A DNA stretch of 43,772 nucleotides from Nitriliruptorales bacterium (lineage in GTDB: Bacteria; Actinomycetota; Nitriliruptoria; Euzebyales; JAHELV01), in the NCBI GenBank assembly GCA_024644015.1, contig JAHELV010000030.1:1-43772 (forward strand), given 5' to 3'. Shown piece after piece: positions 1 through 43,772 of the stretch. The first letter of the stretch is position 1; the number at the start of each line of letters is the position of its first letter. The notes under the pieces were generated by a model. It was not told the origin of the DNA, did no database searches, and saw nothing but the letters and a program-made list of their open reading frames with translations. A program made the translations under genes and the position numbers.

Positions 1-1
1 T

Positions 2-562
2 GACGACACCGAAGCGAAGACCGTCCGCGAACGGCTGCGGGCCGGCTTCGACGACGTCGGAGCATGGACGGCCGTCGCGCAGCTCGGCCTGCTGCTCATC
101 ACGTTGCTGTGCGTGTTCATGGTCGTCGTGCTGCTGGTCGTCCGGTGGTTCCTGACACAGGCACAGACGCAGGCCGCAGCCGCCGATCTGCTGGTCGCAC
201 ACGGCAGGGCGGTCAACATCATGCTGCCGGCGCTCGTCTGTGCTGCGCTCGTCGCGGTCGCGGTCGCTGCGTGGCATGCGCGGCAGGGGGACCGCGCTAC
301 ACCCACGCCGTCGCGACAGTGGTTGGGGCTGCCGCTGAGGCTGTGGAGCGTGATCGTCGCGGCGATCGCAGTGCTGGCCGTCGTGGTGCTCGACACGTCG
401 ACCACTGTCGCACAGGCCGGGCAGGCGACGCTGTGGGCCATATCGGCGTGCGTGCTGCTCGGCGCGACCGCACTGCTCGCCCCGCGAAGCATCGATGTGA
501 CACGCGGCGACGCGCCGACCGACCAGGGCGCCGCGGGAACCGGAGCGATGGAACCCGTCTAG
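2..562 (+). CDS. membrane protein, 3' end only
   Basis: An open frame enters from the left edge and ends at TAG 560-562, giving 186 visible residues. The visible part is a polytopic membrane protein with four hydrophobic segments at about residues 26-49, 71-91, 112-131 and 140-160, followed by a polar C-terminal tail. The first 20 residues look like the end of a soluble or amphipathic region. I do not recognise the family, and the N-terminus lies outside the window. It converges on cvnD, and the two stop codons share the four bases CTAG (559-562), so no terminator separates them. Reality as a gene is supported by the hydrophobic pattern and strong third-position GC; function is unknown. Confidence 0.7.
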   Translation, partial: DDTEAKTVRERLRAGFDDVGAWTAVAQLGLLLITLLCVFMVVVLLVVRWFLTQAQTQAAAADLLVAHGRAVNIMLPALVCAALVAVAVAAWHARQGDRATPTPSRQWLGLPLRLWSVIVAAIAVLAVVVLDTSTTVAQAGQATLWAISACVLLGATALLAPRSIDVTRGDAPTDQGAAGTGAMEPV

Positions 563-1197
563 GAGCCGCCTGCCAGGACGACCGACGGCTGGTGGCTGGA
601 GCGTTCCTCACGTCTGCGCTGCACGACGAGCAGCACCGTTTCCAGCAGCGCGACCAGCACGTCCTTGACGGACTCACGATCACGCGCATCACAGCGCAGC
701 ATCGGGATGTCGGCAGCCACGTTCAGGGCGTACCGCACGTCGTCCCGGTGATGCTGCGGCGCGTCGTCGAACTGGTTCACGGCAATGACGAACGGGATGT
801 CCCGCGCCTCGTAGTAGTCGATCGACGAGTAGCAGTGATCGAGCCGCCTGGTGTCGACGAGCACGACCGCTCCGAGCGACCCGCGGACCAGTTCGTCCCA
901 CATGAAGCCGAAACGCTCCTGGCCCGGTGTGCCGAACAGGTACAGCCGCAGGGTGTCGTCGAAGGTGATGCGCCCGAAATCCATGGCAACCGTCGTGGTG
1001 GTCTTGTCGGGAAGCCAGCTGGCGTCGTCGACGTTCACGCTCGCCGATGTCATCGCGGCCTCGGTGCGCAACGGCTTGATCTCTGAGACGGCTGACACGA
1101 AGGTGGTCTTGCCGACCCCGAAGCCGCCGGACACGACGATCTTGACCGACTTCGGCTGCGCGAGCGGCGCACGCTGCTCAGAGGGAACGGACGCCAT
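559..1197 (-). CDS. cvnD: conservon GTPase CvnD
   Basis: This is a 212-aa Ras/MglA-like small GTPase, the fourth gene of an actinobacterial conservon. The P-loop GGFGVGKTT lies at residues 24-32. The switch II motif FGTPGQERF (88-96) carries Gly in place of the usual Asp, which I believe is normal in this family. The G4 motif is NQFD at 141-144 (NKxD variant). In conservons the GTPase works with a histidine-kinase-like sensor, a roadblock protein and a DUF742 protein in a membrane-associated complex resembling eukaryotic GPCR signalling. Its start overlaps the end of cvnC by 20 bp, so translation is probably coupled. No cytochrome P450 gene (cvnE of some conservons) follows; the next gene is convergent. 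Confidence 0.93.
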   Translation of the reverse strand: MASVPSEQRAPLAQPKSVKIVVSGGFGVGKTTFVSAVSEIKPLRTEAAMTSASVNVDDASWLPDKTTTTVAMDFGRITFDDTLRLYLFGTPGQERFGFMWDELVRGSLGAVVLVDTRRLDHCYSSIDYYEARDIPFVIAVNQFDDAPQHHRDDVRYALNVAADIPMLRCDARDRESVKDVLVALLETVLLVVQRRREERSSHQPSVVLAGGS

Positions 1198-1537
1198 CGA
1201 TGAGCCTCCTGATCACTTGTTCGTTCGTGTCGGTTGAATCGAATATGCGCAGCATGCCCTCGGCGACCAGGTCCCCGATCAGGACCCGGGCGACCCCGGC
1301 AGGTACCTCCAGCTCGGCGGCGACCTCGGCGATCGACAGCGGGTCGCGGCACGCCGTCAGGATGTGCCGGTGCTCGAAACGGCGGCGGTCGGCAATTGCG
1401 AGACCACGACCCGTGGTGGTCACCAACGTTTCGAGCGCGAGCGACTCGCCATCCGACCTCGTACGGCCACCGGTGACCATGTACGGGCGAACCAGGGGCC
1501 CCTCGTGCTGTCCGTACGCGTCGCCGCCTTCGATCAT
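1178..1537 (-). CDS. cvnC: conservon DUF742 protein CvnC
   Basis: A 119-aa DUF742 protein. The N-terminal PLVRPYMVTGGRT (residues 14-26) is the family hallmark, and the C-terminal half (about 55-115) predicts a winged-helix-like fold, with a segment resembling a helix-turn-helix around DPLSIAEVAAELEVPAGVAR. DUF742 proteins are the third member of conservons and bridge the sensor and the GTPase. Its ATG overlaps the cvnB stop as ATGA (1534-1537), and its end overlaps cvnD by 20 bp. There is no DNA-binding evidence beyond the fold resemblance. Confidence 0.93.
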   Translation of the reverse strand: MIEGGDAYGQHEGPLVRPYMVTGGRTRSDGESLALETLVTTTGRGLAIADRRRFEHRHILTACRDPLSIAEVAAELEVPAGVARVLIGDLVAEGMLRIFDSTDTNEQVIRRLIDGVRSL

Positions 1538-1956
1538 ACGGTCAGCGCGTTCTTCAACTCACTGACCAGGGCCGGGGTCAGCGTGGTCCCGACACGGTCG
1601 AGCAGCAGCGTCATCTCGTAGCCGATCAGGCCCATGTCGCAGTTCTTGTCCGCGAGCACGGCAAGCGTGGACCCATCACTGATCGACGAGATGAACAGCA
1701 CGCCGTCGTGCATCTCGACGACCACCTGCTCGACGTCGCCACAGCGCAACAGGCTCCCGGCGCCGTTGGTCAGGCTGGTCAGACCCGACACGATCGCGGC
1801 GAACTGCTCGACGCCATCGCGATCACGACCCGCTGAGCCGGCGAGCAGGAACCCGTCGGAGCTGACCGCAATTGCCTCACGCACACCGACGACGTCCCGA
1901 ACGAAGTTCGACAACAGCCAGTTGAAGTTCCGGGCGCTGCCGCTCAACTTACGCAT
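1534..1956 (-). CDS. cvnB: conservon roadblock/LC7 protein CvnB
   Basis: A 140-aa roadblock/LC7-domain protein, the usual second gene of a conservon and the likely GAP-like or scaffold partner of the GTPase. I place the start at ATG 1956 (MRKLSGSARNFNWLLSNF), because roadblock proteins of this type begin shortly before the NWLLxNF helix. The open frame runs 34 codons further upstream, but there it only overlaps the end of cvnA in another frame. The domain spans residues 8-125. The start overlaps the cvnA stop (TAA at 1949-1951) by 8 bp, and the stop overlaps cvnC by 4 bp, so the set looks translationally coupled. Confidence 0.93.
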   Translation of the reverse strand: MRKLSGSARNFNWLLSNFVRDVVGVREAIAVSSDGFLLAGSAGRDRDGVEQFAAIVSGLTSLTNGAGSLLRCGDVEQVVVEMHDGVLFISSISDGSTLAVLADKNCDMGLIGYEMTLLLDRVGTTLTPALVSELKNALTV

Positions 1957-4870
1957 CGTGGCGCTCCCCGCCGTCGTCTTTGCCCCTGGACTGCGCACGG
2001 CCGCGTTGCACCGCGCGCTGGAACTGCGCCAGGCGGTCCCGTGCCGCGCGCGCCTCACGCTCCGCCGCGGTCAGGGCGACGCCGTCCCCGTCGGCGACCA
2101 CCGCGGTGGGGATCGACGGGGCGGCGCGAGGCGCCGGCTTCTCCGACGGGGCCGCGTCGTTGACCCCTCGTTCGGTACGCAGGACCGCATGTCCGTCTGT
2201 GGACGTGCCGTTGGCCACGGCGCCGTTCGCGTCGGTCCGCTTCGAGGCACGGCGTCGCACCTGGAACACGGCAGCCGCGGGCTGCTGATCGCCTGCCGCG
2301 GCGGTTGGCTCGTCGGCTGAGACCGCCACGTCGGCGTCGGCGAGCTGATCCTCGTCCCCGTCATCGGGCTGCTCCGCCGAATCGTCGCGTGGATGTTCGG
2401 CGCCGCCGACTGGACGACTGTCGCGCCCCGGGTCATCGTCGTGGTGTGGCGGCCCGGGCGAGCCGACGTCGGCCGGCTGGTCGTCGGCCGGCTGGTCGCC
2501 GCCCGACTCACGAATATCGATCTGTACCTCGCGCGCAGCTGCCCCGTCAACGGACGGCGGGAACGCCACAGCGCCCTCCGTCCGAGGCGGTTGCGTCTCG
2601 TCAAACACGATCGCCGCGCCCGTCGTAGCGGACACCGAGCGGCGGTGGGCGGACCCCGACGACGAGCGGAATGGACGCCGAGTAGAAGCTCCCGCAGGGC
2701 TCCCGGCCTCCAGCGCCGGCCTGCGCTGCACGTCTTCGAGCTCCCGCGGCGCGATCGCACGCGGCAGCGGTTCCACCAGGCTGTTGGGCAGCAGGACCTT
2801 CGCCGTGACCCCCTCGGTCGTCGACTCGACGAGGCGGACCCGTATGCCGTGGCGGGCAGCGAGACGACCCACGACGAACAGGCCGAGGAAGCTCGACGGG
2901 ACGCGGTCGACCAGCGGAGAGGTGTCCAGACGATGGTTCACATCAGCCAGCTGCTCCTCGCTCATGCCGACGCCGTCATCGACCACCGCCAGCGAGTAGC
3001 CGTCGACCACACGGCGCCCCACCACCTCGACCGTCGTGTCGGGGGGCGAGAACTGCGCGGCGTTCTCGATCAGCTCCGCCAACAGGTGGGAGACGTCGCT
3101 CACGGCGCTGCCGACCAACTGCGACTCGTCGACGCCATCGACGTTGACCCGCTGATAGTCCTCGACCTCGGCGACCGCGCCGCGCACCACGTCGGTGAGG
3201 GACACCGGCTCGGCCCAGCGACGGGGCGGCTCTTCGCCGGCAAGCACCAGCAGGCTCTCGGCGTTCCGGCGCATCCGGGTGGCCAGGTGATCGAGGCGGA
3301 ACAGTTCCTCGAGGACATCGGGGTCCGACGTCTCGCGCTCGAGTCGGTCGATGAACTCGAGTTGCCGGCTCAGCAGGTTCTGGTTGCGGCGCCCGAGGCT
3401 GACGAACATGCGGGCGACGCTCCGGCGGCTGCGTGCCTGCTCGGCGGCGAGATCCGCCGCGGTGGTGCACACCACGTTGAACGCGTCGGCGACGTCCTCG
3501 ATCTCGTCGTTGGTGTCCAGCTGCACCGTTGGGATGGGCGGCAGGTCATCACCGGCGTCCGGGGCCTGCGCGCGTCGAACGAGCGCAGGCAGACGCTGGT
3601 CGGCGATGTCACGCGCGATCGCGCCCAGCGACCGCAACGGCCGCACGATGCGCTGCGCCAAGCGGGCCGACACGAGGAATGCGGCCAGCAGCGCCGCCAG
3701 CAGGGTGATCACCACGATCACGGCGAAGGTCCGTGCCGTCGCGGTCAACTGGCGTTGCACAGCGGACAGCCCACTCAGCGACGTCGTCTCGCCGGACTGG
3801 TCCACCAGCGCGACCCATTCGAGCGGTCGCGCGTCGACGCCGTCGAACTGTTCCAGCAGGTCCGGCAGCCGGCCGTCGGCCGCCGACAGCGAGCTGAAGC
3901 CGGCGACCGCGTCGCCTCGCACCAGTGAACCGGGCACGCGGCTGGCCAGCGCGGCCGATGCGTTCACCGCCTGATCGCCATCCATCTCCAGGTTCGCGTT
4001 GGCGATCCGCGAGGCGTCGTGGTTCGATCGTGTCTCTGCGAGCAGGACCCCGTCACCGGTCAGTATCGTCACCTCGGTGCCGCTCTCGGCGGCGGCACGA
4101 GTTGCGACCCGCTGGAGCGCCACCAGATCGACGGTCGCTCTGAAGACCCCGAGCGGCCCGGTGGCCTGCCCACCGTCGATCCGCGACGCGATGGTCACGC
4201 CGTAGGTGTTCGTTGCCTCGTCGACCTCGACGTCGCTCAGGTACAGGCCGTCCTGCCACGCCGCGTTCCACCACTGCTCATCACTCTGCACGAAGTCCGG
4301 CGCACGACCGGACGTTGCGACGTTCAGCCCGTTGCGTTCGGTGAAGAACAACTCGGAGAACACCGGTTGGCGAGCGACGGCGTCCCGCAGGTAGCGGTCG
4401 ACGGCGGAGCGGGGCGCCAGCCGACGATCCTGATCGAACTGCTGCTCCAACTCGCTGTCGGTGCGAAGCGCCAGCGTGTCGCCGCCCTCACCCTCGGCCG
4501 ATCGTCGCGCCGCACGCCGCACCTCTGGTGAGGCCGACCAGCTCAAGACGTCCTCTATGCGCTCGGTGAGGAGCTGATCGACCTCGCGCGCGACCGCAAC
4601 GGCGTCGGCCTGTGCGCGACGGTCGGCGACGTCCTGTCCGAGCTCCTCGCGACCCCGCTCGAGGCTCTGCTCTGCTGACCGCGACAGACCCAGCAGGCTG
4701 CCGAGCGTCACCGATCCGATGAGCAGCATTGGGATGATCGAGATCATCAGCGCGCGCGACAGGATCCTGCGTTGCACCGACTGCCGCGGCGGCCGCCCCT
4801 GTGACGGCCACTGGCCGTCCTGCGATCGTCTGCGGTTGTGTCGGACGGTTCTCGTTGCTGTTCTGACCAT
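1949..4870 (-). CDS. cvnA: conservon sensor kinase-like CvnA
   Basis: A 973-aa membrane sensor with histidine-kinase architecture. From the chosen ATG 4870 it has a basic N-terminus, TM1 at about 40-61, an extracytoplasmic region (62-378) with Cache-like features, TM2 at about 380-402, HAMP at 402-475, a dimerisation segment with LDHLATRMRRN (526-536, candidate H528), a HATPase_c domain with N-box LAELIENAAQFSPP (597-610) and G1 box DDGVGM (631-636), and a roughly 270-residue acidic, disordered C-terminal tail. Conservon sensors often have degenerate H-boxes, so autophosphorylation is uncertain. The frame stays open to 5335, but the extra N-terminus is Arg/Pro-rich noise running into the divergent promoter region. 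It is first in cvnABCD. Confidence 0.9.
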   Translation of the reverse strand: MVRTATRTVRHNRRRSQDGQWPSQGRPPRQSVQRRILSRALMISIIPMLLIGSVTLGSLLGLSRSAEQSLERGREELGQDVADRRAQADAVAVAREVDQLLTERIEDVLSWSASPEVRRAARRSAEGEGGDTLALRTDSELEQQFDQDRRLAPRSAVDRYLRDAVARQPVFSELFFTERNGLNVATSGRAPDFVQSDEQWWNAAWQDGLYLSDVEVDEATNTYGVTIASRIDGGQATGPLGVFRATVDLVALQRVATRAAAESGTEVTILTGDGVLLAETRSNHDASRIANANLEMDGDQAVNASAALASRVPGSLVRGDAVAGFSSLSAADGRLPDLLEQFDGVDARPLEWVALVDQSGETTSLSGLSAVQRQLTATARTFAVIVVITLLAALLAAFLVSARLAQRIVRPLRSLGAIARDIADQRLPALVRRAQAPDAGDDLPPIPTVQLDTNDEIEDVADAFNVVCTTAADLAAEQARSRRSVARMFVSLGRRNQNLLSRQLEFIDRLERETSDPDVLEELFRLDHLATRMRRNAESLLVLAGEEPPRRWAEPVSLTDVVRGAVAEVEDYQRVNVDGVDESQLVGSAVSDVSHLLAELIENAAQFSPPDTTVEVVGRRVVDGYSLAVVDDGVGMSEEQLADVNHRLDTSPLVDRVPSSFLGLFVVGRLAARHGIRVRLVESTTEGVTAKVLLPNSLVEPLPRAIAPRELEDVQRRPALEAGSPAGASTRRPFRSSSGSAHRRSVSATTGAAIVFDETQPPRTEGAVAFPPSVDGAAAREVQIDIRESGGDQPADDQPADVGSPGPPHHDDDPGRDSRPVGGAEHPRDDSAEQPDDGDEDQLADADVAVSADEPTAAAGDQQPAAAVFQVRRRASKRTDANGAVANGTSTDGHAVLRTERGVNDAAPSEKPAPRAAPSIPTAVVADGDGVALTAAEREARAARDRLAQFQRAVQRGRAQSRGKDDGGERHDA

Positions 4871-5142
4871 GCGTTCGCCCACGTCCAGACAGGGCCGTGC
4901 AGAACACGGCAGAGATCGTTTCACCCCTCGAAACGGCGCCGTCCGTCGGGCTGCCGGACGTCGGCACATGCGAGGCCACGCCGCCGGGAGCCGAAGAATT
5001 GCATATGTGTGCACATTGTGCGAATCGTCCGGCCAGGCAGCGCGCTGGACGCATGCACGGCGTGCGCTGCGCACTACAGACCGCGTCACACGCGGCCGGG
5101 TAGCATCACCGCATCCACCCGCGCGCGGCGAGGGAGGCAGGC
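4871..5142. promoter_or_regulatory. divergent promoter region with three inverted repeats
   Basis: This 272-bp spacer lies between cvnA (leftward) and the aminotransferase (rightward). It holds three dyads: GCCGTG/CACGGC (4894-4899, 4905-4910), CGTTTC/GAAACG (4917-4922, 4930-4935) and GCACA-T-TGTGC (5011-5021), the last inside a longer imperfect AT-richer dyad at about 4999-5025. The first two would be in the cvnA leader or promoter. TAGCAT (5101-5106) is a -10 candidate for the aminotransferase, which also has an AGGGAGG Shine-Dalgarno sequence (5131-5137). No binding protein can be assigned. Confidence 0.4.
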
Positions 5143-6315
5143 ATGCCAGGCCGACGACCCCATCTGATCGCACGTCTGCAGGGTCTCGGGACGACCATCT
5201 TCTCCGAGATGACCGCGCTTGCCGTGCAACACGACGCTGTGAACCTGGGCCAGGGCTATCCCGACATCGAGGGACCCGCCGAGATCCGCGACGCCGCCAT
5301 CGACGCGATCCGCGAGGGGCGCAACCAGTACGCACCGGGCAGCGGCGTTCCGGCGCTGCGGCACGCCATCGCCGAACACCAGCACCGCCGCTACGGGCTG
5401 CGTTTCGACGCGGACGACGAGATCACCGTCACGGCCGGCGCGACCGAAGCCCTCGCGGCGACCATCCTCGCCGTGTGCGAGGTCGGTGACGAGGTCGTGA
5501 CCTTCGAGCCGTACTACGACTCGTACGCGGCCAACATCGCGATGGCGGGCGCCGTCCGGCGGACGGTCGCCCTGCGTCCACCGGACTTCCGCTTCGACCC
5601 GGTCGAGCTCGACCGGGCGATCTCAGCGCGCACGCGGATGGTGCTGCTCAACACCCCGCACAACCCGACCGGCAAGGTCTTCGACGCCGCCGAGTTGGCC
5701 CGGATCGCGGCCGTATGCGTCGACCACGATCTGCTGGCTGTCACCGACGAGGTCTACGAGCACCTTGTCTTCGATGGCGTGCACGTACCGCTGGCGTCGC
5801 TGGACGGCATGCGGGACCGCACCGTCACGATCTCGTCGGCCGGCAAGAGCTTCTCGTTCACCGGCTGGAAGGTCGGCTGGGCCTGCGCGCCACCGCCGCT
5901 GACGCGGGCGCTGCGGACGACCAAGCAGTTCCTGTCGTTCACCAACGGCACGCCGTTCCAGTACGCGGTCGCGCACGGCCTGTCACTCGGCGAGCCGGTG
6001 TTCGACGAGCTCACGGCGCGGTACCGGGCGCGGCGTGATCAGCTGTGCGCGGGCCTGCGTGCCCTCGGGTTCGACGTCTACCCGACGTCCGGCACCTACT
6101 TCGCGACCGCCGACATCCGTCCGGTGGGGTTCGACGACGGCATGGCGTTCTGCCAGCACCTGCCGGGACGAGTCGGCGTGGCCGCCGTACCCGAGGTCGT
6201 GCTGTACGACGACAAACGGGTCGGCGCCCCCCTCGTGCGGTTTGCCTTCTGCAAGTCCGAGACACTGATCGACGAGGCGCTGGCCCGGCTGGCCAAGCTT
6301 CCGGGAACGTCGTGA
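5143..6315 (+). CDS. PLP-dependent class I/II aminotransferase
   Basis: A 390-aa fold-type I aminotransferase. Visible motifs are NLGQGYPD (substrate-binding N-terminus), a GATEAL cofactor-phosphate region, NTPHNPTGKV with the PLP-contacting Asn, the TDEVYEHLVFD region, and SAGKSFSFTGWKVGW with the Schiff-base lysine. It resembles the YbdL/MtnE/kynurenine-aminotransferase group, whose members transaminate methionine, glutamine or aromatic substrates. The start ATG 5143 follows a clear AGGGAGG ribosome site. The next gene, 33 bp on, is an omega-amidase-like hydrolase; this pairing suggests glutamine is the amino donor and that the by-product 2-oxoglutaramate is hydrolysed. A DapC-type role is an alternative. 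Enzyme class is secure; substrate is inferred. Confidence 0.9.
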   Translation: MPGRRPHLIARLQGLGTTIFSEMTALAVQHDAVNLGQGYPDIEGPAEIRDAAIDAIREGRNQYAPGSGVPALRHAIAEHQHRRYGLRFDADDEITVTAGATEALAATILAVCEVGDEVVTFEPYYDSYAANIAMAGAVRRTVALRPPDFRFDPVELDRAISARTRMVLLNTPHNPTGKVFDAAELARIAAVCVDHDLLAVTDEVYEHLVFDGVHVPLASLDGMRDRTVTISSAGKSFSFTGWKVGWACAPPPLTRALRTTKQFLSFTNGTPFQYAVAHGLSLGEPVFDELTARYRARRDQLCAGLRALGFDVYPTSGTYFATADIRPVGFDDGMAFCQHLPGRVGVAAVPEVVLYDDKRVGAPLVRFAFCKSETLIDEALARLAKLPGTS

Positions 6316-6348
6316 TCGCGTGATGCGGTGTGCGGCTGAGGGCACGGC

Positions 6349-7107
6349 ATGAGAATCGCAGCGATCCAACACGACATCGTCTGGGAGGACCCGACGGCCA
6401 ACTTCGCCGCGCTGGCGCCCCGCATCACCGGCGCGGCGGCCGCGGGTGCGCGCCTGATCGTGCTGACCGAGATGTACGCGACGGGTTTTTCGATGCGCAC
6501 CGACGTGACGGCCGAACAGGTCGGCGGTCCGGCGACGTCATTCCTCGTCGAGCAGGCGCAGCAGCACGGCGTGTGGACCGCCGGCTCGGTGGCCGAGCGG
6601 GTCCGCGACGGCGAACGCCCCTTCAACACCCTGGTCCTTGCGGCGCCCGACGGGGCGATCCACCGCTACCGCAAGATCCATCCGTTCACCTACTCGGGTG
6701 AGGACAAGTACTTCCAGGCGGGCAGCGAGCACGTGACCGTCGACGTCGACGATCTGCGTGTCACCTTGTTCGTGTGCTACGACCTGCGCTTCGCCGACGA
6801 GTTCTGGACGACCGCACCGGACACCGACCTGTATCTCGTACCCGCCAACTGGCCCGACGCCCGCCGTGTGCACTGGCGAACACTGCTGCACGCCAGGGCC
6901 ATCGAGAACCAGGCCTACGTCGTCGGCGTGAACCGCGTCGGCGACGGCGGCGCGCTGACGTACGTAGGAGACTCGATGATCGTAGACCCGATGGGCGAGG
7001 TGCTGGCGTCCGCGGCGGGCGGCGAGGCGACGTTGCTGTGCGACGTCGACCCGGCGACGGTCGTCGCTGCGCGTCACCGCTTCCGCTTCCTCCAGGACCG
7101 CCGCTGA
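6349..7107 (+). CDS. carbon-nitrogen hydrolase, omega-amidase-like
   Basis: A 252-aa nitrilase-superfamily amidase. The Glu-Lys-Cys triad is visible as E41 (LTEMYATGF), K109 (YRKIHPF) and C143 (LFVCYDLRF). The TEMYATGFSM and CYDLRF signatures match the YafV/MtnU/Nit2 group, which hydrolyses 2-oxoglutaramate or 2-oxosuccinamate to the dicarboxylic acid and ammonia. Length fits the family. It sits directly after a glutamine-transaminase-like gene and is probably co-transcribed. GAGGGC at about 6338-6343 serves as a ribosome site for ATG 6349. Confidence 0.88.
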   Translation: MRIAAIQHDIVWEDPTANFAALAPRITGAAAAGARLIVLTEMYATGFSMRTDVTAEQVGGPATSFLVEQAQQHGVWTAGSVAERVRDGERPFNTLVLAAPDGAIHRYRKIHPFTYSGEDKYFQAGSEHVTVDVDDLRVTLFVCYDLRFADEFWTTAPDTDLYLVPANWPDARRVHWRTLLHARAIENQAYVVGVNRVGDGGALTYVGDSMIVDPMGEVLASAAGGEATLLCDVDPATVVAARHRFRFLQDRR

Positions 7108-7185
7108 TCCCAGACGCTCGAGACAGCCAACGGGATACCGCGCCGCACGACGCCCGCTGATGCCGACGCGACCGAGGAGGCCACG

Positions 7186-7560
7186 ATGCAGATGCCAAAG
7201 CCGACAGACACCGACAAGGAGCGGTTCCACCATCTGGTGCCCGATGACCCCCGTGTCGAGACGAAGCCGATGTTCGGCAACCTCGGCGCGTTCGTCAACG
7301 GCAACATGTTCATGGGCCTGTTCGGCGCCGACGTCGGAGTCAAGCTGCCCGACGACGTCCGCGACGAGCTGCTCGCGGTGGACGGCGCCGGACCGTTCGG
7401 GCCACCGGAACGCCCGATGGGCGGCTACGTGACGTTGCCGGCCGCGTGGGTCGAGGACGCCGAGCAGGCACAGCCGTGGGTCCAGCGGTCCCTCGACCAC
7501 ATCGGCGCGCTGCCACCGAAGGCGGCGAAGAAGTCCCGTCGGCAGCGGTCCGCGTCGTAG
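7186..7560 (+). CDS. TfoX N-terminal domain protein
   Basis: A 124-aa protein with a single TfoX/Sxy N-terminal domain. The diagnostic KPMFGNLGAFVNGNMFMGLFG stretch begins at residue 27 and is followed by a Lys/Arg-rich tail (residues 112-122). GAGGAGG six bases before ATG 7186 fixes the start. In gammaproteobacteria TfoX controls competence, but short one-domain actinobacterial versions have no established role and no competence genes are nearby. It follows the amidase by 78 bp and may belong to the same transcript. Confidence 0.85.
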   Translation: MQMPKPTDTDKERFHHLVPDDPRVETKPMFGNLGAFVNGNMFMGLFGADVGVKLPDDVRDELLAVDGAGPFGPPERPMGGYVTLPAAWVEDAEQAQPWVQRSLDHIGALPPKAAKKSRRQRSAS

Positions 7561-7575
7561 CCCGCGTCAGCACGC

Positions 7576-8052
7576 ATGCAGCACCGGCGCTGGCCGCGAC
7601 GCCCCACCGGATGGCGTCGCACGTTCGCGCGGCTGCCGGTCCACCTGTACCGCATCGGACTCGGCTGGCTGCTGGGACGCCGCTTCCTGCTGATCAACCA
7701 CGTCGGGAGGCGCTCGGGCGCACCACGGACCGTTGTGGTCGAGGTGGTCGCGCACGACCCGCAGGCCGGCACGTGGACCGTCGCGTCGGGCTTCGGGCCG
7801 GACGCCGACTGGTACCGCAACCTGCTCGCGACGCCCCAGGTGACCATCCAGGTCGGTCGACGGCGGCTCCCCGTGACCGCTGAGCGCCTGTCGCCGGAGG
7901 ACGCCGCCTCGGCGATGGCCGCGTACGGCGCGGCCCACCCGCGGACGGCACGTCGACTCGCCACGTTCATGGGCGTTGACGTGGACGGCAGCGTGGCGGA
8001 CTTCCACGCGCTCGGGCGGTCGATCCCGTTCATCAAGTTCGTGCCGCGGTGA
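7576..8052 (+). CDS. Ddn-family deazaflavin-dependent nitroreductase/quinone reductase
   Basis: A 158-aa protein of the DUF385/Ddn split-barrel family. Family features are INHVGRRSGAPRTVVVEVV (residues 40-58), SGFGPDADWYRNLLATP (from about residue 73) and the following VTIQVG strand. Relatives in mycobacteria use F420H2 to reduce quinones or nitroimidazoles, so an F420 cofactor is expected but not shown here. The ATG at 7576 lacks a good Shine-Dalgarno sequence; the basic first 25 residues could be shorter in reality. It converges with the ABC importer; a weak CCGGT-CGCA-ACCGG hairpin (8065-8078) lies in the 36-bp gap. Confidence 0.82.
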   Translation: MQHRRWPRRPTGWRRTFARLPVHLYRIGLGWLLGRRFLLINHVGRRSGAPRTVVVEVVAHDPQAGTWTVASGFGPDADWYRNLLATPQVTIQVGRRRLPVTAERLSPEDAASAMAAYGAAHPRTARRLATFMGVDVDGSVADFHALGRSIPFIKFVPR

Positions 8053-8088
8053 GCTGGGGCAATGCCGGTCGCAACCGGGAGCCAGACC

Positions 8089-8853
8089 CTAGAGGCGACC
8101 GGCGTCGATGATCCGTGAGAGGAACTGGCGGGTGCGCTCCTGGGTTGGGTCCCGCAGCACCTGCGCCGGCGGCCCCGACTCGAGCACGCGCCCCTCGTGA
8201 AGGAAGCAGACGCGGTCGGCCACGTCGCGCGCGAAGCCCATCTCGTGCGTCGCCAGCACCATCGTCATCCCGCTGCGCGCCAACTCCCTGATGACCGCCA
8301 GCACCTCCCCGACCAGCTCTGGATCCAGCGCCGACGTCACCTCGTCGAGCAGCAGCAGGTCGGGGTCGATCGTCAGCGCACGCACGATCGCGGCACGCTG
8401 CTGCTGGCCGCCCGACAGTCGTTCGGGGTACTCGTCGGCCTTGTCGGCCAGACCGAACCGGCCGAGCAGGTCGCGGGCCTTCGCCTCGGCCTGCGAACGC
8501 CTGACACCGTGTGCCTTGCGAGGCGCCAGCGTCACGTTGTCGAGCACCGACAGGTGTGGGAACAGGTTGAACGACTGGAACACGATGGCCATTCGCTTGC
8601 GCACGGCGTTGGTGTCGATGCCCCGGGCGGTGATGTCGCGGCCGTCCAGCAGGATGCGGCCGCGGTCGATGCGCTCGAGCAGATCGACACACCGCAGCAG
8701 CGTTGACTTGCCGCATCCGCTCGGTCCGATGAGGCACACGACCTCGTGCTCGTGAACAACCAGATCGATGCCTTCGAGCACGACCTTGGCCCCGAAGCGC
8801 TTGTGCACGCCGTCGAGTCGGAGGCGCGCGACAGCGTGGTCGCCCGTCATCAC
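8089..8853 (-). CDS. polar amino acid ABC transporter ATP-binding protein
   Basis: A 254-aa ATPase of the GlnQ/HisP type, which powers uptake of polar amino acids. It has Walker A GPSGCGKST (about residues 43-51), the ABC signature LSGGQQQR, Walker B LLLLDEVTSALDPE and the H-loop ATHEMGFA. The ATSALDPE-like Walker B extension is typical of polar amino-acid importers. The start is either GTG 8853 or the adjacent ATG 8850. It is the last gene of a binding protein-permease-ATPase operon, 33 bp after the permease. Confidence 0.92.
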   Translation of the reverse strand: MMTGDHAVARLRLDGVHKRFGAKVVLEGIDLVVHEHEVVCLIGPSGCGKSTLLRCVDLLERIDRGRILLDGRDITARGIDTNAVRKRMAIVFQSFNLFPHLSVLDNVTLAPRKAHGVRRSQAEAKARDLLGRFGLADKADEYPERLSGGQQQRAAIVRALTIDPDLLLLDEVTSALDPELVGEVLAVIRELARSGMTMVLATHEMGFARDVADRVCFLHEGRVLESGPPAQVLRDPTQERTRQFLSRIIDAGRL

Positions 8854-8886
8854 GTCACCGGGCGACGCCGGGTCGAGCAGCCGTCA

Positions 8887-9780
8887 TCAGGCTGCCATCT
8901 GTGAGCGGCGCGCACGGTCCCGCGCCGAGTACCAGTCGGCGAAACGCGCGGCCGGCACGCTGATCAGCAGGAACAGCACGGTCGCGGCGACGTACGACGT
9001 GTAGTTGAAGGTGAGCGACGTGTAGATCTGTGCCTCCCGCACCGCCTCGCGCACGCCGAGCACGCTGACCAGCGCCACGTCCTTCTGCAGGCTCACCAGG
9101 CCGTTGAGCAGCGCGGGGACCACGTTGCGCACCGCCTGCGGAAGGACGGCGTAACGCAGGCTCTGCCACTGGGTCAGCCCCAGCGATCGCGCCGACGACC
9201 GCTGGCTCTCGGGAACCGAGTCGATGCCGGAGCGGTAGACCTCGGCGGTGTAGGCCGAGTACGACAGCACCAGCGTCGTCACACCCCAGAACAGGGGGCT
9301 GCGCGGCACGCCCGGCAGGTCGAGTGCGGGGACGCCGAAGCCGAACAGCAGGATCGCCAGGATCAGCGGCACGCCGCGGAAGAGGTCGATGTAGAGCACG
9401 GCGAGCAGCCGCACCGGCAGAAAGGCCGGCCCCCGCAGGCTGCGCACGACCGCGACGAGCAACGCGAAGACCAGGATCGCGATCTGCGCGATCGCGAACA
9501 TCCGCAGGTCCAGCCAGAACCCCTGCAACACGTCCGGCCACGCCTCGGCGAAGTTCTCCGGGTTGAAGAACTGCGACTGCACGGCGTCCCAGTTCTCGCT
9601 GCGCAGCACCGCCCAGACGGCGAGGCCGAACACGGCCACGGTGCTGAGCGCCGCGACCGACGCGCCCTTCGCGCCCTCCTCGGCGAGCCATCCCCGCACC
9701 GCGTCCAGCGAACGCCGACCGGGCCAGGCGCTCGGCGGTGTCGGCCCGCTGTCGGGCGGGTCGTGTCCGGCCGCCCCCAA
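8887..9780 (-). CDS. polar amino acid ABC transporter permease
   Basis: A 297-aa His/Glu/Gln-type inner-membrane permease. After a roughly 45-residue soluble N-terminus it has about five hydrophobic segments, and it carries the EAA loop around YRSGIDSVPESQRSSARSLG, which docks onto the ATPase. It is longer than many GlnP proteins because of the N-terminal extension. The proposed start is TTG 9780, three bases after the binding-protein stop, with no evident Shine-Dalgarno sequence; a downstream GTG/TTG start is possible. A single permease gene suggests a homodimeric transport channel. Confidence 0.9.
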   Translation of the reverse strand: MGAAGHDPPDSGPTPPSAWPGRRSLDAVRGWLAEEGAKGASVAALSTVAVFGLAVWAVLRSENWDAVQSQFFNPENFAEAWPDVLQGFWLDLRMFAIAQIAILVFALLVAVVRSLRGPAFLPVRLLAVLYIDLFRGVPLILAILLFGFGVPALDLPGVPRSPLFWGVTTLVLSYSAYTAEVYRSGIDSVPESQRSSARSLGLTQWQSLRYAVLPQAVRNVVPALLNGLVSLQKDVALVSVLGVREAVREAQIYTSLTFNYTSYVAATVLFLLISVPAARFADWYSARDRARRSQMAA

Positions 9781-9783
9781 CGA

Positions 9784-10725
9784 TCAGTTGCGCAGCGTCG
9801 GGATGTCACCGGCCTGGCTGAGCCACTGCTCCTCGAGCGCGTCGAGCGTGCCGTCGTCCCGCAGCGCGGACAGCGCCTCGTTGACGCATCCGACCAGCTC
9901 GCTGCCCTCCTCGAACAGCATGCCGAGTTCCTCAGCACCGCCGGCCGCCTCGCTCGACGTGCCCGTCGTGGCCTCGCGTGGCAGCACCCCGACGATCGAC
10001 GCGTCGGGGATCTCCACGGCGGTGATGAAGTACGCCGTCGGCAGGTCGAACACGAGCCCGTCGACCTGCCCGGCGTCGAACGCCGCCTTCGCCGCAGCGT
10101 TGTCGTCGAACACCTGCGCCCTCGCCTCGGGCTGGATCACCTGCTCGACGTAGTCCAGGCTCGTCGTGCCGATCGCCGCACCGAGGCGGGCCGACCGAAG
10201 GTCGGAGATGGAGGACGCGCCGGCGACCGGCGAGTCCTCTGCCGCGACGAGCGCCTGCTCGACCTCGTAGTAGCCGTCGGAGAAGTCGACGACCTCGTCG
10301 CGTTGCGCGGTGATCGAGTACTGCTGGATGTTGAAGTCGTAGTCCTTGCTGCCTGGCGCGATCGCCTCGTCGAATCCGGTCCGCACCCACGTCACGTCGG
10401 CGGCAGCGAAGCCGAGCTGCTCGGCGAGCGCATAGACCAGCGCGCTCTCGAAACCCTCACCGTTGGCCGGGTCGTCGTCGACCATCCACGGCTCGAAGAC
10501 GGGCTCGCCGGTCGCGACAGTCAGTACGCCCGACTCTTTGAGCGGCAGGCTGTCGATGTCACAGACCGCGACGGGCTCAGACGCCGCGTCCGACGAGGTG
10601 GCGTCGGCCTCGGTGTCCGCCGTCGCGTCTGCTCCAGCGGTCTCGCCAGCAGTTGTTTCGTCGGCGCCACCACATGCGGTCAGCAGCAGGAGCAGGCCCA
10701 GCACCAGTGCGATCCAACGCGTCAC
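9784..10725 (-). CDS. amino acid ABC transporter substrate-binding lipoprotein
   Basis: A 313-aa extracytoplasmic binding protein of family 3 (SBP_bac_3). I choose GTG 10725 because AGGGAG lies seven bases upstream; an in-frame GTG at 10752 has no such site. The N-terminus is a lipoprotein signal with lipobox LTAC (Cys18), followed by an acidic, Ala/Thr/Asp-rich linker to about residue 45. The domain has KESGVLTVATGEPVFEPW and the DVTWVRTGFDEAI region typical of glutamate/glutamine/cystine binders. The ligand cannot be decided from sequence. It is first in the importer operon. Confidence 0.9.
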   Translation of the reverse strand: MTRWIALVLGLLLLLTACGGADETTAGETAGADATADTEADATSSDAASEPVAVCDIDSLPLKESGVLTVATGEPVFEPWMVDDDPANGEGFESALVYALAEQLGFAAADVTWVRTGFDEAIAPGSKDYDFNIQQYSITAQRDEVVDFSDGYYEVEQALVAAEDSPVAGASSISDLRSARLGAAIGTTSLDYVEQVIQPEARAQVFDDNAAAKAAFDAGQVDGLVFDLPTAYFITAVEIPDASIVGVLPREATTGTSSEAAGGAEELGMLFEEGSELVGCVNEALSALRDDGTLDALEEQWLSQAGDIPTLRN

Positions 10726-10790
10726 AACACGACTCCCTGTCCGCTCGATCACGACTTCCAGAACGGGCCGATGGCACCGTCCGACCGCAA

Positions 10791-10821
10791 TCGTACGACG
10801 CCGGCGGTCACCGGCGTACGA
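10791..10821. other. imperfect inverted repeat at the 3' end of the GNAT gene
   Basis: The arms CGCCGG/CCGGCG (10799-10804 and 10811-10816) flank a 6-nt loop and extend outward as TCGTACG/TACGA with a 3-nt bulge. The dyad covers the stop codon of the GNAT gene and lies upstream of the importer operon. No T-run follows. It could attenuate read-through or be an operator for the importer; both are guesses. Confidence 0.35.
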
Positions 10822-11632
10822 GCTCGGCCTCCTCGTACTCCATCAAGGGGAGGAACCCGAGGCCTTCGTACAGGTTGCGGGCCGGCGTGTTGTCCCGGCC
10901 CACGTTCAACGCGACCACGTCGACCTCCTCACGCAGCCGGTGCGACAGCGCCGCTACCACCCTTCGCGCCAGTCCGCGCCCCCGGTACTCGGGAAGTGTG
11001 TTGACGCTACCGATCGCTGCGATGCCGTGCGCTGGGTCCACGAGATGGGTGCCCGCCATCGCAACCAGCGTCCCGTCGTCGAAGACGCCGAAGTGGTGCC
11101 GGGTACCCAGCAGATCCAGCCGAACGAACTCGGGCGCTCCACCGGCCTGCGCGAGCAGCGCGAGGACCGCGGGCTGGTCGTCGGCTTCGAGCGCTCTGAT
11201 CCCGACGTCGACGGCCGGCAGCATGTCGGGACGGATCAGCTGCATCTTGACGTACGGCTGCACGCGCGCCGCGCGGTGGGTCGGTTGCATCCGTTCCGCC
11301 AGGCCGGACGGGCCGGTGATGTCGAAGCGCTCGGGCAGGTCGTCGACGAGGTCCCGCAGCAACGCGAAGGTGGCCGCGGCATAGACGGCCGAGACCGCGT
11401 AGACCACGCCGTCGGACACACCGGGTAGACCGACCAGACCGACCACGCCGCGGTCGCGCACCCACCAGCGCGACGACGTCCAGTACTGCAACACGTCGAC
11501 GATCCCGTACGCGTGGATGGGTCGGTGCTCGTTGAAGACGTCGAGCACCGTGTCGGGGTCATCGGTCGGGCGGGGGCCTGCGAGTGTGATCATTTGGCGG
11601 ATCATAACTGCCGCGCTGTTGCCGCGAGGCAT
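10808..11632 (-). CDS. GNAT-family N-acetyltransferase
   Basis: Up to 274 aa. The C-terminal half (about 140-270) is a GNAT domain with the acetyl-CoA pyrophosphate-binding motif NTLPEYRGRGLARR and a later DNTPARNLYEGLGF motif, typical of FR47-like acetyltransferases. The N-terminal half has no clear motif and may be a second, degenerate GNAT-like domain. The start is uncertain: ATG 11632, 11605 and 11593 are all in frame and none has a strong ribosome site. It begins 4 bp after the acyltransferase gene, so the two are probably co-transcribed. Substrate unknown. Confidence 0.8.
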   Translation of the reverse strand: MPRGNSAAVMIRQMITLAGPRPTDDPDTVLDVFNEHRPIHAYGIVDVLQYWTSSRWWVRDRGVVGLVGLPGVSDGVVYAVSAVYAAATFALLRDLVDDLPERFDITGPSGLAERMQPTHRAARVQPYVKMQLIRPDMLPAVDVGIRALEADDQPAVLALLAQAGGAPEFVRLDLLGTRHHFGVFDDGTLVAMAGTHLVDPAHGIAAIGSVNTLPEYRGRGLARRVVAALSHRLREEVDVVALNVGRDNTPARNLYEGLGFLPLMEYEEAELVRR

Positions 11633-11636
11633 CCCG

Positions 11637-12890
11637 TCACGCCGGCGGCGCGCCCGTCAGCAGCGCAGCGGCCGACGCCACCCCGCACGCGATCGCGGTG
11701 GTCCGGACCGCCATCATCGGGCGGCCGACCCTGCCGCTGCTGGGCGCGTCGCGGGCGCCACCGAGCGGCGCCTGCACGAAGCGGTAGGTCAGATCGGCGA
11801 GCGCCATGACAACGACCACGTAGAAAGCGGCGGACATGGGCTCGCCGACCGCCACCGGGCCCCCGAACGCAAGCAGGACGGGCCAGTGCCACAGGTAGAT
11901 GCCGTAGGAACGCAGACCGACCCACCGCAGGCTCAGCGGTGCGAGCATCCGGTCCAGCGGCGCGCCGCGAACGATCACCGCGATGACGATCGCGGCCAGG
12001 ACGTCGGCCAGCAACAGGCCGCCGCGGGTCAGCCACACCATCGCGCCCCCGCGTACCGCCATCATCGCCAGCAGCCCGCCGAGCGCCAGCAGACCGAGCA
12101 TCTGGAGACGCTGGCCCCGCGCGCCCGCGACCCCGCCGTGCGGCCGCGGTCGGAGCGCGAGCGCGAGCGCGACGCCGACCAGCAGACCTGCCGCGCGTGT
12201 CCCGGTCCCGTACAGCGCGCGCTCAGGCCCGGTGGCCGCCATGGACAAGACCGCCAACGCGACCGTCGAACCGATGGCGAGGAGCAGCGCGGCCGACCGC
12301 AGCGCGGCGCGGCCACGGCGTGATCTGACCACCAGCAGCGCGACCGCGACGCAGACCGTCAGCTGCACGCCCACCACGATCGGCCACAGGTGCTCGACGT
12401 ACGAGGGCGTCGCCGCCTGCTCGGCGGCGGGGAGGAGCGGACGCCAGCTCCCCAGTCCGACAAGAGTCGAACGCATGTCGCCACTCAGCCGCTCCAGCGC
12501 GTCGGGCCGGCTCACCAGCAACAGCAACGACACGCCGCCGAGCATGGTCAGCAGCGCAGGCAGCACGCGGCGTGCCCGGTGGCCGATGAACCGCGCGACG
12601 TCACCGAGCCCCATCTGCTCGCCGTAGGTCCGCAGCAGCGTCACGGCCAGATATCCGGCGAGAACGAAGAAGACCTCGACGCCGATCACGGCGCCGCCGG
12701 GCAGCCAGCCAAAACCCGCGCTACCGAGGACGATCGCGATGACCGCGAGTGCCCGCAGGCCTGTCAGCCCGTCGTGGTACGGGGCTTGGCGTCGGTCGTC
12801 GGGCTCGCGGGCCGGTCGCGGTGGGCGCATGTCGTCGGCGCCGACAGGCCGCCGGGACGCATCCGAATTCGTTCGTGTACGTACGTGCAT
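11637..12890 (-). CDS. acyltransferase-3 family membrane protein with altered active-site motif
   Basis: A 417-aa polytopic membrane protein (about ten hydrophobic segments) of the OafA-like acyltransferase-3 family. Family features kept are GLTGLRALAV, GVEVFFVLAGYL, HRARRVLPALL and the late YGIYLWHWPVLL motif. The conserved His expected 11 residues after the LRAL Arg (the R14/H25 spacing of OafA) is Ser here (VLGSAGFGW), and the FFVLSG Ser is Ala. The protein may therefore be inactive or use other chemistry. I prefer ATG 12890, preceded by a G-rich stretch; ATG 12830 is an alternative. No SGNH domain is attached. It is probably co-transcribed with the GNAT gene. Confidence 0.85.
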   Translation of the reverse strand: MHVRTRTNSDASRRPVGADDMRPPRPAREPDDRRQAPYHDGLTGLRALAVIAIVLGSAGFGWLPGGAVIGVEVFFVLAGYLAVTLLRTYGEQMGLGDVARFIGHRARRVLPALLTMLGGVSLLLLVSRPDALERLSGDMRSTLVGLGSWRPLLPAAEQAATPSYVEHLWPIVVGVQLTVCVAVALLVVRSRRGRAALRSAALLLAIGSTVALAVLSMAATGPERALYGTGTRAAGLLVGVALALALRPRPHGGVAGARGQRLQMLGLLALGGLLAMMAVRGGAMVWLTRGGLLLADVLAAIVIAVIVRGAPLDRMLAPLSLRWVGLRSYGIYLWHWPVLLAFGGPVAVGEPMSAAFYVVVVMALADLTYRFVQAPLGGARDAPSSGRVGRPMMAVRTTAIACGVASAAALLTGAPPA

Positions 12891-13007
12891 CGCCCCCGCC
12901 AGGACCGGACTGCAAGCGGCGCCAACCACCAATGCGGGCGATCATACGCACGCACCTACGGGATCGGTCGGAGGTTGCGCGGGCGCGTCGTGGTACGAGC
13001 GGGCAGA

Positions 13008-13043
13008 AAAGAAGACGGCCCGGGCCATGCAGGCCCGGGCCGT
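13008..13043 (-). terminator. strong Rho-independent terminator of the small unit
   Basis: A perfect 12-bp stem, ACGGCCCGGGCC (13015-13026) and its complement (13032-13043), encloses the 5-nt loop ATGCA. Read leftward it is followed by CTTCTTTTC, a T-rich tract, so it terminates minus-strand transcription. No long minus-strand gene ends here. The only candidate is the small unit starting near 13291. Confidence 0.85.
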
Positions 13044-13217
13044 CGGCATCCATCACTCGGCGTCGAACGTCACGATCCCCGGTGAGCACCGCTTGTGAGG
13101 GCGGTTCCGGGTGGGTGGGCGTGACCAACTCCCACGGACGAACGAGCGGGCGATGAGGGTGGTATCGCGAGGCACTTTGGTGGTCCGGTCGGATGCCTCG
13201 GTAGACCGGAAAGGGCG

Positions 13218-13265
13218 CTAGCGCCTCATCACCTCGACGGTCACGCTCGGACAATCAGAACTCAT
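13218..13265 (-). CDS. putative 15-aa peptide of a small transcription unit
   Basis: ATG 13265 opens a short frame, MSSDCPSVTVEVMRR, ending at TAG 13218-13220. It is preceded at 11 nt by AGGAGGTG, one of the longest anti-SD matches in the window, and by a promoter with 17-bp spacing. After the TAG the same frame stays open for 54 codons to TGA 13053-13055, ten bases before the terminator stem. The stop-proximal bases of the two parts are loosely similar (GTGAC..TCGA..TGATG). Possible readings are a leader peptide or dual-function RNA, a real short peptide, a gene broken by a nonsense change, or a sequencing error. I do not recognise the peptide. Confidence 0.45.
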   Translation of the reverse strand: MSSDCPSVTVEVMRR

Positions 13266-13297
13266 GCGTTGGACCACCTCCTCTCTGTCGTGCCGCC

Positions 13298-13326
13298 AGC
13301 ATGACATCGGACCTTGCGGATGGCAA
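13298..13326 (-). promoter_or_regulatory. sigma-70-like promoter of the small unit
   Basis: On the minus strand, TTGCCA (13321-13326) and CATGCT (13298-13303) are 17 bp apart, putting the transcription start near 13291 and giving a leader of about 26 nt before ATG 13265. It overlaps the upstream region of the divergent ygfZ gene. This is among the better matches to a housekeeping promoter in the window. Confidence 0.6.
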
Positions 13327-13361
13327 CGGCCAACCGCTCGGCTGCGCGCTACCGTCCAGGT

Positions 13362-14270
13362 ATGGCGCTTCTCGAAACGACGACCGCGACCGTCCCCCGT
13401 GACGTCGGCGTCATCCGGGTCACGGGCCATGACCGCCTGCGCTACCTGCACAGCCTGCTGTCCCAGCAGCTGGAGGAGGCACGGCCCGGGACCGTCGCGG
13501 ACTTCCTGTACCTCGACGCAAAGGGCACAGTGCTGGCCGAGGGTCGCGCGGTGGTCCGCGCCCCAGATGTCCTGCTGGCGCCGCCGAGCGCCGTCACGCC
13601 AAGCCTGTCCGATGCGCTCGGCAGGTTCACGTTCCTGCTCGACGCATCGGCCGAGGATCTGTCCGGCCACTGGCGCATGGTCAGCGTGCGCGGACCCGAC
13701 ACCGAGGGTCTGCCGGGTGCGCGCGCGCAGGCGATGACGGCGGCGCCACACGGAGACGGCGTCGTCATCCGGGACCGCTCCGGTGGTGTCGACTACCTCG
13801 GGCCGTCCGCATGGGTCGCCGAACGCGTCGCCGAACTCGGGCTGCCCGAGGCGTCGGTGCACGACTGGGAGCGCTGGCGGATCGGGGCCGCGCAGCCGGC
13901 ATGGGGGCGCGAGATCACGGCGGGCCGACGCACGCAGGAGCTCGGCCTCCTGCCCACCCATGTGCACCTGCGCAAGGGCTGCTACCCCGGTCAGGAATCG
14001 ATCGCCAAGATCTACAACCTCGGTCGCCCTCGGCGCGCGCTGTGGGTCGCCGGGTTCGACGCCGCGGTGCCAGAGGACGGCGAAGTGCGGGTCGGCGAAA
14101 AGAAGGGCGTGATCACAAGCGTCGCCTCCGACGGCCCGCGTACGATCGCCATGGCCCTGCTGCCGGTCGATCGCGACGGCAACCTGCCGGGCGACGACCT
14201 CGACGCCGACGGCGTCGCCGGTCGTGTGCTGCGACGGGTCGGCGACGGGCTGACCCAGCCGGGCGCATGA
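13362..14270 (+). CDS. ygfZ: YgfZ/GcvT-domain folate-binding protein
   Basis: A 302-aa protein of the YgfZ/IBA57 family, which uses a folate-binding GcvT-like fold to support synthesis or repair of certain Fe-S enzymes. The diagnostic K-G-C-Y-x-G-Q-E motif is present as LRKGCYPGQESIAKIYN (about residues 204-220), with LHSLLSQQL near residue 30. ATG 13362 is preferred over the frame's upstream start: TACCGT (13350-13355) lies six bases before it as a leaderless-type -10. It is divergent from the small transcription unit and followed by the phosphatase/kinase pair. Confidence 0.9.
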   Translation: MALLETTTATVPRDVGVIRVTGHDRLRYLHSLLSQQLEEARPGTVADFLYLDAKGTVLAEGRAVVRAPDVLLAPPSAVTPSLSDALGRFTFLLDASAEDLSGHWRMVSVRGPDTEGLPGARAQAMTAAPHGDGVVIRDRSGGVDYLGPSAWVAERVAELGLPEASVHDWERWRIGAAQPAWGREITAGRRTQELGLLPTHVHLRKGCYPGQESIAKIYNLGRPRRALWVAGFDAAVPEDGEVRVGEKKGVITSVASDGPRTIAMALLPVDRDGNLPGDDLDADGVAGRVLRRVGDGLTQPGA

Positions 14271-14312
14271 CACCCATGACGCACCCGGCGCGGTCGTAGG
14301 CACACTGGTGTC

Positions 14313-14798
14313 ATGCGCGTACTGTTCGTCTGTCTCGGGAACATCTGCCGGTCGCCGACCGCCGAAGCGGCGACGCTGGAGGCACTGACCGACCTCGGAA
14401 TCGCCGGACAGGTGCGGCTCGACTCCGCCGGCACCGGCGATTGGCATGTCGGCAATCGCCCGGACCGGCGCATGCTCGCCGCCGCCTCAGAGGCCGGTCT
14501 GCGGCTCGACGGCGCGGCGCGGCAGGTGACGGCCGGCGAGCTCGCCGACTGGGACATGATCGTGGCGATGGACCATCGCAATCTCGCTGACCTGCGATCC
14601 ATGGCGTCGTCCGACGAGGTGCGCGCGCGCATCGTGTTGTTCCGTGAGTTCGACCCCGACGCACACGACGCCGACGTGCCCGACCCCTACTACAGCGGCT
14701 CGCACGGCTTCGCCGAGGTGGTGCGGATCTGTCGTGCCGCCGCTGCCGGGCTGGCCGACGAGATCGCCGCCCGCTTCGACGCCGAGCCCGGCGCGTGA
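14313..14798 (+). CDS. low-molecular-weight protein phosphatase
   Basis: A 161-aa LMW-PTP with the N-terminal P-loop FVCLGNICRSPTAEA. C7 is the nucleophile, R13 the phosphate ligand, and D124 in DPYYSG the general acid. The family dephosphorylates phosphotyrosine or phosphoarginine, but human LMW-PTP-A also acts as a protein-ribulosamine-5-phosphatase. Its stop overlaps the start of a fructosamine-kinase-like gene by four bases, which favours a sugar-amine repair role. A TAGGCA box ten bases before ATG 14313 may be a leaderless-type promoter. Confidence 0.93.
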   Translation: MRVLFVCLGNICRSPTAEAATLEALTDLGIAGQVRLDSAGTGDWHVGNRPDRRMLAAASEAGLRLDGAARQVTAGELADWDMIVAMDHRNLADLRSMASSDEVRARIVLFREFDPDAHDADVPDPYYSGSHGFAEVVRICRAAAAGLADEIAARFDAEPGA

Positions 14799-15610
14799 TC
14801 GCTGCGGCCCCGCCTCCGCGCCTGCCGGCAGGGCTCGGCCGCCTGCGCGACGCCCGCCCCCTGGCGGGCGGGTCGATCTGCCAGGTGTGGGCCGGCACGC
14901 TGGACGATGGCACGGCCGTGGTGGTCAAGCGGGCGCCGTACGACGTGGCCACCGAGGTGGACGGCCTCGTTGCGCTGGATGCCGCGGGCGCGCCCGTACC
15001 CGCAGTGCTCGCAGCCGACGGCGCGCTGCTGGTGTTGTCGCACGTCGACGGTGAAGCCGACTGGCACGGCCTCGGCCGCCGCATCGCCCTGCTACACCGG
15101 CGGACCGCCGCCGAGCAGTTCGGCTGGCATCGTGACAACCTGCTGGGTCGCGCGGCCCAGCGGGGCGGATGGTCGACGGACTGGCCGTCGTTCCTCGCCA
15201 CCCACCGCCTGCGCCCGCTGCTCGCTGCCGAGGCGCTGCCGGCGACCGTGCGCCGGCGGCTCGAACGCGGCATCGACGGGCCGCTGCAGGCCCTGCTCGG
15301 CGCGCACGATCCACCAGCGTGCCTGATCCACGGCGACCTGTGGAGCGGCAACATCGTCGACGGGCGCTGGCTCATCGACCCGGCCGTCTGGATGGCGGAC
15401 CGCGAGCTCGAGCTCGCCTTCACGCGCCTGTTCGGCGGTGTTCCATCGGCCTTCTTCGACGGGTACGACTCCCAATGGCCGTTGCCGGACGGCGCCGACG
15501 GCCGCCGGCCGGCGCTGCAGCTGTACCACCTGCTGATTCACGTGTGGCACTTCGGCGCAAGCTACGTAGGGATGGTGGTCGACCGGCTGGACCAGCTGGG
15601 GTGGCGCTGA
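14795..15610 (+). CDS. fructosamine/ketosamine-3-kinase family protein
   Basis: A 271-aa kinase of the fructosamine-3-kinase branch of the aminoglycoside-phosphotransferase fold. K45 sits in the N-lobe strand AVVVKRAPYD, the catalytic loop is IHGDLWSGNIV (D181), and the metal-binding LIDPAVWMADRELELAF (D195) is typical of the branch. Bacterial homologues phosphorylate ribulosamines or erythrulosamines on proteins, destabilising the adduct. GTG 14795 overlaps the phosphatase stop as GTGA, so translation is probably coupled. Substrate is inferred from the family and neighbour. Confidence 0.88.
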   Translation: MIAAAPPPRLPAGLGRLRDARPLAGGSICQVWAGTLDDGTAVVVKRAPYDVATEVDGLVALDAAGAPVPAVLAADGALLVLSHVDGEADWHGLGRRIALLHRRTAAEQFGWHRDNLLGRAAQRGGWSTDWPSFLATHRLRPLLAAEALPATVRRRLERGIDGPLQALLGAHDPPACLIHGDLWSGNIVDGRWLIDPAVWMADRELELAFTRLFGGVPSAFFDGYDSQWPLPDGADGRRPALQLYHLLIHVWHFGASYVGMVVDRLDQLGWR

Positions 15611-15669
15611 CAGCCCAGAGCCGTCCGGGGCGTCTGGTGGAGCGCCGGCACGACGGACAAGGAGACGCG

Positions 15670-16287
15670 ATGACGTCGCAGGATCATGCCGCGGACCAGG
15701 CGGAGGCAGGCGCACAGCGGCCCGAGGCGCGGGACACCGAGCATCGCGGACGTCCTGACCCGACGATCATCGATGTCTACGTCGAGATCCCGAAGGGCTC
15801 GCGCAACAAGTACGAGTGGGACACCGAGACGGGCCGTTTTCGACTCGACCGCAAGCTGTTCACGGCCGTCCAGTACCCAGGTGACTACGGCTTCGTGGCC
15901 GAGGCATGGGGCGAGGACGGCGACCCGCTCGACGCGCTGGTGATCCTCGGCGACCCGACCTTCCCCGGGTGCGTGATCTCAGCCCGGGTCGTCGGCGTGT
16001 TCTACATGGAAGACGACATGGGACGCGACACCAAGATCATCACGGTGCCCAGCAGGGACCCGGCGTGGGAGCACATCGACGACCTCGCCGACGTGCCTCG
16101 ACACCTGCTCGACGAGATCTCGCACTTCTTCTCCATCTACAAGGACCTGGAGCAGAAGACGGTCAAGGTCAACGGGTTCGGTTCGCGTGAGAACGCGCTC
16201 GACGAGCTCGCTGCCGACTTCGAGCGGTACCGCAACCTGAAGGACCCGCAGCCGATCATGCCCTGGACGCCGTACGCGCCGTCGTAG
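15670..16287 (+). CDS. ppa: inorganic pyrophosphatase (family I)
   Basis: A 205-aa soluble family I pyrophosphatase, hydrolysing pyrophosphate to two phosphates. The signature DGDPLD (D83, D85, D88) and the conserved EIPKGSRNKYEWD (residues 39-51), YPGDYGFV and KVNGF segments are all present. A roughly 30-residue polar N-terminal extension precedes the core. AAGGAG shortly before ATG 15670 sets the start. It ends 2 bp from the convergent hppD stop, leaving no room for a terminator. Confidence 0.96.
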   Translation: MTSQDHAADQAEAGAQRPEARDTEHRGRPDPTIIDVYVEIPKGSRNKYEWDTETGRFRLDRKLFTAVQYPGDYGFVAEAWGEDGDPLDALVILGDPTFPGCVISARVVGVFYMEDDMGRDTKIITVPSRDPAWEHIDDLADVPRHLLDEISHFFSIYKDLEQKTVKVNGFGSRENALDELAADFERYRNLKDPQPIMPWTPYAPS

Positions 16288-16289
16288 GC

Positions 16290-18099
<1,810 letters not shown>

Positions 18100-18106
18100 C
18101 GGGCAC

Positions 18107-18241
18107 TCAGCCGAACAGCAGCTGACCGAGCCCGACGCCGACCGTGGACAGCAGCAGGACCACGACCACGACGATGCCGACGATGCGATAGAAGCGCTGG
18201 CGCCGCCCCATGCGGCTGTGCGGGGAACCAGTTCTCGTCAT
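18107..18241 (-). CDS. small single-pass membrane protein, 44 aa
   Basis: A short frame from ATG 18241 to the stop at 18107: polar/basic N-terminus ending RMGRRQRFYR, then one hydrophobic segment (about residues 20-42; IVGIVVVVVLLLSTVGVGLG). GGAG five bases before the ATG is a good ribosome site. The positive-inside rule predicts a cytoplasmic N-terminus. It converges with the Lrp gene, whose stop is 7 bp away, and is divergent from the SLH/M15 gene. I recognise no family. Confidence 0.65.
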   Translation of the reverse strand: MTRTGSPHSRMGRRQRFYRIVGIVVVVVLLLSTVGVGLGQLLFG

Positions 18242-18370
18242 CGTTGCTCCATGCCGGGGCGCTCGCCGACCACGGTAGCGCGCCCCCACGGGCTTCCCGG
18301 CGTCCCAGGACCGTAACGCCCGGTGCTTCAGACTGCACGCCGTCGCCCGCGCCGTACCACCGCCATCGCT

Positions 18371-18385
18371 ATTACCGTCAGTAAT
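18371..18385. promoter_or_regulatory. ATTAC-N5-GTAAT dyad at the SLH/M15 gene start
   Basis: A perfect inverted repeat, ATTAC (18371-18375), CGTCA, GTAAT (18381-18385), covers the start codon ATG 18384. TATTAC (18370-18375) could be the -10 of a leaderless transcript starting at or near the ATG. A protein bound here would block both initiation steps. It is AT-rich against a GC-rich background. Confidence 0.45.
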
Positions 18386-19649
18386 GTTGACAATGCGAAC
18401 GAGCGTCAGCGTGCTCCTGTTGACGGCGCTCCTGCTCACCGGTGCGCCGTCGCTGGCTCGTGCCGCCGGCAACGGCTGTCCGGACCCGACCCGCCTGCCG
18501 GCGACGCCGTTCGCGGATCTGGTCAGTGGCACACACCGCTCCGCCGTCATCTGCGCCACCTGGTACGGCGTCGTGAACGGGACCACACGAAACAGCTTCG
18601 GTCCTCGTCAGGCGGTCCGGCGGGATCAGATGGCTGCCATCCTGGCACGCATGACCGTCGCCGCCGGCGTGCCGTTGCCGTCGGAACCCCCGCAGCCCTT
18701 CGTCGACGTGTCCGACAGCATCCACCGCGACGCCATCGCGCAGGTCGCTGCGCTCAACCTTGTCTCCGGTGGCGCCGGGCGCCGGTACCGGCCGGATGCG
18801 ACGCTCACCCGCGGCCAGGTGGCAACCCTGCTCGTGCGATTCGCCGAGCTTGTCGCAGTCGCGGTACCCGCGGCGCCCGACGCGTTCACGGACGACGACG
18901 GCACCGTCCACGAGGCGGCGATCAACCAGGCCGTCGCGCTGCGGCTGGCGCGAGGCCGACCCGACGGCAGGTTCGACCCCGGCGCGACGGTGCTCCGCGA
19001 ACAGGTCGCCAGCTTCCTTGCTCGGATGATCCGGGTCCTGGTGCACCGCGGCGCGATGAAGCAACGGCCGATCCCGTCATTCAGCTCACGCACGACCCCT
19101 GTACCGGACGAGATGCGCACGCAGATGACCGGAGCGTCGTGGGAGCCCGGCTGCCCTGTCGGTCTCGACGCGCTCGTACTGCTTCGGGTCACCCACTGGG
19201 ACTACGCGGCGAACCCCCGGCGCGGCCACCTGATCGTCGCGCGCGCTGTCGCGTCGGACGTCGCGGCGGTGATGCGCCGACTGTACGACGCGCGGTTCCA
19301 GATGAAGCGGATGCGGCCTGTCCACACCTACGACGGCGGCGAGTCCGCGTCACTCGACGACAACAACACGTCGGCGTTCAACTGCCGCGCCGTCACGGGT
19401 GGCGTGGCGTGGTCCGCCCACAGCTACGGCACGGCCATCGACATCAACCCCCGGCAGAACCCCTACGTCAACGGCACGACGGTCCTGCCTCCGGACGCCG
19501 GCCCGTGGGTACGCCGCAGGCCGGTCCGGCGCGGGATGGTCGTGCGCACCGGCCCGGTGGTCAGCGCGTTCGCCGGCATCGGGTGGTCGTGGGGTGGCGA
19601 CTACCGGTCGCTCAAGGACTACCAGCACTTCTCAGCCAGCGGCCGCTGA
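18384..19649 (+). CDS. secreted SLH-domain protein with M15 peptidase domain
   Basis: A 421-aa exported protein. It has a signal peptide (about 1-27, ending ARAAG), three SLH-like repeats (about 35-85, 105-150, 165-215) that anchor to secondary wall polymers, and a C-terminal peptidase M15C-type domain (about 270-421). The zinc site is visible as SAHSYGTAIDIN (His and Asp) and WSWGGDYRSLKDYQHFS (second His). M15 enzymes cut the peptidoglycan stem peptide, as D-Ala-D-Ala carboxypeptidases or L-Ala-D-Glu endopeptidases. I take ATG 18384, with its leaderless-type -10, though ATG 18393 is possible. The role is probably wall turnover at the cell surface. Confidence 0.88.
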   Translation: MLTMRTSVSVLLLTALLLTGAPSLARAAGNGCPDPTRLPATPFADLVSGTHRSAVICATWYGVVNGTTRNSFGPRQAVRRDQMAAILARMTVAAGVPLPSEPPQPFVDVSDSIHRDAIAQVAALNLVSGGAGRRYRPDATLTRGQVATLLVRFAELVAVAVPAAPDAFTDDDGTVHEAAINQAVALRLARGRPDGRFDPGATVLREQVASFLARMIRVLVHRGAMKQRPIPSFSSRTTPVPDEMRTQMTGASWEPGCPVGLDALVLLRVTHWDYAANPRRGHLIVARAVASDVAAVMRRLYDARFQMKRMRPVHTYDGGESASLDDNNTSAFNCRAVTGGVAWSAHSYGTAIDINPRQNPYVNGTTVLPPDAGPWVRRRPVRRGMVVRTGPVVSAFAGIGWSWGGDYRSLKDYQHFSASGR

Positions 19650-19668
19650 CCGTGCTGCCGTGCTCACG

Positions 19669-19690
19669 GGCGTCGCGTGCGCGGGACGCC
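19669..19690. terminator. possible hairpin between convergent genes
   Basis: GGCGTC (19669-19674) and GACGCC (19685-19690) form a 6-bp GC stem with a 10-nt loop in the 46-bp gap between the SLH/M15 gene and the convergent reductase. There is no T-run, so it is at best a weak bidirectional terminator. Confidence 0.3.
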
Positions 19691-19695
19691 GAGTG

Positions 19696-20664
19696 TCAGG
19701 TCATGATCTCGTCGATGCGTTCCAGCACATCGTCGTCGAGCTGGTCGAGCACGTCGAGCGCCCTCATGTTCTCGTGGACCTGCTCCGCGCGGCTCGCTCC
19801 CGTGATGACCGTCGACACGTTCGGGTTCGACGCGCACCACGCGATCGACAGCTGCGCGAGGGTGCAATCGAGCTCGTCGGCGACGTCGCGCAGCTCCCGG
19901 ACCTTGGCGTTGGCCTCCGGGTCGGTGACGAACTCCCGGAGCCACTCGTAGCCCTCCAGGGCCGCACGGCTGTCCTCGGGAACCCCGTCGATGTACTTGC
20001 CGGTGAGCAGACCCGACGCGAGCGGGCTCCATGTCGTCAGACCCAGCCCGATGTCCTCGTAGAGCCGCGCGTACTCGCGCTCGACCTTGTCACGGACGAC
20101 GAGGTTGTACTGCGGTTGCTCCATCAACGGCTTGTGCAGGTGGTGGCGGTCGGCGACGTCGTACGCGGCGCGGATGTCGTCGGCCGGCCACTCGGACGTC
20201 CCCCAGTAGTGCGCGTACCCGGCCGAGATGATGTCGCTCATCGCCCAGACCGTCTCCTCGACCGGCGTGTCGGGGTCGGGCCGGTGACAGTAGACGAGGT
20301 CGAGGTGCTCGAGCCCCAGCCGCTCCAGCGACGGCTCGATCGCCTCGAGCAGGTACTTGCGGTTCAGGGTGTTCGACGTGTTGACGCCACCGTGGATGCC
20401 CATCATGAACTTCGAGGAGATCACGTACGAGTGCCGCTCCCAGCCCAGGTCGGCGATGATGTCGCCCATGATCTGCTCCGACTTGCCACCGGCGTAGACC
20501 TCGGCGTTGTCGAAGAAGTTGACCCCGGCGTCGTAGGCGGCGGCCAGGCACTCTGCGCCGGTCTCGACGTCGAGCTGGTCGCCGAACGACACCCACGAGC
20601 CGAAGGACAGCACGCTGACCTTCAGCCCTGAGCGGCCGAGTCGGCGGTAGGTCATGTCAGTCAT
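19696..20664 (-). CDS. aldo/keto reductase
   Basis: A 322-aa NADPH-dependent aldo/keto reductase (TIM barrel). The catalytic tetrad is D52, Y57 ([12 protein letters not shown]), K85 (VISSKF) and H127 ([10 protein letters not shown]). The GKSEQIMG and late [15 protein letters not shown] (cofactor phosphate) motifs place it near the YghZ / potassium-channel beta-subunit branch, which reduces small aldehydes such as methylglyoxal. GAGGAG lies ten bases before ATG 20664; a second in-frame ATG is at 20655. No pathway partner is adjacent. Confidence 0.93.
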
Positions 20665-20917
20665 GGCGGCAGTGCTCCTCGAGCCGTCGTGGGCGGTGGC
20701 AGGTCAGCATCGCGCGGTACAGGGACGACAAACGAAGACGCCCTGCCAGGCAGCGTGGCGCACCGCGGCGGGCGTCCACCCGCACAGCATACGACCCGGC
20801 CCTCGGTTCATACTGTGCCGGTCGCCAACTCCAGCTCAGCGGCGACCAAACGCACTGCGTCGGGATACCTAGGCACGGTGGTGCAATAGCGCATTGTTCA
20901 TAGGTATGCTGGCCCGC
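20665..20917. promoter_or_regulatory. divergent spacer with nested inverted repeats and leaderless promoter
   Basis: The 253-bp gap between the reductase and the HTH-TOBE gene. ATACCTA (20865-20871) and TAGGTAT (20901-20907) are a perfect 7-bp inverted repeat with a 29-bp centre, and inside it CAAT (20884-20887) and ATTG (20893-20896) form a second dyad. The right arm overlaps TATGCT (20905-20910), a -10 box seven bases before GTG 20918. This is where an autorepressor would sit. TATGCT also occurs leftward at 20787-20792 as a possible reductase -10. Confidence 0.55.
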
Positions 20918-21328
20918 GTGGACGACGCTGCGCACGACAACACGTTGAGGATCGGTCAGGCCGCCGTCCTGCTGGGCGTCAGCGTCGACACGATACGCCG
21001 GTGGGAGGAAGCCGGCGCCATCGAGGTGCTGCGCAGCAGCGGCGGCCAGCGCCTGGTCACGCTGCGAGAGGTGCGACGCCTGCTCGCCGAGCGTCCACGC
21101 ACGCAGCGGCGTGTCTCGGCCTCGTCAGCGCGCAACCAGTTCGACGCGCTCGTCACGAACGTCGTGCGCGGTACGGCCGCGGCGAGCATCGAGATGCAGG
21201 CAGGCCCGTATCGACTCGTGGCGCTGACGACGGCTGAGAGCGTGGACGACCTCGACCTCGCTCCCGGCCGCCCGGTCGTGGCCTCGGTCAAGGCGACGAA
21301 CGTCGTCATCGGCCTTCCAGAGGACTGA
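20918..21328 (+). CDS. HTH-TOBE molybdate-responsive regulator
   Basis: A 136-aa fusion of a MerR/excisionase-type HTH (about residues 9-52; RIGQAAVLLGVSVDTIRRWE) and a TOBE/Mop domain (about 68-133; SARNQFDALVTNVVRG start). TOBE domains bind molybdate or tungstate. The gene lies one base before modA, so it is the likely ModE-equivalent controlling modABC. GTG 20918 is chosen because TATGCT sits seven bases upstream; ATG 20906 and TTG 20894 are in frame but overlap that box. Regulatory direction is inferred. Confidence 0.85.
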   Translation: MDDAAHDNTLRIGQAAVLLGVSVDTIRRWEEAGAIEVLRSSGGQRLVTLREVRRLLAERPRTQRRVSASSARNQFDALVTNVVRGTAAASIEMQAGPYRLVALTTAESVDDLDLAPGRPVVASVKATNVVIGLPED

Positions 21329-21329
21329 C

Positions 21330-22109
21330 GTGCCACGACTGCGACTCACCGCGCTCGCGGGCGTGCTGATCGTCCTCGCAGCGTGCGCCTCGGCCGAGGA
21401 GTCCGACGGCGCCACGTCGCCACAGGACACCCTGGCCGGCGACGTGACCGTGTTCGCCGCCGCGTCGCTGACCGACGCGCTGACCGAGATCGGTAGCGAG
21501 GTCGAACGCATGTACGCCGGAGTCACCGTCACGTTCAACTTCGCCGGCAGCCAGCAGCTGGCGACCCAGATCGTCGAGGGCGCACCGGCCGACGTGTTCG
21601 CATCAGCGAACCTGGCGCAGATGGACGTCGTCGCCGACGCCGGCCTGGTGGCCGGACACCCCGTGATGTTCGCACGCAATCGCCTGCAGATCGTGGTCGA
21701 GCCGGGCAACCCGCGACGGATCGCGACGCTGCGCGACCTGCAACGCGACGGCGTGACGGTCGTGCTCGCCGCCCCACAGGTCCCCGCGGGCCGGTACGCA
21801 CGTGCCGCGCTCGACCGGGCGGGCATCGCGTTGTCGCCCGTGTCATTGGAGACCGATGTGCGCGCGGTCCTGTCCAAGATCGCCCTGGGTGAGGCCGACG
21901 CGGGCATCGTGTACGCCAGTGACGTCGCGGCGGCCGGTGACCGCGTCACCGGCGTGGAGATCCCCGACGCCGCGAACGTGGTCGCCACCAATCCCATCGC
22001 GGCGCTCGCTGCGGCGCCCAACGCCGAGGCCGCACAGGCGTTCGTCGCCGCGGTGCGATCCGAGGCCGGACGTGCAGCGCTGGCGCGCGCGGGGTTCGAG
22101 CTGCCATGA
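21330..22109 (+). CDS. modA: molybdate ABC transporter substrate-binding lipoprotein
   Basis: A 259-aa binding lipoprotein with lipobox LAAC (Cys19). The ModA fold is clear from TVFAAASLTDALTEIG (oxyanion-binding Ser), FNFAGSQQLATQI, GAPADVFASANLAQM and the late GEADAGIVYASDV. It captures molybdate (or tungstate) outside the cell for ModBC. GTG 21330 follows the regulator stop by one base and its stop overlaps modB by 4 bp. Confidence 0.95.
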   Translation: MPRLRLTALAGVLIVLAACASAEESDGATSPQDTLAGDVTVFAAASLTDALTEIGSEVERMYAGVTVTFNFAGSQQLATQIVEGAPADVFASANLAQMDVVADAGLVAGHPVMFARNRLQIVVEPGNPRRIATLRDLQRDGVTVVLAAPQVPAGRYARAALDRAGIALSPVSLETDVRAVLSKIALGEADAGIVYASDVAAAGDRVTGVEIPDAANVVATNPIAALAAAPNAEAAQAFVAAVRSEAGRAALARAGFELP

Positions 22110-22909
22110 GCTCGCCGACACGCCCGACCGGCACGACCGCGCCGCGCGGCATCGCCCTCCTGGGCGTGCTGGCGGTGGTGTTTCTGACGCTGCCGCTGAT
22201 CGGTCTGGCCTCGCGCACGCCGTGGACCCAGCTCGCCACATTGCTGCGTGACCCGGTCGTGATCCAGACGCTGCGGCTGTCGCTGATCGCGTCGCTGTCG
22301 GCACTGTTGCTGTCGACGGTGCTGGGTGTGCCGCTCGCATGGCTGCTCGCGCGATCCCACTTCCCCGGACGGCGGCTGGTGCGGGCACTCGCCGTGCTGC
22401 CCATGGTGCTCCCACCGGTCGTCGGTGGCGTCGCGCTGCTGCTGGCATTCGGGCGTCGGGGCCTGTTCGGTCAGCTGCTGTTCGACGCCACCGGCTTGTC
22501 GTTGCCGTTCTCGACCGCCGGAGTGATCGTCGCCGAGACGTTCGTGGCGATGCCCTTCCTGGTCGTCACCGTGGAGTCGGGGCTGCGGTCGCTCGACCGC
22601 GGGTACGAGGAGGCGGCGGCGACGCTCGGTGCGACGCGGTGGACGATCATTCGAACGGTGACTCTTCCCCTCATCGCGCCCTCGCTCGCCGGCGGCATGG
22701 CGCTGTGCTGGGCCCGCGCGCTCGGCGAGTTCGGGGCCACGATCAGCTTCGCCGGCAACCTCCCGGGACGGACGCAGACGATGCCGCTGGCGGTCTACCT
22801 GGAGCTCGAGTCCAATCCCTCCGCCGCGTATCTGCTGAGCTTCGTGCTGCTCGCGATCTCGATCGCGGTGCTGGTCGGCATGCGCGACCGGTACCTGGGA
22901 CAGCCATGA
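22106..22909 (+). CDS. modB: molybdate ABC transporter permease
   Basis: A 267-aa inner-membrane permease with about six hydrophobic segments. It has the EAA-loop sequence EEAAATLGATRWTIIRTVTLP (about 171-191) and the ModB-type SFAGNLPGRTQTMPLAVY near the C-terminus. ATG 22106 overlaps the modA stop as ATGA. It forms the channel for molybdate with ModC. Confidence 0.95.
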   Translation: MSSPTRPTGTTAPRGIALLGVLAVVFLTLPLIGLASRTPWTQLATLLRDPVVIQTLRLSLIASLSALLLSTVLGVPLAWLLARSHFPGRRLVRALAVLPMVLPPVVGGVALLLAFGRRGLFGQLLFDATGLSLPFSTAGVIVAETFVAMPFLVVTVESGLRSLDRGYEEAAATLGATRWTIIRTVTLPLIAPSLAGGMALCWARALGEFGATISFAGNLPGRTQTMPLAVYLELESNPSAAYLLSFVLLAISIAVLVGMRDRYLGQP

Positions 22910-22940
22910 CCTCAAGCAGCGACAGCGGTAGGTCACGTGC

Positions 22941-23990
22941 ATGAGCCTGCACGTCGATGTCCGCCTGCGTCGGGGTGGCTTCGCGCTGGACGTCGCGCTG
23001 GACGCCGGCGACGAGACGGTTGCGGTCGTGGGGCCCAACGGTGCCGGAAAGTCGACGCTCCTGCGCTGCATCTCGGGTCTGGCAACCCCCGACGATGGCA
23101 GGATCACCCTGGACGGCCGAGTCCTCGACGATCGCGAGCGCGGCATTCACACACCACCGGAGCACCGCAGGATCGGCGTCGTGTTCCAGGACTACCTGCT
23201 GTTTCCCCACCGCAGTGCGCTGGACAACGTGGCGTTCGGGCTGCGCGCCGGCGGCCATCGTGGCCGCGCCGCCCGCCGCCGCGCCGCCGACTGGCTGAGC
23301 CGCGTGGGGCTGGCGGACCAGGCCGCGTTGCGTCCGGCGCACCTGTCGGGCGGCCAGGCACAGCGGGTCGCTCTCGCACGCGCGCTCGCGATCGACCCCG
23401 ACGCGCTGCTGCTCGACGAGCCGCTTGCCGCACTGGACGTCGACGCTCGACAGGACATCCGCCGGCGGCTGCGCGAGCGGCTGCGCGGGTTCCGGGGGCC
23501 CACCCTGCTGGTAACCCACGATCCCATCGAGGCCGCCACACTGGCCGACCGACTGGTCGTGCTCGAACGCGGCCACATCACCCAGCAGGGCACGATCGAC
23601 GATGTGACGAGGCGGCCCCGCTCCGCGTGGGCGGCGCAACTGGCCGGCGTCAACCTGTACGAGGGCAGCGCCGCCGACGGACGGGTGACGCTGCACGGCG
23701 GCGGTCAGATCACTGCGGCGGGCGTGGCCGACGGCGCGGTGTTCGTTGCGATCCCGCCCAGCGCGGTCGCGCTGTTCCGCCAACGCCCATCGGGAACGCC
23801 GCGCAACGTGTGGGCGGGCCGTGTGGACGGGTTCGACCGCTTCGGCGATCGCGTGCGCGTGCACCTGGCGGGGACGCCTGCCGTCACCGCCGAGATCACC
23901 CCGGCCGCGGCTGCGGAGCTCGATCTGGCCGGCGGCGGTGCTGTCCATGCGGCCGTCAAGGCCACCGAGGTCACGACCTATCCGCGCTGA
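22941..23990 (+). CDS. modC: molybdate ABC transporter ATP-binding protein
   Basis: A 349-aa ATPase with Walker A GPNGAGKST (30-38), Q-loop VFQDYLLFPH, signature LSGGQAQR, Walker B ALLLDEPLAALD, H-loop VTHDP and a C-terminal TOBE domain (about 285-347) that can bind molybdate and inhibit transport. It follows modB by 31 bp, with an AGG-type ribosome site. The stop lies in a TGATCA palindrome, as does that of the convergent SRPBCC gene, but without a hairpin. Confidence 0.95.
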   Translation: MSLHVDVRLRRGGFALDVALDAGDETVAVVGPNGAGKSTLLRCISGLATPDDGRITLDGRVLDDRERGIHTPPEHRRIGVVFQDYLLFPHRSALDNVAFGLRAGGHRGRAARRRAADWLSRVGLADQAALRPAHLSGGQAQRVALARALAIDPDALLLDEPLAALDVDARQDIRRRLRERLRGFRGPTLLVTHDPIEAATLADRLVVLERGHITQQGTIDDVTRRPRSAWAAQLAGVNLYEGSAADGRVTLHGGGQITAAGVADGAVFVAIPPSAVALFRQRPSGTPRNVWAGRVDGFDRFGDRVRVHLAGTPAVTAEITPAAAAELDLAGGGAVHAAVKATEVTTYPR

Positions 23991-24065
23991 TCACAGGGCA
24001 CCGGCGCGGTCACCGTCGCAGCGACGAGCGGGTCGCCGCCCGGACCGCCAGGGACCGCCGCCTGA

Positions 24066-24602
24066 TCAGTCGGACGATCGCGCCGCCGCCTCCGCGAGTC
24101 CGGCGATGCCGTCGACCACCGTCTGCATGTTGCGGCGCAGATCACGCAAGCGCCAGCCGATCAGCGCGTCCCGCTCGTGCGGCCGTTCCCCGATGACTGC
24201 GGTCAGGCCCGACGGCCCCGGCCCGAGCACGACCTCGAACCGGATGCGCGTGCCGGCTTTGCTCTGGGTGACCAGGAACCGCCACGTCGAGTTCGGTCTG
24301 TCGGGGTCGGACACCACCCACGCATAACGCGACGGCTCGTCGCACTCGATCACCTGAGACGTCGTGTGCCAGGCGCCCATGTAGTCGTTGCGGTTGTGAC
24401 CGCGGAAGCGCGCGCCGACCCGCGGCCCCCGCGCACCGTCGAGCCACTCGCCACCTCGATACTCGCTGCTGAACCTGGCAGGTACGTCGATGTCGGTGAT
24501 GAGCGGCCACACGTGCCTGGGCTCGGCGGCGATCAGCCGCTCGACGGCGGTCGACGGGCGCTGCCCGTCGTACGCGTCGCGATCCTGCGTGTCGTCAACC
24601 AC
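24066..24602 (-). CDS. SRPBCC (START-like) family protein
   Basis: A 178-aa protein with a polyketide-cyclase/dehydrase-type SRPBCC fold: AAEPRHVWPLITDIDVPARF at the N-terminus, central strands around GARFRGHN and TTSQVIECDEPSRYAWVV, and a long C-terminal helix (NMQTVVDGIAGLAEAA). The fold forms a hydrophobic pocket for lipid-like ligands, but the ligand and role are unknown. It is convergent with modC and divergent from a GNAT gene. Confidence 0.82.
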   Translation of the reverse strand: MVDDTQDRDAYDGQRPSTAVERLIAAEPRHVWPLITDIDVPARFSSEYRGGEWLDGARGPRVGARFRGHNRNDYMGAWHTTSQVIECDEPSRYAWVVSDPDRPNSTWRFLVTQSKAGTRIRFEVVLGPGPSGLTAVIGERPHERDALIGWRLRDLRRNMQTVVDGIAGLAEAAARSSD

Positions 24603-24845
24603 ACGCGTGGTCGCGGTCGCTGGGCCGCCGGCCCGCGCGCCCCACGGACGGCGGAGGCAGCGCGATCGTCGCGAGCGTCATGGCGTGGGCCTTCCTCGGG
24701 TCGCAGGCCGGTTGTGCCATTGTCAGCCGTCGGCGGCCGCTCGACAACGAGAGGGCAACCCGTGCGGCACATCCGTGCAGACGCCGGCCGCGACGACCGT
24801 TGCAGCGACGTTGCAGGTGTCGCTCGTCGCGTGGATCATGACGGC
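24603..24845. other. divergent spacer, little definite
   Basis: A 243-bp gap between the SRPBCC and GNAT genes. TTGCAG followed after 17 bp by GATCAT, six bases before ATG 24846, could be a leaderless-type promoter for the GNAT gene. I see no RNA gene or strong dyad here. Confidence 0.3.
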
Positions 24846-25301
24846 ATGACCATGGTGGTGCGCGACATCGCGTACGACGATCCGATCGCTGCCGCGTTGA
24901 TCGCCGAGGTGCAGCAGGAGTACGTCAGCAGGTACGGCGGCCCCGACGGCACGCCACTGCGCGTCGACGAGTTCGCGCCGCCCCACGGGGCGTTCGTGAT
25001 CGTCGCGATCGACCAGGTGGCGATCGGATGTGGCGGGCTGCGCCGATACGACGACGTCAGCGGCGAGATCAAGCGCATGTTCGTCCGCCGTGCGCACCGG
25101 CGCACCGGCCTCGGGCGCCGCCTGCTCCACGCGCTCGAGGACCGCGCCCGCCAGCTCGGGTACCGGCGCGTGATCCTCGAGACCGGGACCGCTCAGCCCG
25201 AGGCGATGTCGCTCTATGACAGCGAGGGCTTCGTTCCCATCGGGGCCTACGGGCACCACCGCTGCTCGCCGTTGTCGCGCTCGTTCGCCAAGGATCTGTA
25301 G
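24846..25301 (+). CDS. GNAT-family N-acetyltransferase
   Basis: A 151-aa single-domain acetyltransferase. The acetyl-CoA site is visible as [20 protein letters not shown] (about residues 77-96), with a later [20 protein letters not shown]. Length and motifs are typical of small-molecule or antibiotic-type GNATs; the substrate is unknown. The start at ATG 24846 fits the family's usual N-terminus. Confidence 0.85.
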
Positions 25302-25363
25302 GCCGTGCCTCCCGAACCGGTCATGGACCGCTGGATGGTCGGCTCGGCGTAGGCTGTCAGCCC

Positions 25364-26976
25364 ATGCGTGCCGGAACCGTCCTGTCATCCACCGCGGACA
25401 CCGGGTCCGAGCGCTTCGCGGCGTACGCGACGGCGCACCGCGCGCTGGTCGACGACCTGCGCGCGCAACTCGCGATCGTCAGAGATGGCGGAGGTGAGCG
25501 CGCACGCGCCCGTCACGTCGAACGTGGCAAGCTGCTGCCGCGCGACCGGATCGACGGGCTCGTCGACACCGGAACGCCGTTCCTCGAGCTGTCGCCGCTC
25601 GCGGCCCACCAGATGTACGACGGCGATGCCCCGGCGGCGGGCCTGATCACCGGCGTCGGCCGCGTGGCCGGCCGCGAGGTCGTCATCGTCGCGAACGACG
25701 CGACGGTCAAGGGCGGCACGTACTACCCCATGACCGTCAAGAAGCATCTGCGCGCGCAGCAGATCGCGCTGGACAACAGGCTGCCGTGCATCTACCTGGT
25801 CGACTCGGGCGGTGCGTACCTGCCACTGCAGGACCGCGTGTTCCCCGACCGGGACCACTTCGGGCGGATCTTCTACAACCAGGCCGTCCTGTCCAAGGCC
25901 GGCGTCCCCCAGATCGCGGCCGTGCTGGGGAGCTGCACCGCCGGCGGCGCCTACGTCCCGGCGATGAGTGACGAGACGGTCATCGTGCGCGAGCAGGGCA
26001 CGATCTTCCTCGGGGGTCCGCCGCTGGTGAAGGCCGCGACCGGGGAACAGGTGTCGGCCGAGGAACTCGGCGGCGGTGACCTGCATGCTCGTGAGTCCGG
26101 CGTCGTGGACCATCTCGCCAACGACGACGCCCACGCGCTGGCCATCGTCAGATCGATCATCGCCACCCTGCCCCCGCGACCGGACCCGCCGTGGCGGATG
26201 ACCGGGACCGAGCAGCCCGCCGTGGACCCCGCCGGCCTGTTGGGCGTGGTCCCGCCGGACAACCGGACGCAGTACGACGTCCGCGAGGTGATCGCCCGCA
26301 TCGTCGACGCGAGCCGCTTCCACGAGTTCAAGGCCGAGTACGGCACGACGCTGGTGTGTGGCTTCGCGCGGATCCACGGACACCCGGTCGGGATCGTCGC
26401 CAACAACGGCATCCTGTTCAGCGAGTCGGCGCTCAAGGGCACGCACTTCATCGAGCTCTGCGACCAGCGCGGCATCCCACTGGTGTTCCTCCAGAACATC
26501 ACCGGCTTCATGGTCGGGCGCCGGTACGAGGCCGGCGGCATCGCCAAGGACGGTGCCAAGATGGTGATGGCGGTCGCCTGCACGCGCGTCCCCAAGCTGA
26601 CCGTGATCATCGGCGGATCGTTCGGCGCCGGCAACTACGCGATGGCCGGCCGGGCATACGCGCCGCGCTTCCTGTGGATGTGGCCCAACGCACGCATCTC
26701 GGTGATGGGCGGAGAGCAGGCGGCCACGGTGCTGGCGACGATCCGCCGCGACCGCACCGAGGCGGACGGCGAGCAGTGGCCCGACACCGAGGAGCAGGCG
26801 TTCAAGGACCCGATCCGCGAACAGTACGAGACGCAGGGCCACCCGTACTACGCGACGGCCCGGCTGTGGGACGACGGCGTGATCGACCCACGCGACACCC
26901 GCATGGTCCTGGGTCTGGGCCTGTCGACCTGCGCGAACGCGCCGCTGGACCCGGCGGGCTTCGGCGTGTTCCGGAT

Positions 26977-26980
<4 letters not shown>
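25364..26980 (+). CDS. mccB: methylcrotonyl-CoA carboxylase-type carboxyltransferase (beta) subunit
   Basis: A 538-aa acyl-CoA carboxyltransferase with two crotonase-like halves. Diagnostic stretches for the MCC branch are [35 protein letters not shown], and [15 protein letters not shown] followed by [20 protein letters not shown]. It transfers CO2 from carboxybiotin to 3-methylcrotonyl-CoA in leucine catabolism; geranyl-CoA is an alternative substrate. TAGGCT (25350-25355) eight bases before ATG 25364 is a leaderless-type promoter. The stop overlaps mccA by 4 bp. Confidence 0.92.
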
Positions 26981-28967
<1,987 letters not shown>

Positions 28968-28971
<4 letters not shown>

Positions 28972-28987
28972 TCCGCTGCCGGATCAG
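28968..28987. terminator. bidirectional hairpin containing both stop codons
   Basis: CTGATCCG (28968-28975), loop CTGC, CGGATCAG (28980-28987) is a perfect 8-bp stem. The TGA of mccA (28969-28971) is in the left arm and the stop of the convergent S55-like gene (28984-28986) in the right. No T-run follows, so termination may be Rho-assisted or the hairpin may act as a 3'-end protector. Confidence 0.55.
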
Positions 28988-30753
28988 CGCACTCTCACGC
29001 GGACCGACCGGGTGCCGCGGACCACGTTACCGAGCGCCCGTTCGGCCTTGCGGAGCACCTCGGGTCCGGCATCTCCACCGTTGCGCTGCAGCCGGGCGAG
29101 CACGTCGTTGTTCGACTCCGCGCGGCGCATGCGGTCGAGGATGTCGTTCAACGACGTGCCGGCCGCCGGGTTTGTCTCGCCGGCCACACTGCGGCCACCG
29201 AGCACGGCCAGGCGCATCGACTGGCCCGACAACCGCCGCGGCACGCGCAGCCGCAGCCGGACCGTGCGGAACGCGGTGTCCTCGCGGAACTTCTTCAACG
29301 GCACGCGCACCTTGATGACGTCGCCCGGCCGCACACGTAGCCGCGTGATCGCGCTGATCTTGCGGTAGCGGCCGGCGTTGACCGCCACACGGACCGTGCC
29401 CAGCTTCAGTCGCTGGAAGCTCTCGTTCGCCTTCGCCGTCATCTGGACGTGATCGAACTCGACATCGGTGAACCGGTTGTCCTCGAGGATGTACAGCCAC
29501 TCGAGCATCTCGAAGATCGACTCGAACGAGGCGTCGAAGCGGTTGGCGAAGCGGTTCGTGCGTCGCAGCTTCCATGGCTTGCCGCTGCCGGACGTGCCTG
29601 TGGCCGTCCAGGTGAGCTTGGTTCGCCCCTCGCCGATCTTGTCGAAGACCGTGTCGAGGTTGGTCAGCAGGTGGAACGATGCGAGGTCCGGTACGTCTCT
29701 GTCGCGGTTGATCCATGTGCGCCCGGTCCGCTCCGCTCCGGTTGTCACCGATGCGACGTCGGACGATGCCACCGTCGGATCTGGGCCGTCTGAGAACCTG
29801 GCCCGAACGCCGGTCAGCCGGTCCTGGTCGACCGTCCCGACCACCCCGCCGGGATTGACGATGTGGAAGGAGAAGCCGCCGTCGGGCTGGATCACGATCG
29901 TTTCGGCCGGGTGCATGCTGACTGCCGTGCGTCCCTCCCAGATGAAGGGATGTCCAAAGGCGAGCGCCATGCCATCACAGACGTCGGTCGTCGTGCCCGA
30001 GCCGGCCGCCGTCAGGTCACCGTAGGACAGGGCGGCCACGAAGTTGCTGCCTGCGAAGATGTCGGCGGGGTCCCCCTTGGGCCGCTCAGCAGCAGCCGCC
30101 GAGTACAGCTTCAGGTCCTGCGTGCCCTCGAGGCGCTTCTCCAGCTCGGGCAGCCGCGACCGTCGCAGGCCAGAGACCCCCACCGGTACGGGGATCGGCG
30201 ACATGCCCCCGCGCAGCTGCCTGTCGGTCGCGTCGGACGCCTGCGCCGCCCGTCGCCGCACCGCCGCAGGCAGCTGCACGTCCTGCTCCATGGACAGCGA
30301 CCGGGTCGAGCCGGGGTAGTCGTACAACTTGGTCATCTGCTCGGCCGGCGTCAGACCTGCGATCGACGACCGTTCGAACGAGAAGCTGTAGCTGACGGCA
30401 CCGATCAGGCGACCGTCGTCGGCGTAGACCGGCGATCCCGACATGCCGAACCAGATCCCGGCCTCAGCGATGGCCGCCGAATCGAGGTTCGCGATGATCA
30501 TGTCGACGCCGGGCGCGATGCCGTCCCTGAGCACACCGAGCACCTCGGCGTCGAACGACTCGGGCGTGTTGCCCTTCGCCACGGTCAGTCCCGACCCTGT
30601 CAGGCCGACGGTCACCTCGCCGATGGGCAGTGGCACCGCGCACTCGGCACCGGCCGCCGCCTGACCCCGGGCCGGAGGCGTGAGTACACCGACGACGAGT
30701 GCGAGTGCGAGCAGCACGACGAGCAGCATGCGATGGAACGAAACGGTGGCCAT
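28984..30753 (-). CDS. secreted SpoIVB/S55-like peptidase-domain protein
   Basis: A 589-aa exported protein. A signal peptide (about 1-30) is followed by an S55-like region with WFGMSGSPVYADDG (101-114, nucleophile-type Ser) and, more than 150 residues later, CDGMALAFGHPFIWEG (His motif). The C-terminal 250 residues are Arg-rich with beta-type segments and no family I know. In SpoIVB the His motif precedes the GMSGSP motif; here the order is reversed, as in a group of non-sporulation S55-like proteins I recall from other phyla. Whether it is an active protease is unknown. GGGGAG seven bases before ATG 30753 supports the start, and leftward TATGCT (30795-30800) is a -10 candidate. Confidence 0.8.
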   Translation of the reverse strand: MATVSFHRMLLVVLLALALVVGVLTPPARGQAAAGAECAVPLPIGEVTVGLTGSGLTVAKGNTPESFDAEVLGVLRDGIAPGVDMIIANLDSAAIAEAGIWFGMSGSPVYADDGRLIGAVSYSFSFERSSIAGLTPAEQMTKLYDYPGSTRSLSMEQDVQLPAAVRRRAAQASDATDRQLRGGMSPIPVPVGVSGLRRSRLPELEKRLEGTQDLKLYSAAAAERPKGDPADIFAGSNFVAALSYGDLTAAGSGTTTDVCDGMALAFGHPFIWEGRTAVSMHPAETIVIQPDGGFSFHIVNPGGVVGTVDQDRLTGVRARFSDGPDPTVASSDVASVTTGAERTGRTWINRDRDVPDLASFHLLTNLDTVFDKIGEGRTKLTWTATGTSGSGKPWKLRRTNRFANRFDASFESIFEMLEWLYILEDNRFTDVEFDHVQMTAKANESFQRLKLGTVRVAVNAGRYRKISAITRLRVRPGDVIKVRVPLKKFREDTAFRTVRLRLRVPRRLSGQSMRLAVLGGRSVAGETNPAAGTSLNDILDRMRRAESNNDVLARLQRNGGDAGPEVLRKAERALGNVVRGTRSVRVRVR

Positions 30754-30936
30754 GCGACGTCTCCCCGTTGGCGGCTGGCCCGCGATGGTGGGTGAGCATA
30801 CGCACGACGACGGCGGAATTACAGCATTGTGCTCGCATTCTTCAAAGAAAGCGTGATCAGCTGCGTCGCACCGAACGAAACAATCGTTTGCCGACCATCG
30901 CCCGCCGCAGCCCGGCGGCGTGCGGGGGCGCGGCGG
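30754..30936. other. spacer upstream of the S55-like gene
   Basis: A 183-bp gap downstream of the ABC exporter and upstream of the S55-like gene. Beyond the -10 candidate it contains an AT-richer patch with small palindromes, TTCTT-CA-AAGAA (30839-30850) and AACGA-N5-TCGTT (near 30878). I see no clear terminator for the exporter operon. Confidence 0.3.
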
Positions 30937-31770
30937 TCAGCTCATCCGGCGGTAGCGCCTGACCGACAGTGGCACGAAGACGACCAGCAGACCGACGATC
31001 CAGGCCAGCGACCACAACAGCGGCTCCGCGACACCACCGATGCCAGTCGCCAGCGCGCGGGATGCCTCGGCCACGTGGGTTATGGGGTTGTTCTCGGCGA
31101 ACACCTGCAGCCAACTGGGCATCGTCGACGGCGGGATGAACACCGCGCTCGCGAACACCAGCGGGAAGGTCACCACGAAGCTGGCGGCCTGTGCGGTCTC
31201 CGAGTTCGGAACCGACAGTCCGACGACCGCGTAGATCCAACTCATCGCGAAGCCGAAGATCACGACGATGGCGATCGCGCCCAGCAGCCCGAGGAACTGT
31301 GGGCGGAAGCCGATCATCAGCCCGACCACCGTCATGATGAGGACGACCGCGAAGCCACGAACCAGATCTGCGGTGGTGCGGCCCAGCAGCACGGCGGAGC
31401 GAGCCATCGGCAGCGACCGGAACCGATCGATCACACCCCGGTTGAGGTCCTCCGCGAGCGCGATGGCGGTCTGGGTCGCCCCGAACGCGACCGTCTGCAC
31501 GAAGATCCCCGGTAACAGGAAGTCCTTGTACGAGCCGTACGGCTGGATCGCCGGACTGTTGGTCAAAGCGCCACCGAACACGAAGACGAACAGCAGCACG
31601 AACATCACCGGCTGGATCGTCGAGAAGATCAACAGCCGGGGCTGGCGCACGATGTGGGTGAGGTAGCGCCCGGTGATCGTCGCCGCGTCCGAGAGCGCCG
31701 TGCCCAACGTGATCCGCGGTGTCCCGACGACGTCGGTTGCGCCAGAGGTTCCGGCGGTCGCCGTCGTCAT
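30937..31770 (-). CDS. ABC-2 type exporter permease (DrrB-like)
   Basis: A 277-aa membrane protein of the ABC-2/DrrB family with about six hydrophobic segments. RYLTHIVRQPRLLIFSTIQP at the N-terminus and DLNRGVIDRFRSLPMARSAV after the second segment are the family signatures; the late PSTMPSWLQVFAENNPITHV is also typical. It is the channel half of an exporter for hydrophobic molecules. ATG 31770 overlaps the ATPase stop by 4 bp. Confidence 0.93.
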   Translation of the reverse strand: MTTATAGTSGATDVVGTPRITLGTALSDAATITGRYLTHIVRQPRLLIFSTIQPVMFVLLFVFVFGGALTNSPAIQPYGSYKDFLLPGIFVQTVAFGATQTAIALAEDLNRGVIDRFRSLPMARSAVLLGRTTADLVRGFAVVLIMTVVGLMIGFRPQFLGLLGAIAIVVIFGFAMSWIYAVVGLSVPNSETAQAASFVVTFPLVFASAVFIPPSTMPSWLQVFAENNPITHVAEASRALATGIGGVAEPLLWSLAWIVGLLVVFVPLSVRRYRRMS

Positions 31771-32783
31771 TGTCGGGCCTTTCGCCGTTGTTCGCGGCGG
31801 CGACGCCCGCCAGGACGGTCGCCGTTCGCGGACACTGTCTCCTCAGCGGGGCGGCCGGTGATGTCCAGGAACACGTCGTCGAGCGTTGGGCGGCGTAGCG
31901 CGAGATCGGTCACGTCGACCTGCGCACCCCGCAACGCCTCCGCCGCCTCGGCCACCGAGGCCACACCGCGCTCAGCGGCCACCGTCGCAACGTGATCGTT
32001 GGTCGTGACAGCGTCGGCGTCACCGATGCTCGACAGCACCGCCGCCGCACGATCGACATCGGCGGCGTGCGTCACGCGTACCTCGACGACCTGCCCGCCG
32101 GTCGACGACTTCAGCTCGTCGGCCGTGCCTTCCGCGATCACCCGGCCATGGTCGATGACCGAGATCCTGTCGGCCAGCCGATCGGCCTCCTCGAGGTACT
32201 GGGTCGTGAGCAGCAGCGTGGTGCCCTCGCTGACCAGCGCCCGGATCATCTGCCACACGTCGGCGCGGCTGCGGGGGTCCAACCCGGTCGTCGGCTCGTC
32301 GAGAAACAGCACGCGGGGACGGTTGAGCAGGCTGGCCGCCAGGTCGAGCCGGCGCCGCATCCCACCCGAGTACGTGCGCACCGGACGGTTGGCGGCGTCG
32401 ACCAGCTCGAAGCGCTCCAGAAGCGCTTTCGAACGCGACCGCACGTCGCGCTCGGGCATGTGGTACAGGCGACCCACCATCCGCAGATTCTGCCGACCGG
32501 TGAGCAGTTCATCGACAGCGGCGTTCTGCCCGGCGAGGCCAATGAGCGTGCGTACCTGTGCCGGTTGCTGCACCACGTCGTAGCCGAAGACCTCCGCCCT
32601 GCCCCTGTCTGGCTGGAGCAACGTGGCGAGCACGCGCACCGCGGTGGTCTTGCCGGCGCCGTTGGGACCGAGCAGGCCGAGCACCGTGCCTTCGCGGATC
32701 TGCAGGTCGATGCCCGCGAGCGCGACGGTGTCGCCGAACGATTTGCTGAGACCCTCGACCAACACGGCCGGCTTGTCAGCCAT
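31767..32783 (-). CDS. ABC exporter ATP-binding protein (DrrA-like)
   Basis: A 338-aa ATPase of the daunorubicin-resistance family. Walker A GPNGAGKTT (about 39-47), signature YSGGMRRRLDLA, Walker B VLFLDEPTTGLDPRSR, H-loop TTQYLEEAD, and the C-terminal DrrA domain ending near LRRPTLDDVFLDITG are present. GGAG before ATG 32783 sets the start; the frame is open 21 codons further without a ribosome site. With the coupled permease it makes a drug or lipid exporter; the substrate is unknown and no biosynthetic genes are nearby. Confidence 0.94.
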   Translation of the reverse strand: MADKPAVLVEGLSKSFGDTVALAGIDLQIREGTVLGLLGPNGAGKTTAVRVLATLLQPDRGRAEVFGYDVVQQPAQVRTLIGLAGQNAAVDELLTGRQNLRMVGRLYHMPERDVRSRSKALLERFELVDAANRPVRTYSGGMRRRLDLAASLLNRPRVLFLDEPTTGLDPRSRADVWQMIRALVSEGTTLLLTTQYLEEADRLADRISVIDHGRVIAEGTADELKSSTGGQVVEVRVTHAADVDRAAAVLSSIGDADAVTTNDHVATVAAERGVASVAEAAEALRGAQVDVTDLALRRPTLDDVFLDITGRPAEETVSANGDRPGGRRRREQRRKARQ

Positions 32784-32956
32784 GCCTGCTCCACTCCGTC
32801 GTCGTGCGACCTTCGACCCTCGACTCGAGCCACACCCGTTGCGCAAACCCTAGCCGCGTCCGCACCGTGCGGGGCGGGCGGTGAACGAGCGTCGCCCGGC
32901 TCATGTGGTTGCCCTGACGACGCGGCATAGCGGCTCGGGCATCGGTAACACTGCGG

Positions 32957-33247
32957 ATGATGAGCGACGACGATCTGATCAGAGTCCACCTGTGGGTCTC
33001 GGGGCGCGTGCAGGGGGTGTTCTATCGTGCGACCTTCGCCGACGAGGCGCGTGTGCGTGGGTTGACCGGCTGGGTCCGCAACGCTGCGGACCGCCGGGTC
33101 GAGGCCGAGGTCCAGGGCCGGCGGACGGCCGTCGACGAGCTGGTCGCCGAGTGCCGCACCGGGCCGCCGATGGCCCGGGTCACCGACGTGGAGGTCGAGC
33201 AGATCGACGTGCTCCGCGGCGAACAGCGGTTCAGCATTGTCCGCTGA
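32957..33247 (+). CDS. acyP: acylphosphatase
   Basis: A 96-aa acylphosphatase hydrolysing carboxyl-phosphate bonds such as acetyl phosphate. The signature GRVQGVFYRATFADEA carries the phosphate-binding R24, and GWVRNAADRRVEAEVQG carries the catalytic N42. TAACAC (32946-32951) five bases before ATG 32957 suggests a leaderless transcript. Its last bases overlap the LigD-type gene in another frame, so the two are likely coupled although their functions seem unrelated. Confidence 0.95.
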   Translation: MMSDDDLIRVHLWVSGRVQGVFYRATFADEARVRGLTGWVRNAADRRVEAEVQGRRTAVDELVAECRTGPPMARVTDVEVEQIDVLRGEQRFSIVR

Positions 33248-34154
33248 GGACCGACCGGGCCTGTCGAGCCCCGACAAGCTGCTGTGGCCGCAGGCGGGCA
33301 TCACCAAGGCGGACCTGTGGGACTACTACACCGCGGCCAGCGACCGACTGCTGACGGCCGTCGCGCAGCGCCCCCTGACACTGAAGCGCCACCCCGCCGG
33401 GATCGAGCGCTCCGGCTTCTTCCAGAAGAACCTCGGCAAGGACGCTCCTGACGACCTGGGACGGTTCACGACGTGGTCCGAGTCGTCGGAGCGCGAGGTG
33501 ACCTACCTGGTCGCCACGGGCCTGGCGGAGCTGCGGTGGGCCGCGCAGATGGCCGTCGTCGAACTCCACGCGTGGCTGTCGCGGACCGATCGACCGGACC
33601 GCCCGGACATGCTGCTGTTCGACCTCGACCCGTCGAGCGCCGACCAGTCGGTGGCGCAGGCGGCGTGGTGGCTCCGTGAACTGCTCGACGACCTCGGCCT
33701 GCCGGCCCGTGTGAAATCGAGCGGCAAGCGCGGGCTGCACGTGATCGTGCGCGTCGAACGCCGGTACCGGTTCGACGAGCTGCGTGGGTTCACGCTGGCG
33801 GCCGCTCGGTGCCTGGCCGACCGCCACCCCGGCGACCTGACCGTCGAGATGCGCAAGGCCGACCGGCGCGGACGTCTGTTGATCGACTGGTCCCGCCTCG
33901 GGCAGGGGCAGCACGCGGTCGCGGCGTGGAGCCCCCGCGCCACTCCCGCCGCGACGGTGTCAGCGCCGCTCGTGTGGGACGAGGTCGATGCGGCGTTCGA
34001 TCCGTCGAGCATCACCGTACGCACGGCGCTCGAGCGACCCGACCACTGGCGCGACCCGGCGCCGGCCCAACGCATCGAACATGCGCGGAGCCAGCTCGAA
34101 CGGTGGGGATACGAGCCGATCGACCGCAGCCCGCGCGCCCGTACCACGCCCTGA
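33237..34154 (+). CDS. LigD-type polymerase/primase domain protein
   Basis: A 305-aa stand-alone archaeo-eukaryotic-primase-type polymerase domain, as found in LigD of bacterial non-homologous end joining. Visible are LSSPDKLLWP (9-18), HPAGIERSGFFQKN, the metal-binding FDLDPS (D129, D131), SSGKRGLHV (161-169) and LIDWSRLGQGQHAVAAWSPR. No ligase, nuclease or Ku gene is in the window. The only upstream-frame start is TTG 33237, which overlaps the acyP stop by 11 bp and has no Shine-Dalgarno sequence; coupled re-initiation is likely. Confidence 0.88.
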   Translation: MSAEDRPGLSSPDKLLWPQAGITKADLWDYYTAASDRLLTAVAQRPLTLKRHPAGIERSGFFQKNLGKDAPDDLGRFTTWSESSEREVTYLVATGLAELRWAAQMAVVELHAWLSRTDRPDRPDMLLFDLDPSSADQSVAQAAWWLRELLDDLGLPARVKSSGKRGLHVIVRVERRYRFDELRGFTLAAARCLADRHPGDLTVEMRKADRRGRLLIDWSRLGQGQHAVAAWSPRATPAATVSAPLVWDEVDAAFDPSSITVRTALERPDHWRDPAPAQRIEHARSQLERWGYEPIDRSPRARTTP

Positions 34155-34158
34155 CGTC

Positions 34159-34177
34159 GGGCGGCGCCGGCCCGCCC
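34159..34177. terminator. GC hairpin between convergent genes
   Basis: GGGCGG (34159-34164), a 7-nt loop, and CCGCCC (34172-34177) form a perfect stem in the 22-bp gap between the polymerase gene and purB. No T-run is present. It could slow transcription in both directions. Confidence 0.4.
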
Positions 34178-35595
34178 TACAGGATGGGGCCAGGGTCGTA
34201 CGCAGCTGCGCGCGGATGCACCTCGACGACCCGCGTGACGCGCTCGACGACCGCCCGCACCTGCGCGGACGCGGCTCCGACGAAGGCGGAGGGGTCCGCG
34301 GCCAGCGCCCGCAGCTCGGCTGCGGTCAGACCCAGCCGCTCGTCGCCCGCGAGCCGCTCGAGCAGATCGTTGTGCTCGACGCCCTTCTCGCGCATGGCCA
34401 GGGCGACGTCGACGGCATGCTCGCGGATCGCGTCGTGTGCCACCTCCCGCCCGACGCCACGCTGGATGGCCGCGACCAGCACCTTCGTCGTGGCCAGGAA
34501 GGGCAGGTAGCGCTCGAGCTCGCGCTCGATCACCGCCGGGTACGGCCCCAGCTCTGACAGTACCGTCAGGAACGTCTGGAACAGCCCGTCGGTGGCGAAG
34601 AACGCATCAGGCAGCGCCACGCGGCGCACGACGCTGCACGACACGTCGCCCTCGTTCCACTGTGCGCCCGCGAGCTCAGCGGTCATCGAGGCGTAGCCAC
34701 GCAGGACGACGGCCAACCCATTGATGCGTTCGCACGAACGCGTGTTCATCTTGTGTGGCATCGCGCTGCTGCCGACCTGCCCGGCGACGAAACCCTCGGT
34801 GATCAGCTCGTGGCCGGCCATCAACCGGATGGTCGTGGCCAGGTTCGACGGCGCCGCCGCGGCGAGCGTCAACGCTGACACGACGTCGAAGTCCAGCGAC
34901 CGGGGATAGACCTGCCCGACCGACGTCATGAGGCGATCGAACCCGAGCTCGTCGGCGATCGCGGCGTCGAGGGCCGCAGGCCCGTCGGCGTCACCTTGGA
35001 GCAGGTCGAGTTGATCGCCGGCAGTGCCGACCGGCCCCTTGACGCCACGTAGCGGATAGCGGTCGAGCAGCGTGGTGATGCGATCGTAGGCCAGCATCTG
35101 CTCGTCCGCGGCGGTCGCGAAGCGCTTGCCCAGCGTCGTGGCCTGCGCAGGCACGTTGTGCGTGCGACCGACCATCACGACGTGCTCGAACTCGACCGCT
35201 CGTGCGGCCAGGCGCGACAGCGCCGCCACGATGCGGTCCCGCACCAGCTCCAGCGAGGTCCGGATCTGCCACTGCTCGACGTTCTCGGTGACGTCACGCG
35301 ACGTCATCGCCTTGTGGATGTGCTCGTGACCGGCCAGCGCACAGAACTCCTCGATGCGGGCCTTCACGTCGTGGCGGGTCCTCCGCTCACGTGCCGCGAT
35401 GCGGTCGAGATCCACGTCGTCGATCACAGCCTCGTAGTCGGCGACCACGCCGTCGGGGACGTCGACGCCCAGACGCCGCTGCGTCCGCAGCACCGTGAGC
35501 CACAACCGCCGTTCGAGGACGACCTTGCGCTCGGGCGTCCACAGTTCGACGAGTTCGTCCGACGCGTACCGGGCGGCGAGGATGTCAGGGATCAT
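34177..35595 (-). CDS. purB: adenylosuccinate lyase
   Basis: A 472-aa fumarase/aspartase-superfamily enzyme acting twice in purine synthesis: SAICAR to AICAR and adenylosuccinate to AMP. The catalytic His is in GRTHNVPAQ (H146), and the flexible signature loop is GSSAMPHKMNTRSCER (275-290). TSRDVTEN (98-105) is the substrate-binding motif. ATG 35595 gives the usual length; the frame continues upstream only through the antisense of the low-complexity tail of the neighbouring transglycosylase gene. Confidence 0.96.
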   Translation of the reverse strand: MIPDILAARYASDELVELWTPERKVVLERRLWLTVLRTQRRLGVDVPDGVVADYEAVIDDVDLDRIAARERRTRHDVKARIEEFCALAGHEHIHKAMTSRDVTENVEQWQIRTSLELVRDRIVAALSRLAARAVEFEHVVMVGRTHNVPAQATTLGKRFATAADEQMLAYDRITTLLDRYPLRGVKGPVGTAGDQLDLLQGDADGPAALDAAIADELGFDRLMTSVGQVYPRSLDFDVVSALTLAAAAPSNLATTIRLMAGHELITEGFVAGQVGSSAMPHKMNTRSCERINGLAVVLRGYASMTAELAGAQWNEGDVSCSVVRRVALPDAFFATDGLFQTFLTVLSELGPYPAVIERELERYLPFLATTKVLVAAIQRGVGREVAHDAIREHAVDVALAMREKGVEHNDLLERLAGDERLGLTAAELRALAADPSAFVGAASAQVRAVVERVTRVVEVHPRAAAYDPGPIL

Positions 35596-35656
35596 CCGCC
35601 CATTGTCACCCGGCTCGGGCTCGGCTACCGAAACGCGGCTGAGCGTCAGGATCCGG

Positions 35657-37210
35657 TCAGGGTCCCACGATGTCGCAAGCCTCGGCACCAGCCGCAGCCG
35701 CCGCTTCGGCCGCGGCCGCTGCCTCCGCTTCGGTGCAGGGCTCGGCGCCGGGTTCGGCGCAGGCACACGGGTCCGGCTCGGGCGCAGGCTCGGGCGCAGG
35801 TTCGGGTTCGGGCTCCGGCGCAGGCTCGGGCTCCGGCGCAGGCTCGGGCTTCGGGGCCGGCTCCGGCGCAGGCTCGGGCTTCGGGGCCGGCTCCGGCGCA
35901 GGCGCGGGTTCGGGTTCCGGGGCCGGCGTAGACGTCGACGGCGTCGGGTCCGGGGCTGGTGCCGGCTTCGATGGCGTCGGCGTCGGCTTGGCTGACGCCG
36001 CCGGTTCTGACGGCTTCGGCTTGGCTGACGCCGCCGGTTCCGACGGCTTCGGCTTCGGTTCCGCCTCCGGGGAGGCCGATGCCTTGGGCTTGCCGTCCGG
36101 CGTCGGCGTGGCGGCCGGCGATTTCTTGCGCTGCTCCGACGTTGCCGCCTTGCGCCTGGTCGCCGCGGACGCTGCCGCGGTGTCGGTTGAGGTGGTCGAG
36201 CCCGCTGCGGCGGACGCCGCCGCGGGATTCTGCCCGGAGGCGGCCACCGGTGCCGCGGTGAGTGCCTCGTCGAACAGCACACCGGTCAACTCGCCGGAGA
36301 ACGGGTTGCGTCGCGCCTGATCCCCCGCGGCGATTGCGACCGCGGCCGCGGACAGGTCGGCGGGGTTCGCGCTGCGGTAGATGTCGATCCAGCGTCGGAC
36401 GTCTGCGACGTACGCGTCGGACCTGTTGTAGGAGTACAACGCCCGCTCCAGTCGAGCGTCATCGTGCAGGTCACCAGGATCGGTGCTGCACAGGTGATCG
36501 ACGGCGGCCAGCGTCGCATCGAACACGTTGTGGGGGTCGCGTTCGCCGTCGAGGTTGCCGTCCTGACCGAACAGACGCCAGCTCGACGGGATGAACTGCA
36601 TGAGGCCCACCGCACGGTCCCAGCGGCGGTCGCCATCCCACCGCCCCCCGTCGGTGTCGGCAATGGACGTGAACCCGTGCTCGCCATTGAGCGCGGGACC
36701 GACGATGTCGGCGGCGATGTTGCCCTGCGTGTCGATCACGCTGTCGGCTCCGAGGAACAGGCCGTGCCGCGACTCGACGCGACCGATGCCGGCGAGCACC
36801 GTCCAGTCCAACTCACAACCGGCCGCCACGGTAGGCGCACGCCTGGCCGCATTGCGGTAGGCGGCGAGCACGACCTGCGGGATGGTGAGGTTGCTCGCCT
36901 GGTCGACTCCCGACCGACGTTGCGGCCCGGCCTGTGACCGTGCCACCTCACCGAGCCCGAACAGCCGGGCGTAGTCGGCTCCGACGTCGCCCAGCATGCC
37001 CCTGACCCAGTCGAGCGGTCCGCCCGCTGCGCGCGGCACCGTGCCCACCGGCGACGACGCCCGGTCCTTGGCGGTCCCCACCGGATCGGGCCGGGTCGTC
37101 GAAGCGGCGAGCAGCGGTCGTGACAGCGCCGTGACCGGCACCACCATTGTGCTGGCGAGGGCGATCGTGAGTACCACCCCGGCGAACACCCGCATTCCCG
37201 CGCTTCGCAC
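35657..37210 (-). CDS. secreted lytic transglycosylase with Pro/Glu/Ala-rich tail
   Basis: A 517-aa exported protein. A signal peptide or anchor (about 6-30) is followed by an MltB/SLT_2-like domain (about 105-300) with catalytic E146 in [18 protein letters not shown] (202-211) and [15 protein letters not shown]. Residues 340-517 are low complexity: Ala/Ser/Thr, then [11 protein letters not shown] repeats, then alternating Pro/Glu/Ala. The end holds four Cys in [13 protein letters not shown] and EACDIVGP. The tail could span the wall. GTG 37210 is chosen for its AGGAG five bases upstream. It lies between purB and purD. Confidence 0.88.
35841..35900. repeat. 30-bp tandem duplication in the transglycosylase tail
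   Basis: Two identical adjacent 30-bp units (35841-35870 and 35871-35900) encode the Pro/Glu/Ala/Lys-rich tail. Shorter, diverged copies flank them at about 35770-35840. This is in-frame coding repetition and probably variable in length between strains. Confidence 0.85.
35985..36050. repeat. 33-bp tandem duplication in the transglycosylase tail
   Basis: Two adjacent 33-bp units (35985-36017 and 36018-36050) differ by one base and encode [11 protein letters not shown] twice. The unit length is a multiple of three, so copy number can change without a frameshift. Confidence 0.85.
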
Positions 37211-37290
37211 GTGCTCTCCTCGCGCGTCCCAGCATCATGCTAGACAGCCGCGCGGGTGGTGCACACCCCCAATTTGCATCTCCGTCAAGG

Positions 37291-38562
37291 TCACCCGTCG
37301 CCGGCATGCAGCGCGATGTCCTCGCGTCGGTGCATGTCGTCGAACGAGACCCGATCAGCGGCGGCGTAGGCGACGGTGCGGGCGTCCGGCACGCCGCGAC
37401 CGAGACCGGACACCGCCAGCACCCGGCCTCCGGCCGTGCGGATCCGGTCGCCGTCCGCTTCGGTGCCGGCGTGGAACACGATCTGGTCGTCGCCGGACAC
37501 GGCGTCGAGCCCGTCGATTGTCACGCCCGTGCGGTACTCGCCGGGGTATCCACCGGACGCGAGCACGACCGTCACGCACGCGCGCCCGTCCCAAACGACG
37601 GGTGGCGCGTCCGCCAGACGGCCTTCGGCGCACGCGCGCAACAGCAGTCCCAGATCGGTCCGCAGGCGCGGCAGGACCACCTGCGTCTCCGGATCGCCGA
37701 AGCGTGCGTTGAACTCCAGCACCTGCGGGCCGCGGTCCGTGAGCACCAGCCCGCCGTACAGCAGGCCCCGGTACGGCAGGTCGCGGCGGGCGAGCTCGTG
37801 CAGCACCGGCCGGAACACCGTCTGCTCCAGTTCGGCGATGGTGGCCTCGTCGAGTGGATACGGACACCACGCTCCCATGCCACCCGTGTTGGGTCCCATG
37901 TCGCCGTCGAACGCGCGCTTGAAGTCCTGTGCGGGTGACAACAGCCGGCAGTCGTCGCCGTCGCACAGCGCGAAGATCGACACTTCGGGTCCGGCGAGGA
38001 ACTCCTCGACGACCACGACGGTCCCAGCGGCACCGAACCGACGGGCGACCATCGTCTCCTTGATCGCCGTCACCGCCTCGGCGCGGGCGGCGCAGATGTG
38101 CACGCCCTTGCCGGCGGCGAGGCCGTCGGCCTTGACCACATACGGCGGTTCGAACCCGTCGAGCGCGGCGACGGCGGCGTCCGGATCGTCGCCGCTCCAG
38201 TACCGGGCGGTCGGCACGCCTGCCGCGGTCATGATCTCCTTGGCGAACTGCTTGGAGCCCTCGATGCACGCAGCCCCCGACGACGGGCCGAAGACGCTGA
38301 TGCCGACATCCCGGACCGTGTCGGCGACCCCGGCCACCAGCGGTGCCTCCGGCCCGACGACGACCAGGTCGGCGTCCACGGCGTGCGCCAGTTCGGCGAC
38401 GGCATCACCGTCGACGGGGTCGACGTCCGGGTGGCATTTCGCCACGCCGGCGATTCCGGCGTTGCCCGGCGCGCAGTGGACGTTGTCGACCGACGGGGCG
38501 CGGCCGAGCGCCCAGCACAGCGCGTGCTCGCGGCCGCCGCCACCGATGACCAGCACGTTCAT
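37291..38562 (-). CDS. purD: phosphoribosylamine-glycine ligase (GAR synthetase)
   Basis: A 423-aa ATP-grasp enzyme for the second step of purine synthesis, joining glycine to phosphoribosylamine. The N-terminus NVLVIGGGGREHALCWAL, the ATP-grasp strand YVVKADGLAAGKGV, MGPNTGGMGAWCP and the late LEFNARFGDPETQ (metal ligands) are diagnostic. It follows purA by 33 bp on the same strand and probably shares its transcript. Confidence 0.97.
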   Translation of the reverse strand: MNVLVIGGGGREHALCWALGRAPSVDNVHCAPGNAGIAGVAKCHPDVDPVDGDAVAELAHAVDADLVVVGPEAPLVAGVADTVRDVGISVFGPSSGAACIEGSKQFAKEIMTAAGVPTARYWSGDDPDAAVAALDGFEPPYVVKADGLAAGKGVHICAARAEAVTAIKETMVARRFGAAGTVVVVEEFLAGPEVSIFALCDGDDCRLLSPAQDFKRAFDGDMGPNTGGMGAWCPYPLDEATIAELEQTVFRPVLHELARRDLPYRGLLYGGLVLTDRGPQVLEFNARFGDPETQVVLPRLRTDLGLLLRACAEGRLADAPPVVWDGRACVTVVLASGGYPGEYRTGVTIDGLDAVSGDDQIVFHAGTEADGDRIRTAGGRVLAVSGLGRGVPDARTVAYAAADRVSFDDMHRREDIALHAGDG

Positions 38563-38595
38563 GTCGTGTCCTTCCGCTGCGTCGGGCCCGGGCGG

Positions 38596-39894
38596 TCAGC
38601 GGCGCTGGAGTGTCTGCTGCCGTGCGGGACCCACCGAGACCCACCGGATCGGCACCTCGGTCAGCTCCTCGAGCCGGTCGACGTACGCCTGCGCCTGCTT
38701 GGGCAGGTCGGCGATGTGCTCGACGGCGGTGATGTCGGTGCCCCACCCGGGCAGCTCCTCGTACAGCGGAACCGCACGATGGATGATCGACTGGTGTGGT
38801 GGGAAGTGCTCGTACTCGCTGTCCTGGTAGCGGTAGGCGCGGCAGATCTTCAGCACGTCGAACTGGCTCAGCACGTCGAGCTTCGTGAGGAACTGCTCGG
38901 TCAACCCGTTGACGCGCCGCGCATAACGCGCCAGTACCGCGTCGAACCAGCCGACCCGCCGGCGACGGCCGGTGGTCGTGCCGTACTCGCCACCGACTTC
39001 GGTCATCCGTTCGGCGATGTCCTGGCTGGCCGCCGACGATCCCTCCGCACCCAGCTCGGTGGGGAACGGGCCCGACCCGACACGTGTGACGTACGCCTTG
39101 GTGATGCCGATCACCTGCGTGATGCGATCCGGACCCAGGCCCGCGCCGGTCAGCGCGCCGCCCGCGACGGGGTTCGACGACGTCACGAACGGGTAGGTGC
39201 CGTGGTCCAGGTCGAGCAACGTGCCCTGTGCACCCTCCAGCAGCACCGCCCGACCCGAGTCCAGCGCATCATGCAGCAGCGTGCCCGTGTCGGCGATGTA
39301 CGGACCGAGCCGCTCGGCGTACACCGTGTACTGCGTCTCGATGTCGGCCGCCTTCATCGGAAGGCGGTTGTAGATCCGCGACAGAATGGCGTTCTTCTCT
39401 TTGAGCACGGTGTCGAGCTTCTGCCGGAAGATCTTCATGTCGTACAGGTCCTGGACCCGCAGCCCCACGCGCGATGCCTTGTCGGCGTACGCCGGTCCGA
39501 TCCCGCGCTTGGTCGTGCCCAGCCGCTGACGGCCGAGATGGCGCTCGGTCAGCCGGTCCAGCTCCAGGTGGTACGGCATGATCAGGTGCGCGTTCCCGCT
39601 GATCCGCAGGCGGGACGGGTCGAGGCCCTGGTCGACGAGTCCGTCGAGTTCGTCGAGCAGGACGCCGGGATCGATGACGACTCCGTCGGCGATCACGGGG
39701 GTGACGTGCTCGTACATGACCCCCGACGGCACCAGGTGCAGTTTGAGCGTGACGTCTCCGACGATGACGGTGTGGCCCGCGTTGTTGCCGCCCTGGTACC
39801 GCACGACGTAGTCGACGCTGTCTGCGAGCAGGTCGGTGGCTTTGCCTTTGCCCTCGTCACCCCATTGCGTGCCGACGACGATGATTGCGGACAT
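38596..39894 (-). CDS. purA: adenylosuccinate synthetase
   Basis: A 432-aa GTP-dependent ligase making adenylosuccinate from IMP and aspartate. The P-loop-like GTQWGDEGKGKATD carries catalytic D13, GNNAGHTV carries H41, and GTTKRGIGPAYADK and TTTGRRRRVGWFD bind IMP. ATG 39894 is the family start and has a GAGG ribosome site at 10 nt; the open frame reaching 40818 is spurious. Leftward TATCCT (39985-39990) is a possible -10. It leads the purA-purD pair. Confidence 0.97.
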   Translation of the reverse strand: MSAIIVVGTQWGDEGKGKATDLLADSVDYVVRYQGGNNAGHTVIVGDVTLKLHLVPSGVMYEHVTPVIADGVVIDPGVLLDELDGLVDQGLDPSRLRISGNAHLIMPYHLELDRLTERHLGRQRLGTTKRGIGPAYADKASRVGLRVQDLYDMKIFRQKLDTVLKEKNAILSRIYNRLPMKAADIETQYTVYAERLGPYIADTGTLLHDALDSGRAVLLEGAQGTLLDLDHGTYPFVTSSNPVAGGALTGAGLGPDRITQVIGITKAYVTRVGSGPFPTELGAEGSSAASQDIAERMTEVGGEYGTTTGRRRRVGWFDAVLARYARRVNGLTEQFLTKLDVLSQFDVLKICRAYRYQDSEYEHFPPHQSIIHRAVPLYEELPGWGTDITAVEHIADLPKQAQAYVDRLEELTEVPIRWVSVGPARQQTLQRR

Positions 39895-40137
39895 GGTGGA
39901 TTCGCCTCTTCGGGGTCGACGCGGCAGCCAGGTTGTGCCCGTCGACAGACGGTCAGCTTCGTGCTCGTGAACCAGGCTCGGCGAGGATAGTCTGCCCGTC
40001 GGTCGCCGGTCCACCCGGACACCCACCGGTCGCGGTCGGCCTTCCCGAGTAGACCGGCCAGGTGGAGTCGTCACGTCGTGGCGTGCGCCTGGCGTACGCT
40101 GCCACCGCAGCTGGTAGGCGGGTGGCGAGGTCGGCAG
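39895..40137. promoter_or_regulatory. divergent promoter region of purA and the propeller gene
   Basis: A 243-bp gap. Leftward TATCCT (39985-39990) and rightward TACGCT (40095-40100) are -10 candidates; neither has a good -35. GTCGAC occurs twice (near 39917 and 39948). No riboswitch-like fold was recognised by eye. Confidence 0.35.
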
Positions 40138-41538
40138 ATGGCATCTGGCGGGAGGTCCACGCGGCTCAGGTCCGTCCTGGTCGCGCTCATCGTGGTGGCG
40201 CTGGCCGTCGTGAGTGGCGTCGCGACCGGGTTCATGCTGACGCAGTCGGCCCCTGGAGCAGTACCCGACCGGCCGGTCGCCGCGTCGTCGACACCGGCCG
40301 GCATCGTCGAGTCGCCGACGCCCGCGCCCGAGCACCGCATCCGCATCGTGACACGACCACGCGGCGCCGACGTCGAGATCGCGGCCAACGGTGCGGAAAC
40401 GATCACCGGCACCGCTCCGATGTCGGTCGAGGTACCCGAAGGCCGCCTCGACGTGACCTTGACCCACCCCGACAGGGGTGTGCTGCACCGACAGGTGACC
40501 GTGACCCGCGATCGCCGTTTCCGTTGGTGGCTGGATCCAGAGGGCCAACTGCACCACAAGGTCGCCCAGTTCAAGACAGGCCCGGCACCGAAGCAGGTGG
40601 CGTTCAGCCCGGACCGGCGCGAGCTGTGGGTCAGCCTGCTCGGGGGGCCCGGCGTCGAGGTGTACCGACCCCGCACGGGCGAGCGCCTGGCCGAGATCGA
40701 CCTCGGCGCCCACGGCGCGGTCGAGGTGATCTTCTCGTCCGACGGCCGGACCGCCTACGCCAGCCAGATGGAGAGCAGCTCGGTGTTCGAGATCGACACG
40801 GCGACGCACGAGGTACAACGGCAGCTCTCGACAGGTGGGGCGTGGACGAAGGTGATCGCGCTCAGCCCAGATGAGGACCGGCTGTACGCGTCGAACTGGT
40901 CCAGCAACGACGTGTCGGAGATCGACCTGGCAACCGGTGACGTGCTCCGGCTGCTACCAACCGTGGCCACGCCACGCGGCTTGTACGTCACTCCGGACGG
41001 TGACGCGTTGTACGTCGCGGGCTTCGCGGCCGGTCAGCTCGAGCGCATCGATCTGCGCGACGGCACGTCGGACATCCTCAGGTCGACGGGCGGCGCCATG
41101 CGCCACCTGGTCGGCGACGGCGAGGTGCTCTACGCGGACGACATGGGCGCCGACGCCGTGTTCGTCCACGACCTGGCGCGTGATCGGGTGCGCCGGTTCA
41201 CGCGGACCGACGAGAAGCCCAACACCATCGACCTCGGCGCCGACGGTCGCGTGCTGTACGTCTCGAACCGCGGCGCGAACAACCCGCAGTCCTACTACCT
41301 GCCAGGGCCCGAGTGGGGGTCCGTCCTGGCCTTCGACACCGCGACGGGAGAACCGCTCGACGCCATGGTGGGCGGCAACCAGACGACCGGCCTGGACGTG
41401 TCCGACGACGGCCGGTTTCTTGCGATCTCGGACTTCCTCGACGACCGGGTGCAGGTGTTCGAGATCCCGCCGTACGACGAGTTGGCCGCAGGCGACGGCG
41501 GACGGTTCGGCGCCCACCGGCAGGACCTGGCGAAGTAG
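40138..41538 (+). CDS. membrane-anchored PEGA and YVTN-type beta-propeller protein
   Basis: A 466-aa protein with a basic N-terminus, one membrane anchor (about 11-33), a Pro/Ser/Thr linker, a PEGA-like domain (about 67-130; IVTRPRGADVEIAANG, GTAPMSVEVPEGRLDV) and a beta-propeller (about 140-450) of YVTN/NHL-like blades (FSPDRRELWVS, SPDEDRLYASN, TPDGDALYVAG, GADGRVLYVSNRGANNP). Such proteins present an extracytoplasmic binding surface; no enzyme is implied. GAGG before ATG 40138 supports this start, 20 codons into the open frame. Function unknown. Confidence 0.82.
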   Translation: MASGGRSTRLRSVLVALIVVALAVVSGVATGFMLTQSAPGAVPDRPVAASSTPAGIVESPTPAPEHRIRIVTRPRGADVEIAANGAETITGTAPMSVEVPEGRLDVTLTHPDRGVLHRQVTVTRDRRFRWWLDPEGQLHHKVAQFKTGPAPKQVAFSPDRRELWVSLLGGPGVEVYRPRTGERLAEIDLGAHGAVEVIFSSDGRTAYASQMESSSVFEIDTATHEVQRQLSTGGAWTKVIALSPDEDRLYASNWSSNDVSEIDLATGDVLRLLPTVATPRGLYVTPDGDALYVAGFAAGQLERIDLRDGTSDILRSTGGAMRHLVGDGEVLYADDMGADAVFVHDLARDRVRRFTRTDEKPNTIDLGADGRVLYVSNRGANNPQSYYLPGPEWGSVLAFDTATGEPLDAMVGGNQTTGLDVSDDGRFLAISDFLDDRVQVFEIPPYDELAAGDGGRFGAHRQDLAK

Positions 41539-41542
41539 CGGG

Positions 41543-42922
41543 TCAGTTCCGCAGGCTCTGGATCGGAGCCGGGATACGTCCGCCGAAACGCACGAACTGG
41601 CTCGAGCCGTCGACCCCCCGGACCGGCAGCACGACGCTCTCGCCGAACAGGCCACCGAACCGCACGTGCTCACCGGCGGCCCTGCCAGGTACGGGGATGA
41701 GCCGGGTGGCGGTCGTCTTGTTGTTGGTGACACCGATCGCCATCTCGTCGGCGATGATGCCCGCGATGGTCTCGCCGGGGGTGTCACCGGGGATGGCGAT
41801 CATGTCGAGCCCGACGCTGCACACACTGGTCATCGCCTCGAGCTTGTCCAGCGTCAGGCTGCCGTCGGCGGCGGCACGGGCCAGCGTTGCGTCCTCCATC
41901 ACCGGGATGAACGCACCGGACAGCCCACCGATGCTGCTGCTGGCGAATGCGCCCCCCTTCTTGACGGCGTCGTTGAGCAAGGCGATCGCCGCGGTAGATC
42001 CCGGAGCCCCGACGTCGATGACCCCCATCGTCTGCAGGATCTCGCCGATCGAGTCCCCCACCTTCGGCGTCGGCGCCAGCGACAGGTCGACGATGCCGAA
42101 CGCGACGCCGAGACGCTGCGCCAGCTCGCGACCGATCAGCTCGCCGACGCGGGTGACGCGGAAGGCGGTGATCTTGATCTCCTCGGCAATGTCGGCCAAC
42201 GTGAGGTTCGCCGGGCCGGCGTCCTCGATCAGCCGTTGCAGCGCCCGCGTCACGACGCCCGGGCCCGACACCCCGATGTTGATCACGGCGTCAGCCTCGC
42301 CCTGTCCGTGGACGGCGCCGGCCATGAACGGGTTGTCATCAGGCATGTTCGCGAACACGACGAGTTTGGCGCAGGCGAAGCCGTGCCGTGCGGCGTCAGC
42401 CTCGGCGATGGCGCGCACGGTGCGCCCGAGGTGGAGTACGGCGTCCATGTTGATGCCGGCTCTGGTGCTCGCGACGTTGCAGCTGGCGCAGACGCGTTCT
42501 GTGCCCGCCAGGGCCTCGGGCAGGCTGTCGATCAGCGCGCGGGCCGTCGGGGTGCTGTGCTTGTGCACGAGGGCGCTGTAGCCGCCCAACAGATCGACGC
42601 CCACCTCGCCGGCCGCCCGGTCCAGCGTCATGGCGATCCTCACGAGCTCGGCGGTGCCGTGACCGGCGGCAACCGTGGCGATCGGTGACACGGCGATCCG
42701 ACGGTTGACGATCGGGATGCCGAAGCGACGTTCGATCTCGGCGCTCGCGCGCACCAGCCCGCCGGCGTGACCGACGATCTTGGCGTGCACCTTGTCCCGC
42801 AGGTGCTGGCCGACGGGGCTGCTGCAGTCCTGCAGGTCCACGCCCAACGTGACCGTGCGCACGTCGAGATGCTCCTCCTGGAACATCCGGATCGTGTTGA
42901 AGATGGCGTCGGTTCGGATCAT
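41543..42922 (-). CDS. UPF0210/DUF711 (PFL) family protein
   Basis: A 459-aa protein of the UPF0210 family, distantly related to pyruvate-formate-lyase-like folds. Family stretches include MIRTDAIFNTIRMFQEEHLD at the N-terminus, GVDLLGGYSALVHKH, INIGVSGPGVV, and GDTPGETIAGIIADEMAIG. The molecular function is not established. It lies 83 bp after a tandem-ACT protein of the UPF0237 type on the same strand; the two are neighbours in many Firmicutes too. Confidence 0.9.
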   Translation of the reverse strand: MIRTDAIFNTIRMFQEEHLDVRTVTLGVDLQDCSSPVGQHLRDKVHAKIVGHAGGLVRASAEIERRFGIPIVNRRIAVSPIATVAAGHGTAELVRIAMTLDRAAGEVGVDLLGGYSALVHKHSTPTARALIDSLPEALAGTERVCASCNVASTRAGINMDAVLHLGRTVRAIAEADAARHGFACAKLVVFANMPDDNPFMAGAVHGQGEADAVINIGVSGPGVVTRALQRLIEDAGPANLTLADIAEEIKITAFRVTRVGELIGRELAQRLGVAFGIVDLSLAPTPKVGDSIGEILQTMGVIDVGAPGSTAAIALLNDAVKKGGAFASSSIGGLSGAFIPVMEDATLARAAADGSLTLDKLEAMTSVCSVGLDMIAIPGDTPGETIAGIIADEMAIGVTNNKTTATRLIPVPGRAAGEHVRFGGLFGESVVLPVRGVDGSSQFVRFGGRIPAPIQSLRN

Positions 42923-43005
42923 CTGCGGACGACCTATCGCTGTGCGAGGGTTCCGCGCTCGCCCTCACGGTCACGGGATGTGCTGGGACGGTGCGCGGCG
43001 GCACG

Positions 43006-43572
43006 TCAGGTCGGCACGCGGCGGAAGGCGATCTCGTTCGTGGCGACGAACAGGCGGTGGTGCTGGAGCCGGACGTGCAGCGCCGCGTGGCTGGTGGCGT
43101 GCTCGAGGTCGATCTGCAACTGGTCGAGCGCGACATCCGCCGGCAGATCGATCTCGGCGACCATGCTGATCTGCTCAGCGTCGGCGTTGCTGAACAGGTC
43201 CACGAAGTTGCCCCCGCGCGCAGCGACGATGGAGCTGATGACGTGCACCAGACCGGGTCGCGCCTGGCCGGTCGCGGTCAGCACGTACCGCTCGCCGTCC
43301 ATCTCGACCGATGATCCGGGCTGGTGGGCGACGACCGTGACCGACGCGTCGGCGCCGATCTGCGCCTGCACCTTGTCGCGTAGCACGTCGATCTCCACCG
43401 CCGTCGGCACGCCGACGCTCATCAGCACCGTGAAGTAGTCGTGCAGCACGGTCTCACTGATCGCGAGCAGCCCGACGTCGAGCTCGTCGAGCAGCGCGGT
43501 GAGCCCGGCGATGATCCCAGTCTGGTCGGGTGTCAGCACCGTGAGCAGGTGTGTGGGGTTGGGGATCGTCAT
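43006..43572 (-). CDS. tandem ACT-domain protein (UPF0237/GcvR-like)
   Basis: A 188-aa protein with two ACT domains (about 6-78 and 92-168): LLTVLTPDQTGIIAGLTALL and LTATGQARPGLVHVISSIVA are the domain starts. ACT pairs usually bind amino acids and regulate partner enzymes. ATG 43572 has a GAGGT ribosome site; longer starts lack one. Its pairing with UPF0210 suggests it senses a small molecule for that protein (inference). Confidence 0.85.
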   Translation of the reverse strand: MTIPNPTHLLTVLTPDQTGIIAGLTALLDELDVGLLAISETVLHDYFTVLMSVGVPTAVEIDVLRDKVQAQIGADASVTVVAHQPGSSVEMDGERYVLTATGQARPGLVHVISSIVAARGGNFVDLFSNADAEQISMVAEIDLPADVALDQLQIDLEHATSHAALHVRLQHHRLFVATNEIAFRRVPT

Positions 43573-43661
43573 CTGCGACCTCGACGTGTCGCACGAACAT
43601 ACGCGCCGGCCGGACAGCACGCTGTGGACCGGACCGATCCTATCGACCAGCAGCGGCGCGC

Positions 43662-43772
43662 TCAGCTCACGCGCTGCCGCCCCGCGGCCACGTAGCTGTC
43701 GAGCGTGGACTCCAGGTCGCGCGCCGCCCGCGCCGCAATGCGGCTGACGATCGCCGCGCCGGCACGGCCGCC
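43662..43772 (-). CDS. unidentified gene, 3' end only
   Basis: A minus-strand frame enters from the right edge and stops at TGA 43662-43664, giving 36 residues: an Ala/Arg-rich helix-forming end (RIAARAARDLESTLDSYVA). It shows normal high third-position GC. Too little is visible to name a family. An 89-bp gap separates it from the ACT-domain gene downstream. Confidence 0.5.
   Translation of the reverse strand, partial: GGRAGAAIVSRIAARAARDLESTLDSYVAAGRQRVS

Follow-up and report, generated by a model that had tools for sequence, protein, structure and literature searches.

A predicted small RNA of Nitriliruptorales, related to Ms_IGR-5, carries a conserved short reading frame that appears to pair with its own 3' part

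RESULTS

The window analysed here (43,772 nt from a Nitriliruptorales bacterium) carries on its minus strand, divergent to ygfZ, a compact unit (13326–13004) composed of a promoter, a 16-nt Shine–Dalgarno (SD) sequence, a 15-codon open reading frame (sORF) and a strong terminator. The putative promoter consists of TTGCCA (13326–13321), a 17-nt spacer and the TG-extended −10 element TGTCATGCT (13306–13298), which includes the hexamer CATGCT; a simple, generic sigma-70 scan did not call it, and the alignment of relatives shows that its hexamers are kept, with GTTGCC and TGNCATNCT conserved in the order. The predicted intrinsic terminator (13044–13004) has a 13-bp GC stem with a T-rich tail (GACGGCCCGGGCC-TGCAT-GGCCCGGGCCGTC at 13044–13014, followed by TTCTTTTC) and is the best of seven such structures in 10 kb, against 2.2 expected in shuffled sequences. 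Direct inspection of the sequence found promoter, ribosome site, 15-codon frame and terminator all in place as the first-pass annotation had described them, and its proposal, an independent small transcription unit of ~280 nt that lies divergent to ygfZ and contains a translatable sORF, is borne out at the level of sequence. Loss of promoter, SD or terminator in close relatives, which the same annotation had put forward as the test of its proposal, was looked for, and all three were found retained. By its signals and its context the unit is a freestanding RNA with a predicted promoter and terminator of its own, and it would be both transcribed and translated in the Nitriliruptorales host itself.

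The unit had been called an orphan with no recognized product, a view that did not survive the search for homologues. In 61 genomes searched at the nucleotide level, the segment running from the −10 element through the terminator is 86–89 % identical in the genus's three other species and 69–79 % identical in about 17 other genera of the order, with the homologous alignments ending close to these two elements; promoter hexamers, SD and sORF are conserved in the alignment of the order, as is a long structured 3' part. At the gathering score Rfam gave no match anywhere in the window (tmRNA, 6C, 6S and others included), and RF02471 run on 12950–13380 gave none even at E≤10, its curated cut-off being 45 bits. 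Two relatives (L009 and L013) match RF02471 below this threshold, with 20.6 and 19.4 bits and with the same landmarks aligned, and RF02471 matches 19 of 60 genomes across the phylum at loci with the same SD and sORF. RF02471 is Ms_IGR-5, a poorly studied ‘Actinobacteria sRNA’. In the opposite direction, the covariance model R1, for which 18 sequences from the window's order were the sole input, recovers all 12 RF02471 loci tested, with E-values of 7e-15 to 2.5e-4 and over the full length of the model. Judged by this reciprocal covariance detection, the window RNA is homologous to Ms_IGR-5; given that its score lies below the Rfam cut-off, it should be regarded as a divergent relative and not as a formal member of RF02471. 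The two share the extended SD, the position of the sORF and its stop, the helix H2 (see below), the motifs GCGAATYCC and GTCACCCG and, in Mycobacterium, the synteny with ygfZ and nitrobindin, while the Rfam consensus differs in having neither the helix H1 nor the pseudoknot between reading frame and loop, and Rfam types Ms_IGR-5 as an sRNA gene without a reading frame, in contrast to the window RNA with its sORF.

Where they were recognized, the neighbouring genes of the homologues stand in fixed orientation. Wherever ygfZ was found it lies divergent upstream (60 of 60 loci, among them those of the window's order, Mycobacterium, Actinomadura, Nocardiopsis and Frankia), and a nitrobindin (THAP4-like) gene is convergent downstream in all 42 loci where it was found. 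Other neighbours in fixed orientation are Fur, divergent upstream (21 loci), a class IV aminotransferase, co-directional upstream (27 loci), and DsrE, co-directional downstream (18 loci). Since the downstream nitrobindin gene is convergent in 42 loci, we argue that the RNA is freestanding and has no general role as a cis-acting leader. The grouping of ygfZ, Fur, aminotransferase, nitrobindin and DsrE-family genes, seen at 13218–14270 of the window and in the ygfZ loci, keeps its orientations across actinobacterial orders.

Within the phylum, R1 matches 55 of 198 genomes, each of them once, and a strict pattern combining SD and sORF matches 78 of 296 sampled genomes, 77 of them in single copy; with the pattern reversed as a control, no listed genome gave a match. 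Among the carriers are Mycobacterium, Nocardioides, Amycolatopsis, Actinomadura, Frankia, Cellulomonas, Micromonospora, Ilumatobacter and Thermoleophilia. Two genomes have two copies of the RNA (G024 on contigs C38 and C8, G597 on contigs C163 and C207), nearly all others one. Two pattern matches lacking the architecture (L160 and L172) were discarded as chance. The exact pattern has no match in 2.9 million viral contigs, and an origin from phages or plasmids was rejected, there being no phage match and, in plasmids, only one 42-nt match to the terminator region.

The extended SD, AGAGAGGAGGTGGTCC (13286–13271), is complementary over 16 nt to the 3' end of 16S rRNA, GGATCACCTCCTTTCT. Against the genome's own 16S 3' end, 16 pairs in a row are possible, two of them G–U, which take in the whole of that end, and thus the ribosome site is stronger than had been noticed at first. 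The pattern AGAAAGGAGGTGRTCC, with up to two mismatches allowed, occurs at exactly two sites in the 4.0-Mb genome, namely the small RNA and the complement of the 16S 3' end, the latter confirmed as SSU rRNA; across the homologues examined the SD is near-invariant. A potential anti-SD mimic, GGACCACC (13186–13179), the perfect complement of the SD part GGTGGTCC, is present in the window's own genus and in a minority of the other homologues (20 of 164 loci, against 0.2 in shuffles). Sequestration of the SD by this mimic as a universal feature was rejected, the mimic being limited to that subset of loci.

The sORF, MSSDCPSVTVEVMRR (13265–13218), runs from ATG to TAG through 15 codons and contains, 9 nt before its stop codon, an in-frame SD-like GAGGTG (Glu-Val; 13235–13230) that is present, always at this distance from the stop, in all homologues obtained by DNA or covariance-model search. 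Counting starts 2–12 nt after GGTCC whose frame is open to GAGGTG, we found ATG, GTG or TTG in the predicted frame in 150 of 168 loci (the two alternative frames give 0 and 41), and stop codons TAG in 133, TGA in 23 and TAA in 12; the loci from the pattern scan were pre-selected for SD, GAGGTG and a stop-like end, and those found without the pattern (L004–L034 and L043–L064) have the same frame, start and stop features. TTG starts are frequent, and CTG, ATT, ATC and ACG stand at the same place in other loci (L044, L048, L050, L055, L028, L123, L029, L106 and L121). In Escherichia coli, ATT is the kind of start that IF3 discriminates against in infC, so a link of such starts to initiation fidelity could be tested. 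At position −7, Thr is encoded by all four of its codons across the homologues, but these codons coincide with a pairing strand and selection for the amino acid is hence not proven; residue −8 varies between Arg, Gly, Trp and Val. Read-through of the TAG into the frame open downstream was considered and rejected, as neither the identity of the stop nor the downstream frame is conserved.

The predicted fold ties the end of the sORF to the RNA downstream of it. In helix H1, supported by RNAalifold and covariation, the last sORF codons (GGTGATGAGG, 13233–13224) pair with CCTCATCGCC (13158–13149); in H2/H3 (13223–13161) the stop-codon region, CGCTAGCGC, pairs with GTGCCTCGCGA around an inner hairpin (CCGGTC, 13209–13204, with GACCGG, 13190–13185). 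A first pseudoknot (PK1) would join GCGTGACC within the sORF (13246–13239) to GGTCACGC (13126–13119), located in the loop of the hairpin GTGGG...CCCAC (13135–13115), and a second (PK2) the loop GGCATCC (13197–13191) to GGATGCC just before the terminator (13051–13045). PK2 can form in all those members of the order whose sequence is complete, and occurs there in the compensatory variants CGCATCC/GGATGCG, TGCATCC/GGATGCA and CAGCATCC/GGATGCTG. Given nothing but a MAFFT alignment of the 18 sequences of the order, RNAalifold recovers H1 (downstream strand CCTCRTCRCC), H2 at the stop codon and PK1 (GTGACC/GGTCAC, sORF with 3' loop) unprompted, and 12 of 35 pairs in that alignment have changes on both sides. 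Across the wider set, 99 of 165 loci contain their own PK1 partner, where 2000 permutations gave 51 on average and 70 at most, and the variable part of H1 is paired in 68 loci, against 48 when permuted (maximum 64 in 1000). An alignment of 100 sequences, which was itself fitted to the structure by the model, gives double changes in 24 of 29 pairs (483 cells, against 146 when shuffled), a signal destroyed in this model-fitted alignment by sliding the partner. Folded singly, the window sequence reaches a minimum energy only modestly below that of shuffles (z −2.0), and its fold has other long-range pairings mixed in; when a ribosome was set on the start or the stop codon, folding yielded no clear single alternative state.

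Published data support expression of the homologues. Ms_IGR-5 carries ribosomal reads (Ribo-seq) in M. abscessus and M. smegmatis, with the authors' caution that non-coding RNAs are also covered by such reads (PMC4974804); a transcript of it was detected in S. lividans (PMC8079986), in S. avermitilis it corresponds to an sRNA transcription unit (PMC8780764), and in M. smegmatis it overlaps an sRNA detected by RNA-seq (PMC10454040).

The scan with the SD and sORF pattern of the phylum also returned acidobacterial metagenome-assembled genomes. With up to two mismatches, ACTGAGAAAGGAGGTGGTCC was found in 29 of the 151 genomes sampled from a single acidobacterial class, and its reversed control in 3; in 26 of the 28 loci read, an ATG or GTG 2–10 nt after GGTCC opens a frame of 12–20 codons, and 24 of these 26 frames close with EV and three further residues, in the typical form (T/P)REVADC/ADS. 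Upstream lie TTGACA-like and TAxxxT promoters, downstream often T-tailed hairpins. Many loci have a long complement of the end of the frame downstream (up to 15 pairs), which permutation cannot separate from sequence similarity, and their H1-like pairing did not beat permutation. Between the phyla, the N-terminal parts of the peptides score a similarity of 20.2, against a maximum of 19.3 in 60 shuffles. A sequence profile of the actinobacterial 3' domain finds no acidobacterial RNA except L073 (E 1e-3), and homology between the phyla therefore rests on SD, sORF and architecture; common descent is likely, though not proven. Rfam has no match at the small RNA in any of ten acidobacterial loci, and these RNAs probably deserve a family of their own. 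The same set of a TTGACA-type promoter, ATCACTGAGAAAGGAGGTGGTCC, a frame ending in REVADC/ADS and a terminator, again with no Rfam match, was seen at L186–L210, L111, L146 and L183.

DISCUSSION

Ms_IGR-5 has so far been named but left uncharacterized: the few open-licence papers found name it in lists only, in which neither the sORF nor the pairings presented here are described. A conserved sORF in an RNA of this type thus seems not to have been reported before, and the same seems to hold for the covarying pairing of its last codons with downstream RNA in a long helix and a pseudoknot. With a conserved and probably translated frame, a covarying pairing scheme, single-copy spread through much of the actinobacterial phylum (mycobacteria, Streptomyces and Frankia included) and an acidobacterial counterpart, an anonymous sRNA becomes a testable translation-coupled RNA.

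Comparison across genomes argues for homology, a conserved frame, conserved pairings and a freestanding position, and on this basis we suggest, at roughly even odds (about 0.5), that the unit is a translated sRNA whose fold is opened by ribosomes on the sORF, that is, a freestanding RNA of ~280 nt which is at the same time a mini-mRNA, found phylum-wide and with Ms_IGR-5 as its mycobacterial branch. The SD would recruit ribosomes by pairing with the entire 16S 3' end; these would translate 12–15 codons and stop 9 nt past the internal GAGGUG. While the RNA is free, H1 would pair the last codons with the sequence downstream, and the middle of the frame would be held in the pseudoknot with the 3' hairpin loop. 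With codons of the frame so engaged in H1 and PK1, a translating or terminating ribosome would have to open the domain, and the shape of the RNA should consequently report whether it is being translated; it is because of this geometry that we propose gating. The terminating ribosome may in addition be retained at the stop by GAGGUG. The output would most likely be in trans, through target pairing by the freed 3' domain or through ribosome retention, and not through control of a neighbouring gene. Among the three readings offered by the first-pass annotation, the dual-function sRNA is accordingly the one we keep, the small-protein gene being the weaker and the leader peptide disfavoured.

An alternative, which we consider somewhat unlikely, is that the RNA works mainly by binding ribosomes, holding or counting 30S subunits or terminating ribosomes as a trap or a sensor of free ribosomes, with peptide and trans pairing incidental. 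The 16-nt SD complementarity, unique in the genome and near-invariant in homologues, fits such a role, as do its recurrence in Acidobacteriota, the anti-SD mimics of a minority of the RNAs, the weak starts (often TTG, but also CTG, ATT, ATC and ACG) and a GAGGTG so placed before the stop that it could re-pair with the anti-SD. However, productive initiation may be all that an extended SD brings about, as reported for Staphylococcus aureus, also with non-canonical starts (PMC13009471); trapping needs a high copy number; and ribosome binding by itself leaves the elaborate conserved 3' domain unexplained.

It is more doubtful that the unit is a small-protein gene, with the peptide of 12–20 residues as functional product and the remainder a structured 3' UTR. 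Conservation of frame, start and stop, the C-terminal Glu-Val of every actinobacterial homologue examined, the REVADC/ADS of most acidobacterial peptides (with varying Cys/Ser codons) and the greater than shuffled likeness of the N-terminal parts between phyla would all be expected of a protein. Yet many of the conserved codon positions fall within pairing strands (GGAC-N, GGTG), the amino acid at −8 is not kept, 12 residues are very short and, within the order, the RNA outside the frame is at least as conserved; this option is weaker because RNA pairing can explain most of the conservation of the frame.

That the RNA is a leader or attenuator of the downstream acyltransferase gene (12932–11637) is highly improbable, for although that gene is the next on the same strand, just past the terminator, and a frame overlapping a paired region followed by a terminator resembles an attenuator, what lies downstream varies between loci (a convergent nitrobindin gene in 42, DsrE in 18), the terminator itself and the convergent gene speak against the leader-peptide option, and the S. 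avermitilis homologue was classed as an sRNA transcription unit (PMC8780764).

The translation-gated RNA that we favour shares with leader-peptide attenuators, as generally understood, the expectation that translation of a short frame rearranges the RNA downstream, but differs from them in ending in its own terminator, with no conserved downstream gene and often a convergent one next to it. With the dual-function sRNAs SgrS/SgrT and SR1 it has in common a freestanding small RNA, a short frame, here one predicted to be translated, and a structured 3' part; unlike in these, its frame stands directly at the 5' end, preceded by an SD that can pair with the whole 16S 3' terminus, and its final codons serve as strands of its own covarying helix and pseudoknot. 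The extended-SD upstream frames of S. aureus likewise combine an extended SD, non-canonical starts and small frames, but those are starts of ordinary mRNAs and of leader frames (PMC13009471), whereas the window RNA is a separate conserved RNA gene.

A bolder version, offered tentatively, is that this is an ancient single-copy RNA of Actinomycetota and Acidobacteriota in which a frame of 12–20 codons, loaded through an SD pairing with all of the 16S 3' end, serves as a gate, in that the in-frame anti-16S GAGGUG would hold the terminating ribosome and this ribosome would switch the fold of a conserved pseudoknotted domain, so that the RNA would read out translational capacity and act in trans. 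Two minor observations concern the acidobacterial loci. At L199 and L200 the frame has EG in place of EV, and the paired strand has changed to match (GCAGGGAGGG/CCCTCCCTGC), and at L194 (1714–2119) an RNase P RNA lies ~200 nt from the small RNA on the opposite strand.
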